This document shows positions 1-64,000 of a DNA stretch of 64,000 bases, piece by piece. This DNA comes from Clostridia bacterium. GTDB lineage: Bacteria > Bacillota > Clostridia > Oscillospirales > Acutalibacteraceae. Under the pieces are notes generated by a model. That model saw only the letters and a program-made list of their open reading frames with translations. It was not told the DNA's origin and made no database searches. Where the stretch lies: positions 1 through 64,000 of the forward strand of contig JAFSFY010000040.1 in NCBI GenBank assembly GCA_017434985.1, written 5' to 3'. Positions within the stretch are counted from its first letter, which is position 1, and each line of letters opens with the position of its first letter. Both the position numbers and the translations under genes were made by a program.

Positions 1-117
1 CGACTGACGGTGGCTCACCACCACACACTAAATTAGAAAGCTCAAGATATTTTGTGAGAGTTCGAAGTCATACGCCAAACGGCCGAAAATATCTTTTTTA
101 TAGTCCTTACACAAATC
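1..117. other. AT-rich left edge, no supported gene
   Basis: I see no supported gene here. One frame stays open from the window edge to about base 172, but it runs through the terminator hairpin at 118-155 and resembles no protein I recognise. Base composition is AT-rich like the GNAT gene that follows and unlike the rest of the window. Confidence 0.3.
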
Positions 118-155
118 AGCACGATGGTTTTGATACAAAACCATCGTGCTTTTTC
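118..155 (+). terminator. Rho-independent terminator
   Basis: A perfect 15-bp stem (118-132 with 136-150, loop ATA) is followed by a short T run. It would end transcription entering from the left edge, before the acetyltransferase gene. Confidence 0.75.
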
Positions 156-247
156 TATATTGGTTGATATTTACACAGCAATTTGATACAATCTATTCGA
201 CAAACTTGAATAGAGCGAACAGAAAAAAGGAATTTGCGGTGGTAAGT

Positions 248-712
248 ATGGAATTAACAACAGAGAGATGCACTATTCGCAATATGAAGATGGAAGATAC
301 TAACGATTTGCATCAAGTGCTTTCAGATGCAAGTGTTATGATGTATATTGAACAGGTTTTTGACATAGAGAAAACAAGGTGTTTTATTCAATCAGCAGGA
401 CTGTGCGAACCACCATTAGTTTATGCGATTGTGTGGAAAATGACAGGTGAAGTAATTGGACACGCGATTTTTCATTTCTATGAGAAAAACGACTATGAGA
501 TTGGTTGGGTCTTAAATAAAAATTACTGGGGAATTGGAATTGCGGATGAAGTGACAAAAGAGCTGATAAACTACGCGAAATATTTGGGTGTTGAAAGCTG
601 CGTCATTGAATGTGATGAAAGACAAATCGCTAGCAAAAAGATTGCAATCAAAAATGGATTTGCACACGAGGATAAATCAGACAACCTTGAACGATATCGA
701 TTAGTGTTGTAA
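248..712 (+). CDS. GNAT family N-acetyltransferase
   Basis: Predicted to transfer an acetyl group from acetyl-CoA to an unidentified amine or peptide N-terminus (RimJ/RimL-like type). The 154-residue protein has the GNAT layout: an N-terminal strand with TTERCTIRNMKMED, a central strand GHAIFHFYE and an acetyl-CoA loop of the Q/RxxGxG/A type seen as NYWGIGIADE, then ASKKIAIKNGF near the C-terminus. The ATG at 248 is preferred over one at 146, because the extra N-terminus is not GNAT-like and lies against the terminator stem. The gene is strongly AT-rich compared with its neighbours and is bracketed by terminators, which suggests horizontal acquisition. Substrate unknown. Confidence 0.75.
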   Translation: MELTTERCTIRNMKMEDTNDLHQVLSDASVMMYIEQVFDIEKTRCFIQSAGLCEPPLVYAIVWKMTGEVIGHAIFHFYEKNDYEIGWVLNKNYWGIGIADEVTKELINYAKYLGVESCVIECDERQIASKKIAIKNGFAHEDKSDNLERYRLVL

Positions 713-776
713 TCGGATAATTCCAACTTGTCAAACCGGTTAGCATAGTTTCCTTCCTGAAAGGGAGTTTCGCTTT

Positions 777-845
777 TTTCACAGAGTTTCATTTTCTGTT
801 TCATAGTTTCATATTTTGAGTGAAACTTTATGAAACTCTGTGAAA
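777..845. repeat. Nested inverted repeat
   Basis: Outer arms 777-792 and 830-845 are a perfect 16-bp inverted repeat. Inside it, AGTTTCA at 805-811 and TGAAACT at 821-827 form a second perfect repeat, and the GTTTCAT motif recurs in between. There is no T run, so it is not a simple terminator. It may be a recombination or protein-binding site in the acquired segment. Confidence 0.6.
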
Positions 846-870
846 CCATAGCATTATTGTCAAACTAATT

Positions 871-916
871 AAAGAAAACCGAGGGTGACCGTTTGGTCAG
901 CCTCGGTTTTTTCTTT
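871..916. terminator. Bidirectional terminator
   Basis: A long stem of about 20 bp (AAAGAAAACCGAGG... paired with ...CCTCGGTTTTTTCTTT) has A and T runs on its two flanks, so it can act in both directions. It closes the AT-rich segment. Confidence 0.8.
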
Positions 917-922
917 AAACAA

Positions 923-1062
923 GAGTGACAGGGATTGAAAGCCCGCTAAGAAAACGTCACGGTGTGACGTTTTTAGGGCGTCGCGCTGTGCCGCCCTCAC
1001 GAGCTGTACCGATACTCATAAACGAGATCAAACTGCCGCGTTGTACAAATAACCTGTCACTC
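923..1062. repeat. Short element with inverted ends
   Basis: GAGTGACAGG at 923-932 is repeated inverted as CCTGTCACTC at 1053-1062, enclosing 140 bp. The left end, read on the minus strand, resembles a tRNA 3' end (T-arm-like sequence before CTGTCACTC). An open frame across it has the character of antisense-tRNA translation and is not accepted as a gene. Confidence 0.4.
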
Positions 1063-1105
1063 GGGCTCTATCACGCGCCGTCACGTATGTCTTCGAAAAA
1101 TTCGA

Positions 1106-1134
1106 TTGCTTTTTTGGACAAGCGGTGATATACT
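1106..1134 (+). promoter_or_regulatory. Promoter of pnuC-like gene
   Basis: TTGCTT (-35, 1106-1111) and TATACT (-10, 1129-1134) are separated by 17 bp. Transcription would begin near 1141, exactly at the first hairpin of the structured leader. Confidence 0.55.
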
Positions 1135-1140
1135 GTGACC

Positions 1141-1238
1141 ACTGCCACCGGGTAGTAAGATGCAAATAAAGCATCCGTTTGCACGTCGTTAGGTCTTAGA
1201 AGACGTGCACGCGGATGCTTCTTTTTTTGGAGGTTTTT
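1141..1238 (+). promoter_or_regulatory. Structured leader with terminator/antiterminator
   Basis: The ~98-nt leader can form hairpin 1 (ACTGCC 1141-1146 with GGTAGT 1151-1156) and a small hairpin GATGC 1159-1163 with GCATC 1171-1175. A long terminator stem (1169-1187 with 1202-1220) is followed by seven Ts at 1222-1228, directly before the Shine-Dalgarno GGAGG at 1229-1233. The small hairpin and the terminator share bases 1171-1175, so they exclude each other, as in an attenuating riboswitch. I cannot assign it to a known class. An NAD+- or vitamin-sensing RNA is a reasonable guess given the PnuC-like gene downstream. Confidence 0.5.
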
Positions 1239-1919
1239 ATGAAAACTCGGTTCTCGTACTTTTCAAAATCGGAATACGCGTTATGGTCGGTATCGGCGCT
1301 TACGATCGTCCTTTCGTTTTGGGCGTTCGATCGACACAACTACCTGACGCTTCTTGCGTCGCTCGTCGGGGTCACGTCGCTGATCTTCAGTGCCAAAGGC
1401 AACCCGTTCGGGCAACTGTTGATGGTGATCTTCAGTCTGCTCTACGGAATCATTTCCTACACTTTCGCTTATTACGGCGAGATGATCACCTATTTAGGCA
1501 TGACCATGCCGATGGCGATCTTCGCGCTGATCGCGTGGTTGCGAAACCCGTATAACGGCAACAAAGCCGAAGTGAAAGTGAACACCCTCAGCCACCGCGA
1601 AGCGGCACTGATGTGGGCGTTGACCGCGCTTGTCACCCTCGCGTTTTATTACGTGTTGGCAGCTTTTCACACGGCCAATCTTCTGCCAAGCACGCTTTCC
1701 GTGACCACGAGTTTTCTCGCGGTGTATTTGACCTTTCGCCGCAGCCCGTATTTCGCGTTGGCGTACGCCGCCAACGACGTGGTCCTCATCGTCTTATGGA
1801 CGCTGGCGAGTATGGCCGACACGCGGTATCTCTCGGTTGTGGTGTGCTTTGCGGCGTTTTTGTTCAATGACCTTTACGGGTTTATCAGTTGGCAGAAAAT
1901 GAAACGGCGGCAACAATAA
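1239..1919 (+). CDS. pnuC: PnuC-like nicotinamide riboside/vitamin transporter
   Basis: Predicted facilitator in the cytoplasmic membrane for nicotinamide riboside or a related vitamin precursor (the PnuC family also contains PnuT for thiamine and PnuX for riboflavin). The 226-residue protein has about seven hydrophobic segments and the family pattern: a GVTSLIFSAKGNPFGQLL segment near residue 50, YYGEMITYLGMTMPM in the middle, and ANDVVLIVLW toward the end. The ATG at 1239 is chosen because GGAGG lies 5 nt upstream; an ATG at 1215 falls inside the terminator stem. Expression is probably set by the leader at 1141-1238. The substrate within the family cannot be decided from sequence alone. Confidence 0.75.
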   Translation: MKTRFSYFSKSEYALWSVSALTIVLSFWAFDRHNYLTLLASLVGVTSLIFSAKGNPFGQLLMVIFSLLYGIISYTFAYYGEMITYLGMTMPMAIFALIAWLRNPYNGNKAEVKVNTLSHREAALMWALTALVTLAFYYVLAAFHTANLLPSTLSVTTSFLAVYLTFRRSPYFALAYAANDVVLIVLWTLASMADTRYLSVVVCFAAFLFNDLYGFISWQKMKRRQQ

Positions 1920-1930
1920 CGCTTCTTATC

Positions 1931-2269
1931 TCAGTCCAAAACCACTGCTTTTTTCTTGCCGTTTTTGTTTTTGGGATATTCGCGGATGCGCACGATGAAA
2001 TCAAAATTGATTGCTTCCTGCGTGCCGTCCTTTTCCATAAGCAGACCACCGACGTTCACCTGTTTGATGACACCCGTGATCTGCGAATTGAAAGTGTACA
2101 CGATACACTCTTTGTCAATAAACCGTTGCGCCAATTCGTACATGTGCGTATCCCCCGTTTTTCGTTTTTTCAACAGTTGTTTGAGCACCGCTTTTTCGTT
2201 TCGTTGCGTGATGAAGAGAATCAGCAGCAACACAAACAGCGGCAGATAGGTCATCACGGTCGTATCCAT
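1931..2269 (-). CDS. Small membrane-anchored protein, YajC-like shape
   Basis: Unknown function. The 112-residue protein has one N-terminal membrane segment (about residues 7-19, YLPLFVLLLILFI), a charged stretch, then a small beta-rich region (CIVYTFNSQITGVIKQVNVGGLLMEKDGTQEAINFDFIVRI) and a Lys-rich tail. The beta region looks like a small SH3/Sm-type barrel, as in proteins resembling YajC, but this is inference. Its ATG overlaps the stop of the flavin reductase gene (TAATG), so the two are translationally coupled and co-transcribed. It converges on pnuC with only 11 bp between stops. Confidence 0.6.
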   Translation of the reverse strand: MDTTVMTYLPLFVLLLILFITQRNEKAVLKQLLKKRKTGDTHMYELAQRFIDKECIVYTFNSQITGVIKQVNVGGLLMEKDGTQEAINFDFIVRIREYPKNKNGKKKAVVLD

Positions 2270-2826
2270 TACCGCAACTTCTTTCCGTCCGAAAACGCCT
2301 GACCGACCTTGTCGCCGAACGACCAATACGCGTGGGTAACTCCGTCGTAGATGAGGGGATCCACTTTTTTGGCGTCGATCCTGCCGTTTTCGTCCAACAC
2401 GCTCTCGTCCGCACTGACGTTGACGATCTCGCCGACACAAATGCCGTCTTCGTTGAATTTGAGCAGGCGGCATTCCACCGCCATGGGCAATTCTTCGATG
2501 AGCGGCGCGTTGACGAACTCGCTTTTGACGGCGTGGAACCCGGCTTTGGCAACTTTATCGGGTACGTCGTTGGCGGACACGATGCCGACGTAATCACACG
2601 GCACCACCGTTTGGGTAGTGGCAAAACTGACGGTGAACGCGCCCGTTTTTCGGATATTCGCGGTCGTTTTGTGGTCGTCTGCTAAACAGACCATCACCTG
2701 ATCGGTATCGTAAATGCCGCCCCACGCCGCGTTCATCACGTTGGGGATGTCGTTTTCGTCATAAGTGCCCACCATCAAGACAGGCATCGGGTACAGCCAC
2801 GTTTTGGCGCCGAAATTTTTACGCAT
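2269..2826 (-). CDS. Flavin reductase family protein
   Basis: Predicted FMN-binding reductase (split beta-barrel flavin reductase-like domain), probably reducing flavin with NAD(P)H or acting as a flavoprotein. The 185-residue protein begins MRKNFGAKTWLYPMPVLMVGTYDE, followed by PNVMNAAWGG near residue 30, the typical start of the clostridial subfamily. Next come MVCLADDHKTTANIRKTGAFTVS and VPCDYVGIVSANDVPDK. The start at 2826 is chosen because this subfamily begins at MRKNFG; an ATG 12 nt upstream overlaps AAAGG. It forms a two-gene unit with the small membrane protein downstream. Its promoter region is occupied by the repeat element at 2846-3125. Confidence 0.85.
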   Translation of the reverse strand: MRKNFGAKTWLYPMPVLMVGTYDENDIPNVMNAAWGGIYDTDQVMVCLADDHKTTANIRKTGAFTVSFATTQTVVPCDYVGIVSANDVPDKVAKAGFHAVKSEFVNAPLIEELPMAVECRLLKFNEDGICVGEIVNVSADESVLDENGRIDAKKVDPLIYDGVTHAYWSFGDKVGQAFSDGKKLR

Positions 2827-2845
2827 GATCTTCACCATCCTTTGT

Positions 2846-3125
2846 TATAGCCGAAGGGAGTCAAACCTCCCGCCGCCCGTAGGGCGACTTTTCGGCACAA
2901 ATCTTGTCTCGTCGTTTGAAATACGCCCGTATATCGGCACTCCTCGACGGCGTTTGGGCTCGAAAAGTCGTGCCTACGGGTTGTGTACAAGTCAAAAATA
3001 AGAATTTTGGCTTGTAACAAGGCTTGCGAGTGAAGAAATACTGTACGTATTTCGAGCGAGTGTAACGACGGTACAAGAAAAAATACTATTTTTGACCGAC
3101 GGGAGTTCGGATCCCTTCGGCTATA
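2846..3125. mobile_element. 280-bp MITE-like repeat with tRNA-like ends
   Basis: Perfect 14-bp terminal inverted repeats, TATAGCCGAAGGGA at 2846-2859 and TCCCTTCGGCTATA at 3112-3125, bound a non-coding segment. Just inside, both ends resemble a tRNA T-arm (right end GGGAGTTCGGATCCC). The right half is a long imperfect palindrome: GTCAAAAATA at 2991-3000 pairs with TATTTTTGAC at 3087-3096, with further pairings inward. The right end supplies the stop codon of the phosphatase gene. No transposase is present, so it is a MITE-like or structured intergenic repeat. I see no gene in it. Confidence 0.55.
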
Positions 3126-4122
3126 TCAGCAACATGGTGCGAATGGTTGCAATTTGTTCATCGGTAATACCGATTTCTTTCAAATACACTTCCACGCCGC
3201 GGTGCAGGTCGCCGTCGCCTTTCTCCTCAAAGGTCGCCAGCATTTTTTGAAAAGGCGGATAATTGCGAGAACGGGTACTCCACGGAGAAAGCGACGTCAA
3301 CTCATAATCGAGAAACAAATCTTCTTCGCCAACTCCCATCAACGCTTCAATCATAAAAGCCACCGTACCGCCGCGGTCAGCGCCACCCCAACAGTGAAAA
3401 TAGATCGGGTAGGCCTCAGGGTTTGCGAGTAAGGTGAAAATTTGGCGGTAGCCGTCATGCCATTCTTCGCTAAAAATATTGTCATATGGTGCTTCGGGGA
3501 TGTGGCACCAGTCCACACCGTACGGGACGAGCACCCGCTTGTCTTCCAGTGCCGCAATCTCCCCTTTGCCGCGCAGATCAAGATCGGTCCGAATTTTCAT
3601 TTCTTCCACCATCGTGCGGGCGCCATGCTCGGTCAAATCGCAGTGGCTGTCCAGCTCCGAACCGCGGTAAATTTTCCCGTAACGAATGCGCTTGCCGTCC
3701 CGCCCGCGCCAACCACCCAGGTCACGCACGTTGGTGGTGCCGTCCACGTACATAAACCGTGGGCCGTCACCCGTCACGAAGGTGGATTTCGGGCCGTCTG
3801 CCACCTGCCATACGTAGGTGGTTTCGGGGATAAGATTGAGCACCCTCACCTCGCACGTATCGGGGGTGGCCGTTACGGTTGTGACTTGCTCGGGGTAATC
3901 GGCAGGCCACAACGACACGGTGGCACCGCACGCACCTTCCCACCGCAACGTCACGGGTTCGGGAACGCTGCTGTCCACCCCTTCGCGCACAAGGTCGTCC
4001 CATTGAAACGTAAGGTTGCCGTCCACCGCGGCACGTTTTTCGGTGGCGGCAATAAAGGTTTTTTGAATATCGGTCAAGATCGAAACGGTTTCGTTTTCTT
4101 TCGGGGAAAAGATGCAAATCAT
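3121..4122 (-). CDS. Tyrosine/dual-specificity phosphatase-like protein
   Basis: Predicted cysteine-based phosphatase. The 333-residue protein has an N-terminal beta-rich region of fibronectin-III character (about residues 35-120, ending TTYVWQVADGPKSTFVTGDGPR). A phosphatase domain follows, starting at TTNVRDLGGW and carrying the P-loop HCWGGADRGGT (CX5R) near residue 245, as in the tyrosine phosphatase family 3. No signal peptide is apparent, so it should act in the cytoplasm. ATG at 4122 has GGAG 10 nt upstream. It is a single-gene unit with its own promoter at 4154-4182, and its stop codon lies in the terminal repeat of the 2846-3125 element. Protein versus phospholipid or inositol phosphate substrate cannot be decided. 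Confidence 0.75.
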   Translation of the reverse strand: MICIFSPKENETVSILTDIQKTFIAATEKRAAVDGNLTFQWDDLVREGVDSSVPEPVTLRWEGACGATVSLWPADYPEQVTTVTATPDTCEVRVLNLIPETTYVWQVADGPKSTFVTGDGPRFMYVDGTTNVRDLGGWRGRDGKRIRYGKIYRGSELDSHCDLTEHGARTMVEEMKIRTDLDLRGKGEIAALEDKRVLVPYGVDWCHIPEAPYDNIFSEEWHDGYRQIFTLLANPEAYPIYFHCWGGADRGGTVAFMIEALMGVGEEDLFLDYELTSLSPWSTRSRNYPPFQKMLATFEEKGDGDLHRGVEVYLKEIGITDEQIATIRTMLLI

Positions 4123-4153
4123 ATGTCATCACACTCCTGCACATCATGACTTT

Positions 4154-4182
4154 ATAGTAGCATAGCTATCCCGTTTTTGCAA
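4154..4182 (-). promoter_or_regulatory. Promoter of phosphatase-like gene
   Basis: On the minus strand TTGCAA (4182-4177) and TACTAT (4159-4154) are 17 bp apart, upstream of the start at 4122. It is divergent from the promoter at 4195-4223. Confidence 0.45.
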
Positions 4183-4194
4183 CCGCTTTTCGCC

Positions 4195-4223
4195 TTGACG
4201 CCTCCCCTCTTTTACGATATACT
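4195..4223 (+). promoter_or_regulatory. Promoter of DUF4838 operon
   Basis: TTGACG (4195-4200), a 17-bp spacer and TATACT (4218-4223) form a near-consensus vegetative promoter about 40 nt upstream of the first DUF4838 lipoprotein gene. Confidence 0.7.
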
Positions 4224-4263
4224 TAATACATCATTTTCGCGTTTAAAAGAAAGGGATGTCCGT

Positions 4264-6501
4264 ATGAACAAAAGACTCCTTGCACTTTTACTTTGCGCCC
4301 TTCTCATTCTTCCAGCCTTTGCCGCGTGCGGTGCCAACCCGCCCGCTGACATTTCCGACGGCACTTCCAACAAGGCGACCACCACCTCTTCCACCACGGT
4401 ATCGAGCGCGTCAACCACCGTGTCGACCGATGCCGCGTCGTCGTTTGCGACGACGACCAAAGCGCCGACCAAATCGACCGCCAAAACCACAACAGCCAAA
4501 ACAACGACGACGGCCATCAAGCCGACCGAAGAGCCGAAAACCGACACGCTGGATTTGGCGGTGGACGGCAAGTCGACCTACGTCATCATTCGCGGCAAAA
4601 ACAGCACACGTCCGGAACGCAACGCCGCATCCGAATTGCAAGATTACATCCAAAAAATCACGGGGTGTTCCATCCCCGTTAAAACGGATGACATTGCCCC
4701 CACCGCCTGTGAGATCGTGGTGGGCAAAACCAACCGCGAAAAAAGCGGCGATTTTAACCGTGACGAACTGGGAACCGACGGCTTTATCATCAAAACCGCT
4801 GACAAAAAGTTGTATCTGGTGGGCGGCGGTGACCGCGGCACGCTGTACGCGGTATATGAATTTTTGGAATCGTATCTGGGATGTCGATTTTATACAGCCG
4901 GCGTCGAAAAGGTGCCGCAAACCGACACCATTGCGCTGAACCCCATTAAAGAAGATAAACAAATTCCCTGTTTTGAATACCGTTGCGTACACTGGAGCGA
5001 ATATTACAACAGCCAAAACATCTCGGTCAAGCGCAAACTCAACGGCGGCACGATCAACGAAAATTGGGGCGGTAGCATCAATTATGCCGACCGCGAAATG
5101 ATGGTGCATACCGTGGACACGCTGGTGCCTCCCACCAAGTATTTTGGCGAACATCCCGAATACTATCGCTTGACTCCGTCCGGCGAGCGTGACCCCGGAC
5201 AACTGTGTTTCTCCAACCCCGACGTATTGAAAATTGCCATCGATGTGGTACGAGAGTATTTGACCGACAACCCCCATGCGGAACTCATCTCGGTCTCTCA
5301 AGAAGATTACACCCCCGGCAACTGCAACTGTGCGGATTGCAGCAAAACCGATGCCCTCGCGGGATCGTACGCAGGAACACTGCTCAACTTCGTGAACGCC
5401 GTGGCACGCGACATTAAATCTGATTTCCCGAACGTGAAGATCCATACGTTGGCTTACCAATATACACGCGGGGCGCCCATCAGCGTAAAACCCGAAGACA
5501 ACGTGCTGGTGCAATTGTGCGATATTGAATGTTGCTTCTCGCATCCGTTGAATACCGCCTGCAACAGCGCCGCCGTCAGCTTTTATGAAGATCTGGTCAA
5601 TTGGACGGCTTTGTGCGACACCCTCTACGTTTGGGATTATGTCACCAATTTTGCACATTACAATATGACCTATCCCAATTTCAGTTGCCTTCGTGAGAAT
5701 ATTCGGTTTTTCGCCGAAAACGGCGTTGACGGTATTTTCGAAGACGGTAACTCACACTCCATCAGCGGCGAATTCGGTGAATTGCGCTCCTATTTGCTCG
5801 CCAAATGTTTATGGGATCCGTATATGACCGAAGCGGAATACTACGCCCATATGGACGACTTTTTGAAAGGTGTGTACGGCGACGGATGGCAACACATCCG
5901 CGAATACATCGACTTCGCGGAAACGATCGGCGATGCGGTACACTTTGGGATTGTTCCGGATGTGGAAGATCTGTATCCCACCATCGTGAATATGCGCGGT
6001 GAACGAGAGTTGCCTACGGATTTGACACTCGACCATATCCTTAACTATCAAAACACCGATTGGGAGCCGTACATCAACTGGTATACCGACGTAAAGGCGC
6101 ATCCCATCGTGCCGAAAGGGCAAGAGTGTTTTGCCAAAGCCATCGCCCTGGCCAAAACGGCCAACCAAAAAGAACGCTTGGAACGCGCCTCCATTCAAAC
6201 GGATTACATACAATCGTATTACTACTACCATCTGTATCGCAAGTATTTGCGCGAGGATATGGTGAAACTTATCACCCACTATTTGACCACTAACACCCCA
6301 CTTACCGACGCAGAGATCACCTCCCTCAGCAATCAAGTGGCCGATTACGTAGACAAGCAGTACGCGGATGCCTATTTTGCCTACAACTCGAAACTGTGGG
6401 AACGGATCTTTTCCTACAAAATCGCCGCTAATTGCGCCCATTATCACCAGCAACTCAACCCCAATTTGCGCAAGATTCCTTCTCGTTGGTATGAATATTA
6501 A
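4264..6501 (+). CDS. DUF4838 lipoprotein, glycoside-hydrolase-like (copy 1)
   Basis: Predicted surface lipoprotein that binds or cleaves a carbohydrate outside the cell. Order of parts in 745 residues: lipobox signal LPAFAAC (Cys at about 22); a Ser/Thr-rich linker to about residue 90; a domain like the N-terminal domain of GH67/GH20 enzymes (YVIIRGKNSTRPERNAASELQ..., about 100-240); then the DUF4838 region with LISVSQEDYTPGNCNCADC, VKIHTLAYQYTR and IECCFSHPL. The last two thirds have no assigned activity. ATG at 4264 follows GAAAGGG. It is followed after 27 nt by a paralogue and shares its promoter. The linker DNA is nearly identical to that of the paralogue although the domains differ much more. 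Confidence 0.8.
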   Translation: MNKRLLALLLCALLILPAFAACGANPPADISDGTSNKATTTSSTTVSSASTTVSTDAASSFATTTKAPTKSTAKTTTAKTTTTAIKPTEEPKTDTLDLAVDGKSTYVIIRGKNSTRPERNAASELQDYIQKITGCSIPVKTDDIAPTACEIVVGKTNREKSGDFNRDELGTDGFIIKTADKKLYLVGGGDRGTLYAVYEFLESYLGCRFYTAGVEKVPQTDTIALNPIKEDKQIPCFEYRCVHWSEYYNSQNISVKRKLNGGTINENWGGSINYADREMMVHTVDTLVPPTKYFGEHPEYYRLTPSGERDPGQLCFSNPDVLKIAIDVVREYLTDNPHAELISVSQEDYTPGNCNCADCSKTDALAGSYAGTLLNFVNAVARDIKSDFPNVKIHTLAYQYTRGAPISVKPEDNVLVQLCDIECCFSHPLNTACNSAAVSFYEDLVNWTALCDTLYVWDYVTNFAHYNMTYPNFSCLRENIRFFAENGVDGIFEDGNSHSISGEFGELRSYLLAKCLWDPYMTEAEYYAHMDDFLKGVYGDGWQHIREYIDFAETIGDAVHFGIVPDVEDLYPTIVNMRGERELPTDLTLDHILNYQNTDWEPYINWYTDVKAHPIVPKGQECFAKAIALAKTANQKERLERASIQTDYIQSYYYYHLYRKYLREDMVKLITHYLTTNTPLTDAEITSLSNQVADYVDKQYADAYFAYNSKLWERIFSYKIAANCAHYHQQLNPNLRKIPSRWYEY

Positions 6502-6528
6502 TTCGCCATTTGAAAGGACGGTAACAAA

Positions 6529-8772
6529 ATGAAGCAGTTTGGTTGCTTATTGCTGTGCTTCTCTTTATTGCTGTCGGCTGCCGCGTGCGGTGCCAACCCG
6601 CCCGCTGACATTTCCGACGGCACTTCCAACAAGGCGACCACCACCTCTTCCACCACGGTATCGAGCGCGTCGACCACCGCGTTGACCGATGCCGCGTCGT
6701 CGTTTGCGACGACGACCAAAGCGCCGACCAAGTCGACCATCAAAACCACTGCAAACAAGGGAACAACGACAACGACAAAAGCCACCAAGCCGACCGAAGA
6801 GCCGAAAACCGACACGCTGAATTTGGCGGTGGACGGTAAATCGACCTACGTCATCGTTGTGAGTGAAAACGCAACCGATACCGAACGCACCGCCGCTTCG
6901 GAACTGCGGTCGTATTTTTCGGATATCACGGGATGCCGCTTGTCCATTAAAAAGGACAGCGAGGCGCCCACCGTCAATGAGATCGTTATCGGCAAAACCA
7001 ACCGTGAAAAGAGCGGGGAGTTTGACCGCGCCGAACTCGGCAACGACGGGTTTGTCATCAAGACGGTTGACAAGAAACTGTTTTTGGCGGGCGGCGGCGA
7101 TCGCGGCACACTGTACGCGGTATATGAATTTTTGGAAGCGTATTTGGGTTGCCGCTTTTACACGATCGGCGCGGAAAAGGTGCCGAAGACCAAAACCATT
7201 GTCCTTGACCCCATTGGAGAGGACAAACAAATTCCCGCATTTGAGTACCGTTGCGTGTATTGGGGTGAATACCGTGACAACGATATCGCCGTTAAGCGCA
7301 AGCTTAGCGGCAGTACGAAAGGCGCCATCAGCGAAGAGTGGGGCGGCAGCATCGATTATGCCGACGATTTGTTCGTACATACCTTTAACGATTTCGTCCC
7401 GCCCAATGAATATTGGGCATCCCATCCCGAATATTTCCGTCTTACTGCAAACGGCGACCGCGATCCCGCGCAACTGTGCCTCTCCAACCCCGATGTGTTG
7501 AAGATCATCACCGAAAAGGTGCGCAAACATTTGGCCGACAACCCGAATGCGGAACTCATTTCCGTTTCGCAAGAGGACACCACCCCCGGCAACTGCCACT
7601 GTGAAAGCTGCCGCAAGGTGGATACTGCCGAGGGATCGCCCGTGGGGACGATGCTTCACTTTGTCAATGCCGTGGCACGGGACATTAAAGAAGATTTCCC
7701 GCAGGTGAAGATCCACACGTTGGCCTACCAATATACCCGCACCCCGCCGAAAACCGTGAGACCCGACGACAACGTGGTGGTGCAACTGTGTGACATTGAG
7801 TGTTGTTTCTCTCACCCGCTCGTGATGCAATGCGACGCGTCGTCGAATTCGTTTTACAATGACCTCAAAAAGTGGTCGGCCATCACCGATAATCTGTACA
7901 TTTGGGACTACACCACCGACTACGCTCACTACAACGTTACCTTCCCGAACTTCAACGTTCTGCGAGACAACATTCGGCTGTTCGCCGACAACAACGTGCT
8001 CGGCGTGTTCGAACAAGGGGCATACCAATCGGTTAGCGGCGAATTCGGTGAACTGCGTTCCTACCTGCTCGCCAAATGTTTGTGGGATCCGTATATGACC
8101 GCCGAGGAATTCAGTGCACATATGGACGATTTTCTGCAAGGCGTGTACGGCGAGGGCGGCAAATACCTGCGCGAGTATATCGACCACGCACAAGAACTTG
8201 TCAAAAACACCCATTTCGGCACCTTTGCATCGGTGGAAACGCTGTTTTATCCCTCGTTTGTCAAGACCGACGACAACCGCGCCCTTCCCGCCGACCTCAC
8301 GTTTGACAAGATCCAACACTACACGAGCACCGATTGGGAGCCGTTTATCAATTGGTATACCCAAATGACCCCGAACAGCATCATTGCCTGCGGCGAAGAT
8401 CGGTTTGCCAAAGCGATGGCGGCCGCCGAAACCGAACAGCAAAAAATGCGGCTTGACCGCGCGTTCATTCAAGTGGAATATCTCCGCTCGTTCTACTATT
8501 ACCATTATTACAAAGAATACGTTCGCACGGATATGGCCAAACTCATCAACGCGTATTTTGCCGCGCATCCCTCGGGACTGACCGCCGAGGAGATCGCCGC
8601 GTACAGCGACACGGTTTCCCGACACGTGGAAATGGTCTGTTCTGACAAATATCGGCAATACAACCAAGCGTTGGCTCAAAAACTCTATTCATACAAAATA
8701 CATCGGCACGAAGGCGACGTGGACGCCCAATTCGTCAATCCGAATCTGGACAATCCGCCTTCGCGGTGGTAA
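6529..8772 (+). CDS. DUF4838 lipoprotein, glycoside-hydrolase-like (copy 2)
   Basis: Paralogue of the preceding gene with the same architecture over 747 residues: lipobox LLLSAAAC (Cys at about 20), Thr-rich linker, GH67/GH20-type N-terminal domain (YVIVVSENATDTERTAASELRSYF), and DUF4838 region (LISVSQEDTTPGNCHCESC, VKIHTLAYQYTR, IECCFSHPL, GEFGELRSYLLAKCLWDPYMT). Attached to the outer face of the membrane, it probably works with copy 1 on the same polysaccharide or glycan. SD GAAAGGA precedes the ATG by about 8 nt. A terminator at 8783-8812 closes the two-gene operon. Catalytic residues cannot be named because the family has no characterised mechanism that I know of. Confidence 0.8.
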   Translation: MKQFGCLLLCFSLLLSAAACGANPPADISDGTSNKATTTSSTTVSSASTTALTDAASSFATTTKAPTKSTIKTTANKGTTTTTKATKPTEEPKTDTLNLAVDGKSTYVIVVSENATDTERTAASELRSYFSDITGCRLSIKKDSEAPTVNEIVIGKTNREKSGEFDRAELGNDGFVIKTVDKKLFLAGGGDRGTLYAVYEFLEAYLGCRFYTIGAEKVPKTKTIVLDPIGEDKQIPAFEYRCVYWGEYRDNDIAVKRKLSGSTKGAISEEWGGSIDYADDLFVHTFNDFVPPNEYWASHPEYFRLTANGDRDPAQLCLSNPDVLKIITEKVRKHLADNPNAELISVSQEDTTPGNCHCESCRKVDTAEGSPVGTMLHFVNAVARDIKEDFPQVKIHTLAYQYTRTPPKTVRPDDNVVVQLCDIECCFSHPLVMQCDASSNSFYNDLKKWSAITDNLYIWDYTTDYAHYNVTFPNFNVLRDNIRLFADNNVLGVFEQGAYQSVSGEFGELRSYLLAKCLWDPYMTAEEFSAHMDDFLQGVYGEGGKYLREYIDHAQELVKNTHFGTFASVETLFYPSFVKTDDNRALPADLTFDKIQHYTSTDWEPFINWYTQMTPNSIIACGEDRFAKAMAAAETEQQKMRLDRAFIQVEYLRSFYYYHYYKEYVRTDMAKLINAYFAAHPSGLTAEEIAAYSDTVSRHVEMVCSDKYRQYNQALAQKLYSYKIHRHEGDVDAQFVNPNLDNPPSRW

Positions 8773-8782
8773 TAACCACTCA

Positions 8783-8812
8783 CAGCCGCAAACAAAGTTT
8801 GCGGCTGTTTTA
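8783..8812 (+). terminator. Terminator of DUF4838 operon
   Basis: CAGCCGCAAAC at 8783-8793 pairs with GTTTGCGGCTG at 8797-8807 around an AAA loop and is followed by TTTTA. Confidence 0.75.
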
Positions 8813-8824
8813 CTTGCGGGCAAC

Positions 8825-8854
8825 TTGACAACGGGGTTGCTTTTACGGTATAGT
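8825..8854 (+). promoter_or_regulatory. Promoter of glycosyltransferase operon
   Basis: TTGACA (8825-8830) and TATAGT (8849-8854) with an 18-bp spacer lie about 35 nt upstream of the GT2 gene. Confidence 0.7.
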
Positions 8855-8888
8855 ATGCTTGTAGAATTTTGTACAAGCGGTGAGAAAT

Positions 8889-9836
8889 ATGAAAAACAAA
8901 ACCTTATCGTTGGTGGTCCCCTGCTATAACGAAGAAGCCAACGTCCACGCATTTTACGAGGCGGTCGTCAAGGCGTTTGACGGCAAGATCGACTCGTACG
9001 AACTCGTGTTCGTGAACGACGGCAGTCGCGACAACACGTGGGCTGAACTGAAGAAACTGCACGCGGAAAACAAGAACGTGAAGATCCTCAACTTTTCGCG
9101 CAATTTCGGCAAGGAAGCCGCGATGTTTGCGGGACTTCACAAGGTGACGGGTGATTACGTGACCATCATCGACGCCGACCTGCAACAACGCCCCGAACTC
9201 GTGGTGGAGATGGTGAACTTTTTGGAAGAGAACCCCGACTACGACAGTGTCGCGATGTTCCAAGAAGACCGCAACGAGGGCAAGGTGCTTTCGTTCTTTA
9301 AAAAGTCGTTCTATCGTCTTATCAACTCGATGTGCGAGATCGATTTCCGCTCGGGTGCGAGTGATTTCCGCACCTTCCGCCGCTACGTGGTGGACGCCGT
9401 GCTGGAAATGAAGGAATATTTCCGTTTTTCCAAGGGCATCTTCTCGTGGGTGGGGTTCAACACCTACTTTATGCCCTACACCGCCGAAGAACGCCAAGCG
9501 GGGCAAACTTCGTGGTCGTTTAAGAAATTGCTTAAATACGCGATTGAAGGCATCACCGCCTTTACCACCGTTCCGCTGAAGATCTCCGCCTACATCGGCG
9601 GCGCGTGTTCGGCGTTCTCGCTCATTTATATGCTCGTGGTATTGATTCAAAAACTCTTCTTCGGCATCGACATTCCCGGTTACGCCACCACCATCGTGCT
9701 CATTCTGCTCATCGGCGGTATCCAATTGTTAGCGCTCGGCGTGATGGGACAATACATCTCCAAAATTTACATTGAGGGCAAAAACCGCCCCATTTTCATC
9801 GTGAAAGAGTATTGCGACAAGGATAACGAGGACTGA
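8889..9836 (+). CDS. GT2 polyprenyl-phosphate glycosyltransferase (GtrB-like)
   Basis: Predicted to move a hexose from a nucleotide sugar to undecaprenyl phosphate on the inner face of the membrane. The 315-residue protein has the GT-A fold motifs VVPCYNEEANV at the N-terminus, VNDGSRDNTW and the metal-binding IDADLQQRPE near residue 95. Two C-terminal membrane segments follow (about 235-255 and 268-290). ATG at 8889 is preferred; the in-frame GTG at 8880 overlaps the SD-like GGTGAG. It heads a three-gene operon with a GtrA flippase and a GtrII-type transferase, the set used for glucosylation of cell-surface polymers. Which sugar is transferred is not visible. Confidence 0.9.
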   Translation: MKNKTLSLVVPCYNEEANVHAFYEAVVKAFDGKIDSYELVFVNDGSRDNTWAELKKLHAENKNVKILNFSRNFGKEAAMFAGLHKVTGDYVTIIDADLQQRPELVVEMVNFLEENPDYDSVAMFQEDRNEGKVLSFFKKSFYRLINSMCEIDFRSGASDFRTFRRYVVDAVLEMKEYFRFSKGIFSWVGFNTYFMPYTAEERQAGQTSWSFKKLLKYAIEGITAFTTVPLKISAYIGGACSAFSLIYMLVVLIQKLFFGIDIPGYATTIVLILLIGGIQLLALGVMGQYISKIYIEGKNRPIFIVKEYCDKDNED

Positions 9837-9837
9837 T

Positions 9838-10284
9838 ATGGACAAACTGAAGCAATTGTGGGGAAAATACAAAGAGGTGCTGTTGTACCTCATCTTCGGG
9901 GTGGCCACCACCGCCGTGAATTTTGTGATCTATTCCCTACTCGTGAAACTGCTGCACTGCAATATGACCCTCAGCAACACGGTAGCGTGGTTGGGGGCGG
10001 TCATTTTCGCCTTCGTCACCAACAAGTTGTTTGTGTTTGAAAGCAAACGGTTTGATCTTGCCGTTTTGGCGAAAGAAATTCTGTCGTTTTTCGGCGCGCG
10101 TATTCTGTCGGGTGTCATTGAGATCGTGTTGCCCGAACAGCTGGTCAACCTCGGGTTGGATGCGACGATCTTCGGCATCGACGGGTTGGTTGCCAAAGCG
10201 CTGGTCAGCGTGATCGTGATCGTGCTTAACTACGTGTTCAGCAAACTGTTTATCTTTAAAAAGAAAAAGGAGAACGACCGATGA
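9838..10284 (+). CDS. GtrA family flippase-like membrane protein
   Basis: Predicted to flip the lipid-linked sugar made by the upstream GT2 enzyme. The 148-residue protein has four hydrophobic segments and the GtrA signature regions: YLIFGVATTAVNFVIYSLLV at the N-terminus, AWLGAVIFAFVTNKLFVFES in the middle and VSVIVIVLNYVFSKLFIFKKKK at the end. Its ATG lies 1 nt after the stop of the GT2 gene, and its end overlaps the next ATG by 4 nt (ATGA), so the three genes are coupled. Confidence 0.88.
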   Translation: MDKLKQLWGKYKEVLLYLIFGVATTAVNFVIYSLLVKLLHCNMTLSNTVAWLGAVIFAFVTNKLFVFESKRFDLAVLAKEILSFFGARILSGVIEIVLPEQLVNLGLDATIFGIDGLVAKALVSVIVIVLNYVFSKLFIFKKKKENDR

Positions 10285-11816
10285 CCGAGCGTATGGATTG
10301 GAAAAAGCGTGTGTTTTCACACATTCGCGACGATCTGAACAACAAGGTTTACGTGTGGGGACTTATCCTGCTCACGTTGGCGGCGTACGGGTTCACCTTT
10401 GCACACGTTTCCTATGGGATCGACGATTTCGGCGTGCGCCACTATTTGGATCTGTCTCCCGAAAATCACGGCAATATGTTGCAACAAGGTCGCTTGATTC
10501 ACATTTTGTTTTACTTTGTCGGCGGTCTTGTGGACGTGATCCCCTTTTTGAACAACTTCCTCTCCGCCGTGTTGATGACGGTGTCGGCCGTGTTGTTTAA
10601 CGGCCTGTTTGCCGCCGCCACCAACAACCGCTTCAACACCTTTTGGAAACTGACCTTTTTGGGATTTTACATCTCTTATCCCCTGTTGGCGTTTAAATTC
10701 ATTTACGATCTGGATGTATTTGTGACCGCGCTTGCCTACGTATGCGTGGCACTGTCGCTCGTCTTTGGTTTTGCGTTTACCGAAACACACAAACTGCGCG
10801 ACGGGGTGGCCGCCGCTGTCTTGGCTCTCTTTGCCATCGGCAGTTACGAATCCTTCAATGCGGTGTACATTTGTGCCGTGTTGCTTGTGTTTATCCTGCT
10901 GTGCATCTTCAAAAACTATGAAACCAAACGAGTGTGGGGAAACGGGTTCATATTGGCCGGTATTTTGGTGGCCGACTTGGCCGTGTATTACGGCGTTGTG
11001 AAACTGTTGCAAACCCTCACCGGCAACCCCGCTTATTCGCGGTACAACATCTTTTCTGCCAACGGTTCCGTGGTGGATATTGTGAAACGGGTACTCAAAA
11101 AACTGTTTAACCCCGCTCTGTTGGCCACCGTGGAATTTATGGTATGCATCGTCTTGTTTATCGCGGTGATCGTGTTTTTCCTCATCCGCAAAAAGCGGCC
11201 GCTGCTGTTGCTGCTCGGGTTCGGTTTCGGTGTGTTTTTGGTTATCGTCAACGTCATTCAAGCCTCGATGCTGTACCGTTGTTGCCAAGCGTTTAATCTG
11301 TTTATTGCCGCCACGGCGCTGCTTGTCACGGCGTGTTTGGACAAACAAAAGGTGTTGCGCATCCTCTCGTCAGCCGTTGCGGTGATCGTGTTGGTGTTGC
11401 AACTGAAAGATATGAATCTCTGGTTTTACAAAGATTGGACCAATTACCAAAAGAACGCACACGCCATTGACTGCATCGCCACCGACCTGTACGCGGATTA
11501 TTCGGTGGACAGCAAGCCGATATGCTTCGTCAACCGCGACTATTCCTCGTTCCTTATGTCGTGGGACGAATCCATTATGCAAACCGAGATCGGCGAGTCG
11601 CCCATCGTGTCGTCCATCCGCTTTTTGGGGGACATCACCTCCGACGCGACCTTCCAGCTGTTTGAATATCAAGCCTACGACAAACTGATCCATCCCACCG
11701 TTGAGCAGGTACAAAAGGCGCAAGAATATTCCACCTCGATGCCCGCTTATCCGACCGACGGGTATATCGTCGAGCTGGATGATATTATTGTGGTGAATAT
11801 GGGAAAGGTCAACTGA
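10281..11816 (+). CDS. GtrII-type membrane glucosyltransferase
   Basis: Predicted multi-spanning transferase that attaches the flipped sugar to a surface polymer outside the membrane. The 511-residue protein has about ten hydrophobic segments; after the first comes YGIDDFGVRHYLDLSPENHGNMLQQGRLIHILF, matching the N-terminal acidic loop of GtrII/GT-C-like enzymes. A soluble C-terminal part of about 110 residues follows (YADYSVDSKPICFVNRDYSS...). It overlaps gtrA by ATGA and has SD AAGGAG. A terminator follows at 11822-11850. The acceptor (teichoic acid, exopolysaccharide or glycoprotein) is unknown. Confidence 0.75.
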   Translation: MTERMDWKKRVFSHIRDDLNNKVYVWGLILLTLAAYGFTFAHVSYGIDDFGVRHYLDLSPENHGNMLQQGRLIHILFYFVGGLVDVIPFLNNFLSAVLMTVSAVLFNGLFAAATNNRFNTFWKLTFLGFYISYPLLAFKFIYDLDVFVTALAYVCVALSLVFGFAFTETHKLRDGVAAAVLALFAIGSYESFNAVYICAVLLVFILLCIFKNYETKRVWGNGFILAGILVADLAVYYGVVKLLQTLTGNPAYSRYNIFSANGSVVDIVKRVLKKLFNPALLATVEFMVCIVLFIAVIVFFLIRKKRPLLLLLGFGFGVFLVIVNVIQASMLYRCCQAFNLFIAATALLVTACLDKQKVLRILSSAVAVIVLVLQLKDMNLWFYKDWTNYQKNAHAIDCIATDLYADYSVDSKPICFVNRDYSSFLMSWDESIMQTEIGESPIVSSIRFLGDITSDATFQLFEYQAYDKLIHPTVEQVQKAQEYSTSMPAYPTDGYIVELDDIIVVNMGKVN

Positions 11817-11821
11817 TACAC

Positions 11822-11850
11822 AGCCGTCCCTTAAGGGGGCGGCTTTTTTT
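11822..11850 (+). terminator. Terminator of gtr operon
   Basis: AGCCGTCCC pairs with GGGGGCGGCT around TTAA and is followed by seven Ts. Confidence 0.8.
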
Positions 11851-11880
11851 GACAAATTTGTAATTTTTGCAATTTAGTAC

Positions 11881-11909
11881 TTTACTTTGCTAACGCGATG
11901 GTGTATAAT
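11881..11909 (+). promoter_or_regulatory. Promoter of amino-acid ABC operon
   Basis: TTTACT (11881-11886), a 17-bp spacer and consensus TATAAT (11904-11909) lie upstream of the substrate-binding lipoprotein gene. Confidence 0.6.
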
Positions 11910-11945
11910 GAGGGCAACTTACAACAAAGAGAGGTTATTTGTGTT

Positions 11946-12740
11946 ATGAAACGTGTATTGGTATTGGCATTGGCGCTTGTCGCCTGTTTGCTCGTGTTGG
12001 GATTGGCTGCTTGCGGCAATACGAGCAAGTCGGATTTGGATTACGTAAAGAAGAATGGTAAGATCGTCGTCGGTATCACCGACTTTGCCCCGATGGACTA
12101 TGAAAAGACCGAAGGCAGCGGCGAATGGATCGGTTTTGACGCCGATATGGCCAAAAAGTTTGGCGAGTATCTGGGCGTGGACGTGGAGTTCCTCGAAATC
12201 AACTGGGGCACCAAAGCGACCACCCTGGAAACCAAAGAGATCGACGTGGTGTGGAACGGTATGACCATCACCGACGAAGTCAAAGGTTTGATGGGCGTCA
12301 GCGAACCCTATTGCATGAACGCGCAGGTCGTGGTGATGAAACAAGACATCGCCGCTGACTACACCACCAAAGAAAGCCTCAACACCCTCACCTTTGCGGT
12401 GGAAGACGGTTCGGCCGGCGCAAAGGCACTTGATGAACTCAACATCGCTTACACCGCGTGTGACGACCAAGCGAAAGCGTTGATGGAAGTGGCTTCCGGC
12501 AGCTCGCAAGCGTGCGTGATCGATTTGTTGATGGCCGGCGCGATGATCGGCGAAGGCACCAGCTACCCGACCTTGACCACCACCGTGGAACTCACCAGTG
12601 AGGAATACGGCGTGGGCTTCCGTAAGGAAAGCGACCTGATCGCCAAGTTCAATGAGTTCTGGAAAAAAGCCTACGATGACGGCACCGTGATGCAGGTGGC
12701 TACCACCTACGGCATCGCCCAAAACATCATCGAAAAATAA
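11946..12740 (+). CDS. Polar amino-acid ABC transporter substrate-binding lipoprotein
   Basis: Predicted extracellular receptor of an amino-acid importer (SBP family 3). The 264-residue protein has a lipobox LVLGLAAC (Cys 23), the opening KKNGKIVVGITDFAPMDYEK, GFDADMAKKFGEYLGV with the family D-x-x-L/M-A motif, VWNGMTITDEVKG and a late GVGFRKESDL. ATG at 11946 has GAGAGG 11 nt upstream; the longer frame from 11898 would place the promoter inside the gene. A hairpin at 12746-12772 separates it from the permease and may leave the receptor in excess over the membrane parts. Ligand not determined. Confidence 0.88.
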   Translation: MKRVLVLALALVACLLVLGLAACGNTSKSDLDYVKKNGKIVVGITDFAPMDYEKTEGSGEWIGFDADMAKKFGEYLGVDVEFLEINWGTKATTLETKEIDVVWNGMTITDEVKGLMGVSEPYCMNAQVVVMKQDIAADYTTKESLNTLTFAVEDGSAGAKALDELNIAYTACDDQAKALMEVASGSSQACVIDLLMAGAMIGEGTSYPTLTTTVELTSEEYGVGFRKESDLIAKFNEFWKKAYDDGTVMQVATTYGIAQNIIEK

Positions 12741-12745
12741 AAAAC

Positions 12746-12772
12746 GGGGGGCTGTCCGCGAGGTCAGCCCCC
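12746..12772 (+). terminator. Intra-operon hairpin after SBP gene
   Basis: GGGGGCTG (12747-12754) pairs with CAGCCCCC (12765-12772). The following bases are only weakly T-rich, so it is more likely a partial terminator or mRNA stabiliser than a full stop. Confidence 0.5.
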
Positions 12773-12796
12773 ATCCTTTGTGATAGGAGAGTCTCT

Positions 12797-13441
12797 ATGT
12801 CTTTTTGGGAAGTAACCCTTTCGTTGCTGCGCGGATTGGGAACGACGGGGCGGTTGTTCTTTTTAACGCTTCTGTTCGCTCTGCCGCTCGGTCTGCTCAT
12901 CTGTATGGCCTCCACTTCGCGGTTTGCCCCGCTACGGTGGCTGACCAAAACGGTGGTGTGGGTCGTGCGCGGCTCACCGCTGATGTTGCAGATCCTCATT
13001 GTGTATTACGGTCCCGGATTGGTGTTCGGTTGGCCGCTGTTGCCGCGTTTCATCGCGGCGCTTGTCACCTTTGCCATCAACTACGCCTGCTATTTTTCGG
13101 AGATCTACCGCGGCGGTATCCAATCCATTCCGCGCGGGCAATACGAGGCGGGGCAGGTGTTAGGTCTCACGCGGTCGCAGGTGTTTTTCAAGGTCACCTT
13201 GTTGCAACTGGTCAAACGCATCGTGCCGCCGATGGGCAACGAGTTTATCACCTTGGTGAAGGACACCGCGCTTGCCCGCGTGATTATGGTGTACGAGATT
13301 ATTTGGATCGGCGAATCCTACATCAAAAAAGGGATGATGTGGCCGCTGTTCTATACCGCGGTGTTTTACTTGATCGCCAACGGTGTACTAACCGTATTGC
13401 TGAACAAGTTCGAGAAGAAACTCGATTACTTCAAAGCGTAA
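12797..13441 (+). CDS. Amino-acid ABC transporter permease
   Basis: Predicted inner-membrane channel subunit of the HisM/GlnP family working with the upstream receptor and downstream ATPase. The 214-residue protein has about five membrane segments, the early VVRGSPLMLQI motif, and the cytoplasmic EAA loop YEAGQVLGLTRSQVFFKVTLLQ near residue 115 that contacts the ATPase. It ends TVLLNKFEKKLDYFKA. SD ATAGGAGAG lies about 6 nt before the ATG. Thirteen nt separate it from the ATPase gene. Confidence 0.9.
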   Translation: MSFWEVTLSLLRGLGTTGRLFFLTLLFALPLGLLICMASTSRFAPLRWLTKTVVWVVRGSPLMLQILIVYYGPGLVFGWPLLPRFIAALVTFAINYACYFSEIYRGGIQSIPRGQYEAGQVLGLTRSQVFFKVTLLQLVKRIVPPMGNEFITLVKDTALARVIMVYEIIWIGESYIKKGMMWPLFYTAVFYLIANGVLTVLLNKFEKKLDYFKA

Positions 13442-13454
13442 AGGAGGGCTTCGT

Positions 13455-14240
13455 ATGGCAATGTTAGAAGTACAGAATATTCGCAAAAGTTTCGGCAAGC
13501 TGGAAGTCCTCAAAGGCATTGATTTTTCGCTTGAAAAAGGACAAGTGTTGTCCATCATCGGTTCTTCGGGCAGCGGCAAAACGACGCTTTTGCGGTGTCT
13601 GACGTTTTTGGAACGTGCCGAGCAAGGCAGCGTCACCGTCAACGGCGACACCATTTTCGACGCCGCGGAGGTGGGCAAAATTTCCGCCGCGGAGCAACGC
13701 CGTCGGCAGTTGCATTTCGGGCTTGTGTTCCAAAACTTCAATCTGTTTCCGCAATACACCGTGTTGCAAAACGTGTGCCTGGCACCCAAACTCCAGGCCA
13801 AAGAGCGCCCCGATTACAAGCAACACACCAAGGAGATCATCGCCGAAATCGAGGCGAAAGCCCACGCGCTGATCGATCAGGTGGGGCTTTCCGCCAAGTG
13901 CGATGCGTACCCGTGGCAACTCTCGGGCGGTCAACAGCAGCGCGTGGCCATTGCCCGTGCGTTGGCGCTGGATCCCGAAATCTTGTTTTTTGACGAACCG
14001 ACCTCGGCACTCGATCCCGAGTTGACGGGTGAAATTTTACACGTCATCAAAGATCTGGCGGGTCGCCGTATGACCATGGTAATCGTGACCCACGAGATGC
14101 AATTTGCGCGCGAAGTATCCGACCACGTGTTGTTTATGGACGGCGGTTTGGTAGTGGAAAGCGGTACACCCGAGCAGGTGTTCGACCACCCCGAGCACGA
14201 GCGTACGCGCGAATTTTTGTCGCGCTTTACGCAAGCGTAA
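13455..14240 (+). CDS. Amino-acid ABC transporter ATP-binding protein
   Basis: ATPase that powers amino-acid uptake. The 261-residue protein has Walker A GSSGSGKTT (about residue 37), a Q-loop region FGLVFQNFNLFPQ, signature LSGGQQQRVAIARALALDP, Walker B ILFFDEPTSALDPE and the switch His in VTHEMQFAREVSDH: the full GlnQ/HisP pattern. It has a strong SD (AAGGAGGG). It is the last transport gene of the operon, and a small membrane protein follows after 6 nt. Confidence 0.93.
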   Translation: MAMLEVQNIRKSFGKLEVLKGIDFSLEKGQVLSIIGSSGSGKTTLLRCLTFLERAEQGSVTVNGDTIFDAAEVGKISAAEQRRRQLHFGLVFQNFNLFPQYTVLQNVCLAPKLQAKERPDYKQHTKEIIAEIEAKAHALIDQVGLSAKCDAYPWQLSGGQQQRVAIARALALDPEILFFDEPTSALDPELTGEILHVIKDLAGRRMTMVIVTHEMQFAREVSDHVLFMDGGLVVESGTPEQVFDHPEHERTREFLSRFTQA

Positions 14241-14246
14241 GGACGG

Positions 14247-14735
14247 ATGACGATGAATTTCCTTTCTCCCGTTTTGCGCCGCATCCTTGCCACGTTCTTT
14301 CTCCTGCTCTTCGTGTTGGCGGCGATCGCGTATCTGCCACACGCGGCGGGATGGTTGGCGTTGCTCGCCGTGGTGTTGTTCCTGCCCGTTCCCGCTTGGC
14401 AACAGCTTCTTGAGCGGTGGCTGAAAAAGGTACAACCGCTTGTGAGCGTTGCGGTCGCGTTGTCGGTCTTTTTGGCGGCACCCACCTCACGCGAATTGCC
14501 GCCGGTTTCAACACCGACGTTGCCGACCGCGACAACGATGGTCACCACCCGTACCACGGCGACCACTGCCGAACAGGAAGCGACCTACATTCTCAACAGA
14601 TCCAGCAAAAAATTTCATCTGCCGAGTTGCGCCAACGGTCAAAAGATCAAAGAGGAAAATCGCCTCACCTACACGGGAACGCAACGCGAACTCAAAGAGG
14701 ACGGGTATTCCCCGTGCGGCAATTGTTTGCCATAG
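14247..14735 (+). CDS. Membrane protein with C-terminal Cys/His zinc-type motif
   Basis: Unknown function. Of 162 residues, the first 85 hold two or three membrane segments. A Thr-rich spacer (about 90-112) follows, then a conserved module with FHLPSCANGQKIKEENRL and GYSPCGNCLP. That tail (H, C, C, C) is found at the end of many clostridial proteins and resembles the Ada zinc-binding motif; it probably binds zinc outside or at the membrane. The ATG at 14253 has better spacing to GGACGG than the one at 14247, so the start may be two codons later. The context (end of an ABC operon) gives no clear role. Confidence 0.6.
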   Translation: MTMNFLSPVLRRILATFFLLLFVLAAIAYLPHAAGWLALLAVVLFLPVPAWQQLLERWLKKVQPLVSVAVALSVFLAAPTSRELPPVSTPTLPTATTMVTTRTTATTAEQEATYILNRSSKKFHLPSCANGQKIKEENRLTYTGTQRELKEDGYSPCGNCLP

Positions 14736-14736
14736 A

Positions 14737-14764
14737 AAAAAGCCACGCATATCGCGTGGCTTTT
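14737..14764. terminator. Bidirectional terminator
   Basis: AGCCACGC (14741-14748) pairs with GCGTGGCT (14754-14761) and is flanked by A and T runs. It serves both the ABC operon and the converging S1 gene. Confidence 0.8.
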
Positions 14765-14767
14765 CGT

Positions 14768-15745
14768 TTATTCAAATACCGTTTCGATCACTTTGCCGCA
14801 ACCTGTCGGCGAATAGCGCCACCGTTCCAGGTGTCCTTCGGTGATGAAATAGTGAAGCGGGGCGGGCATCTCGCCCGTTTCTTGGGCGTCGATGAGCACC
14901 AATTTGAGTTTCATTTTGTCGGTGAGAATGTTTTTGATGTACACCCCCGCGTGTTGACCGACGCACACGCCTTCGCGCGGTTCGGCAAGCCCTGCCAAGT
15001 TGGGAGTGAGTTCCACGAAAATACCGTAGTCCTCCACCGAACGCACGATACCCATCACCGTTTCGCCTTGCGCAAACAAGGCGGCGTTTTCTTCCCACGT
15101 GCCGAGCAGTTCGCGTTGCGACAGGCAAATGCGGTTATCTTCAATCGAGGTGATCACCGCATAAATATCCATCCCCACGCACAACCGATCGGCGGGATGA
15201 GCAATACGGCTGACCGAAATGCTCGCAATCGGCAACAGCGCCGGTATGCCGCACCCAATGTCACAAAACGCACCGAAACTTTCGAGGCGTGTGACACGTG
15301 CCGAAATGACATCCCCACGCCGCAGGCGGTTGACAAATTCGCGGCGACATTTCTCTTGTGCCGCGCGGCGGGAGGCAATCACTCGGCATTTGCCGTCGGG
15401 ACCCGTTTCAAATCCCGTCACCAAAAAACTGACCGGTTTGGATACGCGCGAGATCAGCGCGATGTCCCGCGTGGTACCCTCCGCGATGCCGAGCGCCCCC
15501 TCCTCATACGGGATGATACCCGCCATACACGGCAATTCGATGTGCAAATTGTGTTCACCGTCACATAGTACCGCGCGCGCCTCCACGATCTCACCGAGCG
15601 CGGCGGCTTCGGCCAGTGCGCTTTCCGAACGGATGCGGCGGCGGTTGGCCAGCGTGTTGAGCAACATCCCTTCCGGGAAAAATTCCGTCATCTCTACTGT
15701 CATTCCTTTCTCCTGCATTTCTTCTCTTTGGATCATCTGATTCAT
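14768..15745 (-). CDS. S1 RNA-binding domain protein
   Basis: Predicted RNA-binding protein related to ribosomal protein S1 but shorter (325 residues). An N-terminal region of about 140 residues of S1-like character precedes a clear S1 domain near 145-220 (GDVISARVTRLESFGAFCDIGCGIPALLPIASIS...). A second S1-type repeat lies near 232-300 (GETVMGIVRSVEDYGIFVELTPNLAGLAEP). The start at 15745 is chosen because AAGGAAGG lies 5 nt upstream. It may act in translation or mRNA stability. No linked genes point to a more specific role. Confidence 0.75.
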   Translation of the reverse strand: MNQMIQREEMQEKGMTVEMTEFFPEGMLLNTLANRRRIRSESALAEAAALGEIVEARAVLCDGEHNLHIELPCMAGIIPYEEGALGIAEGTTRDIALISRVSKPVSFLVTGFETGPDGKCRVIASRRAAQEKCRREFVNRLRRGDVISARVTRLESFGAFCDIGCGIPALLPIASISVSRIAHPADRLCVGMDIYAVITSIEDNRICLSQRELLGTWEENAALFAQGETVMGIVRSVEDYGIFVELTPNLAGLAEPREGVCVGQHAGVYIKNILTDKMKLKLVLIDAQETGEMPAPLHYFITEGHLERWRYSPTGCGKVIETVFE

Positions 15746-15927
15746 ATATATGCCTTCCTTTTCTGTTCCATTCGGGAAAGATGACGCGAGAATTCGACTT
15801 CTGGCGAAAAAGACATATTTCCCGACGGATTTTAAACAAATATAAGCCGAAAGTCTCTTTTTATTCGGCTCGGCTTTTGTTATAGTATAGTTAGGATAAC
15901 ATACACGAAAGGGTGTTTTTTGTAGAA

Positions 15928-17316
15928 ATGAAGATGCATGGATTGGAAATTTCCGTTAAAAATCTGCCTGTTCTCGACAAAGGTTTCGTGCCGATGGCGG
16001 CGTTCTGCCGTGACTTTGAGGCTTCGGCCAAAAACGGCAAAGAAATTGCCGTGGCGGTGGAGCGCAACCAAGGTCAAATCGCGGTGCGCCGTTTCCGCAT
16101 TCACGGCACTGCCGCTATGCGCGAGGCGGACGCGGTATACGTGGATCGCACCGTCAAAATGCTGCTGTGGGCTTACGGTGGCTTCAAAGTGATGATCGGC
16201 GGCGACGATGAGATCGGTGCCGTGATCGCGAAAGCGTATGCCAAAGGGGGCTCGCGTGAATTTGACGCCAACTTTATGGCGCGCGTGTACGAGCGTCCGT
16301 TCGAAGTGGAATCGCTGGCGCTGTGCGACATCCCCGCGGCCAAATCCTCCGCGCAATCGGTCGGCCGTAACGTGGACGGTTGCCGCATCGGTTTTGACGC
16401 CGGCGGCAGCGACCGTAAGGTGTCCGCGGTAGTGGACGGTGTGTCGGTCTATTCCGAAGAAGTGGTGTGGTTCCCCAAAACCAACGCCGACCCCGATTAT
16501 CACTATCAAGGAATCCTCGATGCGTTCCGCACCGCCGCTTCCAAAATGCCGCGCGTGGATGCCATCGGCGTGTCCTCGGCGGGTGTGTATATCGACAACC
16601 GCGCGATGGTGGCTTCGCTGTTCATCAAAGTGCCGGAAGACGAGTTTGACGCGAAGGTGAAAAACATCTACCTGCGTGCCGCCAAAGAACTGGGCGAAAA
16701 CATCCCGATCGAAGTAGCCAACGACGGCGACGTGACCGCACTCGCGGGCGCGATGAGTCTGGAAAAGAACAACATTCTCGGTATCGCGATGGGTACGTCC
16801 GAAGCCGCGGGTTACGTGGACGGCGACGGCAACATCACCGGCTGGCTGAACGAACTCGCGTTTGCCCCCGTGGACCTGCAAGAAGATGCGATGGTGGACG
16901 AATGGTCGGGCGACAAAGGCTGCGGTGTGAAATACTTCTCGCAAGACAGCGTGATCAAACTCGCGCCCCGTGCCGGCATCGTGCTGGACGAAGCGCTCTC
17001 CCCTGCCGAGAAACTCAAAGTGGTGCAACACGAGATGGATATGGGCAACAAAAATGCCGACGATATCTACCTCTCCATCGGCACCTACCTCGGTCACACC
17101 CTCGCCTACTACGCGATGTACTATGAAATCGGCGACGTGTTGCTGCTCGGTCGCGTGATGTCCGGCAAAGGCGGCGATATCATCATTGCCGAAGCGCGCC
17201 GTGTGCTGGACGAAGAATATCCCGAAGTGGCCGCGATGGAACTCCACCTGCCCGACGAAAAAATTCGCCGCGTGGGTCAATCCGTTGCCGCCGCCAGCTT
17301 GCCGAAAATCGGCTGA
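15928..17316 (+). CDS. ROK-like sugar kinase/ASKHA ATPase with long N-terminus
   Basis: Predicted ATP-dependent kinase of the ROK/ASKHA type. The 462-residue protein has an extra N-terminal region of about 150 residues. The ATPase fold follows: a phosphate-1 motif IGFDAGGSDRKVSAVV (about 160), VDAIGVSSAGVYID, ANDGDVTALAGA (catalytic-Asp region) and a phosphate-2 motif LGIAMGTSEAAGYVDGDG. The classical ROK zinc motif is not evident. ATG at 15928 is likely; the GTG at 15913 overlaps the SD GAAAGGG. It stands alone between a divergent S1 gene and a terminator. Substrate not predictable. Confidence 0.7.
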   Translation: MKMHGLEISVKNLPVLDKGFVPMAAFCRDFEASAKNGKEIAVAVERNQGQIAVRRFRIHGTAAMREADAVYVDRTVKMLLWAYGGFKVMIGGDDEIGAVIAKAYAKGGSREFDANFMARVYERPFEVESLALCDIPAAKSSAQSVGRNVDGCRIGFDAGGSDRKVSAVVDGVSVYSEEVVWFPKTNADPDYHYQGILDAFRTAASKMPRVDAIGVSSAGVYIDNRAMVASLFIKVPEDEFDAKVKNIYLRAAKELGENIPIEVANDGDVTALAGAMSLEKNNILGIAMGTSEAAGYVDGDGNITGWLNELAFAPVDLQEDAMVDEWSGDKGCGVKYFSQDSVIKLAPRAGIVLDEALSPAEKLKVVQHEMDMGNKNADDIYLSIGTYLGHTLAYYAMYYEIGDVLLLGRVMSGKGGDIIIAEARRVLDEEYPEVAAMELHLPDEKIRRVGQSVAAASLPKIG

Positions 17317-17328
17317 ATAAAACGATAA

Positions 17329-17363
17329 AACAAGCACCTGCCTCTCGGCAGGTGCTTGTTTTT
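17329..17363. terminator. Bidirectional terminator
   Basis: CAAGCACCTGCC (17331-17342) pairs with GGCAGGTGCTTG (17347-17358), loop TCTC, followed by a T run. It lies between the converging kinase and lipoprotein genes. Confidence 0.85.
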
Positions 17364-17365
17364 GG

Positions 17366-18247
17366 TTATTCCGTAATCCAGTTGGGAATCAAAAGCGGGT
17401 GATTTAATTCCTCTATATCGGTGCCGAAACTGCAAAGGTATAGTGCTTCTCCAAATTTTCGCACTTCTGCAAAAAACACTGGTGCATCGGCGAGGGTCAC
17501 ACGAACATAGGCAAATCTTCCGGTAACTTGCTTATCGCTTAGCGACGTCGTAACGTCCACTTCCGCACCATCCGTTACAAATCCCCAGGAATCCAACTCC
17601 GATAATACAAACGTGCTCGCTTCATCCTTTTGAGGGGTGGCGGATAGACCATCAGGAAAAGAACATTTGATTCCATAAATACGTTCTTGTTGAGCAAGCA
17701 CGTAACAGGTCGCCCCCAAACCATCCGTCGTCAAACCTTTGTAATACCATACTACGTTGCCACTCGGTTTCGTTTCTGCATTCGAAAACGTAAAGAGCAC
17801 GTCTTCTCCTTTCAAGCGCGCCACCAATTGTTGTTTATCCTCACTCGGGGTTAGCAAATTCAGTTCAGGAGTCGGCAGAGTCGTGGTTGTCGGCGTACCC
17901 GGAATCGTTTTTTTTGTTTTCGTCGTCATTGTCGTATCCGTCAAAAAAACGGTAGTCGTGGTTTCGGTATTGGATTCGGTCGATACCCCAAAAGACCCTT
18001 TATCCGCCACAGTACCAATGGTGACCGCCGCTTTTTGTTCCGTAACGGTAGCCAACACCGTCGTGGTTGTCGTTGTTATCTCGGCAGTAGTCGTGCTTGT
18101 CTTCGTCGTGGTGGTCGTCTCAACCGTGGTGATCGTGGTCGGCGCGGTGGTTGTGGTTGCAACCGAGCCACCCTCACCACAAGCGGAAAGGAGAAAAACT
18201 ATCAGCAATAGCAATCCACACCAATATTTTTTCTTGTTAATCCTCAT
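17366..18247 (-). CDS. Thr-rich lipoprotein of unknown function
   Basis: Not recognised. The 293-residue protein has a lipobox LLSAC (Cys 23) and a very Thr-rich low-complexity spacer (about residues 30-130, runs such as TTTTTKTSTTTAEITTTTTT), followed by a compact C-terminal domain of about 150 residues (LVARLKGEDVLFTFSNAETKPSGNVVW...). The spacer resembles cell-wall-spanning linkers in other lipoproteins of this window. A strong SD (GGGAGG) lies 6 nt before the ATG. It is monocistronic, with a terminator downstream. Confidence 0.7.
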   Translation of the reverse strand: MRINKKKYWCGLLLLIVFLLSACGEGGSVATTTTAPTTITTVETTTTTKTSTTTAEITTTTTTVLATVTEQKAAVTIGTVADKGSFGVSTESNTETTTTVFLTDTTMTTKTKKTIPGTPTTTTLPTPELNLLTPSEDKQQLVARLKGEDVLFTFSNAETKPSGNVVWYYKGLTTDGLGATCYVLAQQERIYGIKCSFPDGLSATPQKDEASTFVLSELDSWGFVTDGAEVDVTTSLSDKQVTGRFAYVRVTLADAPVFFAEVRKFGEALYLCSFGTDIEELNHPLLIPNWITE

Positions 18248-18328
18248 TTTATCCTCCCTTCTCTACTAAAACAATATCCCGAAAATGGTTTGGCCTACGT
18301 GTTCACCTCTCTCTACAAAAATATGGAT

Positions 18329-18372
18329 AACCGTAGTCGTGCAACCACGGCTCTCATCTATATACTACGGTT
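18329..18372. repeat. Inverted repeat upstream of lipoprotein gene
   Basis: AACCGTAGT (18329-18337) and ACTACGGTT (18364-18372) form a perfect 9-bp inverted repeat about 80 nt upstream of the 18247 start. It could be an mRNA leader hairpin or an operator. The rest of the 18248-18549 spacer holds only this, the GC palindrome and the deoC promoter. Confidence 0.4.
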
Positions 18373-18427
18373 CTGATAAGAAATGTCACACGATATTTCA
18401 AAAAATTTTACTCATTTTCATTCTTTC

Positions 18428-18446
18428 GGGCGGGGAAACCCCGCCC
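18428..18446. repeat. GC-rich palindrome
   Basis: GGGCGGGG and CCCCGCCC arms surround AAA. Short GC palindromes of this form are common dispersed intergenic repeats in Firmicutes. No T run follows, so I do not call it a terminator. Confidence 0.5.
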
Positions 18447-18498
18447 CTACGCGCAAAAACGGGGCTGTGTCAATATTTTTGGTCGTCACACACGATGG

Positions 18499-18527
18499 TT
18501 GTTTTTTTACGCTGTTTGTGTTAAAAT
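18499..18527 (+). promoter_or_regulatory. Promoter of deo operon
   Basis: TTGTTT (18499-18504), a 17-bp spacer and TAAAAT (18522-18527) lie upstream of deoC. Confidence 0.45.
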
Positions 18528-18549
18528 AAAGCCAAAGGAGAGATGACCG

Positions 18550-19224
18550 ATGATTTCGTTACCCGAAATTTTGGCTACGGTGGATCACACCGTCTTGTCC
18601 CCCGCCACCACCAAGGCGGATATTTTGGCACTGTGCGACGATGCACGGCAATATCGCACCGCATCGGTGTGCATTCCGCCGTCCTTTGTGAAAGTGGCGG
18701 CCGAGTACCTGCAAGGCGATATTCCCGTTTGCACCGTGATCGGGTTTCCGACGGGGTACGTGGCCACGGCGGTTAAGTGCGAGGAAGCGCGGTTGGCGGT
18801 GGCCGACGGTGCCGACGAGATTGATATGGTCATCAACATCGGCTGGGTAAAAGACGGCCGTTTGGATGATGTTTTGACCGAAATTAACGCCGTGAAAGCG
18901 GCGTGTAACGGCAAACTGCTGAAAGTGATTATCGAAACGTGTTTGCTCACCGATGAAGAAAAAATCACGCTTTGCGACATCGTGTCCCGCTCGGATGCCG
19001 ATTTCATCAAGACCTCCACCGGTTTTTCCACGGGTGGCGCCACCCTGCACGACATTGATCTGTTTGCGAAACACGTGCACAGCGGCACCAAAATTAAAGC
19101 CGCGGGCGGTATTCGCAGTTTGGACGATGCGCGCGCTTTTTTGGAACACGGTGCCCATCGTTTGGGCACCAGTTCGGTGGTGCGCCTTGTCAAAAACGGT
19201 GGCGGTGACGGCAGTTCCTACTAA
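18550..19224 (+). CDS. deoC: Deoxyribose-phosphate aldolase
   Basis: Cleaves 2-deoxy-D-ribose 5-phosphate to glyceraldehyde 3-phosphate and acetaldehyde in deoxynucleoside catabolism. The 224-residue TIM-barrel protein has the Schiff-base Lys154 in DADFIKTSTGFSTG, the assisting Asp92 in DEIDMVINIG and Lys183 in TKIKAAGGIR. Length is normal for the short bacterial form. SD AAAGGAGAG precedes the ATG. It is first in a deoC-deoB-cdd operon and is followed after about 10-15 nt by deoB, whose product supplies its substrate. Confidence 0.95.
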   Translation: MISLPEILATVDHTVLSPATTKADILALCDDARQYRTASVCIPPSFVKVAAEYLQGDIPVCTVIGFPTGYVATAVKCEEARLAVADGADEIDMVINIGWVKDGRLDDVLTEINAVKAACNGKLLKVIIETCLLTDEEKITLCDIVSRSDADFIKTSTGFSTGGATLHDIDLFAKHVHSGTKIKAAGGIRSLDDARAFLEHGAHRLGTSSVVRLVKNGGGDGSSY

Positions 19225-19239
19225 AAAAGGAGTATGCGT

Positions 19240-20358
19240 ATGAAAAAACGCGTTTTTCTCATTGTCCTCGACAGCGTGGGCATCGGCCACGCGCCCGATG
19301 CCGCCGCATTCGGTGACGAAGGGGCACACACGCTTCTCTCGGTGAGCCGTTCGAAAAAACTGCACATTCCCACCTTGCTCGCAATGGGGCTTGGCAACGT
19401 GGAGGGCTCGCCTTTTGCGCCCGTTTCCGCCCCCACGGCGGCGGTGGCGCGGTTGCAGGAACACTCACACGGCAAGGATACCACCACGGGTCATTGGGAA
19501 CTGGCGGGTTTTGTGAGCAAGCGCCCGTTCCCCACCTATCCCGACGGATTCCCCGATGAATTGCTCGCGGCATTTTCTCGTCAAACGGGGTGCGGGGTGT
19601 TGTGCAACAAGCCGTATTCGGGCACACAAGTGATTGCCGACTACGGCGAAGAACATCGGCGAACGGGTGACTTGATCGTGTATACGTCCGCCGACAGTGT
19701 ATTTCAGGTAGCGGCGCACGAGGATATCGTTCCGCCCGAACAACTGTATGACTATTGCCGCATCGCACGGCAGTTGCTCACAGGGGAACACGCCGTGGGG
19801 CGCGTGATCGCGCGCCCGTTTACGGGTGAGCATCCCTTTACCCGCACCGAACGGCGGCGCGATTTTTCGCTGGAACCGCCCGCGGGTTTGTTGCCCGAAG
19901 CGGTGCAGCAAGCGGGGCTTGACTGCATCGGTGTGGGCAAGATTGGCGACATTTTTGCCGAAAAAGGGCTCACCGAAGTCCTCCACACCCACGGAAACGC
20001 CGACGGGATGGCGCAAACCGCCGCCCTTGCCGCGCGCGATTTTCACGGGTTGTGTTTTGTGAATTTGGTGGATTTTGATATGCTGTACGGTCACCGCAAC
20101 GACGTGGACGGCTATGCCGCCGCGTTGTCGGAATTTGACCGCTGGCTTGCCGCATTTTTGCCGACACTCGGCAAGGACGACGCGCTGCTCATCACCGCCG
20201 ACCACGGGTGTGACCCCGCCTTTCCCGGCACCGACCACACGCGCGAGATGGTGCCGTTATTGCTGTACGGCAACGGCATTGCGCCCGAAAACCACGGCAC
20301 GTTACCGTTTGGCACGGTAGCGACCGCTGTAACACGTTTATTGGGGGTATCCGAATGA
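19240..20358 (+). CDS. deoB: Phosphopentomutase
   Basis: Interconverts (deoxy)ribose 1-phosphate and 5-phosphate, feeding nucleoside breakdown into DeoC. The 372-residue alkaline-phosphatase-superfamily protein begins RVFLIVLDSVGIGHAPDA (metal-binding Asp) and has HGKDTTTGHWEL (phospho-acceptor Thr), VNLVDFDMLYGHRND and ITADHGCDPAFPGTDHTRE near the end. ATG at 19240 has AAGGAG with 8-nt spacing; the ATG at 19234 is too close. It overlaps cdd by 4 nt (ATGA), so the two are translationally coupled. Confidence 0.94.
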   Translation: MKKRVFLIVLDSVGIGHAPDAAAFGDEGAHTLLSVSRSKKLHIPTLLAMGLGNVEGSPFAPVSAPTAAVARLQEHSHGKDTTTGHWELAGFVSKRPFPTYPDGFPDELLAAFSRQTGCGVLCNKPYSGTQVIADYGEEHRRTGDLIVYTSADSVFQVAAHEDIVPPEQLYDYCRIARQLLTGEHAVGRVIARPFTGEHPFTRTERRRDFSLEPPAGLLPEAVQQAGLDCIGVGKIGDIFAEKGLTEVLHTHGNADGMAQTAALAARDFHGLCFVNLVDFDMLYGHRNDVDGYAAALSEFDRWLAAFLPTLGKDDALLITADHGCDPAFPGTDHTREMVPLLLYGNGIAPENHGTLPFGTVATAVTRLLGVSE

Positions 20359-20735
20359 CACACGACATGTTATTGGCCCTTGCCAAAGAGGCACTAAAAA
20401 ACGCCTATGCGCCGTATTCGCGGTTTACCGTTGGTGCGGCACTGCTGTGTACCGACGGCACGGTGTATACGGGTTGCAACATTGAAAACGCAGCCTTTTC
20501 CCCCACCGTATGTGCCGAGCGCGTGGCGTTCTTTAAAGCTGTCAGCGACGGCAAACGCGATTTTACGGCCATTGCCATCGTGAACGGAAACGGCACGCCG
20601 TGCTCGCCGTGTGGCGTGTGCCGACAGGTGATGGCGGAGTTTTGTGCGCCCGACTTTACCGTGGTACTCGAAAATAACGGTGCACCCGCTGCGTATCCGC
20701 TGGCGGAACTGTTGCCGCATTCGTTTGCATTATAA
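20355..20735 (+). CDS. cdd: Cytidine deaminase
   Basis: Deaminates cytidine and deoxycytidine to uridine and deoxyuridine in pyrimidine salvage. The 126-residue protein is the small tetrameric type. Zinc is bound by Cys53 in TVCAERVA, with catalytic Glu55, and by Cys86 and Cys89 in CSPCGVCRQ. It is the last gene of the deo operon, overlapping deoB. A shared terminator separates it from the converging argS. Confidence 0.95.
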   Translation: MTHDMLLALAKEALKNAYAPYSRFTVGAALLCTDGTVYTGCNIENAAFSPTVCAERVAFFKAVSDGKRDFTAIAIVNGNGTPCSPCGVCRQVMAEFCAPDFTVVLENNGAPAAYPLAELLPHSFAL

Positions 20736-20736
20736 G

Positions 20737-20769
20737 AAAATCGCCTCTGCCGATGGCAGAGGCGATTTG
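20737..20769. terminator. Bidirectional terminator
   Basis: AAAATCGCCTCTGCC (20737-20751) pairs with GGCAGAGGCGATTT (20755-20768), loop GAT. It serves both cdd and argS. Confidence 0.85.
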
Positions 20770-20771
20770 TT

Positions 20772-22511
20772 TTACATCTTTTCGGGGGCGTCGATCTTGA
20801 GAAGCGTGAGCACGTTTTTGAGGGTGATGCGGGCGGCTTCACACAGCGACAAGCGCGCTTGTTGCAGATCCGCTTCCACGCCGCGCACACGACACGCGTT
20901 GTAGAATTTGTGGAACAGGGTGGCAAGTTCCATCGCGTAACGCGTCATCCCCGCAGGGTCTTGGTCCTTGGCACACGAAACGATCGCACCGGGATAGGCG
21001 GTGAGATGACGGATGAGGTCGCGCTCCTCGCTCGTTTGCAACAAGACGAGTTGCTCGTCCGACGGGGCGGAAAGCGTGACACCGTCCTCCGCCAACGTGC
21101 GGAAGATGGAGCACAGACGTGCGTGGGCGTATTGCACGTAGTACACGGGGTTGGAGGAGGATTCCTCAATGGCCAAGCCGAGGTCGAAGTCCATTTGGGT
21201 AGACGCTTCGCGCAGGTTGAAGAAGAAACGCGCGGCATCGACAGGCACTTCGTCGAGCAGGTCCGCCAGTTGGATGGCTTTGCCCGAACGCTTGGACATA
21301 CGCACCACTTCACCGTCACGCATCAAGCGGACAAGTTGAATGAGCACGATTTGGAGTTTGTTACCGTCCAGACCGATGGCATCCATCGCGCCTTTCATAC
21401 GCGCCACGTGGCCGTGGTGGTCGGCACCCCACACGTCGATGCAGGTGTCGAATCCGCGGGCAAATTTGTTGCGGTGGTAGGCGATATCGGCGGCAAAGTA
21501 GGTCGGGTTGCCGTTGGCACGGACGAGAACTTCATCCTTGATGCCTTCTTCCACGCCGTCGCGATTGGTATGTTTTTTGCCTTGATATTTTTCGCCGTGT
21601 TCGCCCGCACGGTACCACAGCGCGCCGTCCTTTTCGTAGGTGAGGCCGCGTTCGGTCAGCAAGTCAATGACTTCTTGCAGTTCGCCGTTTTGGTGCAACA
21701 CCGATTCGTGGAACCAACGGTCGTATTCAATGCGATATTTGGCCATATCGCGGTGCATTTTGTCGATGTTGAGCGGCAAGGCATACGCCACCAGCGCATC
21801 ACGGCGTTCGCGTTCTTCGGCGTTTACGAACGAATCGCCGTACTTCGCGGCAAAGCCTTTGGCGTGTTCACGGATATCGTCGCCGTGGTAGGCATCTTCG
21901 GGCATCACGATTGCCTCTTCGCCTTTGTAGAGTTGCAGATAGCGCACTTCCAGCGACAAGGCGAATTTTTCGATTTGGTTGCCCGCGTCGTTGACGTAAA
22001 ATTCACGGCTGACTTCGTAGCCCGCGGCATCCAGCACCGAGGCCAAGCAGTCACCCAGCGCGCCGCCGCGCGCGTTGCCCATGTGCATCGGGCCGGTGGG
22101 GTTGGCGGACACGTATTCCACCATCACCTTTTTGCCTTCGCCGTAGTTGCTGCGACCGTAGTTGTCACCCTCAGCCAACACTTCTTTGACGGCGTCACCG
22201 TAATAGGAATCGGCCAAGAAGAAGTTTAAGAAACCGGGGCCCGCCACTTCCACACGGGACAGCGCGGTGCCGTCCAATTCCAGATGAGCGGCGATCGCCT
22301 CGGCAATTTGGCGAGGCGCTTTTTTAAAGGCGCGCGCCGACACCATCGCCGCGTTGACCGCCAGGTCACCGTGGGTGCGGTCGGCCGGCGTTTCCACCGC
22401 AAAGGGAGGCAACGCTTCGTTCGGCAGTTCGCCTGCCGACACGGCGGCTTGTACCGCTTTTTCGATGGCAAGGCGCAGTTGAGATTCGGTTTTTTGCACG
22501 ATCGTAGACAT
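20772..22511 (-). CDS. argS: Arginine--tRNA ligase
   Basis: Charges tRNA-Arg with arginine using ATP. The 579-residue class I synthetase has the HIGH-type motif GPMHMGNARGG (His143-Asn146) and a KMSKS-type loop VVRMSKRSGKAI. The N-terminal Add-1-like region and the C-terminal anticodon-binding domain with QYAHARLCSIFR and the final LLKIDAPEKM are present. It starts on the ATG overlapping the stop of the DUF1934 gene (TAATG) and is the last gene of murI-ywiB-argS. Confidence 0.95.
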   Translation of the reverse strand: MSTIVQKTESQLRLAIEKAVQAAVSAGELPNEALPPFAVETPADRTHGDLAVNAAMVSARAFKKAPRQIAEAIAAHLELDGTALSRVEVAGPGFLNFFLADSYYGDAVKEVLAEGDNYGRSNYGEGKKVMVEYVSANPTGPMHMGNARGGALGDCLASVLDAAGYEVSREFYVNDAGNQIEKFALSLEVRYLQLYKGEEAIVMPEDAYHGDDIREHAKGFAAKYGDSFVNAEERERRDALVAYALPLNIDKMHRDMAKYRIEYDRWFHESVLHQNGELQEVIDLLTERGLTYEKDGALWYRAGEHGEKYQGKKHTNRDGVEEGIKDEVLVRANGNPTYFAADIAYHRNKFARGFDTCIDVWGADHHGHVARMKGAMDAIGLDGNKLQIVLIQLVRLMRDGEVVRMSKRSGKAIQLADLLDEVPVDAARFFFNLREASTQMDFDLGLAIEESSSNPVYYVQYAHARLCSIFRTLAEDGVTLSAPSDEQLVLLQTSEERDLIRHLTAYPGAIVSCAKDQDPAGMTRYAMELATLFHKFYNACRVRGVEADLQQARLSLCEAARITLKNVLTLLKIDAPEKM

Positions 22512-22909
22512 TAACAGGACACTTCCTTGACAAGTATTTCAATTTCGTTTTGGGTGGCACCGCCGCCCATATCCAAACGGTACGACGCGTTTAGCACGCC
22601 GCCGTGTTCTCCGAGACGATTATCCAGCCGTTGCGCCGTCACACCGATGGTGAACGCGCCGTACGGCGTTTGGTAGTTGCACAAATGCGTCATCCCCACC
22701 TGCAAGGTCATCACTGAAGCGGTTTCGCCGCGACGGTCAATCACCACTTTGTCGGGTGTGACGGTGAGGGTGGTGGACGCTTCCTCTTCCGTATAGGATA
22801 AACGGAGCAATCGACCACGTTTTTCGAGGGTGCCGACGGCTTGTTGCTCGGTACGGTCGCACTCCCCGTCCATATACTGCGTGGCACGCACCGTGACGGT
22901 TACGGTCAT
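22511..22909 (-). CDS. ywiB: DUF1934 family protein (YwiB-like)
   Basis: Function unknown; a small beta-barrel of calycin type is characteristic of the DUF1934 family. Of 132 residues, the central VDRRGETASVMTLQVGMTHLCNYQTPYGAFTIGVTAQRL-type stretch and the final tandem strands (LNASYRLDMGGG) fit the family. In Bacillus ywiB lies next to argS, as here. It overlaps murI at its start (ATGA) and argS at its end (TAATG), indicating tight co-expression. Confidence 0.8.
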   Translation of the reverse strand: MTVTVTVRATQYMDGECDRTEQQAVGTLEKRGRLLRLSYTEEEASTTLTVTPDKVVIDRRGETASVMTLQVGMTHLCNYQTPYGAFTIGVTAQRLDNRLGEHGGVLNASYRLDMGGGATQNEIEILVKEVSC

Positions 22910-23721
22910 CCTTCGTCACCGTCCCACTTGATCTCTTCCACGCATTCACCCACGGGGCGACCGAGAAAGCGTGCCGCAAGTTCACCAAAATCGTGCGGAC
23001 GGTCACTGACGAAGAAGCGGCAGGAACCCTCGTCGCACCGAGCGAGAGCATCGTGTTCACGCAACAGTTCGGCGCACGCCTTGGCACAAGCTTCGCCCGA
23101 GTCGATCAACGTCACCCCATCCCCCAAAATATCCGCAAGAATGGGAGAAAGCAGCGGGAAGTGGGTGCAACCAAGCACCACCGTATCCACCTGCTGTTCA
23201 ATGAGCGGTTGCAAATAGCGGCGCGCGACCGCCACAGTGGCTTCGTTATCCCGTTCGATCCATCCGCTTTCCACCAGCGACACGAAGAGCGGACACGCCG
23301 TGGCAAACACCTGCACGTCCCTCTCGCTTTCGGAAAGGGCTTTGTGGAACGCGCCCGAATGCACGGTGGCACCGGTGCCGAGAACGCCGATACACCCGTT
23401 TTTGGTAGCGCGCAAGGCGGCGCTTGCCGTGGGTTGCACAACACCCATTGCGGGAACAGGCAGACGGGTAAGCACGTCGGCCGCCACCGAACTGACCGTG
23501 CCGCAAGCGGCGATGATACATTTGACGTCCTGCCCGAGCAGGAAACGGCAATCTTGCTCGGTATACCGACGGATCGTTTCGGCACTGCGCGTGCCGTACG
23601 GGACACGCCCTGTATCACCGAAATAGACGATGTTTTCGTTCGGCAACAAGGTGACGAGTCGGCGCACGACCGAAAGGCCACCCAAACCGGAATCAAACAC
23701 ACCAATGGCACGATTGTCCAC
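22906..23721 (-). CDS. murI: Glutamate racemase
   Basis: Makes D-glutamate for peptidoglycan. The 271-residue protein starts with IGVFDSGLGGLSVVR (Asp10, Ser11) and has GDTGRVPYG, the first catalytic Cys73 in IIAACGTVSS and the second Cys in VVLGCTHFPLL. The residue after Cys73 is Gly where many homologues have Asn. The start codon is GTG at 23721, 7 nt after GGGAGG; no ATG fits. It is first in the murI-ywiB-argS operon and has a promoter at 23754-23782. Confidence 0.93.
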   Translation of the reverse strand: MDNRAIGVFDSGLGGLSVVRRLVTLLPNENIVYFGDTGRVPYGTRSAETIRRYTEQDCRFLLGQDVKCIIAACGTVSSVAADVLTRLPVPAMGVVQPTASAALRATKNGCIGVLGTGATVHSGAFHKALSESERDVQVFATACPLFVSLVESGWIERDNEATVAVARRYLQPLIEQQVDTVVLGCTHFPLLSPILADILGDGVTLIDSGEACAKACAELLREHDALARCDEGSCRFFVSDRPHDFGELAARFLGRPVGECVEEIKWDGDEG

Positions 23722-23753
23722 GCCGATTCCTCCCTTTTTGCACAGATATAGTC

Positions 23754-23782
23754 ATTATACCATAGTATACGCAAAAAAACAA
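23754..23782 (-). promoter_or_regulatory. Promoter of murI operon
   Basis: On the minus strand TTGTTT (23782-23777), a 17-bp spacer and consensus TATAAT (23759-23754) lie 32 nt upstream of the murI GTG. Confidence 0.65.
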
Positions 23783-23798
23783 GCCGTTTTGACCGCAA

Positions 23799-23827
23799 AA
23801 AAGCGAGGATGAACCATCCTCGCTTTT
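23799..23827 (-). terminator. Terminator after kinase gene
   Basis: AAAAGCGAGGATG pairs with CATCCTCGCTTTT around AAC. It ends the 24942-23833 gene just upstream of the murI promoter. Confidence 0.8.
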
Positions 23828-23832
23828 GATGA

Positions 23833-24942
23833 TTATTGGGCTTCCAAACGACACCGCTCGGAAATTTCACACATCTGCGTCCACTTGGCTTCCATATCTT
23901 GCAGCAAACGCATTTGGTTGCGGGTACGCACCAGGTTGTGATCTTCGAAATCTACTTTGAAGTACTTGTCACCGTTGAGGTAGTCGGTCATAAACCGCAC
24001 CGCCAATTCGAGCGTCATAATATACGCACCGTAGGGCAACAGGTGAATCTCTTCATCGGTGAGCAGCCCGTCGGTTCCTTTGATGAAACCGCGCGTAAAC
24101 TGTTCAAACAAGTTAAGGTCGAGCGATACTTTGGAGAGATCGCGCTCGTCCTCCGCCGCAGTGGAGGCGCCAAAACGAACGGCATCACCGAAATCATACA
24201 AGGAAGAACCGGGCATTACCGTATCCAAGTCGATCACGCAGACCGCTTTACCCGTTTCGGTATCGAACAGCACGTTGTTGATCTTGGTATCGTTGTGGGT
24301 GACACGGCGCGGGATGATGCCCGCGTTCAGCGAGTTCACGATGCGGCCGCAATCGTCGTATCGGTCAAGCAGGAAGCGAATCTCGTCCTGCATTTCGGCC
24401 ACACGACCGCCTTCGTCGTTTTCAATCGCCTCGCGAAACGCCTCGTAACGTTTGGGGGTGTTGTGGAAATCGGGAATGATCTCGGTGAGGGTATCTGCCG
24501 GAAAATCGGCAAGCAATCCTTGGAACTCACCAAATTCACGCCCCGCTTCGTAAAACTGGTTGGGCGTGTGCACCATGTTGTGCGCCACCGTGTTGTACAC
24601 GTATTCGTAAATACGGAAGAAATGCTTGGTGCTGGTGGTATAGTAATACGGTTTGCCGTCTTCCGCTTTGAGGAAGGACAAGACACGGCGGTCGTAACTG
24701 CCGTATTTTTCCACCAATTTTTTCTTGATGTGTTCGGTAACGGCCAAAATGTTGGTCATCACCTCGTCCGGGTGCTTAAACACGAAACTGTTAATGCGCT
24801 GAACGATATATTGTTTTTGGGCACCGTCATCTTCTTGTACGGTTACCAAATAGGTGCGATTGATATTTCCGGAACAGATCTCCTCTTTGGCTACGATGGG
24901 ATCCGCAATGCCAAAGTGGGCGATGATGTCTTGAAAACTCAT
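23833..24942 (-). CDS. N-acetylhexosamine 1-kinase-like phosphotransferase
   Basis: Predicted aminoglycoside-phosphotransferase-fold sugar kinase resembling NahK, which phosphorylates N-acetylhexosamines at C1. The 369-residue protein has an N-lobe GNINRTYLVTV...QYIVQRIN, the catalytic loop RVTHNDTKINNVLFD (Asp, Asn) near residue 225 and the metal-binding VCVIDLDTVMPG. Start ATG 24942 follows AGAGGG by 6 nt. It is monocistronic with promoter 25020-25047 and a terminator. No phosphorylase of the galacto-N-biose pathway is adjacent, so the natural substrate is uncertain. Confidence 0.8.
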   Translation of the reverse strand: MSFQDIIAHFGIADPIVAKEEICSGNINRTYLVTVQEDDGAQKQYIVQRINSFVFKHPDEVMTNILAVTEHIKKKLVEKYGSYDRRVLSFLKAEDGKPYYYTTSTKHFFRIYEYVYNTVAHNMVHTPNQFYEAGREFGEFQGLLADFPADTLTEIIPDFHNTPKRYEAFREAIENDEGGRVAEMQDEIRFLLDRYDDCGRIVNSLNAGIIPRRVTHNDTKINNVLFDTETGKAVCVIDLDTVMPGSSLYDFGDAVRFGASTAAEDERDLSKVSLDLNLFEQFTRGFIKGTDGLLTDEEIHLLPYGAYIMTLELAVRFMTDYLNGDKYFKVDFEDHNLVRTRNQMRLLQDMEAKWTQMCEISERCRLEAQ

Positions 24943-25019
24943 GCAATCCCTCTTTCTCAACGTGTTCGTTGTTCGGTGATGGGAAATTCGAAATTGTTAA
25001 GCAGTCAGCATACCGCTAT

Positions 25020-25047
25020 ATTATATCAAACTTGGCTAAAAAGTCAA
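25020..25047 (-). promoter_or_regulatory. Promoter of NahK-like gene
   Basis: On the minus strand TTGACT (25047-25042), a 16-bp spacer and TATAAT (25025-25020). Confidence 0.65.
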
Positions 25048-25085
25048 GTTTTACGACTAACTTTCACAAATATGCGGCCAAAGCC

Positions 25086-25823
25086 CTACGATTGCGCTAC
25101 TTTTTCGTCCTTCAAAAACCGACGAAGCAGTTCCAAATGACGCTGTTGTGCTTGCTTGTGTTCGTCCTTGGCACTGGCATCCACGTAGCGCACACCGATT
25201 ACCAAGGGTTCGGGCAACATTTCGTCAATCTGCTCCTTGGGATAGTCGGACCAAACACTTTGCGCAAACGCCGAAAGATCAAACGTAAAATACGTACCGT
25301 CTTCGGCCACCGTTTCGCCCTCGGCACCGAGCGCGGTGAAAAACGAGAAATCTTCCTCCGCCGTCATACCGGCGATAAACGAGTTGTAGAACGACGGTGA
25401 AAACGCAAAAATCATCACGTCACCCGCCGCAATGTGGGCAATAACCGCTTGGCGGTTGTTGACGCCAACCTGCGTATACTCGTCTTCCTTTTGCACGTTA
25501 AGGGCTTGGATCTGCACGGCAACCTCACCGTCGCCGTTGACGTCTTCGGCATACGGCAGCAACGCCTTTTCGAGTTCTTCCACAATTGGCTCGGGAATAT
25601 AGGTGGACGCCGCAATACAGATACTGTAATCGGGGGTCACCCGCGTGATCAACTGTACAATGAGCACCGCAGCGACGATAACCGCAAACACGCCGCCGAG
25701 GATTCCCCATTTATGATGATACCAGATGTTCTCGAGTTTGCCCTTCGGGGTCAACTGCGTGGAACGATCGGTATACTGCAATTCCTCTTCACTCACACCC
25801 ACCAGATAACGTTCTCTGGCCAT
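25086..25823 (-). CDS. Membrane-anchored protein of unknown function
   Basis: Not recognised. The 245-residue protein has a cytoplasmic N-terminus of about 40 residues (ERYLVGVSEEELQYTDRSTQLTPKGKLENIWYHHKW) and one membrane helix (about 42-60, ILGGVFAVIVAAVLIVQLI). An external domain follows that recalls a ligand-binding or solute-receptor fold (DYSICIAASTYIPEPIVEELEKAL...). SD AAAGGAG lies 9 nt before ATG 25823. Its promoter (25891-25919) is followed at once by a hairpin in the untranslated leader. Confidence 0.65.
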   Translation of the reverse strand: MARERYLVGVSEEELQYTDRSTQLTPKGKLENIWYHHKWGILGGVFAVIVAAVLIVQLITRVTPDYSICIAASTYIPEPIVEELEKALLPYAEDVNGDGEVAVQIQALNVQKEDEYTQVGVNNRQAVIAHIAAGDVMIFAFSPSFYNSFIAGMTAEEDFSFFTALGAEGETVAEDGTYFTFDLSAFAQSVWSDYPKEQIDEMLPEPLVIGVRYVDASAKDEHKQAQQRHLELLRRFLKDEKVAQS

Positions 25824-25851
25824 GGTTAAAGTCTCCTTTTTTGGTCGTGAT

Positions 25852-25888
25852 AAAAAACGGGCAGAAAATCGGTTTCTGCCCGTTTTTT
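25852..25888 (-). terminator. Hairpin: his operon terminator or leader attenuator
   Basis: AAAAAACGGGCAGAAA (25852-25867) pairs with TTTCTGCCCGTTTTTT (25873-25888). It follows hisIE, but it also lies just downstream of the promoter at 25891-25919, so it would form at the 5' end of the next transcript. Confidence 0.75.
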
Positions 25889-25890
25889 AC

Positions 25891-25919
25891 AGTATAGCAC
25901 ATTCTCGGCGCGGTTGCAA
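25891..25919 (-). promoter_or_regulatory. Promoter of 25823 gene
   Basis: On the minus strand TTGCAA (25919-25914), a 17-bp spacer and TATACT (25896-25891). The expected start near 25884 is inside the hairpin at 25852-25888. Confidence 0.55.
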
Positions 25920-25936
25920 GTGTTTTTGTCGAAATC

Positions 25937-26587
25937 TTACGAGGTCATCTTCTCCTGCTTCACCTTACGGTCGATCACGTGGCGTGAGGCGAGTTCGCGG
26001 TGAATGTCGGTAAGCGAAATGCCCGCCTCGATCATGAGTACCATCACGTGATAGGTGAGATCGGCAATTTCGTAGATGGTTTCCTTTTTGTCGTTATCTT
26101 TGGCGGCGATGATCACTTCGGTGCTCTCTTCGCCCACCTTTTTGAGGATCTTATCGAGGCCTTTTTCAAACAGATAGGTCGTGTACGAACCTTCTTTTTT
26201 CTCGATCTTGCGGCCTTCGATCAGGCTCATCAACCCTTCCAATGAAAATTCCTGCAATTCGTCGCTCTCCCACACGGGTTTGGTAAAACAGGAGGTCGTA
26301 CCGGTGTGGCACGCAGGGCCGTCGGGTTCCACCATCACGACGAGCGCGTCGTTATCGCAATCGGCGGTGATGGATACGATGTGTTGATAGTTACCGCTGG
26401 TCTCCCCTTTGAGCCACAGTTCCCCGCGGGAACGGCTCCAAAAACACGTGAGGCCCTTTTCCATCGAGATCTGCAAGCTTTCACGGTTCATATAAGCAAG
26501 GGTGAGCACCTGCTTGGTGACCGCATCGGTCACAATGGCAGGGATGAGCCCCTGTTCGTCAAATTTGAGTTCGTTAATGTTCAGCAT
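25937..26587 (-). CDS. hisIE: Bifunctional PRA-CH/PRA-PH (histidine biosynthesis)
   Basis: Catalyses the second and third steps of histidine synthesis: hydrolysis of phosphoribosyl-ATP (HisE) and opening of phosphoribosyl-AMP (HisI). Of about 216 residues, the N-terminal HisI part carries [18 protein letters not shown] and the metal site [13 protein letters not shown]...[10 protein letters not shown]. The C-terminal HisE part starts near residue 110 ([43 protein letters not shown]). ATG at 26587 has AAAGG at good spacing; an ATG at 26596 overlaps the SD. It is the last gene of the his operon, 13 nt after hisF. Confidence 0.93.
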
Positions 26588-26600
26588 ACGATTCATCCTT

Positions 26601-27359
26601 TCAGCGACGAGCGGGAATCCCGTTTTTCGCCATATAGTCTTTTAAATCGCGGATATCCACTTCCCCGAAATGGAAAATGGACGCCGCCAATCCCGCATCC
26701 ACCTTCGGCAGCGTGCGAAACAGCTCGATAAAATGGTCCATATTGCCCGCACCGCCCGAAGCGATGACCGGCACCGACACCGCGTCACACACGGCGGCGA
26801 GCATTTCGAGGTCAAATCCGTTTTTCACGCCGTCGGTGTCGATGGAGTTGACCACCAATTCGCCCGCGCCGTCTTCCACGCAACGGCGAATCCACGAAAT
26901 GGCTTCCATGCCCGTGTTTTCGCGGCCGCCTTTGGCGAATACGCGAAACACACCGTCCACACGTTTGACGTCGACCGACAGTACCACGCATTGGTCGCCG
27001 TACAATTTGGCGGCTTTACCGATCAGCGACGGATCGGCAATGGCACCCGAATTGACACTGACTTTATCGGCTCCGCACGCGAGCACCCGCTCAAAATCGG
27101 CGGTGGTGCGAATACCGCCGCCCACCGTGAGCGGAATAAACACCGAACGCGCGGTCTCACACAAAATGTCGGTGAACAGTTTGCGCCCCTCCGCCGAAGC
27201 GGTGATGTCGTAAAACACGAGTTCGTCCGCGCCGCCCGAAGAATAGTGTTTGGCGAGTTCCACGGGCGAAGCCACGTCACCGAGGCCTTGGAAATTGACC
27301 CCTTTGACCACGCGCCCGTCTTTGACGTCCAAACACGGGATGATTCTCTTTGTGATCAT
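26601..27359 (-). CDS. hisF: Imidazole glycerol phosphate synthase cyclase subunit
   Basis: Uses ammonia from HisH to turn PRFAR into imidazole glycerol phosphate and AICAR. The 252-residue TIM barrel has catalytic Asp11 in [15 protein letters not shown] and Asp130 in VVLSVDVKR, with phosphate-binding loops [11 protein letters not shown] and [10 protein letters not shown]. It overlaps the 3' end of hisA by 4 nt (ATGA). Confidence 0.96.
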
Positions 27360-28069
27360 ACCGCCACCTCAATTGCTTCCTTCAGATCGATCGCGCCCGT
27401 ATAATACGCTTTGCCGATGATGGCACCGTACAACCCGAGTGCTTTCAAGCGATAAATATCCTCCATCGACGACACGCCGCCCGACGCCACGATATTCAGC
27501 GACACTTCCTCCGACAAGCGGCGGTACAACTCGGCATTGGCACCTTGCATCGCGCCGTCTTTGGAAATATCGGTACAAATGAGGGTGCGCACCCCCACCT
27601 GCTCCATATGTTTGCAAAACGCGAACGCTTCCCAATCGGCGCTTTCGGTCCATCCTTTGATGGCCACCTGCCCGTCACGAATGTCCACGCCGACCGCCAC
27701 CGCATCGCCGAATTTTGCGACCGCTTGTTCCACAAATCCGTTTTCGGTGACCGCCGCCGTACCCAAAATAACACGGTCGATGCCGGCGGAAACATAGCGT
27801 TCAATGGTATCCATCGTGCGGATGCCGCCGCCCACTTCACAAAATAGGCCGGTTTCCTTTTTCAAGCGACAGATGAGGTCAAGGTGCGGGGTGGTGCCGT
27901 CTTTGGCGCCTTGCAGATCCACCAAATGAATGTGTCGCGCACCGCTTTGCACAAAATCGCGCGCAACCGCCACGGGGTCTTCGTTGTACACGGTCATTTG
28001 CGTGTAGTCGCCTTTGAAGAGGCGCACCGCGTTGCCGCCATACAGATCAATGGCAGGAAAAATGTTCAT
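27356..28069 (-). CDS. hisA: ProFAR isomerase
   Basis: Isomerises ProFAR to PRFAR, step four of histidine synthesis. The 237-residue TIM barrel has Asp8 in FPAIDLYGGNAVRLFKGD and Asp129 in AVAVGVDIRDGQVAIKGW, with phosphate loops CEVGGGIRTM and IVASGGVSSM. Start and stop overlap hisH and hisF by ATGA junctions, so the genes are translationally coupled. Confidence 0.96.
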   Translation of the reverse strand: MNIFPAIDLYGGNAVRLFKGDYTQMTVYNEDPVAVARDFVQSGARHIHLVDLQGAKDGTTPHLDLICRLKKETGLFCEVGGGIRTMDTIERYVSAGIDRVILGTAAVTENGFVEQAVAKFGDAVAVGVDIRDGQVAIKGWTESADWEAFAFCKHMEQVGVRTLICTDISKDGAMQGANAELYRRLSEEVSLNIVASGGVSSMEDIYRLKALGLYGAIIGKAYYTGAIDLKEAIEVAV

Positions 28070-28683
28070 CGGGCATCCTCCTCACAAAACGCACGCAAAA
28101 TGGCCAGTCCCACATCACCGCTTTTTTCGGGATGGAATTGGCAACCGTAAACGTTGCCGTTTGCCACCGCGGCGGTAAGCGGTGCACCGTAGTCGGACAC
28201 GGCAATCACCGCTTCGTCACAATCGGCGGCATAAAACGAGTGCACGAAGTAGACGTAGTCCCCCTCACGGATATACCGAAACAAGGGCGTTTCGCGTGTC
28301 AGTTGCAACGCGTTCCACCCGATGTGCGGAATCTTGAGGTCGGCGGGAATCACGTCGGCAATGGGGCGAATGTTGCCCTTGATAAGGCCGAGCCCTTCGT
28401 GCTCGCCGTATTCAAAACTTTTGTCAAAGAGCAGTTGCATACCGAGGCAAATACCGAGCAGCGGTTTGCCGTTGCCCGCTTCTTCTTTCACCACGTCAGC
28501 AAGCCCCGAATCGCGCAGTTTTTGCGCCGCATCGCCGAATGCGCCGACACCCGGTAACACGAGTTTATCCGCGGCACGGAGCACCGCCGCATCGGCGGTC
28601 ACCACCGCTTCGACACCCACGGCGGCAAACGAACTTTTCAGCGAAAAGAGGTTGCCGACACCGTAATCCACAATGGCTATCAT
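28066..28683 (-). CDS. hisH: Imidazole glycerol phosphate synthase glutaminase subunit
   Basis: Releases ammonia from glutamine and passes it to HisF. The 205-residue class I amidotransferase has the nucleophile Cys79 in LLGICLGMQLLF and the His-x-Glu of the triad in GCQFHPEKSG, after PGVGAFGDA at the oxyanion-side loop. ATG at 28683 overlaps the hisB stop (TGATG); a GTG one codon earlier is possible. Confidence 0.95.
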   Translation of the reverse strand: MIAIVDYGVGNLFSLKSSFAAVGVEAVVTADAAVLRAADKLVLPGVGAFGDAAQKLRDSGLADVVKEEAGNGKPLLGICLGMQLLFDKSFEYGEHEGLGLIKGNIRPIADVIPADLKIPHIGWNALQLTRETPLFRYIREGDYVYFVHSFYAADCDEAVIAVSDYGAPLTAAVANGNVYGCQFHPEKSGDVGLAILRAFCEEDAR

Positions 28684-29270
28684 CACAGAACTCCTTTGGT
28701 GGAGGGAATTTCGTCGGCAAATGCGGGATCAATGGCCACCGCGGCACGCAAACTGCGCGCCACCGATTTGAAGGAACCTTCCAAGATATGGTGCGAGTTG
28801 CTGCCCGCCAACTGACGGATGTGCAACGTGCACGCCGCCGCACGGGTAAAAGCAAGCCAAAATTCTTCGGCAAGTTCGGTATCAAACGTGCCCACTTTGG
28901 CGGCGGGCACGTCAACCGCGTAGCCGAGATAGGCGCGACCCGACAAGTCGACCGCCGACAAGATAAGTGCCTCGTCCATCGGCAACACGGTATCGCCGTA
29001 ACGCACGATGCCTTTCTTGTCGCCGAGGGCTTCGGCAAACGCTTGACCGAGACAGATGCCGATATCTTCCACCGTGTGGTGGTCGTCCACCTGCGTGTCG
29101 CCCTTGCAGTTGACGATCAGGTCAAACCGCGCATGACGGGCAAACAAGGTGAGCATATGATCCAAAAAGCCGCAACCGCTGTCCACGGCACTGTTGCCGC
29201 TGCCGTCCAGCGCGAGTGACAAGGTGATGTCGGTTTCATTGGTTTTACGAATGATCGTCGCGTTTCTCAT
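28683..29270 (-). CDS. hisB: Imidazoleglycerol-phosphate dehydratase
   Basis: Dehydrates imidazole glycerol phosphate to imidazole acetol phosphate. The 195-residue protein is the monofunctional form, without the HolPase domain of E. coli HisB. Manganese-binding His clusters are visible in GFLDHMLTLFARH, VDDHHTVEDIGICLG and SNSHHILEGSFK. It overlaps hisC by ATGA. Confidence 0.96.
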   Translation of the reverse strand: MRNATIIRKTNETDITLSLALDGSGNSAVDSGCGFLDHMLTLFARHARFDLIVNCKGDTQVDDHHTVEDIGICLGQAFAEALGDKKGIVRYGDTVLPMDEALILSAVDLSGRAYLGYAVDVPAAKVGTFDTELAEEFWLAFTRAAACTLHIRQLAGSNSHHILEGSFKSVARSLRAAVAIDPAFADEIPSTKGVL

Positions 29271-30334
29271 CGTGTATACTCCTCCAAAATCGTCTCGACG
29301 GTGCGAACAAATTGTTCCATTTCTTCGCGACTGCCGATGGTAATACGGTTATATGCCGCAAGGCGCGGGGCATCAAAGTGGCGCACCAAAATGCCGCGGT
29401 CTTTCAATTCGCGGTACAGTACCGCGCCGTCAACGGCTTCGTGTTTGGCAAACACAAAATTGGCCGCCGAATCGGTCATCGCAAATCCCAGACGACGCAA
29501 CTCACGCATCGTGTACGCGCGGTTGTCCATCACCGCTTGGCAATTTTGGCGGGTATATTCCTCATCCGCCAACACGCCGAGACCTGCCGCGGCGGTCATA
29601 CGGTTGATGTTGTACGGGTTGGTGGCGTATTTGAGCGTATTGAGGTCCTGAATCAGCGCCGCACAACCGACGCCGAACCCGAGCCGCGCCCCCGCCATGG
29701 AACGGGATTTGGAAAAGGTTTGGGTGACGAGCAAGTTGTCGTACTTGTGAATGAGCGGCACGCACGACTCGCCGCCGAAATCGACGTACGCTTCGTCTAC
29801 CACCACCACCGAATCGGGGTTGCTTTGCACGATGCGCTCAATCGTATCGCGCGGCAGCACAATGCCCGTGGGGGCATTGGGGTTGGCCAAAAAGATGGTT
29901 TTGCCGATGCCGAGGTAATCATCCACGTTCACCGTCAGATCGTCCCCCAGCGGAATCTCGGTGTACGGCACGCGATTACACGCGGCAAACACCGAATAGA
30001 ACCCATAGGTAATGTCGGGGAACGCGGCGGGATGCGCATCGTCGCAAAACGCCATAAAAGCAAAATTGAGAATGTCGTCCGATCCGTTGGTAAGCAACAC
30101 TTCATCGGGCGAAACGCCGCACATTGCCGCAACTTTGGCGGTCAGTTCGGCGCTTTGCGGATCGGGGTACAGCTGCAAGCGCGCCGCCGCCTCGGCCGCG
30201 AGTGCCACCGCTTTTTCGGACGGCGGGAACGGCGATTCGTTGGTATTGAGTTTGATATACCGCTTGTCCTGCGGCTGTTCGCCGGGGGTATACGGCGTCA
30301 GCGCGCGGTATTTATCACTGAAAAATCGACTCAT
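29267..30334 (-). CDS. hisC: Histidinol-phosphate aminotransferase
   Basis: PLP enzyme that converts imidazole acetol phosphate to histidinol phosphate with glutamate. The 355-residue fold-type I protein has IKLNTNESPFPPS near the start, the LTNGSDDILNF phosphate region, VVVVDEAYVDFGG (PLP-pairing Asp) and the Schiff-base Lys in TQTFSKSRSMAGARLGFG. It overlaps hisD by ATGA. No histidinol phosphatase gene is found in this operon, so that step must be encoded elsewhere. Confidence 0.95.
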   Translation of the reverse strand: MSRFFSDKYRALTPYTPGEQPQDKRYIKLNTNESPFPPSEKAVALAAEAAARLQLYPDPQSAELTAKVAAMCGVSPDEVLLTNGSDDILNFAFMAFCDDAHPAAFPDITYGFYSVFAACNRVPYTEIPLGDDLTVNVDDYLGIGKTIFLANPNAPTGIVLPRDTIERIVQSNPDSVVVVDEAYVDFGGESCVPLIHKYDNLLVTQTFSKSRSMAGARLGFGVGCAALIQDLNTLKYATNPYNINRMTAAAGLGVLADEEYTRQNCQAVMDNRAYTMRELRRLGFAMTDSAANFVFAKHEAVDGAVLYRELKDRGILVRHFDAPRLAAYNRITIGSREEMEQFVRTVETILEEYTR

Positions 30335-31611
30335 GATTCTTCCTCTAATCGAATGACCGCGCTTTTGGCGTGAGCGGTGAGACCTTCTTTTTCGGCAAAA
30401 TACGCCACGTCACGCCCCACGCGGGCCAGCGCTTCTTTGGTAAAGTAGGTATATTGCGTCTTTTTGACAAAATCGTCCACCGACAGCGGGCTGGAGAATT
30501 TGGCGGTGCCGCTGGTGGGCAACGTGTGGTTGGGACCTGCCATATAGTCGCCGAGCGCTTCGGGACAATGTTTGCCCATAAAGATGGAACCCGCGTGGCG
30601 GATACCGTCGAGATAATCGAACGGGTTGTCCACACACAGTTCAAGGTGTTCGGGCGCGATCTCGTTGGCGATGTCCAGCACTACCGAGAGACTATCCGCC
30701 ACGATGATCTTGCCGTTGTTATCAATGGACGCGCGGGCGATCTCGGCACGGGCGAGTTTTGGAATTTGCACTTCGAGTTCCGCCTGCACCGCTTCGGCGA
30801 GCGCCATGGAATCGGTGACCAGCACCGCGCTGGCGAGTTTGTCGTGTTCCGCTTGCGAGAGCAGATCGGCCGCCACGTAACGCGGGTCAGCGGTTTCGTC
30901 CGCCACGATCAAAATTTCACTCGGGCCGGCGATCATATCGATGGACACCGTGCCGAACACTTGCTTTTTGGCTTCCGCCACAAAGGCGTTGCCGGGACCG
31001 ACGATCTTATCCACCTTCGGCACACTTTCGGTGCCGAACGCCAAGGCGGCGATGGCTTGCGCGCCGCCCACTTTAAAGATCTTGTCCACGCCGGCCACGT
31101 ATGCCGCCGCCAAAATGACGGGGTTTATTTTTCCTTCTTTATTCGGAGGCGATACCATCACCACCTGCGGTACGCCCGCAATCTTGGCGGGGATGGCGTC
31201 CATCAGCACGGTAGACGGATAGGCCGCCGTGCCACCCGGCACGTACAAGCCCGCGCGGTCAACGGGGATGACTTTTTGCCCCATCACGATACCGGGTTCG
31301 TCGTTGATGATAAACGAATTGCGCACTTGTTTTTCGTGGAATTTGCGGATGTTTTTGGCCGCCGTTTGCAAAATCTCCAAAAACTTGGGATCCACCGCCG
31401 CCACCGCGTCTTCCATTTCTTCGGCCGTGACCTGTAGGTCGGTCAGGTCGGCACCGTCAAACCGTTTGGTGTAGTCACGCAGAGCGGCGTCGCCCTCCGC
31501 CTTCACACGGGCGAGAATATCCGCCACGATGTCCTGCACGTTCACCTGCGGTTCCACACGGGCAAAGATCTCGTCGTTCGAGACCGCACCGTAAGACAAA
31601 ATGTTGATCAT
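30331..31611 (-). CDS. hisD: Histidinol dehydrogenase
   Basis: Oxidises histidinol to histidine in two NAD-dependent steps. The 426-residue zinc enzyme shows VPVDRAGLYVPGGTAAYPSTVLM, GAQAIAALAFGTESVPKVDKIVGPGN, IDMIAGPSEILIVAD, DLLSQAEHDKLASAVLVT (zinc and catalytic Gln/His) and GPNHTLPTSGTAKFSSPLSV near the C-terminus. It overlaps hisG by ATGA. Confidence 0.96.
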   Translation of the reverse strand: MINILSYGAVSNDEIFARVEPQVNVQDIVADILARVKAEGDAALRDYTKRFDGADLTDLQVTAEEMEDAVAAVDPKFLEILQTAAKNIRKFHEKQVRNSFIINDEPGIVMGQKVIPVDRAGLYVPGGTAAYPSTVLMDAIPAKIAGVPQVVMVSPPNKEGKINPVILAAAYVAGVDKIFKVGGAQAIAALAFGTESVPKVDKIVGPGNAFVAEAKKQVFGTVSIDMIAGPSEILIVADETADPRYVAADLLSQAEHDKLASAVLVTDSMALAEAVQAELEVQIPKLARAEIARASIDNNGKIIVADSLSVVLDIANEIAPEHLELCVDNPFDYLDGIRHAGSIFMGKHCPEALGDYMAGPNHTLPTSGTAKFSSPLSVDDFVKKTQYTYFTKEALARVGRDVAYFAEKEGLTAHAKSAVIRLEEES

Positions 31612-32246
31612 ACCGCCACCTCCGTTTGTGCCGCCAATTCGCGCAACAAGGTTTCGATCGCCTCGTTTTTAAAGGCAAATCCCGCGCGGTTGGCGATGAG
31701 TCGTGCACTGATGGGTACGATGGTTTCATGCACCACCAGATTGTTTTCTTTAAGAGTGGTTCCCGTTTCCACGATGTCCACGATCACGTCGGAAAGACCG
31801 AGGATGGGCGCAATTTCAATGGAACCGTTCAGGCGAATGATGTCGATGTCGCGACCGATGGAAGTATAGTAGTTGCGGGCGATATTGACAAACTTGGTCG
31901 CCACTTTTAAGGTGCGGCGCGGGTCGTCGCGAAAGTCCGCTTTGGCCGCCACCGCCATACGGCATTTGCCGAGATTTAAATCGAGCAATTCGTACACCGC
32001 CGGTTGGTATTCCAGCAAAATGTCCTTGCCCGCCACGCCGACATCGGCGGCGCCGCGTTCCACGTAGATGGCTACGTCGGAGGGTTTGACCCAAAAATAA
32101 CGCACGCCTTTTTCTTCGTTTTCAAAAATCAGTTTGCGGTTGTTTTCCCGAATGGAGGGGCACTCAAAACCCGCTTTTTCAAACATGGCGTACACTTTTT
32201 CGCCCAAGCGGCCTTTCGGCAACGCCACGTTAAGCATCGTTTTCAA
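31608..32246 (-). CDS. hisG: ATP phosphoribosyltransferase, short form
   Basis: First and normally feedback-regulated step: joins ATP and PRPP. At 212 residues it is the short HisG lacking the regulatory domain, so it needs HisZ, which is encoded just upstream. LNVALPKGRLGEKVYAMFEKAG, the YVERGAADVGVAGKDIL loop and DVIVDIVETGTTLKENNL are visible. Its start lies 17 nt inside the end of hisZ, which supports equal production of both subunits. Confidence 0.95.
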   Translation of the reverse strand: MKTMLNVALPKGRLGEKVYAMFEKAGFECPSIRENNRKLIFENEEKGVRYFWVKPSDVAIYVERGAADVGVAGKDILLEYQPAVYELLDLNLGKCRMAVAAKADFRDDPRRTLKVATKFVNIARNYYTSIGRDIDIIRLNGSIEIAPILGLSDVIVDIVETGTTLKENNLVVHETIVPISARLIANRAGFAFKNEAIETLLRELAAQTEVAV

Positions 32247-33330
32247 CGCGTTTCACCTCTCCTTGTTCGAGTTTCCATATGTGTTTGGCGCGGCATTTGG
32301 GCGGCAACACACGGGCGGCGATCACACGCGCCCCCTCCGCCGTCAGCGTTTCCACCGCGCGCGAAACGGTTGCAATATCTTCGTCGCCATACAGCAAGAT
32401 GCCGTCGGCATCGTCACTCATCGGCGCGTGTAATTGTTCGAGCATATCCAGATACACGGCAAACCCGACCGCTCCGTCACGGCGACCGATCTTGCGCATC
32501 AAATTGTCGTACTGTCCGCCCGACAACACACTGTCGGGCACGCCTTGTACAAAACCTTTAAACGTAAAACCGTTATAATATTTGGTATTGCTGATCACCG
32601 AAAAATCAATCCGCAGATGTGATTCAAACGGGGTGCCGACGAACACGGCCATCACCCGTTCGAGTTGTGCGAGCGCCTCGCATTCCCCGAGAAGCACACG
32701 CAGTTGCGGCAACACCGCCGACGGTGCGCCGTACACGGTGATGAGTTGACCGAGTTTCTCGCCGTCGATGCCGTATTGGTTGCACAGGGCGGTAAGTTCG
32801 TGCAGGTTCTTTTCGCCGATGGCGCGGAACACGTCGCCGTATACCGCTTCGGGGACGGACAACGCCTCAAGCACCGCACTGACAACGCCCAAATGCGAAA
32901 TATTGAGCACCCAATCGGCGGCGATGCTTTGCAAACTTTCCGCCGCCAATTTCAGCACTTCGTACAGGCAATACTCGTCCACGTCGCCGATGCATTCGAT
33001 ACCCGCCTGCATGATCTCGCGAAAGGCGTGGGTGCCTTCGGACACGCGATAGACGTTTTCGTTGTAGTATACCTTTTGAACGCCCTCGCTGTCGCGGCTG
33101 TTTTTGACGATGGAGAGCGTCACGTCGGGTTTAAGCGCCATCAACTTGCCGTTGGTATCGGTAAAGGTGATGATGCTGTCCGAAATCAAAAAATCTTTAT
33201 TGCGCACGTAAAGATCGTATTCTTCAAATTTGTTCATTTTGTAGGGGGTATAGCCGTACCGCCCATACAATTCACGCAGAGTAAACACGGCGCTTTCCAC
33301 ACCGCTTATCACCGTTTGGGAGAGGTTCAT
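32230..33330 (-). CDS. hisZ: ATP phosphoribosyltransferase regulatory subunit
   Basis: HisRS-like protein that forms an octameric complex with short HisG and confers histidine feedback. The 366-residue class II synthetase fold has motif-2-like LKPDVTLSIVKN and a C-terminal SGGQYDNLMRKIGRRDGAVGFAVYLDM resembling motif 3. The catalytic residues for tRNA charging are not all evident. It overlaps yerC at the start by ATGA and hisG at the end by 17 nt. Confidence 0.9.
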   Translation of the reverse strand: MNLSQTVISGVESAVFTLRELYGRYGYTPYKMNKFEEYDLYVRNKDFLISDSIITFTDTNGKLMALKPDVTLSIVKNSRDSEGVQKVYYNENVYRVSEGTHAFREIMQAGIECIGDVDEYCLYEVLKLAAESLQSIAADWVLNISHLGVVSAVLEALSVPEAVYGDVFRAIGEKNLHELTALCNQYGIDGEKLGQLITVYGAPSAVLPQLRVLLGECEALAQLERVMAVFVGTPFESHLRIDFSVISNTKYYNGFTFKGFVQGVPDSVLSGGQYDNLMRKIGRRDGAVGFAVYLDMLEQLHAPMSDDADGILLYGDEDIATVSRAVETLTAEGARVIAARVLPPKCRAKHIWKLEQGEVKRVENDA

Positions 33331-33620
33331 TTTGCCGCCGCCTTTCGTTTTTCAATGGCTTCGCTGTAACCGCCGCTTCCGTAATTCAAACAACGGCTGA
33401 CACGGCTGATGGTGGCGGTGCTGACCCCCACCTCTTTGGCGATCTGTTGATAGTTGACCCCTTCATCCAAAAGCAGCGCCACGTCAAACCGTTGCGCCAT
33501 ATCCTGAATTTCTTTGATGGTACACACGTCTTCAAAAAAACGATAACAATCGTCCTTCGTTTGCAATCCCGCGATCACTTCAAACAAGCGATCGACCGAT
33601 TCCGAATGGAGCTTTGACAC
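33327..33620 (-). CDS. TrpR-like YerC/YecD family repressor
   Basis: Predicted DNA-binding regulator heading the his operon, probably repressing it with histidine as signal (inference from position). The 97-residue protein has the TrpR fold pattern with the helix-turn-helix YQQIAKEVGVSTATISRVSRCLNYG at about residues 58-82. The start is GTG at 33620, 8 nt after AAAGGAGG; no ATG is in place. It overlaps hisZ by ATGA. Its own promoter contains a direct repeat that could be the operator. Confidence 0.8.
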   Translation of the reverse strand: MSKLHSESVDRLFEVIAGLQTKDDCYRFFEDVCTIKEIQDMAQRFDVALLLDEGVNYQQIAKEVGVSTATISRVSRCLNYGSGGYSEAIEKRKAAAK

Positions 33621-33656
33621 GGCGGCATCCTCCTTTGTTTTGATGAGCACTTTGCT

Positions 33657-33685
33657 ATGTTATCACTTTATCACGCTAAAGTCAA
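33657..33685 (-). promoter_or_regulatory. Promoter and candidate operator of his operon
   Basis: On the minus strand TTGACT (33685-33680), a 17-bp spacer and TAACAT (33662-33657). The spacer and -10 contain GTGATAA twice, eight bases apart, a likely operator for the TrpR-like protein encoded first in the operon. Confidence 0.6.
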
Positions 33686-33720
33686 GCCTTTTTGTAAAAA
33701 AGTTTTATAAAGATACGGGA

Positions 33721-33744
33721 GGGGCGGAGAAACTTCTCCGCCCC
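33721..33744. terminator. Terminator-like hairpin after ECF gene
   Basis: GGGGCGGAGAA (33721-33731) pairs with TTCTCCGCCCC (33734-33744). T content after it on the minus strand is low, so termination strength is uncertain. Confidence 0.5.
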
Positions 33745-33752
33745 TTGTTGTA

Positions 33753-34265
33753 TTAACGTACCAATCGGTCGACTCGCTGCAACAAACGAACGAGCGGAAC
33801 AATGAGGATACCGAGGCAAACGTTGCTGACGGCGTGGGTGATATCAAACGGCAAGCCGGCGGCGATCCACGCAGGAACGCTTTTCCACGGAAGGTGAAAC
33901 AGCAACACCTGCATCGGCGCGTATAGCGTGCCGAAAGACAAACCGTGGAGACCGCAAACCACCGCATAAAGCGGCACTGCCGCCATTGTCGGCACGCGGC
34001 GCGGCAACAACATCACCACACCCCACAAGACCGCCCATACATACAGATACGGCATCCACCACAAAGCAAAACCCGCAAAAAGCCCCGTCAAAAAGACGTA
34101 CACGGTTAACGGGTACAACGCTTTGGCGCGGTAGACCACCGTGTAGGCAACCAACAACACCCCCACCAGGTGGATGTTGGGGAGAAATTCAAGCCCGATG
34201 TCTCCCACCACCATCAAGGCGCCGAGCAGTGCAAACGTCACCAATTCTTTTACGGTGATCTTCAT
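33753..34265 (-). CDS. ECF transporter S component, likely cobalamin-related
   Basis: Predicted membrane substrate-binding subunit of an energy-coupling-factor vitamin importer; the shared ATPase and T subunits are not in this window. The 170-residue protein has about six hydrophobic segments, starting VKELVTFALLGALMVVGDIGLEFLPNIHLVGVLLVAYTVV, and KSVPAWIAAGLPFDITHAVSNVCLGI near the end. Its ATG overlaps the stop of the DUF4430 lipoprotein gene (TAATG). A cobalamin riboswitch precedes the pair, so vitamin B12 or a precursor is the best substrate guess. Confidence 0.75.
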   Translation of the reverse strand: MKITVKELVTFALLGALMVVGDIGLEFLPNIHLVGVLLVAYTVVYRAKALYPLTVYVFLTGLFAGFALWWMPYLYVWAVLWGVVMLLPRRVPTMAAVPLYAVVCGLHGLSFGTLYAPMQVLLFHLPWKSVPAWIAAGLPFDITHAVSNVCLGILIVPLVRLLQRVDRLVR

Positions 34266-34744
34266 TATTTTTCAGCTTTAAATTCGTAGGTAGCGCCACT
34301 TTGCACGTCGGTCGTATCCACGCCGGTCATGGCGTATTCGCCGTTGACGTAAAACGCCCAATACATACCGTCGGTGTTGTAATCCAACGTCACACCGTTG
34401 ACGGTTTTAACATAAAGGCCGTAGTCACCTTGTTCGCCGTCGATCAGGTTGAGATTTTGAAGCGCCGTACCAACTTGCGGTTCATCCGTTTTGATGAGAT
34501 ATTTGGTCACGTTGCCCTCACCATCCGTCACGTTAAAGTAGAAAGACGTCTCCCCTTTGCCGAGTTCGGTATACGGCAAGGTGGTGGTCGTCACTACTTC
34601 AGTGGTCGTGGTGGTCGCACCCGTAGTCGTAGCGGGCGTTTCGTTTTGGTCAACACAAGCCGTCATCATCAGTGCCGTTGCCGCAAACAGCACAACCAGA
34701 AGAAGGCAGGATAACCGTTTTGCCAAAGACAGGTTCTTGTTCAT
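34265..34744 (-). CDS. DUF4430 lipoprotein, candidate cobalamin-binding protein
   Basis: Predicted surface lipoprotein. The 159-residue protein has a lipobox LMMTAC (Cys 30), a Thr-rich linker (about 37-58) and one DUF4430 domain (GETSFYFNVTDGEGNVTKYLIKTDEPQVGTALQNLNLI...GMYWAFYVNGEYAMTGVDTTDVQSGATYEFK). DUF4430 resembles the C-terminal domain of transcobalamin. Together with the B12 riboswitch upstream and the coupled ECF S component, a role in capturing cobalamin at the cell surface is likely but inferred. SD AAAGGAGAAG precedes the ATG. Confidence 0.8.
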   Translation of the reverse strand: MNKNLSLAKRLSCLLLVVLFAATALMMTACVDQNETPATTTGATTTTTEVVTTTTLPYTELGKGETSFYFNVTDGEGNVTKYLIKTDEPQVGTALQNLNLIDGEQGDYGLYVKTVNGVTLDYNTDGMYWAFYVNGEYAMTGVDTTDVQSGATYEFKAEK

Positions 34745-34839
34745 TAGGTTTCTTCTCCTTTATCATTGACGTCGTTTCCGTCGGCACTCGCGACGATGCG
34801 AAACGCTTCTTTCAGAGAAAGCGGGTATTTCGACTGCAA

Positions 34840-34980
34840 CCCGTGTTGTCACCTTCTCGGCACAAGCCAATGGCGTTTCACCCGTTTGCGGCAACGGGTA
34901 CAGACAACACAAAAACGGCTTCACGGCGACGGGCTCGTACCGGACTTTCACCGGTTTCCCCGTTTTCTCCCGTCTATTTT
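34840..34980 (-). promoter_or_regulatory. Cobalamin (B12) riboswitch
   Basis: Read on the minus strand, the leader contains GGGGAAACCGGTGAAAGTCC and GAGCCCG, then a B12-box-like GCCATTGGCTTGTGCCGAGA followed by AGG, with GTGTTGTC/GACAACAC closing a stem (34910-34903 with 34850-34843). This is the AdoCbl-class layout. Between aptamer and ATG (34840-34745) are further hairpins without a T run, so translational control is more likely than termination. It controls the DUF4430-ECF unit. Confidence 0.85.
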
Positions 34981-35044
34981 ATCGTGTGCACCGCCCTATT
35001 GCAAGATATTTTCGAAATTTTCTTGCAAATAATGAAATTTTTGC

Positions 35045-35073
35045 TTGACATTCGGCATCATATTGGATATAAT
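35045..35073 (+). promoter_or_regulatory. Consensus promoter of tRNA-Lys
   Basis: TTGACA (35045-35050), 17-bp spacer and TATAAT (35068-35073): both hexamers and the spacing are exactly consensus. Confidence 0.85.
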
Positions 35074-35106
35074 ATCGTAGCGCGGTTTGGTGCGCTAACA
35101 AAATAT

Positions 35107-35182
35107 GAACCATTAGCTCAGTTGGCAGAGCACCTGACTTTTAATCAGGGTGTCCGGAGTTCGAGTCTCCGATGGTTCACCA
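35107..35182 (+). tRNA. tRNA-Lys (TTT)
   Basis: A 76-nt cloverleaf. The acceptor stem GAACCAT pairs with ATGGTTC, the D-arm is AGCTCAGTTGGCAGAGC, the anticodon loop is CTTTTAA with anticodon TTT at 35140-35142, the T-loop region is GGAGTTCGAGTCTCC, and CCA is encoded at 35180-35182. It has its own promoter and terminator. Confidence 0.97.
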
Positions 35183-35186
35183 AAAA

Positions 35187-35217
35187 ACTGTCTACGCTTT
35201 TGCGTGGACAGTTTTTT
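35187..35217 (+). terminator. Terminator of tRNA-Lys
   Basis: ACTGTCTACGC pairs with GCGTGGACAGT (one G-T pair) and is followed by six Ts. Confidence 0.85.
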
Positions 35218-35230
35218 CTTTTGTTGCCGA

Positions 35231-35244
35231 GGAGACTCGAACTC
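35231..35244 (-). repeat. Inverted copy of tRNA-Lys T-arm
   Basis: GGAGACTCGAACTC is the exact reverse complement of the 14 nt at 35157-35170 in the T-arm of tRNA-Lys. On the minus strand it continues as CTCGGCAACA, which resembles a tRNA acceptor end. It may be a remnant of an element or a second tRNA-like fragment. Confidence 0.5.
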
Positions 35245-35250
35245 TCAAAC

Positions 35251-35279
35251 AAAAACCCGCTCTCGTGAGAGAACGGGTT
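35251..35279 (-). terminator. Terminator of acyltransferase gene
   Basis: On the minus strand AACCCGTTCTC pairs with GAGAGCGGGTT and is followed by TTTGTTT. Confidence 0.7.
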
Positions 35280-35294
35280 GGAAACGGTTGTTCA

Positions 35295-36407
35295 TTATGG
35301 GGATGATTTTTCCTTTTGAGGGAATAGTTTGTTTTTCAAAAACACCAAGAATTCGTAAATCTTCTCCATCACGAATGACGCGAGCAGTGAGCAGGTCAAC
35401 ACGCAAAACACGATAATCGGCAAATATTTCATCCGCGACAAAATATCCGGATGCGCCTCTTTCAGCATCTTGTAAAAATGTTGGTCGAACACCCACGAAA
35501 CCAAATACGCACCGAAACTGAGTTTGGACACGTGTTGGACGCCTTTTGCCAAAAAACGCGGAAATTTATCGTAGTTCAAGTTATCAAAAAAGGCAAAGAA
35601 CAGCACCGATTGTGCCACGATAAACAGGGAACCGTAATCTTGCCACCCGCCCCAAATAAACGCCACCCCGTGGCAACGGTAGTACAGATAAGCACCGTTG
35701 GCCACCATCAACAACACCGACAACAACGCCAACGTGCGCGGGCGCAAGGGAATCTTATATTCCTTAATATACGCGCCGAGGAAATAGTAGGTGATGGGAT
35801 ACAGGACAACCCAAAAATCCGGTACCAGGTGCCAATAATCCTTGGAAGAGGTGGGGTTTCGGAACCACGCGAGATCCGGGACAAACACGTTGAGCACCTT
35901 GGGAAGTGCGGTCAAAAACAGCAGCACCGCCAACAGCAGTTGCTTTTCTTTTTGGCTTTTGAGGTTGTTGTACAAGACGTTTAAAAACGGCACCAACAAA
36001 AACAACCCGATGTACATCTCCACGTACCACGCGTACTGTGCGCCCGTGTAATTGAGAAGCCCGCGTATCACGTTGCCAACGGTGACCGTTTCTTTCAACA
36101 TAAAAACCTTGTACGCCGTGCAACACAAGGTGGCAAGCAGATAAATAACCAGCACATATCCAATTTTGGCATAGTATTTCTTATTCGGTTGTTTGTTGAT
36201 CATCAGATATCCGCTGAGCATCATAAAGAGCGGCACGCAAATGATGAACAACGCACGCAACACCGTCATCACAAACATCACGGGGCCGTCCACTGCCACC
36301 GAGTAATATCCCGAATTGAGCAAAAAATGCACGGAGATCACGAACAAAAGCGCAAAACTGCGCACCACGTCCATCGCGGGGCTACGTGCAGATAGGTTCT
36401 TTGACAT
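35295..36407 (-). CDS. Acyltransferase 3 family membrane protein
   Basis: Predicted integral membrane acyltransferase that acetylates or succinylates a surface sugar or lipid. The 370-residue protein has about ten membrane segments, the N-terminal SPAMDVVRSFALLFVISVHFLLNSG with the conserved His, FIICVPLFMMLSGYLM, and YAWYVEMYIGLFLLVPFLNVL, typical of the family. ATG at 36407 follows GAGGTGAAGAGG. It is transcribed alone from 36426-36454, divergently from pflB. The acceptor is unknown. Confidence 0.85.
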   Translation of the reverse strand: MSKNLSARSPAMDVVRSFALLFVISVHFLLNSGYYSVAVDGPVMFVMTVLRALFIICVPLFMMLSGYLMINKQPNKKYYAKIGYVLVIYLLATLCCTAYKVFMLKETVTVGNVIRGLLNYTGAQYAWYVEMYIGLFLLVPFLNVLYNNLKSQKEKQLLLAVLLFLTALPKVLNVFVPDLAWFRNPTSSKDYWHLVPDFWVVLYPITYYFLGAYIKEYKIPLRPRTLALLSVLLMVANGAYLYYRCHGVAFIWGGWQDYGSLFIVAQSVLFFAFFDNLNYDKFPRFLAKGVQHVSKLSFGAYLVSWVFDQHFYKMLKEAHPDILSRMKYLPIIVFCVLTCSLLASFVMEKIYEFLVFLKNKLFPQKEKSSP

Positions 36408-36425
36408 CCTCTTCACCTCGTTCAC

Positions 36426-36454
36426 AGTGTACCATTCCTCTCGAACTTTGTCAA
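36426..36454 (-). promoter_or_regulatory. Promoter of acyltransferase gene
   Basis: On the minus strand TTGACA (36454-36449), a 17-bp spacer and TACACT (36431-36426). Confidence 0.7.
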
Positions 36455-36493
36455 ACTCAAAAGAAATTCCACAATTTTTTGTGTGTATACCAC

Positions 36494-36522
36494 TTGACAA
36501 ACACAATATCTTGTTATATACT
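36494..36522 (+). promoter_or_regulatory. Promoter of pflBA operon
   Basis: TTGACA (36494-36499), a 17-bp spacer and TATACT (36517-36522). Transcription would begin near 36529, just before the ZTP aptamer. Confidence 0.75.
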
Positions 36523-36544
36523 AGGAACACAGTTTCACTGTCGC

Positions 36545-36667
36545 TTGCACAACTGACGGATAACGCGGAGCACCGCGAGGGAGTGCAAACGGACATTTCT
36601 CGCTTTCGAGATTTGTGAATGCCGACCGTCTGGGCAAACCGATTTTGAAAGTCGGTTTGCCCTTTTT
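36545..36667 (+). promoter_or_regulatory. ZTP/ZMP riboswitch (pfl motif) with terminator
   Basis: A stem TTGCAC/GTGCAA (36545-36550, 36583-36588) encloses AACTGACGGATAACGCGGAG and CACCGCGAGGGA. After a small linker hairpin (CTCG/CGAG) comes GCCGACCGTCTGGGCA at 36621-36636, the conserved 3' part of the pfl-motif aptamer. Its GGGCA also opens the terminator stem 36632-36642/36652-36662 with a T run at 36663-36667. Ligand binding should hold the 3' aptamer part and prevent termination, switching on pflB when ZMP/ZTP (folate stress) rises. Confidence 0.88.
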
Positions 36668-36694
36668 ATCTCTATTTCCAAGGAGGAACTTCGT

Positions 36695-38926
36695 ATGGAT
36701 CACAAAAATTGGAACGGATTTGCCGCCGGTGTTTGGCGGGACGAAATCAACGTTCGTGATTTTATTCAAGCGAACTACGCACCGTACAGCGGTGACGCAG
36801 CCTTTTTGGCAGGCCCCACCGCGCGCACCGAAGCGTTGATGAAAAAACTGCAAAACTTGTTTGCGCTGGAACGGCAATTCGGCGGCGTGTTGGATATCGA
36901 CACCGCCACCGTGTCGTCACTGACAAGTTTTTCGCCCGGTTATATCGATAAAGACAACGAAATTATCGTGGGTATGCAAACCAATCGCCCGCTGAAACGC
37001 AGCGTCAACCCGTTTGGCGGTATGCGCATGGTGCGTCAAGCGTGTGAAGCATACGGATATACCCTCAGCCCCAAGGTGGAAGAGGAATTTCGTTTCCGCA
37101 CCACCCACAACGACGGCGTGTTCCGCGCGTACACCGCCGAAATGCGTGCCGCCCGCAAATGTCACATCATCACGGGACTCCCCGATGCGTACGGTCGCGG
37201 CCGTATCATCGGTGACTACCGCCGTGTGGCACTGTACGGTATCGACCGCTTGATCGAAGAAAAGAAAAAGGACAAGGCGGCCCTTGCCCAAAATGCGTTT
37301 GACACCGACAATATTCGTCTGGACGAGGAATTGTATCAACAAATCACGTTCCTCGGCTATATGAAAGAAATGGCCGCCATGTACGGCTTCGATATCAGCG
37401 AACCCGCAAAGAACGCGCGCGAAGCCATTCAGTGGACCTATTTTGGGTATTTGGCCGCTATCAAAGAGCAAAACGGCGCGGCGATGTCGCTCGGCCGTGT
37501 GAGCACCTTCTTTGACATCTACATTCAACGTGATATTCAAAACGGCGTACTCACCGAAGAAACCGCACAGGAGTTGCTGGACGATTTCGTGATGAAACTG
37601 CGTATCGCGCGGCATCTGCGCACCCCCGAATACAACGAATTGTTCGGCGGCGACCCGATGTGGATCACCGAAGCGGTGGGCGGCATGGGCGAAGACGGAC
37701 GCACGCTGGTCACCAAAACCAGTTTCCGTATGCTCAACACCTTGTACACGCTCGGTTCCTCTCCCGAACCGAACCTCACGGTGTTGTGGTCCACCGCGTT
37801 GCCCGAAAACTTCAAGCAATTCTGCGCCAAAGTGTCGGCTGACACCGACTCCATTCAATACGAAAATGACGACGTGATGCGTCCTCTCTACGGCGACGAT
37901 TATGCCATCGCCTGCTGTGTGTCCGCCATGAAAGTGGGCAAACAGATGCAATTCTTCGGCGCGCGGTGCAACCTTGCCAAGTTGTTGCTCATCGCCATCA
38001 ACGGCGGTTATGACACCACCAGTGAAATGCGCATCGGGCCGCAAATGCCGGTGATGGAAGGCGACACGCTCGACTTTGACGAAGTGGTGGCGCGCCTGGG
38101 CGTGTACATTCCGTGGCTGAGCCGTTTGTACGTCAACACGATGAACATCATCCACTATATGCACGACAAATATGCGTATGAAAAGAGCCAGATGGCACTG
38201 CACGACACCAACGTGGATCGCTTTATGGCATTCGGTATTGCGGGACTTTCGGTGATTGCCGACTCGCTGAGCGCCATCAAATACGCGCAGGTGTTCCCCA
38301 TCAAGGACGAAAACGGCTACATCGTTGACTTTAACACGGTAGGCGATTTCCCGAAATTCGGCAATGACGATGATCGCGTCGACTTGATTGCCAAAGATAT
38401 GACCCACCGCATGATCACCGAACTGCGTAAGACCCCCACCTACCGCGGGGCGATTCACACGCTTTCGGTGCTCACCATCACCTCCAACGTGATGTACGGC
38501 AAAAACACGGGCGCCACCCCCGACGGACGCGAAGCGTTTGCCCCGTTCGCTCCCGGTGCCAACCCGATGCACAACCGCGAAGAAAACGGTGCACTGGCCT
38601 CCTTGAACTCGGTGGCCAAGATCAGTTACGACGATTGCCGCGACGGCATTTCCAACACCTTCTCCATCACGCCCGAAGCGCTCGGTCGTACCGAAGAGGA
38701 ACGCATTGACAACCTGGTGCACATTTTGGATGGCTATTTCGGGAAAAAGGCACACCATATCAACGTGAACGTTTTAAACCGCGAAACGCTGATGAAGGCT
38801 TACGAAAACCCCGAAGAGTATCCCAACCTGACCATTCGCGTGTCGGGGTATGCGGTCAACTTTAATAAGTTGTCGCGCGAACAACAACGCGAAGTCATCA
38901 GCCGCACCTTCCACGAAACGATATGA
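36695..38926 (+). CDS. pflB: Formate C-acetyltransferase (pyruvate formate-lyase)
   Basis: Glycyl-radical enzyme that splits pyruvate with CoA into acetyl-CoA and formate, the C1 and acetyl-CoA source in anaerobes. The 743-residue protein has the catalytic pair Cys407-Cys408 in AIACCVSAM and the radical-bearing Gly718 in TIRVSGYAV near the C-terminus. FGGMRM and [25 protein letters not shown] are also present. SD AAGGAGG lies 7 nt before the ATG. The gene overlaps pflA by ATGA and sits behind a ZTP riboswitch, which links formate supply to purine/folate status. Confidence 0.96.
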
Positions 38927-39627
38927 CGACATCATCTGTTTACGGCCGTGTGCATTCCCTGCAAAGTATGGGGACGCTGGACGGCCCCGGGGTGCGGTTC
39001 GTGGTGTTTTTGCAAGGATGTCCCCTGCGTTGTCACTGTTGCCACAACCCCGACACGTGGGCGATCGACGGCGGCACGCCGTACACGGCAGAGGAACTGA
39101 CCAAACGCGCGCTCCGCTTTCGCGAGTATTTCGGTGACGAGGGCGGTGTGACGGTATCGGGTGGCGAGCCGTTGTTGCAACCCGCTTTTGTGCGCGAGTT
39201 TTTCACCCGCTGTCACGAGCACGGGCTGAACACCTGCCTCGACACGTCGGGCTGCCTATTGAACGACGACGTGTTGGACGTGACCGACCGCATGTTGTTG
39301 GATATCAAGTACACGAACGACGCCGACTATCGCGCCTACGTGGGATGCGAAATGAACAAGCCGCTTGCCTTTTTAGAGCGGTTGACCGAAAAGGGTATTC
39401 CCACCACCTTGCGACAGGTGATCATCCCCACCGTGAACGACACGGACGACAACGTGTTGGTATTAAAACGGATTGCCGAGGCACACCCGAACGTGGATAA
39501 GATCGAATTGCTCCCCTTTCGCAAACTGTGTCAAGTGAAGTACGACAATATGGGACTGACCTTCCCGTTTGGACGATTGCCCGAGCCGACAAAAGAACAC
39601 ATGGCACATTTGCAAAGCCTGTTATAA
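38923..39627 (+). CDS. pflA: Pyruvate formate-lyase activating enzyme
   Basis: Radical SAM enzyme that installs the glycyl radical on PflB. The 234-residue protein has the 4Fe-4S motif CX3CX2C as Cys33, Cys37 and Cys40 in [27 protein letters not shown] (SAM-binding GGE) and [18 protein letters not shown] follow. Its start overlaps pflB by 4 nt, so both are coupled, and a bidirectional terminator follows. Confidence 0.95.
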
Positions 39628-39629
39628 AG

Positions 39630-39660
39630 AAAAACCACACCCCGCGGGGTGTGGTTTTTT
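39630..39660. terminator. Bidirectional terminator
   Basis: AAAACCACACCCC (39631-39643) pairs with GGGGTGTGGTTTT (39646-39658), loop GC, with A and T runs. It separates pflA from the converging NagB-like gene. Confidence 0.85.
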
Positions 39661-39667
39661 GATGCTA

Positions 39668-40639
39668 TTAGTAACCGACTTTCTCCCAGCACTCGAACGG
39701 AGCGGCAAGCTCGTCGCTGATGTAGACCTGCGTTTTCTTGGTTTGGAGCATGGAGCTGGGCACCAAGGGGGTAACGGGGCCGTGGGTGACCAAGCGGGAG
39801 GTCATCCGTTGCCAGGACGAGAAGGTGCCGTTGGTCATCAAGGCATGCACTTCGATGCGTTCTTTGGCGCGCATCACGTCGATGGGGCCGATGGTCGCGG
39901 CTTTGGGCGGCACGTTGGCGATGTCGCCGGATTGGCCGAAGCAGCCGTGCAACGAGTTTTGCATAATGGTCATCGGGTGCAAGGTGACGATCTTGGCGGG
40001 TTGGTTCAGCCATTCTTCAATGTCGCCGCTGCCCATAAATTCCGGAATCGGGTCGACAAACGCCACGTGACCCGCCCAACCGGGAGAGGTGGAGATGATG
40101 TCGGCGCCGCCTTCGGAAATGTCGTTGATGATCTTGGAATAGTCGTTGATGTTTTTGTTGGTGGGATAGTGCACGTTTTCCATCGGCATACGCAATTTGG
40201 GGTCAATTTGATACACGAGATATTTGAGCATCGAATGCACAAAACCCGCCTCGTAGGTTTCGGGGGCGATGTTGCCGTCTTGATCCGCCCACTCGTCTTC
40301 CGCGAAAATGTGCACCTTGGAGCAATCCACTTGGAAGTAGTTGATGAGTTGGGCGAGCGGGATATAGGTGTCCGGCTCGGGGTTGCCGAGGATCATGGTG
40401 AAGGTGCGGCCCGCTTCGGACGCGGCCTTCAAACGTTCAAACAACGTCGCGATGAGCACCGGGTGGGGGTTCATCATCACTTTGACGTTGAATTCCGGAT
40501 GCCACCACGGCTCGCGGACTTCCAATTCTTTGCCGCTGAGTTTGCGCACACGTTCGCAGACCTCACGGTCTTTGAAAGGCACAAAATCCGCAGGATCAAA
40601 GCTGAACTTGGTTGCGGGATCGAACACGATGTCTTTCAT
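39668..40639 (-). CDS. Glucosamine-6-phosphate deaminase/isomerase-like protein
   Basis: Predicted sugar-phosphate isomerase/deaminase of the NagB/6-phosphogluconolactonase fold. The 323-residue protein is longer than typical NagB (about 240-270). It shows MILGNPEPDTYIPLAQLI, HIFAEDEWADQDG (position of the NagB catalytic Asp region) and STSPGWAGHVAFVDP, matching the NagB G-x-x-GH-x-AF motif. ATG at 40639 follows AAAGGAGA by 7 nt. It lies 23 nt after the NagA-like gene in one operon, so it probably handles the deacetylated amino-sugar phosphate. The exact substrate may differ from glucosamine-6-phosphate. Confidence 0.75.
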   Translation of the reverse strand: MKDIVFDPATKFSFDPADFVPFKDREVCERVRKLSGKELEVREPWWHPEFNVKVMMNPHPVLIATLFERLKAASEAGRTFTMILGNPEPDTYIPLAQLINYFQVDCSKVHIFAEDEWADQDGNIAPETYEAGFVHSMLKYLVYQIDPKLRMPMENVHYPTNKNINDYSKIINDISEGGADIISTSPGWAGHVAFVDPIPEFMGSGDIEEWLNQPAKIVTLHPMTIMQNSLHGCFGQSGDIANVPPKAATIGPIDVMRAKERIEVHALMTNGTFSSWQRMTSRLVTHGPVTPLVPSSMLQTKKTQVYISDELAAPFECWEKVGY

Positions 40640-40662
40640 AACTGTTTCTCCTTTGTCTATGT

Positions 40663-41805
40663 TCAAATTTTTTGAATACCGTTCATCAACACGCCGTGGA
40701 CATTCATATCGTGATCCACGAAAATGAGGTCGGCGCGTTTGCCCACCGCAATCTCACCGCGGTCAAGCAGGTTGGTGGCACGCGAGGGGTTGTACGACGC
40801 AAAGCGGAACACGTCGCAAATCGAAGCACCCGTGTGTTTCATCATATTGCGGCACGCCACGTTGAGGGTGAGTTTGGAGCCCGAGATCTCGCCCATAAAG
40901 TCGAAGTTGATATCGGTGACACCTTCGTATCCGGGCGGGGTAGGGCCGTAATCCACGCAGGCATCCGAAATAAGGATCACGCGGTCATCACCTTTGATGC
41001 GGCGCACCAAGCGAAGCATATACGGGTCAACGTGAATACCGCGGCTGTCGCAAATAAGCTCGGCATAGATCTCGCGGTTATAACTGACCGTTTCGTCCAC
41101 ACACACACCGCGACATTCGGGGTATTTGGGAAGCGAACCGGTTGCGTTGGTGTGATGCGTACCGATGCGCAAGCCGTACGGCATCAACGCTTCGGTTTCG
41201 TGCGGGGCGGCCTCGCTGTGACCCACGGCAAAAATGGCGTTCGGGTTTTTGGCCTTGACGTATTGCACGAATTCCAAAATGTTTTCGCGCTCGGGCGCCA
41301 ATGCCCACACTTTCACCACGTCGATACCCGCCTCGACGATCGGCTCAAAATCGGCTTTGTTGACCACACCGTGCCACGGATTTTGTTCGCGGTTGGCACC
41401 AAACTTGGGATTCATATACGGGCCTTCCATATACAACCCTTGCAAGTTTTCGCAAGCGGGATCTTTCATCGCTTCTTTCAAGAAGTTTATCTCGTTAACA
41501 AAACCTTGCCGATCCAACGAAAAATACACCGCGCTGTTCAGGGTGGTGGTACCGTTTTTGAGATGCACTTCACACGCGGCTTGCGGATTTTCCGCAAAGT
41601 TATGCATACCGCCCGCATGTACGTGGATATCGATCAAACCGGGACCCACAAACAACCCCTTGGCATCAATCGTTTCGCAGTCGGGCAGATCGCCAAACAA
41701 ACGGCGTTCGCCAAACTTCACGATCTTGCCGTCTTCGATCAGCAAAACGGCGTCGGGAATGTAATGATCTTTCATTACCAACACGGCGTTGATAATCATT
41801 TTCAT
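40663..41805 (-). CDS. N-acetylglucosamine-6-phosphate deacetylase-like protein
   Basis: Predicted metal-dependent amidohydrolase that removes acetyl from an N-acetyl sugar phosphate. The 380-residue protein has the metal motif GLIDIHVHAGG near residue 60, LQGLYMEGPYMNP (NagA E-G-P motif), FAVGHSEA, RIGTHHTNATG and the catalytic Asp in VILISDACVD. ATG at 41805 has GGAGG 10 nt upstream. It is first in a two-gene operon with the NagB-like enzyme, with a promoter at 41842-41870 and a palindrome at 41890-41907. Confidence 0.82.
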   Translation of the reverse strand: MKMIINAVLVMKDHYIPDAVLLIEDGKIVKFGERRLFGDLPDCETIDAKGLFVGPGLIDIHVHAGGMHNFAENPQAACEVHLKNGTTTLNSAVYFSLDRQGFVNEINFLKEAMKDPACENLQGLYMEGPYMNPKFGANREQNPWHGVVNKADFEPIVEAGIDVVKVWALAPERENILEFVQYVKAKNPNAIFAVGHSEAAPHETEALMPYGLRIGTHHTNATGSLPKYPECRGVCVDETVSYNREIYAELICDSRGIHVDPYMLRLVRRIKGDDRVILISDACVDYGPTPPGYEGVTDINFDFMGEISGSKLTLNVACRNMMKHTGASICDVFRFASYNPSRATNLLDRGEIAVGKRADLIFVDHDMNVHGVLMNGIQKI

Positions 41806-41841
41806 TGTTACATCGCCTCCACGGCAAAATTTAACAGTTAC

Positions 41842-41870
41842 ATTGTATCCCTTTCCCCTCAAAAAGTCAA
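41842..41870 (-). promoter_or_regulatory. Promoter of nagA-like operon
   Basis: On the minus strand TTGACT (41870-41865), a 17-bp spacer and TACAAT (41847-41842). Confidence 0.65.
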
Positions 41871-41889
41871 TAATTTTACAAGATATATT

Positions 41890-41907
41890 TTTGTTTGTAC
41901 AAACAAA
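41890..41907. promoter_or_regulatory. Operator-like 18-bp palindrome
   Basis: TTTGTTTGTACAAACAAA is a perfect palindrome about 20 bp upstream of the -35 of the NagA-like operon. Its core TTTGTACAAA is closely matched by sites at 49491 and 50976 (TTTGTGCAAA). Confidence 0.55.
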
Positions 41908-41913
41908 TACAAT

Positions 41914-41950
41914 AAAAGCGACCCTAACCGTTGGTTAAGGTCGCTTTTTT
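41914..41950 (-). terminator. Terminator of hydrolase/dehydrogenase unit 1
   Basis: AAAAGCGACC and TAACC pair with GGTTA and GGTCGCTTTTTT around GTT. It follows the minus-strand gene ending at 42008. Confidence 0.75.
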
Positions 41951-42007
41951 CACGAGATGGTCTTGCCGTTCGGCAACCCGCGTGACAGATGGCGGTCATC
42001 GATCCTC

Positions 42008-43357
42008 TTAAAAAATCTCGTGGCCGAGTTCCAACACACGTTTCACCATACGGTCGCCCGTATCGGGTTCAAAACGAGCCGAGTAATAGGTAGACTCGTA
42101 CACGTGGGGGTGGAACATATGCGCCGTGGGGAAATAGGACACCGTGTTGTAGAAATGACACATCGACACGGTGAAGTTTTTGTCACTGGGCGAACCGTCG
42201 CAAATGTTCTCCGCAAACTCGGAGAATTGCTCACCCACCAACCCGTAGAACAAGCAATCGCCAAACTTGATGGCTTGTACGGGCAGATCGAGTTCCTTTC
42301 GTTTATCCTCCTCGTAGGTTTTGAGGACGATATCCCCCGCCGCGTATTTTTGGCTGTCACAGTACGGGTCGGTAATCTTGTCGATACGGTTTCCCTTCTC
42401 GTCGTAGGTCGGTTCGGGCGCGGGGCCTGCCAACACGGCCTTTACACTGTCCACAAAGCCGTCGGGGATTTTGCGTTTTTCCACCGTAACGCTCCCCATT
42501 TGGTAAGCAATGGCCGTGTTGTCCATCTTCTTTGCCGTGGGAACCATGTTTACGTATCTCTCAAACAACGTGCCGACAATTTTTTCGTAGGTTGCGTGGA
42601 AGAGATCTTCTTTGTGCATAAAGTCCACGTTGTTGATATCGCCGTTAAAGCCCGACAAAAAGACCGACACGAACCCGCTGCCGTACACGTCTTTTAAGCG
42701 GAGCGCCAACGTGCCCGAATAGTCGCTGCTGTATTCCTCGCCCCCCACGTTGTCGTGGTGCAGGGCAAAAGACGAAATACCGCCGATGGGGTTGCCGTTT
42801 TTATCACGGAAAAAGAGAATGGAGAACGGGCGACGAGGTTCACGCGCGGTGCGCACCACGTCGTCCACGTAGTCAAAGGGGTTGGTGCGGTATTCACCGT
42901 TTTTAAGCAAACAGTTACGGCAAAAAGAAATACCGGTTACCTCTTCGCAAACATAGTACACATCGGCCTCTCGCAACCGCTGATACGCAAGCACGACCGC
43001 ATCCGCGGCACGCAACGACACGGTTTGAATGGCACTTGCCACCCTGTCGGCATACGTTTCGTTTTTCGTGTAATCCACGGGAACGCTCGTATGGGAATGG
43101 GTTGCCGCCACCAAAATGCTTGCGGGGTCGATCGGTGTACGCGCCGACACTTCACGGCGCACCACGTCGGCCAAACCTTCGGGAAGACCAAGCGCATCCA
43201 CGCACACCATTGCCGTGTATACGCCCTCGTTTTCTATCACCACCGCTTTGGCAAACAAATTTTGCTTAACACCGCAAGCAATGCGCTCAAAGAAATAGCC
43301 CGGAATGGGCAACCCCAACGGCGGGGTGATCTCCGCTTCGTAAAAACCGACTTTCAT
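42008..43357 (-). CDS. Ceramidase-like metal-dependent hydrolase (copy 1)
   Basis: Function unknown; resembles the neutral/alkaline ceramidase N-terminal domain fold. The 449-residue protein begins MKVGFYEAEITPPLGLPIPGYF and has the probable metal-binding motifs VAATHSHTSVP (about residue 90), SSFALHHDNVG and SGFNGDIN. Late come the conserved FGLVGEQFSEFAENI-like region and VSYFPTAHMFHPHVYESTYYS. There is no signal peptide, so it is cytoplasmic, unlike secreted ceramidases; a small amide or ester made from a sugar is a more likely substrate. ATG at 43357 follows AGAAGG. It is 14 nt downstream of a Gfo/Idh gene, and the pair is duplicated at 46982-49398. Confidence 0.7.
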   Translation of the reverse strand: MKVGFYEAEITPPLGLPIPGYFFERIACGVKQNLFAKAVVIENEGVYTAMVCVDALGLPEGLADVVRREVSARTPIDPASILVAATHSHTSVPVDYTKNETYADRVASAIQTVSLRAADAVVLAYQRLREADVYYVCEEVTGISFCRNCLLKNGEYRTNPFDYVDDVVRTAREPRRPFSILFFRDKNGNPIGGISSFALHHDNVGGEEYSSDYSGTLALRLKDVYGSGFVSVFLSGFNGDINNVDFMHKEDLFHATYEKIVGTLFERYVNMVPTAKKMDNTAIAYQMGSVTVEKRKIPDGFVDSVKAVLAGPAPEPTYDEKGNRIDKITDPYCDSQKYAAGDIVLKTYEEDKRKELDLPVQAIKFGDCLFYGLVGEQFSEFAENICDGSPSDKNFTVSMCHFYNTVSYFPTAHMFHPHVYESTYYSARFEPDTGDRMVKRVLELGHEIF

Positions 43358-43371
43358 TTGCCCTTCTCCCA

Positions 43372-44424
43372 TCAATCAAAGTTGTAGTCCGGTACCACTT
43401 TTTCGCCCGTTTTAAAGGATTCCACAATTGCCAAACACACCGCAACGGTGGCGGCACCTTCTTCGCCGGGGGTGGGAACGGGTTGGTCGTTCAACAAACT
43501 GTTGCAAAAATCTTCCACTTCACCGCCGAAGTTGTGGCTGTCCACCTCAACCGGGACCTTAATTTCCAGTTCGCGTTGCTTGTAACGGTCAAAAATCTCG
43601 TCTTCACTAAATTGGCCACGGAACAACGAGAAGGTCGCGTCCACGTCGTTGAAAATCAACGTACCTTTGGTACCGTACGCCACCGAACGCATCGTATAAT
43701 TGCGTTTGCAACCGGTGGAGGTCATCACCTTGCCGATAACACCGTTCGGGAGTTTCATCACCGCCATTGTACAGTCGTGGATCGGCCAATCGGTCAGGCA
43801 TTTGTTGTTCGCATAGGCAAACACTTCGGTCGGGTTTCCCGCCATCATGCGAATCAGGTCCACCGCATGGCAACCGCCGCCGATAACCGGTTCACGCTCG
43901 GGCGTTTTGCGCCACGGCGCACCGTTGCCGCTGATTTCGGAATAATCGTGTGCGTATTCGGATTCGATCATAAAGAGGTCACCGATAAGACCGCTTTTGA
44001 TGATGCGCTCCACCTCAACGTACATCGGGCTGTAACGTCCAATCTGACCCACCATCAACTGTTTGCCGCATTCTCTTGCCACACGAATCATTTCTTTGCA
44101 TTCGTCCAGGTCAAGCGCCATCGGTTTTTCGCACAAGACGTGTTTACCTGCGCGCAAAGCGGCAATCGTTGCCTCTTTGTGCAGTTGGTCGGGAAGCGGA
44201 ATGGTCACCGCATCAATATCATCACGGGCCAACAAGTCGTGATAGTCCGTATACACACTGTCTTCGGGAATGTCAAATTGTTTGGCGCGAAGAAGCGCAC
44301 TCTCGCGGTTGATATCGCAAATGGCCACCGCTTCGGCGTTGGATACTTTGGCAATACCGTTCAAGTGATATTCCGAAAAATCGCCACCGCCAATAACGCC
44401 CAGTCGAATTACCTTCTTTTTCAT
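43372..44424 (-). CDS. Gfo/Idh/MocA family oxidoreductase (copy 1)
   Basis: Predicted NAD(P)-dependent dehydrogenase of a sugar, inositol or related polyol. The 350-residue protein has a Rossmann start RLGVIGGGDFSEYHLNGIAK, the family motif HVLCEKPMALDLDECKEMI near residue 97 and GGGCHAVDLIRMMAGNP with the likely catalytic Asp/His. ATG at 44424 has GGAGG 8 nt upstream. It leads a two-gene operon with the ceramidase-like gene and is transcribed divergently from a LysR gene through overlapping promoters. Confidence 0.85.
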   Translation of the reverse strand: MKKKVIRLGVIGGGDFSEYHLNGIAKVSNAEAVAICDINRESALLRAKQFDIPEDSVYTDYHDLLARDDIDAVTIPLPDQLHKEATIAALRAGKHVLCEKPMALDLDECKEMIRVARECGKQLMVGQIGRYSPMYVEVERIIKSGLIGDLFMIESEYAHDYSEISGNGAPWRKTPEREPVIGGGCHAVDLIRMMAGNPTEVFAYANNKCLTDWPIHDCTMAVMKLPNGVIGKVMTSTGCKRNYTMRSVAYGTKGTLIFNDVDATFSLFRGQFSEDEIFDRYKQRELEIKVPVEVDSHNFGGEVEDFCNSLLNDQPVPTPGEEGAATVAVCLAIVESFKTGEKVVPDYNFD

Positions 44425-44453
44425 TGTCAATTCCTCCTGCGTATTCTTTTGTC

Positions 44454-44485
44454 TTGATAATATCACGCGGCCGTGTTATAATCAA
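44454..44485. promoter_or_regulatory. Overlapping divergent promoters
   Basis: Plus strand: TTGATA (44454-44459), 17 bp, TATAAT (44477-44482) for the LysR gene. Minus strand: TTGATT (44485-44480), 17 bp, TATTAT (44462-44457) for the dehydrogenase. The two promoters occupy almost the same bases, so they cannot be used at once. ATAACAGTTAT at 44500-44510 is a small palindrome that could be the LysR site. Confidence 0.65.
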
Positions 44486-44534
44486 ATACATATACAAGCA
44501 TAACAGTTATAACAAAACATCTATGGAGGCTCGT

Positions 44535-45506
44535 ATGTTTCAATACGCCGACTATATCTACGCCGTGTACAAAGAAAAAAGTTTTACGGCGGCGGCCAAA
44601 AAATTATACATTTCGCAACCGTCGCTCAGTGCGGCGGTGAAACGGGCAGAGGAGAAATTGGGGTTTCTCATTTTTGACCGCTCTTCCTCCCCGCCGGTAC
44701 TGACCGACGCGGGGCACGTGTACATCAACGCCGTGGAAGAAATGAACAAGGTCAAACGCAATCTGAAAAACTACGTGCAAAACATTCATTCACTCACCTA
44801 TGGCGACGTGGTGCTCAGCGGCAACAGTTTCATCTCGACTTTTGTGTTGCCTCCCCTGATGAAGGCCTTTGACGAACAATATCCCTCCATTCGTTTGTTT
44901 TCGGAGGAAGGGCATTCGGCACAGTTGTATGACAAACTGCTGAACGAAGAAAGCGACGTGTTGGTGGGCAACGAGTTGGACGTGGACGAGTTTGTGGCGT
45001 GGCCGCTTTGCGAAGAACATCTGTTGTTGGCGGTACCGAAAAGCGATGCGTTATATACGCAGTTTGGCGAGCACGCCTTGTCACGCGAGGATGTGTTGGC
45101 GGACAAGCATCTGCTTAGCAACTTGTCCTTGTCGTCCTACGACGGCGATACGTTAATTCATCTGGAACGTGGGCCGATGCGTGGGCAAAGCTCCCGCTTG
45201 TGTGCAGAACTGTCCCTTTCCTTTCGCAAGGTCATCACAACCGACCAATTGTTGACCGCCGTCGCCTTGGCAGAGGCAGGGTTGGGCGCCACCTTTGTGA
45301 CCGACACGCTGGTAAAATCAGCCCCGCCGTATCCGCATTTGGCATTTTTTGCGTTGCCCCCCTCTGCCAAACAGACGCTGTATATTGCCCACAAGAAAAA
45401 GGCATATCTGAGTCCCGCGGTGGCGGAGTTCATCCGTTTTGCGCGGGAATTCTACGGCCACGATATTGACGAACACGGCCTCAACCCTTATAATAAAGAA
45501 AATTGA
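44535..45506 (+). CDS. LysR family transcriptional regulator
   Basis: Predicted regulator of the surrounding catabolic genes. The 323-residue protein has an N-terminal winged helix-turn-helix (YAVYKEKSFTAAAKKLYISQPSLSAAVKRAEEKLGFLIFDR) and a C-terminal inducer-binding domain (GDVVLSGNSFISTFVLPPLMKAFDEQYPSI...). ATG at 44535 follows GGAGG by 5 nt. Its promoter overlaps that of the divergent dehydrogenase gene, the usual LysR arrangement. It is followed after 18 nt by the FGGY kinase gene. The inducer is unknown. Confidence 0.88.
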   Translation: MFQYADYIYAVYKEKSFTAAAKKLYISQPSLSAAVKRAEEKLGFLIFDRSSSPPVLTDAGHVYINAVEEMNKVKRNLKNYVQNIHSLTYGDVVLSGNSFISTFVLPPLMKAFDEQYPSIRLFSEEGHSAQLYDKLLNEESDVLVGNELDVDEFVAWPLCEEHLLLAVPKSDALYTQFGEHALSREDVLADKHLLSNLSLSSYDGDTLIHLERGPMRGQSSRLCAELSLSFRKVITTDQLLTAVALAEAGLGATFVTDTLVKSAPPYPHLAFFALPPSAKQTLYIAHKKKAYLSPAVAEFIRFAREFYGHDIDEHGLNPYNKEN

Positions 45507-45524
45507 CTCACGAAAGGCAACGTT

Positions 45525-46943
45525 ATGAAACGATTTTTAGGTTTGGATATCGGCACCACGTCGCTGAAAGCGGCGGTGTTTGACGAACACGGTACCCGTT
45601 TGGGGCTGACGCACAAGGAATACACGTTGGATACCGACCCCGTGACGGGGTTTATTGAATTTGACCCCGAGCAATACGTGGTGATGTGTAAAGATGCCAT
45701 TGCACGCTTGCGCGCGCAGTGCGGCGAGATTACGGCATTGTCGGTGGACACGCAAGGCGAAACCCTCATTTTGGCCGACGAAAACGGTACGCCCCTCTGC
45801 CCCGCTATCGTATGGCTGGACAACCGCGCCACCGCCGAAGCGGAGGAGATTGACAAAGCGTTCGGCCGTCAGCGTGTATACGAGGTGACGGGGCAACCCG
45901 AAATTACCGCCACCTGGCCCGCCGCCAAGTTGTTGTGGGTGAAGAAACATCGCCCCGACGTGTTTGCCAAAACAAAACGGATTTTTTTGCTGGAAGATTG
46001 GATTCTCTACCGTCTTTCGGGCGAATTTGTCACCGAACCGACCATTCAATCCTCCACCATTTACTTTGACGTTACCCGCAAAACGTGGTGGCCGGAGATG
46101 CTCGCTTTTATCGGCATCACCGCCGATCAGTTGCCGCGCCTTGAAAAAAGCGCCACGGTCATCGGTGAATATGAGGGTATCGTCGTGACGACGGGGGCGC
46201 TTGACCAAATTGCGGGCACCATCGGCGTCGGCGTGACCGACGAAAGCCGCATCAGCGAAATGACCGGTACCATTATGGCCATTTGCGTGATGAGCGACAC
46301 GTTACCGCCGTTTAACCCCGACAGCATTGTGCCGTGTCACCTGCACGCCGTCGACGGTAAGTATTGCTTGCTGTTGTGGTCGTCCACCGCAGGCATGGCA
46401 CTGAAATGGTTCCGCGAACAGTTTGCCCCCGACCTCTCGTTCGCCGAATTGGACGAGCTTGCCGCAAAGGTCACGGCGGGGTGCGACGGACTCACGATGC
46501 TCCCCCATTTTTGCGGGTCCACGATGCCGCGCTACAACCCTGCCGCCACCGCGTCGTTTACGGGGCTGACTCTCTCCCACACCAAAGGGCATTTTGCACG
46601 CGCCATCATGGAGGCGGTCGCGTTTACCTTACGTCAGGATCTCGAGTATACAAACGCGTCGCGCGATTGCGAAGTGCGGATCACGGGCGGCGGTGCGAGC
46701 GGCAAACTGTGGCCGCAAATCAAAGCCGACGTGACGGGGCGCACCCTCACCACCGTGTGCGAGAGCGAGACTGCCTGCATCGGCTCGGCAATTTTGGCGA
46801 TGGTGGGCGTCGGCGCGTACGAGTCGATCCACCAAGCGGTGGAGGCCACCGTAAAACTGAAAGGCACCTTTGCCCCGAACGGCGCCGATTACGAAGCCGC
46901 CTATCGGCGGTATTGCGAGACCGAAAATACGCTCATCGGATAA
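45525..46943 (+). CDS. FGGY family carbohydrate kinase (xylulokinase-like)
   Basis: Predicted ATP-dependent kinase of a pentulose, hexulose or polyol. The 472-residue protein begins with the phosphate-binding RFLGLDIGTTSLKAAVFD and has VDTQGETLILADENGTPL and PAIVWLDNRA. The catalytic-Asp segment TGALDQIAGTIGVGV and the C-terminal adenosine motif ITGGGASGKLWPQIKADVTGR follow. It lies downstream of the LysR gene in the same direction and ends at a terminator. Together with the Gfo/Idh dehydrogenases it suggests oxidation followed by phosphorylation of an unusual sugar. Confidence 0.87.
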   Translation: MKRFLGLDIGTTSLKAAVFDEHGTRLGLTHKEYTLDTDPVTGFIEFDPEQYVVMCKDAIARLRAQCGEITALSVDTQGETLILADENGTPLCPAIVWLDNRATAEAEEIDKAFGRQRVYEVTGQPEITATWPAAKLLWVKKHRPDVFAKTKRIFLLEDWILYRLSGEFVTEPTIQSSTIYFDVTRKTWWPEMLAFIGITADQLPRLEKSATVIGEYEGIVVTTGALDQIAGTIGVGVTDESRISEMTGTIMAICVMSDTLPPFNPDSIVPCHLHAVDGKYCLLLWSSTAGMALKWFREQFAPDLSFAELDELAAKVTAGCDGLTMLPHFCGSTMPRYNPAATASFTGLTLSHTKGHFARAIMEAVAFTLRQDLEYTNASRDCEVRITGGGASGKLWPQIKADVTGRTLTTVCESETACIGSAILAMVGVGAYESIHQAVEATVKLKGTFAPNGADYEAAYRRYCETENTLIG

Positions 46944-46945
46944 AA

Positions 46946-46977
46946 AAAAAGAAGTGCTCAGCAGAGCACTTCTTTTT
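46946..46977. terminator. Bidirectional terminator
   Basis: GAAGTGCTC (46951-46959) pairs with GAGCACTTC (46964-46972), flanked by A and T runs, between the kinase and the converging hydrolase copy 2. Confidence 0.85.
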
Positions 46978-46981
46978 GTTT

Positions 46982-48337
46982 TTAGTAGATCTCGTGGCCG
47001 AGTTCCAGCACGCGTTTCACCATACGGTCGCCCGTATCGGGTTCGAAACGGGCGCTGTAATACGTAGACTCGTACACGTGGGGGTGGAACATATGCGCCG
47101 TGGGGAAATAACTCACGGAGTTGTAGAAATGGCACATCGACACCGTGAAGTTTTTGTCGCTGGGAGAACCGTCGCAAATGTTCTCGGCAAATTCGGAGAA
47201 CTGTTCGCCCACCAAACCGTAGAACATACAGTCACCGAATTTGATGGCTTGTACGGGCAGATCAATTTCGGTACGTTTGTCCTCATCGTAGGTTTTGAGA
47301 ACGATCTCACCGGAAGCGTATTTTTGGTTATCGCAATACGGATCGGTGATTTTATCCACGCGGTTGCCCTGGTCGTCATACGTCGGTTCGGGTTCGGGCC
47401 CTTTGAGCACTTCTTTGACGCTTTCCACAAAGCCGTCGGGAATCTTACGTTTCTCCACGGTAGTGGTGCCCATCTTGTAGGCGATGGCCGTGTTGTCCAT
47501 TTTTTCGGCAGTGGAAGCCATCTCCAAAAACGCGTCGGTCAAGGTATCCACCACTTGATGCGACGGGACGTGACGCGGATCTTCTTTGTTCATAAAATCT
47601 ATACGGTTGATATCGCCGTTAAAGCCGGAGAAGAACACCGACACGAAGTCTTGACCGTAGGTATCTTTCAACCGCAAACCCATACCGCCCGAATAGTCAC
47701 TGTCATATTCGCTGGTACCCACGTTATCGTGATGCAAGGCAAAAGACGAAATACTGCCAATCGGGTTGCCGTTTTTATCGCGGAAGAACAGAATCGTGAA
47801 CGGACGGCGCGGTTCACGCGCGGTACGCACCACATCTTCCACGTAATCGAAGGGGTTGGTACGCACTTCACCGTTTTTGAGCACACAGTTACGGCAGAAA
47901 GAAACGCCTTTCACTTCCCTGTTGGCGTAAAACACGTCGGCCTCTTGCAAACGCTGATAAGCAAGCACGACCGCATCCGCCGCACGTTTCGAGGTCGTGT
48001 CGATGATGGTTTGGACACGTTGTTTGGTCGCCTCGTCAAACTTACGGCTCACCTCGGTCGGAATAGACGTGTGCGAGTGGGTAGCCGTAATCAAGATGCT
48101 TTCGGGATCAATCGGCGTGCGCTCCGCTACGCTTTGGCGAACCACCACGTCGAGCCCTTCGGGAATGCCAAGCGCATCCACGCACACCATCGCGGTGTAA
48201 ACGCCGTTGTCTTCGAGAACGACCGCTTTGGCAAACAGTTTGCGCGAAACGCCGCAGGCGATCCGTTCAAAGAAATAGCCGGGAATCGGCGCACCGAGCG
48301 GCGGGGTAATTTCCGCTTCGTAAAAACCAACTTTCAT
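46982..48337 (-). CDS. Ceramidase-like metal-dependent hydrolase (copy 2)
   Basis: Close paralogue of the gene at 42008-43357, with the same motifs in 451 residues: MKVGFYEAEITPPLGAPIPGYFFERIACG, ITATHSHTSIP, SSFALHHDNVG, SGFNGDINRIDF and the nearly identical C-terminus (CHFYNSVSYFPTAHMFHPHVYESTYYSARFEPDTGDRMVKRVLELGHEI- type). The close match over the full length indicates a recent duplication of the dehydrogenase/hydrolase pair. It starts 14 nt after the Gfo/Idh copy 2 stop. Substrate unknown. Confidence 0.7.
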   Translation of the reverse strand: MKVGFYEAEITPPLGAPIPGYFFERIACGVSRKLFAKAVVLEDNGVYTAMVCVDALGIPEGLDVVVRQSVAERTPIDPESILITATHSHTSIPTEVSRKFDEATKQRVQTIIDTTSKRAADAVVLAYQRLQEADVFYANREVKGVSFCRNCVLKNGEVRTNPFDYVEDVVRTAREPRRPFTILFFRDKNGNPIGSISSFALHHDNVGTSEYDSDYSGGMGLRLKDTYGQDFVSVFFSGFNGDINRIDFMNKEDPRHVPSHQVVDTLTDAFLEMASTAEKMDNTAIAYKMGTTTVEKRKIPDGFVESVKEVLKGPEPEPTYDDQGNRVDKITDPYCDNQKYASGEIVLKTYDEDKRTEIDLPVQAIKFGDCMFYGLVGEQFSEFAENICDGSPSDKNFTVSMCHFYNSVSYFPTAHMFHPHVYESTYYSARFEPDTGDRMVKRVLELGHEIY

Positions 48338-48351
48338 GATTCTTCCCTCTT

Positions 48352-49398
48352 TTAGAAGTTATAGTCAGGTTTCACTTTTTCGCCCGTTTTGAAGGATTCC
48401 ACGATCGCGAGGCAGACCGCCACAGTGGACGCGCCTTCCACGCCGGTGGTCGGCACAGGTTCGTTTTCCAAAATGCAACGACAGAAATCTTGCACTTCGC
48501 CACCGAAGTTGTGGTCGTTCAGCACCACGGGAAGTTTTACTTCCAACTCGCGTTGTTTGTAGCCGTCGAAATCCGGATCGTCGGTGAAGTGGCCTTTAAA
48601 CAAGGAGATGGTGGGCGTTTTGTTATCAAAAATGATGGTGCCTTTGGTGCCGTACGCCACCGTGCGCATGGTATAGTTACGTTTGCAACCGGTGGAGGTC
48701 ATCACCTTACCGATAACACCGTTCGGGAGTTTCATCACCGCCATGGTGCAGTCGTGGATGGGCCACGTGGTGAGGCATTTGTTGTTGGCATAGCCAAACA
48801 CTTCTTCGGGGTTACCCGCGATCATACGGATGAGGTCCACCGCGTGGCAGCCGCCGCCGATGATCGGCTCACGCTCGGGAGTGATGCGCCAAGAAGTGCC
48901 GTTACCGCCGATCTCGGAATAGTCGTGCGCGTATTCGGATTCGATCATAAAGAGTTCACCGATCACGCCATCGTCTATCATCTTTTTCGCTTGTACAAAG
49001 GCGGGCGTGTAGCGGCCAAGTTGACCGACCATCAATTGTTTGCCGGTTTCTTTGGCTACTTTGATCATTTCTTTGCATTCGTCCAGATCGAGCGCCATCG
49101 GCTTTTCGCACAACACGTGTTTGCCCGCGCGAAGAGCCGCCACGGTGGCTTCTTTGTGGAATTGGTCAGGAAGCGGAATGGTCACCGCGTCGATATCGTC
49201 ACGGGCAAGCAAATCGTGGTAATCGGTATACACGCTATCCTCGGGGATACCGTACATTTTCGCTTTTTCGAGCGCACGCTCACGGTCGAGGTCCGCCATC
49301 GCCACCGCCACCGCATTGGGTGAATTTTCAATACCATTGAGGTGATAGGCAGAGAAGTCGCCGCCGCCGATCACGCCGAGTCGAATTTGTTTCTTCAT
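48352..49398 (-). CDS. Gfo/Idh/MocA family oxidoreductase (copy 2)
   Basis: Paralogue of the gene at 43372-44424. The 348-residue protein has the same Rossmann start RLGVIGGGDFSAYHLNGIEN, HVLCEKPMALDLDECKEMIK and GGGCHAVDLIRMIAGNPEEV. Differences concentrate around residues 150-160 and 275-310, so the substrates may differ slightly. SD AGGAGG lies about 8 nt before the ATG. The promoter is at 49443-49470, and a TTTTGTGCAAAA palindrome lies upstream of it. Confidence 0.85.
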   Translation of the reverse strand: MKKQIRLGVIGGGDFSAYHLNGIENSPNAVAVAMADLDRERALEKAKMYGIPEDSVYTDYHDLLARDDIDAVTIPLPDQFHKEATVAALRAGKHVLCEKPMALDLDECKEMIKVAKETGKQLMVGQLGRYTPAFVQAKKMIDDGVIGELFMIESEYAHDYSEIGGNGTSWRITPEREPIIGGGCHAVDLIRMIAGNPEEVFGYANNKCLTTWPIHDCTMAVMKLPNGVIGKVMTSTGCKRNYTMRTVAYGTKGTIIFDNKTPTISLFKGHFTDDPDFDGYKQRELEVKLPVVLNDHNFGGEVQDFCRCILENEPVPTTGVEGASTVAVCLAIVESFKTGEKVKPDYNF

Positions 49399-49442
49399 AG
49401 TAATATCCTCCTAAAATTTTATTGACGTTATCCATCAATTTC

Positions 49443-49470
49443 ATTATACAAAATTGACCCATAAAGTCAA
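49443..49470 (-). promoter_or_regulatory. Promoter of unit 2 with TTGAC/GTCAA repeat
   Basis: On the minus strand TTGACT (49470-49465), a 16-bp spacer and TATAAT (49448-49443). TTGAC and GTCAA form an inverted repeat with 7-bp spacing over the -35. Confidence 0.65.
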
Positions 49471-49490
49471 CCTTTTTTAAAAATATTTAA

Positions 49491-49502
49491 TTTTGTGCAA
49501 AA
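49491..49502. promoter_or_regulatory. Operator-like palindrome TTTTGTGCAAAA
   Basis: A 12-bp near-perfect palindrome about 20 bp upstream of the -35 of the second dehydrogenase/hydrolase unit. The same 12 bases and flanking AATATTTA occur at 50976-50987. Confidence 0.5.
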
Positions 49503-49518
49503 ATGAGAATAATGCAAA

Positions 49519-49546
49519 AACGGCGGCAGTTTGCACTGCCGCCGTT
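49519..49546 (-). terminator. Terminator of hydrolase copy 3
   Basis: AACGGCGGCAG pairs with CTGCCGCCGTT; on the minus strand TTTGC follows. It ends the gene that stops at 49551. Confidence 0.75.
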
Positions 49547-49550
49547 AAAA

Positions 49551-50897
49551 TCAAAACAGGCTCTTGGCCATCTCGGTGAGTTTCGCTACCATATTATCGC
49601 CCGTTTCGGGTTCAAAACCGGCGCTGTAATAGGCCGATTCGTACACGTACGGCAAGAAGCGTTCGGGGGTGGGAATGTAGGATACGGGGTAGCCGATGTG
49701 TGAGAGTTGCATCATCAGCGTTTTGTCGGTAGGAGCCAATTGGCGCAACTGCTTCGCATAATCGCAGAACGGCTCACCGGGGGTGGAATACAACGCAAAC
49801 TCACCGATACGAATCACCAACAGCGGGATGTCCTTTTCGCGTTCGTCGTTGTCGTACCATTCGAGCAACGTGCGACCCGCGGCGTATTTTTGATTGTCGC
49901 TGTACGGCTCGCTCACCTTGTCCACGCGATTACCGTCTTCGTCGTAGGTCACTTCGGGCTCGGGACCCGCCATCACGACCTTGACACTGTCGAGAAATTC
50001 TTTGCCGGGGTCACGCTTTGTCGCGCGCAGCGTGTCCCACTTGAAAGAAACGGTATCATCGGTCAACTTCTCGGCAGTGCTTGCCGCTTCGAGATAGCCC
50101 CGGAACAAGCGCTCGCCGATCTGCTCGGTGGTGAGGGTGACGGGCTTTTTCAGCAAGAAATTGGCGTGGTTGATATCGCCCGAGAAGCCCGACACGAACA
50201 CCGACACAAAGTCGGGGCCGTACTGTTCTTTTAACAGACGTGCCAACACACCGGAATAGTCACTGCTGTATTCACTGGTACACACGGTATCGTGATGGCA
50301 CGCAAAGGAGACGAGCGTGCCAATGGGATTGTCTTGTTTATCTTTGAAGAGCAGGAGCGGCAACGTGGGATCGGGTTCGGCGGCGGTGCGCACCACCTGA
50401 TCGAGAAAATCGTACGGATTGGTGCGGATCTGGCCGTCTTTGAGCACGCAGTTGCGCACACAGGCAATGCCGTTCACCGCGGTGGCGGCGTAAAACGCAT
50501 CGGCTTCCTGCAACCGTTGATAGGCAAGGACGATCGCGTCGGCGGCGCGACGCACGATAATCTTCATCAACGCCGCCACTTCCTCGACGTTGTCATCCGC
50601 GTATTGGTCGGGGCGCACGGGCATGGACGTGTGCGCGTGGGTGGCACCCATCGCAATGCTGTAGGGGTCGATCGGGATGCGTTTTGCCACGTTTTCACGC
50701 ACGCGCTCGGAGAAGTTAAACGGCAACGCCAACGCATCCACACCGAGCACGGCGGCATAGGCACCGCCGCTTTCCACGACCATCGCCTTCACGTACAAAC
50801 GTTGCTTCACCGCCACGGCGTTGCGTTGGAAAAAGTAGCCGGGGATACCCGTGCCGAGCGGCGGGGTGACCTCTGCTTCATAAAATCCGACTTTCAT
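49551..50897 (-). CDS. Ceramidase-like metal-dependent hydrolase (copy 3)
   Basis: More distant paralogue of the two hydrolases at 42008 and 46982. The 448-residue protein has MKVGFYEAEVTPPLGTGIPGYFFQRNAVAVK, GATHAHTSMP, SFACHHDTVCTSEYSSDYSG, SGFSGDINHANF and VSYIPTPERFLPYVYESAYYSAGFEPETGDNM. The metal-binding His motifs are kept while other parts differ, so it probably acts on a related compound. It is not paired with a dehydrogenase. ATG at 50897 follows GAGGAG. The promoter TTGATT-16-TATAAT and a TTTTGTGCAAAA palindrome (50976) lie upstream. Confidence 0.68.
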   Translation of the reverse strand: MKVGFYEAEVTPPLGTGIPGYFFQRNAVAVKQRLYVKAMVVESGGAYAAVLGVDALALPFNFSERVRENVAKRIPIDPYSIAMGATHAHTSMPVRPDQYADDNVEEVAALMKIIVRRAADAIVLAYQRLQEADAFYAATAVNGIACVRNCVLKDGQIRTNPYDFLDQVVRTAAEPDPTLPLLLFKDKQDNPIGTLVSFACHHDTVCTSEYSSDYSGVLARLLKEQYGPDFVSVFVSGFSGDINHANFLLKKPVTLTTEQIGERLFRGYLEAASTAEKLTDDTVSFKWDTLRATKRDPGKEFLDSVKVVMAGPEPEVTYDEDGNRVDKVSEPYSDNQKYAAGRTLLEWYDNDEREKDIPLLVIRIGEFALYSTPGEPFCDYAKQLRQLAPTDKTLMMQLSHIGYPVSYIPTPERFLPYVYESAYYSAGFEPETGDNMVAKLTEMAKSLF

Positions 50898-50975
50898 CAC
50901 TACCATCTCCTCTAAGTTCTTACCCTCATTATACAATTCTGCTCTTAAAAATCAAGATGCTTGAAAAATATTTAC

Positions 50976-50987
50976 TTTTGTGCAAAA
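50976..50987. promoter_or_regulatory. Operator-like palindrome TTTTGTGCAAAA
   Basis: Identical to the site at 49491-49502, with a similar AAATATTTA flank, placed upstream of the promoter of hydrolase copy 3 and also upstream of the divergent ddh. Confidence 0.5.
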
Positions 50988-51053
50988 GAGGGGTAGCAAT
51001 TTGGAGAGATTTCTGTTAGAATAAGAGCATCTGTTAAAGAAGGTGACCTTGTT

Positions 51054-52040
51054 ATGAACATTCGCATCGGTATTGTCGGCTACGGCAATTTGGGCCGTGG
51101 CATTGAATGTGCCGTGAAACAAAACCCCGATATGACCCTGGCGGCGGTGTTTACGCGCCGCCCGCCCGAAACGGTAAAACTGCTGGACACGGCCACCCCC
51201 GTGTACACGGTGGCGGATATTCCGCAGTTTGTCGGCAAAATTGACGTGCTTATTTTGTGCGGCGGCAGTGCGACCGACCTGCCGAAACAAACCCCCGCAT
51301 ATGCCAAACTATTCCACGTGGTGGACAGTTTTGACACCCACGCCCGCATTCCCGAGCATTTTGCCGCGGTGGATGCCGCCGCAACCGAAGGCGGACACGT
51401 AGCGGTCATCTCTTGCGGATGGGATCCCGGTATGTTTTCGCTCAACCGCTTGTACGCGGGGGCGATCTTGCCCGACGGACACGATTACACGTTTTGGGGC
51501 AAGGGCGTCAGTCAAGGGCATTCGGATGCCATTCGCCGTATTGAGGGCGTGGTGGATGCCAAGCAGTACACCATCCCGCGTGACGAAGCATTGGAAGCGG
51601 TGCGAAACGGCGAAAATCCCACCCTCACCGCACGGCAAAAACACCTGCGCGAATGTTTCGTGGTGGCGGCGGACGATGCCGATAAAGCGCGCATCGAAAA
51701 CGAGATCAAAACCATGCCCAACTATTTTGCCGATTACGACACCGTCGTGCATTTCATTTCCCAAGAGGAACTTGACCGCGATCACAGCGGCATCCCCCAC
51801 GGCGGCATGGTGATCCGTTCGGGCAAAACGGGACAAAACGGCGAACATTCGCATCTTATCGAGTATCGCCTGAAACTCGATTCCAACCCCGAATTCACCT
51901 CCAGCGTGTTGCTGGCAGCGGCACGTGCGGCGTACCGCCTCGGCCAAAAGGGAGAGCGCGGTTGCAAAACGATGTTTGACATTCCGCCCGCCCTGCTCTC
52001 TCCCCTCTCGCCCGAAGAATTGCGCGCAACCTTGTTATAA
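51054..52040 (+). CDS. ddh: meso-Diaminopimelate dehydrogenase
   Basis: NADPH-dependent one-step conversion of tetrahydrodipicolinate and ammonia to meso-diaminopimelate for lysine and peptidoglycan. The 328-residue protein has the Rossmann start IRIGIVGYGNLGRGIE, CGGSATDLPKQTP, VDSFDTHARIPEHFAAVDAAA, ISCGWDPGMFSLNRLY and WGKGVSQGHSDAIRRI, all characteristic of Ddh. It is monocistronic with a terminator at 52045-52077. A weak promoter may lie near 51000-51020. Confidence 0.95.
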   Translation: MNIRIGIVGYGNLGRGIECAVKQNPDMTLAAVFTRRPPETVKLLDTATPVYTVADIPQFVGKIDVLILCGGSATDLPKQTPAYAKLFHVVDSFDTHARIPEHFAAVDAAATEGGHVAVISCGWDPGMFSLNRLYAGAILPDGHDYTFWGKGVSQGHSDAIRRIEGVVDAKQYTIPRDEALEAVRNGENPTLTARQKHLRECFVVAADDADKARIENEIKTMPNYFADYDTVVHFISQEELDRDHSGIPHGGMVIRSGKTGQNGEHSHLIEYRLKLDSNPEFTSSVLLAAARAAYRLGQKGERGCKTMFDIPPALLSPLSPEELRATLL

Positions 52041-52044
52041 GAGA

Positions 52045-52077
52045 AAAACGGCACTCGGTGATACCGAGTGCCGTTTT
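52045..52077. terminator. Bidirectional terminator, first of two identical copies
   Basis: AAAACGGCACTCGGT (52045-52059) pairs with ACCGAGTGCCGTTTT (52063-52077) around GAT. The same core hairpin recurs at 52603-52637. Confidence 0.85.
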
Positions 52078-52078
52078 G

Positions 52079-52318
52079 TTAATCGAATATATTTTCACGG
52101 TCAAATAAGGGCGAATCATAAAATTCTTTTAACGAGATTTCCAACCCCTCGCAGATCTCATAAATCACGTGCAGTTTCATGCTGGGGAAACGACAATTCA
52201 TCACCGTACTCAACGTCGATTGCGGCACGCCGCTTTTTTGAGAAAGGCCATACTGTGTCAGGCCACGTTCTTTGCACAATTCGGCAATCCGTTTGGCAAC
52301 GGCTTCATTCAATTTCAT
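52079..52318 (-). CDS. XRE-type helix-turn-helix regulator
   Basis: Predicted DNA-binding protein. The 79-residue protein is almost only an XRE helix-turn-helix domain: NEAVAKRIAELCKERGLTQYGLSQKSGVPQSTLSTVMNCRFPSMKLHVIYEICEGLEISLKEF. ATG at 52318 has AGGTGA 5 nt upstream. It is divergent from a small Cys-rich gene, with an inverted repeat at 52327-52358 between them that may be its operator. It is more AT-rich than ddh and rluD on its sides. Confidence 0.82.
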   Translation of the reverse strand: MKLNEAVAKRIAELCKERGLTQYGLSQKSGVPQSTLSTVMNCRFPSMKLHVIYEICEGLEISLKEFYDSPLFDRENIFD

Positions 52319-52326
52319 CGCAATCA

Positions 52327-52358
52327 CCTATACTTCGTTTACTTGATAAAAGTATAGG
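52327..52358. promoter_or_regulatory. Inverted-repeat operator candidate
   Basis: CCTATACTT (52327-52335) and AAGTATAGG (52350-52358) form a perfect 9-bp inverted repeat right at the start of the XRE gene, suggesting autoregulation. Confidence 0.5.
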
Positions 52359-52387
52359 CTTTTTTATTCTTAAATTACTTCGAGTAC

Positions 52388-52416
52388 TTGATATTTTAAA
52401 AAAATGGTGTTATACT
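52388..52416 (+). promoter_or_regulatory. Promoter of Cys-rich mini-protein gene
   Basis: TTGATA (52388-52393), a 17-bp spacer and TATACT (52411-52416). The transcript would have a leader of only about 15 nt. Confidence 0.6.
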
Positions 52417-52437
52417 TGGCTGGGATGTGATGGTAGT

Positions 52438-52599
52438 ATGGTATGCGAAAATAAATTTTGCATCTATTGGTCGGATGACCAATGCGTATTAAAAGAAATC
52501 ACATTGGATATTCAAGGCTCCTGCACAAGTTGTGTGTATATCACCATAGACGAAGATAAATTAGAAGATTTGCGTCGTTCTCAACTCAGCAAAGATTAA
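52438..52599 (+). CDS. Cys-rich mini-protein (DUF1540-like pattern)
   Basis: Function unknown. A 53-residue protein with five Cys at positions 3, 8, 16, 29 and 32 (VCENKFCIYW, DDQCVLKEI, GSCTSCVYI). The C-x4-C-x7-C ... C-x2-C spacing and the CxYxxxxxC pattern recall the DUF1540 family of small metal-binding proteins. The ATG at 52438 has no good SD, but a strong promoter sits close upstream, so initiation on a very short leader is possible. It is divergent from the XRE gene and ends in a terminator shared with rluD. Confidence 0.5.
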   Translation: MVCENKFCIYWSDDQCVLKEITLDIQGSCTSCVYITIDEDKLEDLRRSQLSKD

Positions 52600-52602
52600 C
52601 AC

Positions 52603-52637
52603 AACAACGGCACTCGGTGATACCGAGTGCCGTTGTT
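52603..52637. terminator. Bidirectional terminator, second of two identical copies
   Basis: AACAACGGCACTCGGT pairs with ACCGAGTGCCGTTGTT around GAT. It shares an unbroken 29-nt core with 52045-52077 and lies between the mini-protein gene and the converging rluD-like gene. Confidence 0.85.
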
Positions 52638-52639
52638 TA

Positions 52640-53560
52640 TTATTTTGCAATATGGGTAAGAACTTTTTGAAAATACGGTGGCAATGCGCTGTCGAATTCG
52701 AGATACTCGTTCGTAACGGGATGAATAAACCCAATCTTTTTGGCGTGGAGACATTGACCTTGAAGACCAATGCTTTGCAATGGTTGGCGACTGCCGCCGT
52801 ACACCGCGTCGCCTGCCACGGGCTGGCCGAGCGAGGCCATGTGCACGCGGATTTGGTGGGTACGTCCCGTTTCGAGCCGCAGGCGCACGTGGCTGTAACC
52901 CGCATACTCGGCGAGCACCGTATAATGTGTGACGGCATTCTTGGAGTTTTTGTCGGTGATGGCCATTTTTTTACGGTCGACGGGGTGACGACCGATCGGC
53001 GCGTTGATCGTGCCGCTATGTTCTTTTAAATGCCCCACGATGACCGCTTCGTATTCACGGGTGAAACTGTGCTCCTTGATCTGTTCGGCCAGACCTTGAT
53101 GCGCGGCATCGTTTTTCGCCACGATGAGCAGACCGCTGGTATCCTTATCAATGCGGTGCACGATACCGGGGCGGGTGACCCCGCCGATACCCGATAAACT
53201 GTCGCCGCAATGGGCGAGCAGGGCGTTCACCAGCGTGCCGTCGGGGTTACCTGCGGCGGGATGCACCACCATACCCTTCGGTTTGTTGACCACCAACAGA
53301 TCGTCGTCTTCGTACACGACGTCCAGCGGAATATCCTGCGCCACCGCTTCGCACGGGACGGGGTCGGGCGGCGATACCACCACCGACTCGCCCCCGACAA
53401 AGCGGGTGTTTTTGGATAAAAGACGGCCGTTTTGGTCGGTAACAAGCCCTTGTTCCATCCATTTTTGCACGGTGGCACGCGTCACGCTTAGTTGTTCCGC
53501 CAACACGCGGTCGGCACGTTCACCCGCGGCGGCGAGGTCAATGTACACCGTCTCGCTCAT
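52640..53560 (-). CDS. rluD: RluA family 23S rRNA pseudouridine synthase
   Basis: Isomerises uridine to pseudouridine in 23S rRNA. The 306-residue protein has an N-terminal S4 domain (RADRVLAEQLSVTRATVQKWMEQGLVTDQNGR) and the synthase domain with catalytic Asp138 in GIVHRIDKDTSGLLIVAK, followed by VRLRLETGRTHQIRVHMA. It overlaps lspA by 4 nt (ATGA), the order found in many Firmicutes. RluD is the best guess within the family because of the S4 domain. Confidence 0.9.
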   Translation of the reverse strand: MSETVYIDLAAAGERADRVLAEQLSVTRATVQKWMEQGLVTDQNGRLLSKNTRFVGGESVVVSPPDPVPCEAVAQDIPLDVVYEDDDLLVVNKPKGMVVHPAAGNPDGTLVNALLAHCGDSLSGIGGVTRPGIVHRIDKDTSGLLIVAKNDAAHQGLAEQIKEHSFTREYEAVIVGHLKEHSGTINAPIGRHPVDRKKMAITDKNSKNAVTHYTVLAEYAGYSHVRLRLETGRTHQIRVHMASLGQPVAGDAVYGGSRQPLQSIGLQGQCLHAKKIGFIHPVTNEYLEFDSALPPYFQKVLTHIAK

Positions 53561-54057
53561 TGCCTCTCCTCCGTCGGTCGGCGGTCGGCCTTTTCATCGT
53601 ACAAAAAGAAAAAGAAAAACAAGGTGATGAGCGCCCCGATCACCACGTAGCAATCCGCCACGTTGAACACGGGAAAATCGAAATTGATGGCAGCGATGTG
53701 GAAATGGAGCATATCCACCACAAAGCCGTTCACAATGCGGTCGATCAAATTGCCGATGCCGCCCGCCACGATGAGGATGAGACCCGCATTCAACAGACGG
53801 TAACGGCGATAACGGCTAAAAAGCAACACGCCGAGCAGAGCCAACATCACCACCGAAGTGAACGCCACGAACCACCAGCGTGCCCCTTGCATCATCCCGA
53901 ACGCCGCGCCGCGGTTTTCAAGATAGGTAAGGTCAAACACGCCTTCGATGAGTACCAGCGGATCGGCACCTTTGAGGTTGACAACCGTGAGCCATTTGGT
54001 GAGCTGATCAAGGCCGACGAGGGCCGCCACAATGACCACGACAATTGCTTGAAACAT
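53557..54057 (-). CDS. lspA: Lipoprotein signal peptidase
   Basis: Aspartic peptidase that cuts lipoprotein signal peptides before the lipid-modified Cys, needed by the several lipoproteins in this window. The 166-residue protein has four membrane segments, YLENRGAAFGMM, and the catalytic Asp106 in GGIGNLIDRI and Asp135 in FNVADCYV. It is co-transcribed with rluD. A hairpin separates it from ileS. Confidence 0.95.
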   Translation of the reverse strand: MFQAIVVVIVAALVGLDQLTKWLTVVNLKGADPLVLIEGVFDLTYLENRGAAFGMMQGARWWFVAFTSVVMLALLGVLLFSRYRRYRLLNAGLILIVAGGIGNLIDRIVNGFVVDMLHFHIAAINFDFPVFNVADCYVVIGALITLFFFFFLYDEKADRRPTEERQ

Positions 54058-54076
54058 ACCGTTTCTCCTTTTTTGA

Positions 54077-54108
54077 AAACAGCGGACAGGTTGCCCTGTC
54101 CGCTGTTT
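54077..54108 (-). terminator. Terminator after ileS
   Basis: AAACAGCGGACAGG (54077-54090) pairs with CCTGTCCGCTGTTT (54095-54108). On the minus strand TTTTC follows, so lspA expression may depend on read-through. Confidence 0.65.
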
Positions 54109-54111
54109 GAC

Positions 54112-56910
54112 TTATTGGTTGAGGATCGCCGCGCAGCGGGCGCACAGACCGGCATTGTCGCCGTCTTCTTTCACGGTGTCACTGTAGGTCCAGCAGCGGG
54201 CGCACTTGCCGCCTTCGGCGTGTGCCACCGACACGGACACACCGGCGAAATCGCCGGTAAAGTCGCCGCCGTTTCCGGCCACGACGTCCACCTTGGAAAC
54301 GATGAGCACCGTCGGCAACAATGCTTCGATCGATTGGACAAAGTCGAGCGCTTCGCCATCGGCGTACACGGTCACGCGTGCATCGAGCGAGCCGCCGATG
54401 ACCTTGGCGGTACGCGCGTTTTCAAGCGCTTTTTGCACGTCGTCACGCAAAGCGTGGATGCGGTCCCATTTGGCCATAAAGGCGTCATCAGGCGTCATAC
54501 CGCTGCCCGTGGGAATCTCGTTCAGCAGCACCGAACGGGCATCGTCGTCCTTGCCGTGCGGCATAAAGGACCAGATCTCTTCGGAGGTAAACGCGAGCAC
54601 GGGAGCCAGCAAACGGGTGAGCGTGTTGAGGATGCGATAGATGGCGGTTTGCGCCGCACGACGGCTTTCGCTGTCCGCCTTTTCCACGTACAAGCGGTCT
54701 TTGAGCACGTCCAAATAGAAGTTGGAGAGATCCACCACGCAGAAGTGGTGAATGGTATAGAACGCATCGTGGAAGTTGAATTCCTCATACGCTTTGCGCG
54801 CACGCACCACCACGTCGTCAAGACGCATCAGCGCCCAACGGTCGATATCGGTGAGCGCGTCATCCGCCACGCTGTCGGTATCGGGGTTGAAATCGTGAAT
54901 GTTGCCGAGAATGTAGCGCGCGGTGTTGCGCACCTTGCGATAGGTTTCGGACAACTGCCTGAGAATCTCTTTGGACAAACGCACGTCCACGCGGTAGTCA
55001 AGCGAGGCGACCCACAAACGCAAAATTTCGGCGCCGTAGGTATTGATGACCTCGTCGGGGGCGATGGCGTTGCCGGCGGATTTGTGCATCGCTTTGCCTT
55101 CGCCGTCCACCACCCAGCCGTGGGTGAGCACGTTTTTGTAGGGCGCTTTGCCGTTGCAAGCAACCGCCGTGAGCAACGAGGATTGGAACCAACCGCGGTA
55201 TTGGTCGGCGCCTTCCATATACAGGTCGGCGGGGTAGCACAGCTCCTCGCGTTCTTTGAGGACGGCGGCGTGGGACGAACCGGAGTCGAACCACACGTCC
55301 ATAATGTCGCTTTCTTTGCGGAATTGTTTGCCGCCGCAATGCGGACAGGTCGCACCGGCAGGCAGGATCTCGTTCGCTTCGTGGGTGTACCAACCGTTGG
55401 AACCTTCCTTGCGGAAGAGTTCGGACACGGCTTTGATGAAATCACCGTCGATGATGGGTTTGCCGCAATCTTCGCAGTAGAAGATCGGGATCGGCACACC
55501 CCACAAACGTTGACGGGAAATACACCAGTCACTGCGTTCACGCACCATCGAGATGATGCGGTCTTCGCCCCACGCGGGCATCCAGTTGACTTCTTTGATG
55601 GCGGCGACCGCTTCGTCTTTGAAACTGTCGACCGAGCAGAACCATTGATCGGTGGCACGGAACAACACGGGCTTTTTACAACGCCAGCAGTGCGGATATT
55701 GGTGCACGATCTTCTTCATCGCGAGCAACGAGCCCGTTTTGTCCATATGAACGGCGATGGCTTTGTTTGCCTCGTCGGTGGTCATACCGGCGCAGATCTC
55801 GCCCGCTTCCTCGGTCATTTTGCCTTCGCTGTCGACGGGAACGACCACGCCGATCTGCGGATATTTGCGGCAGACGTTAAAGTCGTCCACACCGTGGCCG
55901 GGAGCCGTATGTACGCAACCGGTACCGCTTTCGAGCGTCACGTGGTCACCCACGATGATGAGCGAATCACGGTCGAGGAACGGATGGCGCGCCGTCATCA
56001 GTTCGAGTTCGCGGCCGGTGAAGGAGGCGATCACCTCGTACTCGGTGATACCCGCGGCGGCGAGTGCTTCTTCTTTGAGCGCTTGCGCCAAAATGTAATT
56101 CTCATCACCGCATTTCACCACTTCGTAGGTGAAGTCGGGGCCGAGACAGATCGCCAAGTTGGCGGGCAACGTCCAGGTGGTGGTGGTCCAAATCACGAAA
56201 TAGGTGTTTTGCACGTCCACACCCGCCGCGGTGAGGACGCCGCAATCGTCGTTGACCGCGAATTTAACGTAGACGGAGTAGCACGGGTCTTGTCCGTATT
56301 CGATCTCCGCTTCCGCCAACGCGGTTTGGCATTCGGGACACCAATACACGGGTTTGAGGCCCTTGTAGATATAGCCTTTGGTGGCCATTTCGCCGAACAC
56401 TTCGATCTGGCGCGCTTCAAAATCGTGCGCCAACGTGAGGTACGGATGCTCCCAATCACCGAGAACGCCAAGGCGTTTGAACTGATTGGTTTGATCTTCC
56501 ACGTATTGGAGGGCGAAATCGCGGCAGATGTCGCGCAGTTCCACCGGCGACATCGAGAGCGCTTTTTCGATGCCCGCTTTGGCACGGGCTTTGAGTTCGA
56601 TGGGCAGACCGTGGGTATCAAAACCGGGCACAAACGGCGCTTTATACCCCGCAAGGTTGTAGTAGCGCACGATCATATCCTTGATGATCTTGTTGAGGGC
56701 GGTACCGATATGGATGTTGCCGTTGGCATAGGGAGGGCCGTCGTGCAACACGTAAAGCGGCTTGCCTTCGTTCTTTTTCATCAGTTTGCCGTAGATATCC
56801 TCTTCGTCCCACTTTTTCAGAAATTCCGGCTCGCGTTGGGGCAGACCCGCACGCATCGGGAAATCGGTTTGGGGAAGATTGAGGGTTTGGTTGAATTCTT
56901 GCTGTTGCAT
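54112..56910 (-). CDS. ileS: Isoleucine--tRNA ligase
   Basis: Charges tRNA-Ile. The 932-residue class I synthetase has a HIGH motif in ANGNIHIGTALNK (residues 67-70). The editing domain includes the WTTTTWTLPANLA motif and the KMSKS loop is in the clostridial form GKAMHKSAGNAIAP. It ends with a zinc ribbon CARCWTYSDTVKEDG...LCARCAAI. Bacterial type 1 length. No T-box leader is seen in the 40 nt upstream, unlike many Firmicutes ileS genes; expression probably comes from the divIVA side. Confidence 0.96.
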   Translation of the reverse strand: MQQQEFNQTLNLPQTDFPMRAGLPQREPEFLKKWDEEDIYGKLMKKNEGKPLYVLHDGPPYANGNIHIGTALNKIIKDMIVRYYNLAGYKAPFVPGFDTHGLPIELKARAKAGIEKALSMSPVELRDICRDFALQYVEDQTNQFKRLGVLGDWEHPYLTLAHDFEARQIEVFGEMATKGYIYKGLKPVYWCPECQTALAEAEIEYGQDPCYSVYVKFAVNDDCGVLTAAGVDVQNTYFVIWTTTTWTLPANLAICLGPDFTYEVVKCGDENYILAQALKEEALAAAGITEYEVIASFTGRELELMTARHPFLDRDSLIIVGDHVTLESGTGCVHTAPGHGVDDFNVCRKYPQIGVVVPVDSEGKMTEEAGEICAGMTTDEANKAIAVHMDKTGSLLAMKKIVHQYPHCWRCKKPVLFRATDQWFCSVDSFKDEAVAAIKEVNWMPAWGEDRIISMVRERSDWCISRQRLWGVPIPIFYCEDCGKPIIDGDFIKAVSELFRKEGSNGWYTHEANEILPAGATCPHCGGKQFRKESDIMDVWFDSGSSHAAVLKEREELCYPADLYMEGADQYRGWFQSSLLTAVACNGKAPYKNVLTHGWVVDGEGKAMHKSAGNAIAPDEVINTYGAEILRLWVASLDYRVDVRLSKEILRQLSETYRKVRNTARYILGNIHDFNPDTDSVADDALTDIDRWALMRLDDVVVRARKAYEEFNFHDAFYTIHHFCVVDLSNFYLDVLKDRLYVEKADSESRRAAQTAIYRILNTLTRLLAPVLAFTSEEIWSFMPHGKDDDARSVLLNEIPTGSGMTPDDAFMAKWDRIHALRDDVQKALENARTAKVIGGSLDARVTVYADGEALDFVQSIEALLPTVLIVSKVDVVAGNGGDFTGDFAGVSVSVAHAEGGKCARCWTYSDTVKEDGDNAGLCARCAAILNQ

Positions 56911-56950
56911 ATTGATGTCTCCTTAACATCCGCCAAAAGCGAATGGGTGA

Positions 56951-57604
56951 TTACTTCTTTTTACGGAAGGGATTGTGCGAACGGGTTTCGGGTTCTTCCT
57001 CATCTTCGGTGATATCGTAATCCGCACCGAATTTGAGCCCGTCGAAACGGGAAATGGGTTTCATTTCCCCCTCTTCTTCCGCTTCGGGCGCCTGCTCGGG
57101 TTCCTCGGGAACGCCGACCACGTTGGCATCCGCCGGCGCTTCTGCGGGAGCGGCTTTCTCCTCTTTCACTTCGGGGAGAGCACTGATGAGCGCCAAATGT
57201 TCTTTATACAGCGAAAGCAAGCGCGTTTTGAACGCCGTCGTTTCGCGTTGCAGACGAGCAAGCTCGTCATTTTCCTGTGCGATGGCACCGTTGGCATCCT
57301 CGCGAATGTGCTGCGCTTTGGCTTCCGCCTCATGAATGATCTGTTCAGCCTTGGCGTTGGCATCACGCAGGATGGTTTCGCCGGTGCGGTGTGCGTTGAG
57401 CAGGGCGCCGCGAATGTTGTCTTCGTCGGCACGATACTCGTTGACCTTGTCGGCGAGCACCTGCATTTTTTGCTTGAGGTCTTCATTTTCGCGGACAAGC
57501 GCTTCCATCGCTTCCACGCAGTTGTCAATAAAATCGTCCACCTCGTCGGTACGGTAACCGCGCCCACGGGTGAATTCTACGTTGCGGATCTCATCCAACG
57601 TCAT
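56951..57604 (-). CDS. divIVA: DivIVA family cell-division/polarity protein
   Basis: Coiled-coil protein that binds curved membrane at septa and poles. The 217-residue protein has the N-terminal lipid-binding region LDEIRNVEFTRGRGYRTDEVDDFIDN and a coiled coil to about residue 140. An acidic Pro/Glu/Ala-rich part and a basic tail RSHNPFRKKK follow. ATG at 57604 follows AAAGGAC; the codon before is GTG. It lies next to ylmH, sepF and ileS, the standard Firmicutes order. Confidence 0.93.
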   Translation of the reverse strand: MTLDEIRNVEFTRGRGYRTDEVDDFIDNCVEAMEALVRENEDLKQKMQVLADKVNEYRADEDNIRGALLNAHRTGETILRDANAKAEQIIHEAEAKAQHIREDANGAIAQENDELARLQRETTAFKTRLLSLYKEHLALISALPEVKEEKAAPAEAPADANVVGVPEEPEQAPEAEEEGEMKPISRFDGLKFGADYDITEDEEEPETRSHNPFRKKK

Positions 57605-57620
57605 CACAGAACAGTCCTTT

Positions 57621-58388
57621 CTAGATATATTGTTGAAGTTTTAAGACGTAGCGTCCTTTTTTGGTTTGGGGACCGACAGCCGCCACCACAAACCGACCGC
57701 ATCCGCGAATCGAGAGCACGTCCCCCTCCGTAACGGCGGCAGACACCGACTCGCACGGCATATGGTTGAGCGACACGAAACCGCCTTCAATGCGGCGCGC
57801 CGCCTCTTCCCGTGAAATGCGCGCGGCGGATTTGACCACACAGTCCAACCGCGGGGACGCCACCGTATCGGTGAGTTCACGAAATTCGCGTTGCACGGCA
57901 ACGGGTTCGGTATACGGATAAACGATCGACACCCCTTCGCCGCCCACTTTGCGCACGTTGTCCGCCAAATAGGGGGCCACTTCCTCCGCCACGAACACGA
58001 CGGTGGAGCCGGGTGAACACACGATATCGCCGATCACCTCGCGCTTCACCCCGTTTGCAAGCAGGGTGCCGAGAAAATCGCGATGCGAAAGCGTGGCCGA
58101 CGGGCGGTAGCGAAACTGCATCGCCACGAGCGGGAACAACGCCACGTCAGGCTCCATAAAATCGGGAAAGACACCGAACATCACCCGTTCGGCATCGGGA
58201 TAACCGCCGAAAAACACGGCACTCGATTGCCCCGTTTCACGCAAGACGGCTCGCGCCACCGCTTGACAGTGTTCATCAAGAAAACCGACAAAACGGGGAC
58301 ACGAGCGCCGTTCACACAGATGACACGCATCCGCAATGCGGGCGCGCAGGCGCGCGTCCTCTTCGGATGGATTAGAAGTAGAGGCCAT
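57621..58388 (-). CDS. ylmH: YlmH-like S4-domain RNA-binding protein
   Basis: S4 RNA-binding protein linked to ribosome quality control and cell division in Firmicutes. The 255-residue protein has an N-terminal part with ERRSCPRFVGFLDEHCQAVARAVL and an S4 domain near the end (VASPRLDCVVKSAARISREEAARRIEGGFVSLNHMPCE...). The Cys-rich HLCERRSCPRF near the start is noteworthy. ATG at 58388 overlaps the 3' end of sepF by 17 nt, so translation is coupled. Confidence 0.82.
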   Translation of the reverse strand: MASTSNPSEEDARLRARIADACHLCERRSCPRFVGFLDEHCQAVARAVLRETGQSSAVFFGGYPDAERVMFGVFPDFMEPDVALFPLVAMQFRYRPSATLSHRDFLGTLLANGVKREVIGDIVCSPGSTVVFVAEEVAPYLADNVRKVGGEGVSIVYPYTEPVAVQREFRELTDTVASPRLDCVVKSAARISREEAARRIEGGFVSLNHMPCESVSAAVTEGDVLSIRGCGRFVVAAVGPQTKKGRYVLKLQQYI

Positions 58389-58806
58389 TGTTCTCGAGTT
58401 CATCGAGCAGGTCACCCATAAAGCCTACGTTGTAGGGGGTGATGATATAGGTGCAGTTGGCCACCTTTTTGATTTGACCGTCGTTGGCATACGCCACGCC
58501 GCTCAAAAAGTCGAGCACACGACGCGCCACGTCTTTGTTGCAGGATTCGAGGTTGAGCACCACCGTGCGCTTGGCATTGAGGTGATCCGCCACCGCCGTC
58601 GCGTCGTCAAAACGCTCGGGTTTAACGAGCACCACTTGCAGTTGCGCGGTCGCGTGGATGTTGACCACTTTGTTGCTGCGTTTGGTGTCCGCTTCGTAGC
58701 TGCGTTCGGGCGTGCGGGCAACAAAATCCGTTGCGCTTTCGTCAGCCGCGTCCATCAAATCGTCTTGATCACCGATGAGTTCTTGAAGTTTTCCGAAAAG
58801 TCCCAT
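58372..58806 (-). CDS. sepF: Cell division protein SepF
   Basis: FtsZ-binding protein that aligns filaments at the septum. The 144-residue protein has the amphipathic N-terminus MGLFGKLQELIG, a variable linker, and the SepF domain VVNIHATAQLQVVLVKPERFDDATAVADHLNAKRTVVLNLESCNKDVARRVLDFLSGVAYAN. SD GGAGG precedes the ATG. ylmG, often next to sepF, is absent here. Confidence 0.95.
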   Translation of the reverse strand: MGLFGKLQELIGDQDDLMDAADESATDFVARTPERSYEADTKRSNKVVNIHATAQLQVVLVKPERFDDATAVADHLNAKRTVVLNLESCNKDVARRVLDFLSGVAYANDGQIKKVANCTYIITPYNVGFMGDLLDELENNGLYF

Positions 58807-58833
58807 TTTCAGTTCCTCCTATAAAATAAGAAA

Positions 58834-59556
58834 TTAGTAATGTCTTGCGCCAAAGATCGCCGAGCCGACACGCACCTGCGTGGAACCTTCCAGCACGGCT
58901 TGTACATAATCCGAGGACATACCCATCGACAGTATATCCATACTTACATTATCTACAATTTTACCTCTGATGTCAATAAACAGTTTGCGCATTTGAGAAA
59001 AAATTGCCCTTTTTTCGTGATCTTCGGTTAAAATTGGGGGGATCGCCATCAATCCGCGCACGCGAATTCCCTCAAATGCGGCGATCTCACCCAAAAAATC
59101 CTCCAGCGTTTCGGCGGCAATGCCCGATTTGGATTCTTCGTTGCCGATGTTGATTTCGACCAGCACGTCGGTGCGTTCCCCCGTGCGTTTGAGTGACATC
59201 TCCGAAATGGCCTTGGCGAGTTTCACGCTGTCCACCGATTCGATGCGGTCAACCTCCCCGACGATCTGCCTCACTTTGTTGGTCTGTAAATGCCCAATCA
59301 AGCACCGCGTAACACCGTCTAAATGCAGTGCATCGCGTTTGCCGAGGTATTCCTGCACACGGTTTTCACCGATACACCGAATGCCGCTGTCCAACGCGAC
59401 GTTGATAAGCTCGGGTGCGACCGTTTTGGTGACCGCCATTAAGGTCACTTCTTCACGGCGACGACCCGCCGCCGCGCAAGCGTTTTGAATCTCTTCCTCG
59501 ATGCGCAACAGATTGTCACGCACCCGCTGTTCGTCAACGGACCAATTTTCCGTCAT
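58834..59556 (-). CDS. yggS: PLP homeostasis protein (YggS/YlmE)
   Basis: PLP-binding protein that maintains the pool of pyridoxal phosphate and affects amino-acid metabolism; not an active racemase. The 240-residue fold-type III barrel has the PLP Lys44 in LMAVTKTVAPELI, CIGENRVQEY, LIGHLQTNKV, EINIGNEESKSGI and GMSSDYVQAVLEGSTQVRVGSAIFG. Its start lies 23 nt inside the 3' end of the HlyD-like frame. Confidence 0.94.
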   Translation of the reverse strand: MTENWSVDEQRVRDNLLRIEEEIQNACAAAGRRREEVTLMAVTKTVAPELINVALDSGIRCIGENRVQEYLGKRDALHLDGVTRCLIGHLQTNKVRQIVGEVDRIESVDSVKLAKAISEMSLKRTGERTDVLVEINIGNEESKSGIAAETLEDFLGEIAAFEGIRVRGLMAIPPILTEDHEKRAIFSQMRKLFIDIRGKIVDNVSMDILSMGMSSDYVQAVLEGSTQVRVGSAIFGARHY

Positions 59557-60754
59557 ACAGATCGTCTCCTCCCGTTACCAATTTGTCGTACAGTTGTACG
59601 TAGGCGGCATCGTCCATCATCTTGCTGATGGAAAAGCGATCGTCTTCGTCGTGATACAACACTTGTATACGGCGGAACGACAACACGTTGCCTTTTTGAA
59701 TGTACACACCGGCGTTTTGGTCTTTGTCAAAATGCACGGCACTATCAGGAATATACAAGCCGTCGTATGCGGTGATGCGCAGTTCCACTTATTCTTTGCG
59801 AATGGCCGAAAGGTCCCCTGACATATGGGTGCAACGAAGCACCACCGCCGCGGTATCGCTTTTGCCTTTGTTGACCGCCGCCACCGTGGCAGGAATGGTC
59901 TCCTGCGTCACAAACGGCAGGTGTACCGTGACCGTAAGACCTTTTTTGATGAAGGTAGTATCGGACAGCGGCACTACGCACGCCAAATACCATTCGTAGT
60001 CGCCCACCACCTTGCCGATCTTATCTTCAGCGGGAACAGGCTCGGTGCTGAGCAACTGTTGTAACGTATCTACCGACAGCGTTTCAATCTGATTGGTTTT
60101 GACAACGTCTTCAAACCCGTCTACATTGCTGATAAAATACCCTGCCACCGGCGACGAAACCGTGTCGCTTGCCTTGGAGAAGGAGGTGGACAACGCTTCG
60201 CGCTTGGCTTTGAGGGCTTCGATACGTGCATCAAAATTCGCTTCTTTACCGACGGTGAGTTGCTTTTTGTTGAGGAGCGATTGCAGTTTGGAACGAAGTT
60301 CCTGCATCTGTGCGAAAGAACCCGTTCCCGCCGCCTTGGAGAGCGACAACCACGTCTCGTTGATCTGTTGATTGATGCTGGACAGATTGGCGCGGTTGGT
60401 GGTGCCCTGTGCGTTGATGGAGACGAGCGTGTCGATCTCCTCGTTGAGAGCATTGAGTTCCTGCTGACCGAGCGCATCCTGCATCGTGGGGTATACGTCG
60501 GCAATGGTGCCGTTTTTCGCCACGCGGTTACCGTCGGCAATGGTGTAGAAGAAATACCCCGTTGCGGTGGTGTCGATCACCGTTTCGTCACGGAACACCA
60601 ACCCCGTGGTATCCACCGTTTGGTAAGCGGTGGCGCGTTCCACCGTGGCGGTGGTGATGTCTTTGGCAAAGCCGTTATAGATATGGAAGCCCACGTACAC
60701 AAGCAAAAACACCGCTGCCGCAAACAGCAGGATTCGTTTGACAACGTTGTTCAT
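59534..60754 (-). pseudogene. HlyD-like membrane-fusion protein interrupted by in-frame TAA
   Basis: Predicted single-span membrane protein with a HlyD/adaptor-type extracellular part, commonly found next to yggS-sepF in clostridia; role unproven. The first 321 codons (60754-59789) give one N-terminal membrane helix, a coiled coil (QELNALNEEIDTLVSI...MQELRSKLQSLLNKKQL...) and lipoyl/barrel segments (SPVAGYFISNVDGFE). A TAA at 59791-59789 then stops translation after SAIRKE, but the same frame continues from GTG at 59788 for 84 codons (VELRITAYDGLYIPDSAVHF...LYDGKLVR), which look like the normal C-terminus. One C-to-T change (CAA to TAA) would explain it. It may be a pseudogene, a strain variant, two polypeptides, or an assembly error. 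Confidence 0.7.
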
Positions 60755-60772
60755 ATCGGTGAGCCTCCTTTG

Positions 60773-61705
60773 TTAATCATTTTTTAAAAATTGTGTGATC
60801 GCGCGGGCGGCCGTTTCGGTCACGCTCTCCACATCATCCGCAAAGAGCGGCGTGAATCCGCCGCGGTTACGAAACCACGAAAGTTGGCGTTTGGCATACC
60901 GCCGTGTGGCACGGCACAGTTCGTCAAGCGCCTCTTCATAAGAACAGCGGCCGTCTAAATACGGATACCATTCTTTATAGCCGATGGCCTGCGCGACCGT
61001 TTCGGCATCGGGATGTTCACGAAGTTTGCGTGCTTCATCCAACACACCGGCTTCCACCATCAAGGCGGCGCGACGGTCGATGCGATCATACAACCGTTGC
61101 CGATCGTGAAAATCGAGATACAGCGCACACGTGCGATACGGCGATGGTATGCGGCGAGAGAGTTCGTTTTGTTCGGTAATGGTGCGACCGGTCGTGCGGT
61201 AAATTTCCAGCGCGCGCACGATACGACCGATGTCGTTTGGATGCAGACGCGCCGCGGTTTGCGGGTCAACGGCACGCAGTTCTTCGAGCAACGCGGCACC
61301 GCCTTCCCGTTCGGCACGCGCGCGCAGTTCTTCACGTACCGCGCGGTCGCCCGACTGTTCTTCATAGGTTAGGTTTTCCATCACCGCTTGCATATATAAG
61401 CCTGTGCCGCCGCACAAAATCGGCAACTTGCCGCGGCGATGAATATCCGCAATGACGGCATGCGCATCGGCGGCATATTTGGCGACACTGTACGCTGTGC
61501 CCAGCGGCAAAAACCCCATCAAATGATGCGGGATACCGCCCATCTCCGCGGGTGTGGGGCGCGCCGTGCCGATGTGCAAGTCTTCGTATACTTGCATGGA
61601 ATCGGCCGACACCACTTCCCCGTCAAACCGACGGCACAGTTCGATCGCCAACGCCGTTTTGCCGGAAGCAGTGGGACCTGCCAACACAACAAGTGGAATG
61701 GGCAT
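60773..61705 (-). CDS. miaA: tRNA dimethylallyltransferase
   Basis: Adds a dimethylallyl group to N6 of A37 in tRNAs reading UNN codons. The 310-residue protein has the P-loop LAGPTASGKTALA at residues 8-18, VVSADSMQVYEDLHIGTARPT, PILCGGTGLYMQAVME and AIGYKEWYPYL. ATG at 61705 follows GGAAGG and lies 1 nt after the mutL stop. mutS-mutL-miaA in this order is common. Confidence 0.95.
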   Translation of the reverse strand: MPIPLVVLAGPTASGKTALAIELCRRFDGEVVSADSMQVYEDLHIGTARPTPAEMGGIPHHLMGFLPLGTAYSVAKYAADAHAVIADIHRRGKLPILCGGTGLYMQAVMENLTYEEQSGDRAVREELRARAEREGGAALLEELRAVDPQTAARLHPNDIGRIVRALEIYRTTGRTITEQNELSRRIPSPYRTCALYLDFHDRQRLYDRIDRRAALMVEAGVLDEARKLREHPDAETVAQAIGYKEWYPYLDGRCSYEEALDELCRATRRYAKRQLSWFRNRGGFTPLFADDVESVTETAARAITQFLKND

Positions 61706-61706
61706 A

Positions 61707-63569
61707 TCACACGATCCTTCCGAATTGTTTTTCGAGTTCTTTTTTGGTGAGTTCCACACACACGGGGCGCCCGTGCGGACAGGTACGGATCTCCGCGTCG
61801 GTAAGCACGCGAGTCGCCAGTGCCGCCAATTCTTTGGCGGTGCCGTTGTCCCCCGCTTTGACGGCGGCGCGGCACGCGATGGAATGGTAGATCCAATCCA
61901 TACGATCGGTGGTAACGTCACGTTTACCGGCGAGCAGGCGACCCGCGATCTCGCGCAACGCAGCGGTCTCGTCGCCACCCGTCAACACGGCGGGAATGGC
62001 GCGAACAAGCAACGCCCCGTCAAATTCTTCCAATTCAAAGCCCACGTCGGCAAGCGCGGCGAGATGCTCAAGCAGCACGCCGTATTCTTCACGGCCGAGC
62101 GACACACAAACGGGCGCGAGCAGATATTGGCTGTCGTGGGTGGCGGTCTTCTTGAGTTCGTTATACAAAATGCGCTCGTGCGCGGCGTGTTTATCAATGA
62201 TATAGAGCGAGCCTTGCCACTCAGCCAACACGTAGGTGTGCAACACTTCACCGACGTAGATGACTGGCGGCAGTTCCGTCTCCATCGTCACCTGCTCGTC
62301 AACGATCGGGGCGACGGGTTCGGGCTTCGGCTCAGGCGCCGGCATCGGGGGGATAACTTTCTCGCGCACGATTGTTTCTTGCCATTTGAGCGACGCCGAT
62401 TCGTCGCGCAAAAAGGGTGCCGCGGGTTTTGCCGCCACGGGTTTCGGCATTGCAGGCGGCGGAGTTGCCACAGGGCGCGCGGCAGTTTGTACCGCCCATT
62501 CACGCGCCGTGGTGGGCGCGATGACAGTGGGAGCCGCGGCTTTGGCAGGTGCCGTCGGCAACACCGCTTGGCGCGGCGCACTGTCCCCTTGCAACGCGTT
62601 CTTAACGCTGTGATACACCGCGTCAAACACGGGTTTTTCGTTGACAAAACGCACTTCAATTTTTGCGGGGTGCACGTTGACGTCCACCGTTTCGGTCGGC
62701 AGATCGACGTGTAACACGCAGGACGGGAATCGCCCGCCCATAATAAGGCCTTTGTACGCTTGCTCCAACGCGGCCATCGCGGTGCGCGTTTTCACGTAGC
62801 GACCGTTGACGAAGAAATGTTGCATCGTACGATTGGGACGCGCCCCTTCGGGACGGCAGATAAACCCGTGCACGTGCACACCGCCGAGCGTGTAGTCAAG
62901 CGGCGTTAAGGTTTTGGCAAACTCGCGACCGAGCACCGCGTTGATACACGCATCCAGATCGCCGTTGCCGGGAGTGAGCAGTTCATCCTTTCCGTCACGA
63001 ATGAAACGGAAGGAAATCTCGGGATGGGACAGCGCCAGACGATCCACCACACCGGCGACCGCGTTGGCCTCCCCCACGTCTTTTTTGAGGAATTTCATAC
63101 GGGCGGGGACGTTGTAAAACAGGTCACGCACGCAAATGGTGGTGCCGCGCGGACAACCGATGTCGTCACATTCGACCTCTTCGCCGCCCTCAATGACGTA
63201 GCGCGTACCGGCGAGGTCCTCCTCGGTACGGGTAACCAGTTCCACGCGCGCCACCGCCGCCACCGAGGCGAGCGCTTCGCCGCGAAAACCGAGGGTAGCA
63301 ATGCCGTCAAGATCGTCTTCCGTTTTGATCTTGCTGGTCGCGTGACGGAGGAACGCCGTAGGCACGTCCTCACGCACAAAGCCGCACCCGTCGTCGGTGA
63401 TGGCGATGTAGGTAACACCGCCGTTTTGGATATCCACCGTGATGGTGTGAGCACCGGCGTCAATGGCGTTTTCCGCCAATTCTTTCACCACCGAGGCGGG
63501 GCGTTCCACCACTTCGCCCGCGGCAATGAGTTCCGCCGTGTGCTTGTCGAGCACTTGAATGCGTGCCAT
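61707..63569 (-). CDS. mutL: DNA mismatch repair protein MutL
   Basis: ATPase, and in most Gram-positives also nicking endonuclease, that links MutS to strand removal. The 620-residue protein has GHKL motifs ELAENAIDAGA, ITDDGCGF and LGFRGEALASVAAVA, a Pro/Ala-rich linker (about 335-420) and a C-terminal dimer domain with DKHAAHERILYNE and CPHGRPVCVELTKKELEKQFGRI. The endonuclease motif DQHA-x2-E-x4-E is altered: Lys for Gln and Asn at the last Glu position, although a Glu follows one residue later. ATG at 63569 follows AAAGGAGG by 8 nt. Confidence 0.95.
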   Translation of the reverse strand: MARIQVLDKHTAELIAAGEVVERPASVVKELAENAIDAGAHTITVDIQNGGVTYIAITDDGCGFVREDVPTAFLRHATSKIKTEDDLDGIATLGFRGEALASVAAVARVELVTRTEEDLAGTRYVIEGGEEVECDDIGCPRGTTICVRDLFYNVPARMKFLKKDVGEANAVAGVVDRLALSHPEISFRFIRDGKDELLTPGNGDLDACINAVLGREFAKTLTPLDYTLGGVHVHGFICRPEGARPNRTMQHFFVNGRYVKTRTAMAALEQAYKGLIMGGRFPSCVLHVDLPTETVDVNVHPAKIEVRFVNEKPVFDAVYHSVKNALQGDSAPRQAVLPTAPAKAAAPTVIAPTTAREWAVQTAARPVATPPPAMPKPVAAKPAAPFLRDESASLKWQETIVREKVIPPMPAPEPKPEPVAPIVDEQVTMETELPPVIYVGEVLHTYVLAEWQGSLYIIDKHAAHERILYNELKKTATHDSQYLLAPVCVSLGREEYGVLLEHLAALADVGFELEEFDGALLVRAIPAVLTGGDETAALREIAGRLLAGKRDVTTDRMDWIYHSIACRAAVKAGDNGTAKELAALATRVLTDAEIRTCPHGRPVCVELTKKELEKQFGRIV

Positions 63570-63588
63570 CCGCAATTCCTCCTTTCGT

Positions 63589-64000
63589 TTAGTAAGATTG
63601 GGCTTCCTTGTTCAGCTCGTACAACACCTGCATCGCCTCAATGGGGGTCAGCACGTTGACATCGAGTTCTTTAAGCCGCCGAATCAACTCGTTGTCGGCG
63701 GTGGGAATCAGCGAGAGCTGCCCGTCTTCCTCCTCGGTACACACCCGCACAGGGCGGTCGAGAAGCGGCGTGCTTCCGCTGTCAAGTTCTTTGAGAATTT
63801 CTTTGGCGCGAGCCACCACACCGTCAGGAACACCCGCCAACTTGGCCACTTCGATACCGTAACTGTCGTCGGCAGGGCCGCGCACAATGCGGCGCAGGAA
63901 AGTGATGTCGTCCCCGTGTTTTTTGACCGCCACGTTGTAGTTGTGGATGCCGTCCATTTCGGTCTCCATCACGGTGAGTTCGTGATAGTGGGTGGCAAAG
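63589..64000 (-). CDS. mutS: DNA mismatch repair protein MutS, C-terminal part
   Basis: Only the last 136 codons are in the window; the gene continues past 64000. The segment starts with FATHYHELTVME, a hallmark of the MutS ATPase domain, followed by RRIVRGPADDSYGIEVAKLAGVPDGVVARAKEIL (the helix-turn-helix dimer region). It ends with the usual low-complexity tail and a terminal LTPIEAMQVLYELNKEA motif. Twenty nt separate it from mutL, so it is the upstream gene of the same operon. Confidence 0.95.
   Translation of the reverse strand, partial: FATHYHELTVMETEMDGIHNYNVAVKKHGDDITFLRRIVRGPADDSYGIEVAKLAGVPDGVVARAKEILKELDSGSTPLLDRPVRVCTEEEDGQLSLIPTADNELIRRLKELDVNVLTPIEAMQVLYELNKEAQSY

Follow-up and report, generated by a model that had tools for sequence, protein, structure and literature searches.

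Neutral ceramidases (PF04734; structures 2zws/2zxc from Pseudomonas aeruginosa and 4wgk from human), the NagA-NagB pair of canonical GlcNAc catabolism (TIGR00221 and TIGR00502), the FGGY xylulokinase/autoinducer-2 kinase family (TIGR01312 and PRK10939) and the dehydrogenases IolG, DgpA and UDP-GlcNAc 3-dehydrogenase are the closest described relatives of a set of genes that lie together in a gut-type Clostridia genome. These form what is probably an accessory catabolic island at 39.7–50.9 kb of the window (the whole stretch of 64,000 nucleotides that was analysed), and an ORF check found ATG starts and open frames at the coordinates of all nine. A preliminary description of this DNA knew of no described pathway with this gene set, and we found none in the open-access literature, subscription papers being outside the scope of the search.

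The genes hydA (42008–43357), hydB (46982–48337) and hydC (49551–50897), all on the minus strand, encode ceramidase-fold Zn hydrolases (Hyd). Their Pfam matches to Ceramidase_alk (PF04734) are weak, with hydB scoring 35.1 over the gathering score of 32.1 and hydA (24.7) and hydC (29.9) falling below it. Structure prediction, which the preliminary description had proposed for the hydrolases, gave a hydB model (AlphaFold2, pLDDT 95) that adopts the neutral-ceramidase fold over its whole length (VIA Z 36–38; TMq 0.70) and has a clear structural match to neutral ceramidases only. In the published PaCD structure, the Zn ligands are H97, H204, E411 and Y448 and the catalytic residues H99, R160 and Y460. 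Their hydB counterparts are H87, H202, E378 and Y410 for the metal and H89, R149 and Y422 for catalysis, and all seven are invariant or nearly so across 59 sequences. The ceramidase-type His motifs reported earlier are confirmed, as part of a complete Zn site; nonetheless, the serine of the GDVSPN amidase motif is gone, the aligned motif reading G-D/N-I-N-H with the SPN segment missing. The view that Hyd has lost its catalytic residue was softened, since the seven residues assigned from the structure are all present and this serine alone is missing. Hyd thus resembles neutral ceramidase in its fold, Zn ligands and catalytic His/Arg/Tyr, but has 450 rather than about 650 residues, shares about 17% identity, aligns only to near PaCD residue 487 and lacks the leader, the C-terminal Ig-like domain and the lipid context. 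The proteins start with MKVGFYEAEITPPLG, and no signal peptide was seen by eye in the N-termini (MKVGFYEAE.TPPLG), which supports the earlier prediction that the hydrolases are cytoplasmic. No assigned substrate was found for the ceramidase-fold family without the GDVSPN serine.

At one end of the island, a NagB-like protein of the sugar isomerase/deaminase family (39668–40639, minus strand, 323 aa) and a NagA-like amidohydrolase (40663–41805, minus strand, 380 aa) are encoded 23 nt apart, probably in one operon. Both are present as first described, and both are divergent. The NagA-like protein has an Amidohydro_1 domain, scores 154 bits against the nagA model TIGR00221 (cut-off 225.65) and, by profile alignment, retains the HxH, Glu, two His and Asp that serve NagA as metal and catalytic residues. 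An early impression that it lacks the phosphate-contacting Arg was dropped, because the profile alignment places an Arg (ECRG) in register with that of NagA (REPG), after a 4-residue insertion. The NagB-like protein has no Pfam match and scores 33–39 bits with nagB models (35 bits with TIGR00502, cut-off 237), although its AlphaFold2 model has the NagB fold (TMq 0.55–0.64 against NagB entries, which make up the top 26 matches). The NagB catalytic set of D72, D141, H143 and E148 is incomplete: D115 and H191 correspond to D72 and H143, while E148 is replaced by Asp196 and D141 by Ala, Thr or Pro. Within the 18-member NagB-like family, the GSTP phosphate loop is replaced by GNPEP, PNPCP or PNQWP. 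The window pair is therefore like canonical NagA-NagB in superfamilies, adjacency and most catalytic residues, but scores far below the equivalog cut-offs and is accompanied by an FGGY kinase, not an aminosugar kinase. Orthodox copies (one NagB and two NagA) are encoded elsewhere in the genome, so this is a divergent extra pair that would have another job.

The preliminary description had also placed a LysR regulator and an FGGY kinase around the hydrolase genes, and domain models identify both. The LysR-type gene (44523–45506, plus strand, alternative start 44535) is divergent from gfoA-hydA, and is followed by the kinase gene (45525–46943, plus strand). Ketoses and polyols are the established substrates of FGGY kinases. 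The window kinase matches the family in both FGGY domains and over its full length, with xylulokinase models closest, but reaches only 302.2 bits with XylB TIGR01312 (cut-off 380.25); kinases of this type also differ in lying with NagA/NagB or FucI-like genes and Hyd genes. The Gfo/Idh/MocA dehydrogenases gfoA (43372–44424) and its paralogue gfoB (48352–49398), both on the minus strand, share the Rossmann domain, EKP motif and C-terminal domain of IolG, DgpA and UDP-GlcNAc 3-dehydrogenase. They fall well short of inositol 2-dehydrogenase (139 and 144 bits with IolG TIGR04380, cut-off 355) and belong to a subfamily with a signature of its own (EYAHDY / GGGCHAVDL), in which GGGCH replaces the usual D-x-G-x-H. 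DgpA is the best PDB match of gfoB.

Each gfo gene is followed by a hyd gene after a gap of exactly 14 nt, the two gap sequences being unlike (TGGGAGAAGGGCAA and AAGAGGGAAGAATC). The two pairs and the shared gap length were correctly described before, but "near-copies" is too strong, given amino acid identities of 78.1% (gfoA and gfoB) and 78.3% (hydA and hydB) and near-saturated synonymous sites. DNA identity between the pairs is 76%, with dS of about 1.1–1.3 and dN of 0.15–0.16; on these sequence comparisons the duplication is old, with both copies constrained, and gfo and hyd were probably duplicated together as a unit. The third hydrolase, hydC, is confirmed as diverged (50% identical to both hydA and hydB) and is sister to these two in the tree.

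Recurrence was assessed in 43 loci picked via NagB alone, with partners scored within 8 kb, and in a control set of 36 Gfo-centred loci (382 kb). NagA is present at 27 of the NagB-centred loci, and Hyd and FGGY at 15 and 14 respectively; at 8 of the 43, NagA, NagB, Hyd and FGGY are all found together. TIM-like, YjbQ and SIS genes recur at the NagB-centred loci as well, and NagA and NagB are mostly adjacent when both are present. NagA was found at only two of the control loci, and FGGY, TIM-like, YjbQ and SIS genes at none. FGGY and a Hyd paralogue accompany NagA-NagB far beyond chance. The signature Gfo subfamily directly adjoins Hyd in about 15 loci, from Clostridia to Lentisphaeria, and at three loci (L056, L057 and L064) Gfo-Hyd genes lie next to a NagA-ROK gene or NagA homologue. 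A cultured relative, Diplocloster modestus (L080), also carries hyd-gfo. Strict dependence of Gfo on Hyd was rejected by the reverse test, in which 31 of 36 loci found via Gfo alone have no Hyd nearby. Similarly, an ancient single operon of all nine genes was rejected: the window Hyds fall in a Gfo-linked clade outside the NagA/NagB-linked one, and none of the other genomes examined has the full set. Two recurrent modules, NagA-NagB(-FGGY, Hyd paralogue) and Gfo-Hyd, are joined in this genome, and the link between them rests on one genome because the complete set was found nowhere else. The neighbourhood expected in other genomes is accordingly borne out for each module but not for the whole; of the single pathway first suggested, the catabolic gene set, amino-sugar theme and co-occurrence stand, while a fixed nine-gene pathway is unsupported by the Hyd clades and the reverse test.

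Our best reading, held tentatively at slightly below an even chance, is that the island joins two modules through which a modified N-acyl amino sugar is broken down in the cytoplasm. Unmasking of the substrate would fall to Gfo-Hyd, present as two copies together with hydC, Gfo performing an NAD(P)-dependent redox step at a ring carbon and Hyd hydrolysing the carbonyl bond of an amide, ester or lactone in a small soluble compound. The NagA-like protein would then remove the N-acetyl group and the NagB-like protein deaminate and isomerise the amino sugar to a ketose, which FGGY would phosphorylate for entry to glycolysis; LysR probably regulates the island. The kinase is placed last because FGGY kinases use ketoses and polyols and the GSTP loop of NagB is here of the GNPE type. 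The analysis establishes which genes are present, their folds and active-site residues and the recurrence of either module, whereas the reactions, the late position of the kinase, the coupling of the modules, the part played by LysR and the substrate are inferences. A non-exhaustive look recognised no sugar transporter next to the island, which counts against this reading. Fructose-6-phosphate aldolase was not found in this 90%-complete genome but is present in some related clusters. A single-sequence scan of genome contigs gave no match, whereas the family alignment as query did.

It is somewhat unlikely that the island instead holds two neighbouring pathways with no shared substrate, an amino-sugar route through NagA-NagB-FGGY and a Gfo-Hyd route for a glycoside, inositol or lactone, for example. 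The modules do lie apart in most genomes, the window Hyds are of the Gfo-linked clade, and FGGY and LysR are on the opposite strand. Against this, Hyd-family genes neighbour Gfo, NagA/NagB and FGGY across different genomes, and close homologues of the three Hyds and, within its own family, of the NagB-like protein are missing from the relatives examined, which would be expected of one acquired block. The diaminopimelate dehydrogenase neighbourhood, compared for an empty island site, is non-syntenic in five genus mates.

The candidate phosphate Arg of the NagA-like protein would fit a phosphorylated substrate and a kinase-first order, contrary to our best reading. Here a kinase elsewhere would make an N-acetylhexosamine 6-phosphate isomer for the NagA-like and NagB-like proteins, as in GlcNAc/GalNAc use, leaving FGGY for another sugar; the L096 cluster, with BadF-type kinase and MurQ-like genes, points the same way. 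The island, however, has no ROK, BadF or PfkB kinase, neither the GSTP loop nor D141 is retained in the NagB-like protein, and the recurrence of FGGY beside NagB-like genes (14 of 43 loci) also speaks against this order, which we place on the unlikely side.

Oxidoreductive deglycosylation, in which a 3-keto sugar produced by Gfo would be cleaved or hydrated by Hyd like the substrates of the metal-dependent eliminases of puerarin-type C-/O-glycoside breakdown, would suit the DgpA match and the content of L056, L057 and L064 (NagA/ROK combined with Hyd, PF01261 TIM barrels and two to three Gfo genes), which resembles a described operon of an oxidoreductase and two sugar-phosphate-isomerase genes (PMC10628242), but is quite unlikely given that no PF01261 gene lies by Gfo-Hyd in the window and that ceramidase-fold Hyd is unrelated to TIM-barrel eliminases. 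A sulfoquinovose route, prompted by FGGY and a FucI/SftI-like gene in L149, was rejected (SftI 48.6 vs 700 bits) and has no place for NagA/NagB.

The broader proposal, that the best reading describes a widespread and undescribed route in which NagA-like and NagB-like enzymes precede FGGY, downstream of a cytoplasmic ceramidase-fold Hyd (lacking the GDVSPN serine) acting on a Gfo-oxidised substrate, we consider unlikely. If it were true, deacetylation and deamination before phosphorylation would make usable those amino sugars that are unable to carry a 6-phosphate, such as 6-deoxy amino sugars. The ceramidase-fold family with an intact metal site but without this serine is common in herbivore-gut Clostridia and often multicopy, and the two modules provide a short list of partner enzymes, such that its substrate may be findable with a small enzyme set and an amino-sugar panel.

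The nine-gene island, part of an assembly of 1.6 Mb that is 90% complete, is flanked at 36695-39627 by genes for an activating enzyme and, beside it, a pyruvate formate-lyase-like protein, and at 51054 by one for diaminopimelate dehydrogenase. On the minus strand, in descending coordinates, come the hydrolase gene hydC (49551-50897), the pairs gfoB-hydB (48352-49398, 46982-48337) and gfoA-hydA (43372-44424, 42008-43357), NagA-like (40663-41805) and NagB-like (39668-40639), while plus-strand genes for a LysR regulator (44523-45506) and an FGGY kinase (45525-46943) are placed between the two gfo-hyd pairs. The paired proteins are 78% identical for both Gfo and Hyd, each pair has a 14-nt gap, and dN (~0.15) and dS (1.1-1.3) are alike for gfo and hyd, values which suit a single, ancient duplication of the pair under continuing purifying selection.

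Pfam assigns all three Hyd proteins weakly to Ceramidase_alk. An AlphaFold2 model of Hyd built on 59 sequences (pLDDT 95) found good structural matches only in three neutral-ceramidase entries (Z 36-38), the following row falling to Z 4.2. In a sequence-profile alignment to the P. aeruginosa ceramidase, (near-)invariant Hyd residues align with the Zn ligands H97, H204, E411 and Y448 and also with H99, R160 and Y460, whereas Hyd has no counterpart of SPN in the GDVSPN motif. The fold match and the aligned Zn-site residues make Hyd a probable active Zn hydrolase that cuts a carbonyl bond of a small cytoplasmic molecule, and not necessarily a ceramidase.

Among loci recruited by Hyd alone, a Gfo/Idh subfamily with EYAHDY and GGGCHAVDL motifs directly adjoins Hyd in ~15, from Clostridia to Lentisphaeria. 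Scores against the subfamily profile, which was trained on some of the same members, are bimodal (at least 350 or at most 174). In the reverse test, Hyd was adjacent in 3/36 Gfo-centred loci and within 3 kb in 2/36 more, and the subfamily therefore has additional uses. Indeed, its main role may lie elsewhere, since Hyd is mostly distant in these loci (L220 to L255) and a ~280-aa relative of AraC regulators is nearby in 17/36. Tandem arrays also occur, with four Hyd-family genes in a row plus one Gfo (L057:8609-14061) or six Hyd-like ORFs within ~12 kb (L164:1356-13142). At the edge of another Hyd locus (L177:1-2294), a frame resembles, by eye, the start of a Cas9-type protein.

A supported clade joins hydA, hydB and hydC with two Hyds of locus L050 (gfo-hyd-hyd), then L044/L051 (gfo-hyd). 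Hyds adjoining NagA-NagB (L045/L052, L047/L065, L079, L109) are placed elsewhere in the tree, and the window therefore unites two modules that are usually separate.

NagA-like and NagB-like both score far below curated cut-offs, and orthodox copies are encoded elsewhere in the genome (one NagB, 261 bits; two NagA, 324 and 254 bits). NagA-like retains the metal and catalytic residues of NagA. NagB-like has the NagB fold and counterparts of D72 and H143, but differs from E. coli-type NagB in that E148 is replaced by Asp, D141 is lost and a GNPEP-type sequence replaces the GSTP phosphate loop; the residue roles are those established for NagA and NagB of E. coli. On contigs C43, C15 and C16 of the same genome (L183 to L189), there are an orthodox NagB, a canonical NagA adjoined by a second, weaker NagB-like gene, itself next to a frame resembling lactate racemase by eye, and a further canonical NagA.

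Within 8 kb of NagB-like, in 43 loci recruited by that protein alone, we found NagA-like in 27, Hyd (by profile search) in 15, FGGY in 14, a TIM-like isomerase in 7, YjbQ in 6 and an SIS isomerase in 5; these counts are descriptive, because the loci are mutually related and the contigs short. In the 36 Gfo-centred control loci (382 kb), NagA occurred in 2 and FGGY, TIM-like, YjbQ and SIS each in none. The order FGGY, NagB, NagA, Hyd is clear in L156 and L157; further clear neighbourhoods are L209, L210, L204, L172 and L052. FGGY orthologues occur in 24 other genomes of the order; in seven of these (G051, G162, G210, G249, G257, G287, G315), coordinates compared by hand put the orthologue and a Hyd-family match no more than ~8 kb apart.

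Several related arrangements were also seen. YjbQ (UPF0047) and an archaeal-type TIM-like isomerase, at times with fructose-6-phosphate aldolase, recur beside NagB-like and FGGY (L151:14484-15822, L170, L172:12250-12939, L204, L211). A second Hyd subfamily of ~500 aa, whose neighbours are genes for FucI-like isomerase, MFS transporter or the FGGY orthologue (L175:7527-11716; contigs of G051, G162, G210, G249, G257 and G315), probably belongs to a related pathway. The cluster L096:131-13758 combines SIS isomerase, FGGY, BadF-type kinase, GH16, MurQ-like (called by eye; Pfam gives SIS/GKRP domains), two Hyd, DeoR, two NagA-like and NagB-like genes, a set possibly hinting at a muramic-acid-type or another ether-linked amino sugar.

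Neither the family members sampled nor eight further genomes from the genus carry a close Hyd homologue (best 27% identity). NagB-like is 84-90% identical to proteins from other families of the order and class, with zero matches at E <= 1e-40 among the sampled members of its own family. This distribution fits horizontal acquisition rather than a trait of the lineage. A comparison with five genomes of the genus revealed no empty site, the surroundings of the diaminopimelate dehydrogenase gene lacking synteny there.

The best reading, to which we give not quite an even chance, is stepwise cytoplasmic degradation of a modified amino sugar. Gfo and Hyd would unmask the sugar, NagA-like would then remove the acetyl group, NagB-like would deaminate and isomerise, and FGGY would phosphorylate the resulting ketose. 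Known FGGY-kinase substrates and the lost NagB phosphate loop are the grounds for placing the kinase last, although the Arg kept in NagA-like speaks against this order. The SIS, TIM-like and fructose-6-phosphate-aldolase-like genes of related clusters point to a ketose phosphate as the product; a fructose-6-phosphate-aldolase-like gene was not found in this 90% complete genome. A description of the pathway was not found in the open-access literature searched. The island is real and recurrent in parts, with a predicted chemistry, and represents a variant of sugar catabolism which is assembled from known superfamilies and is new as a variant.
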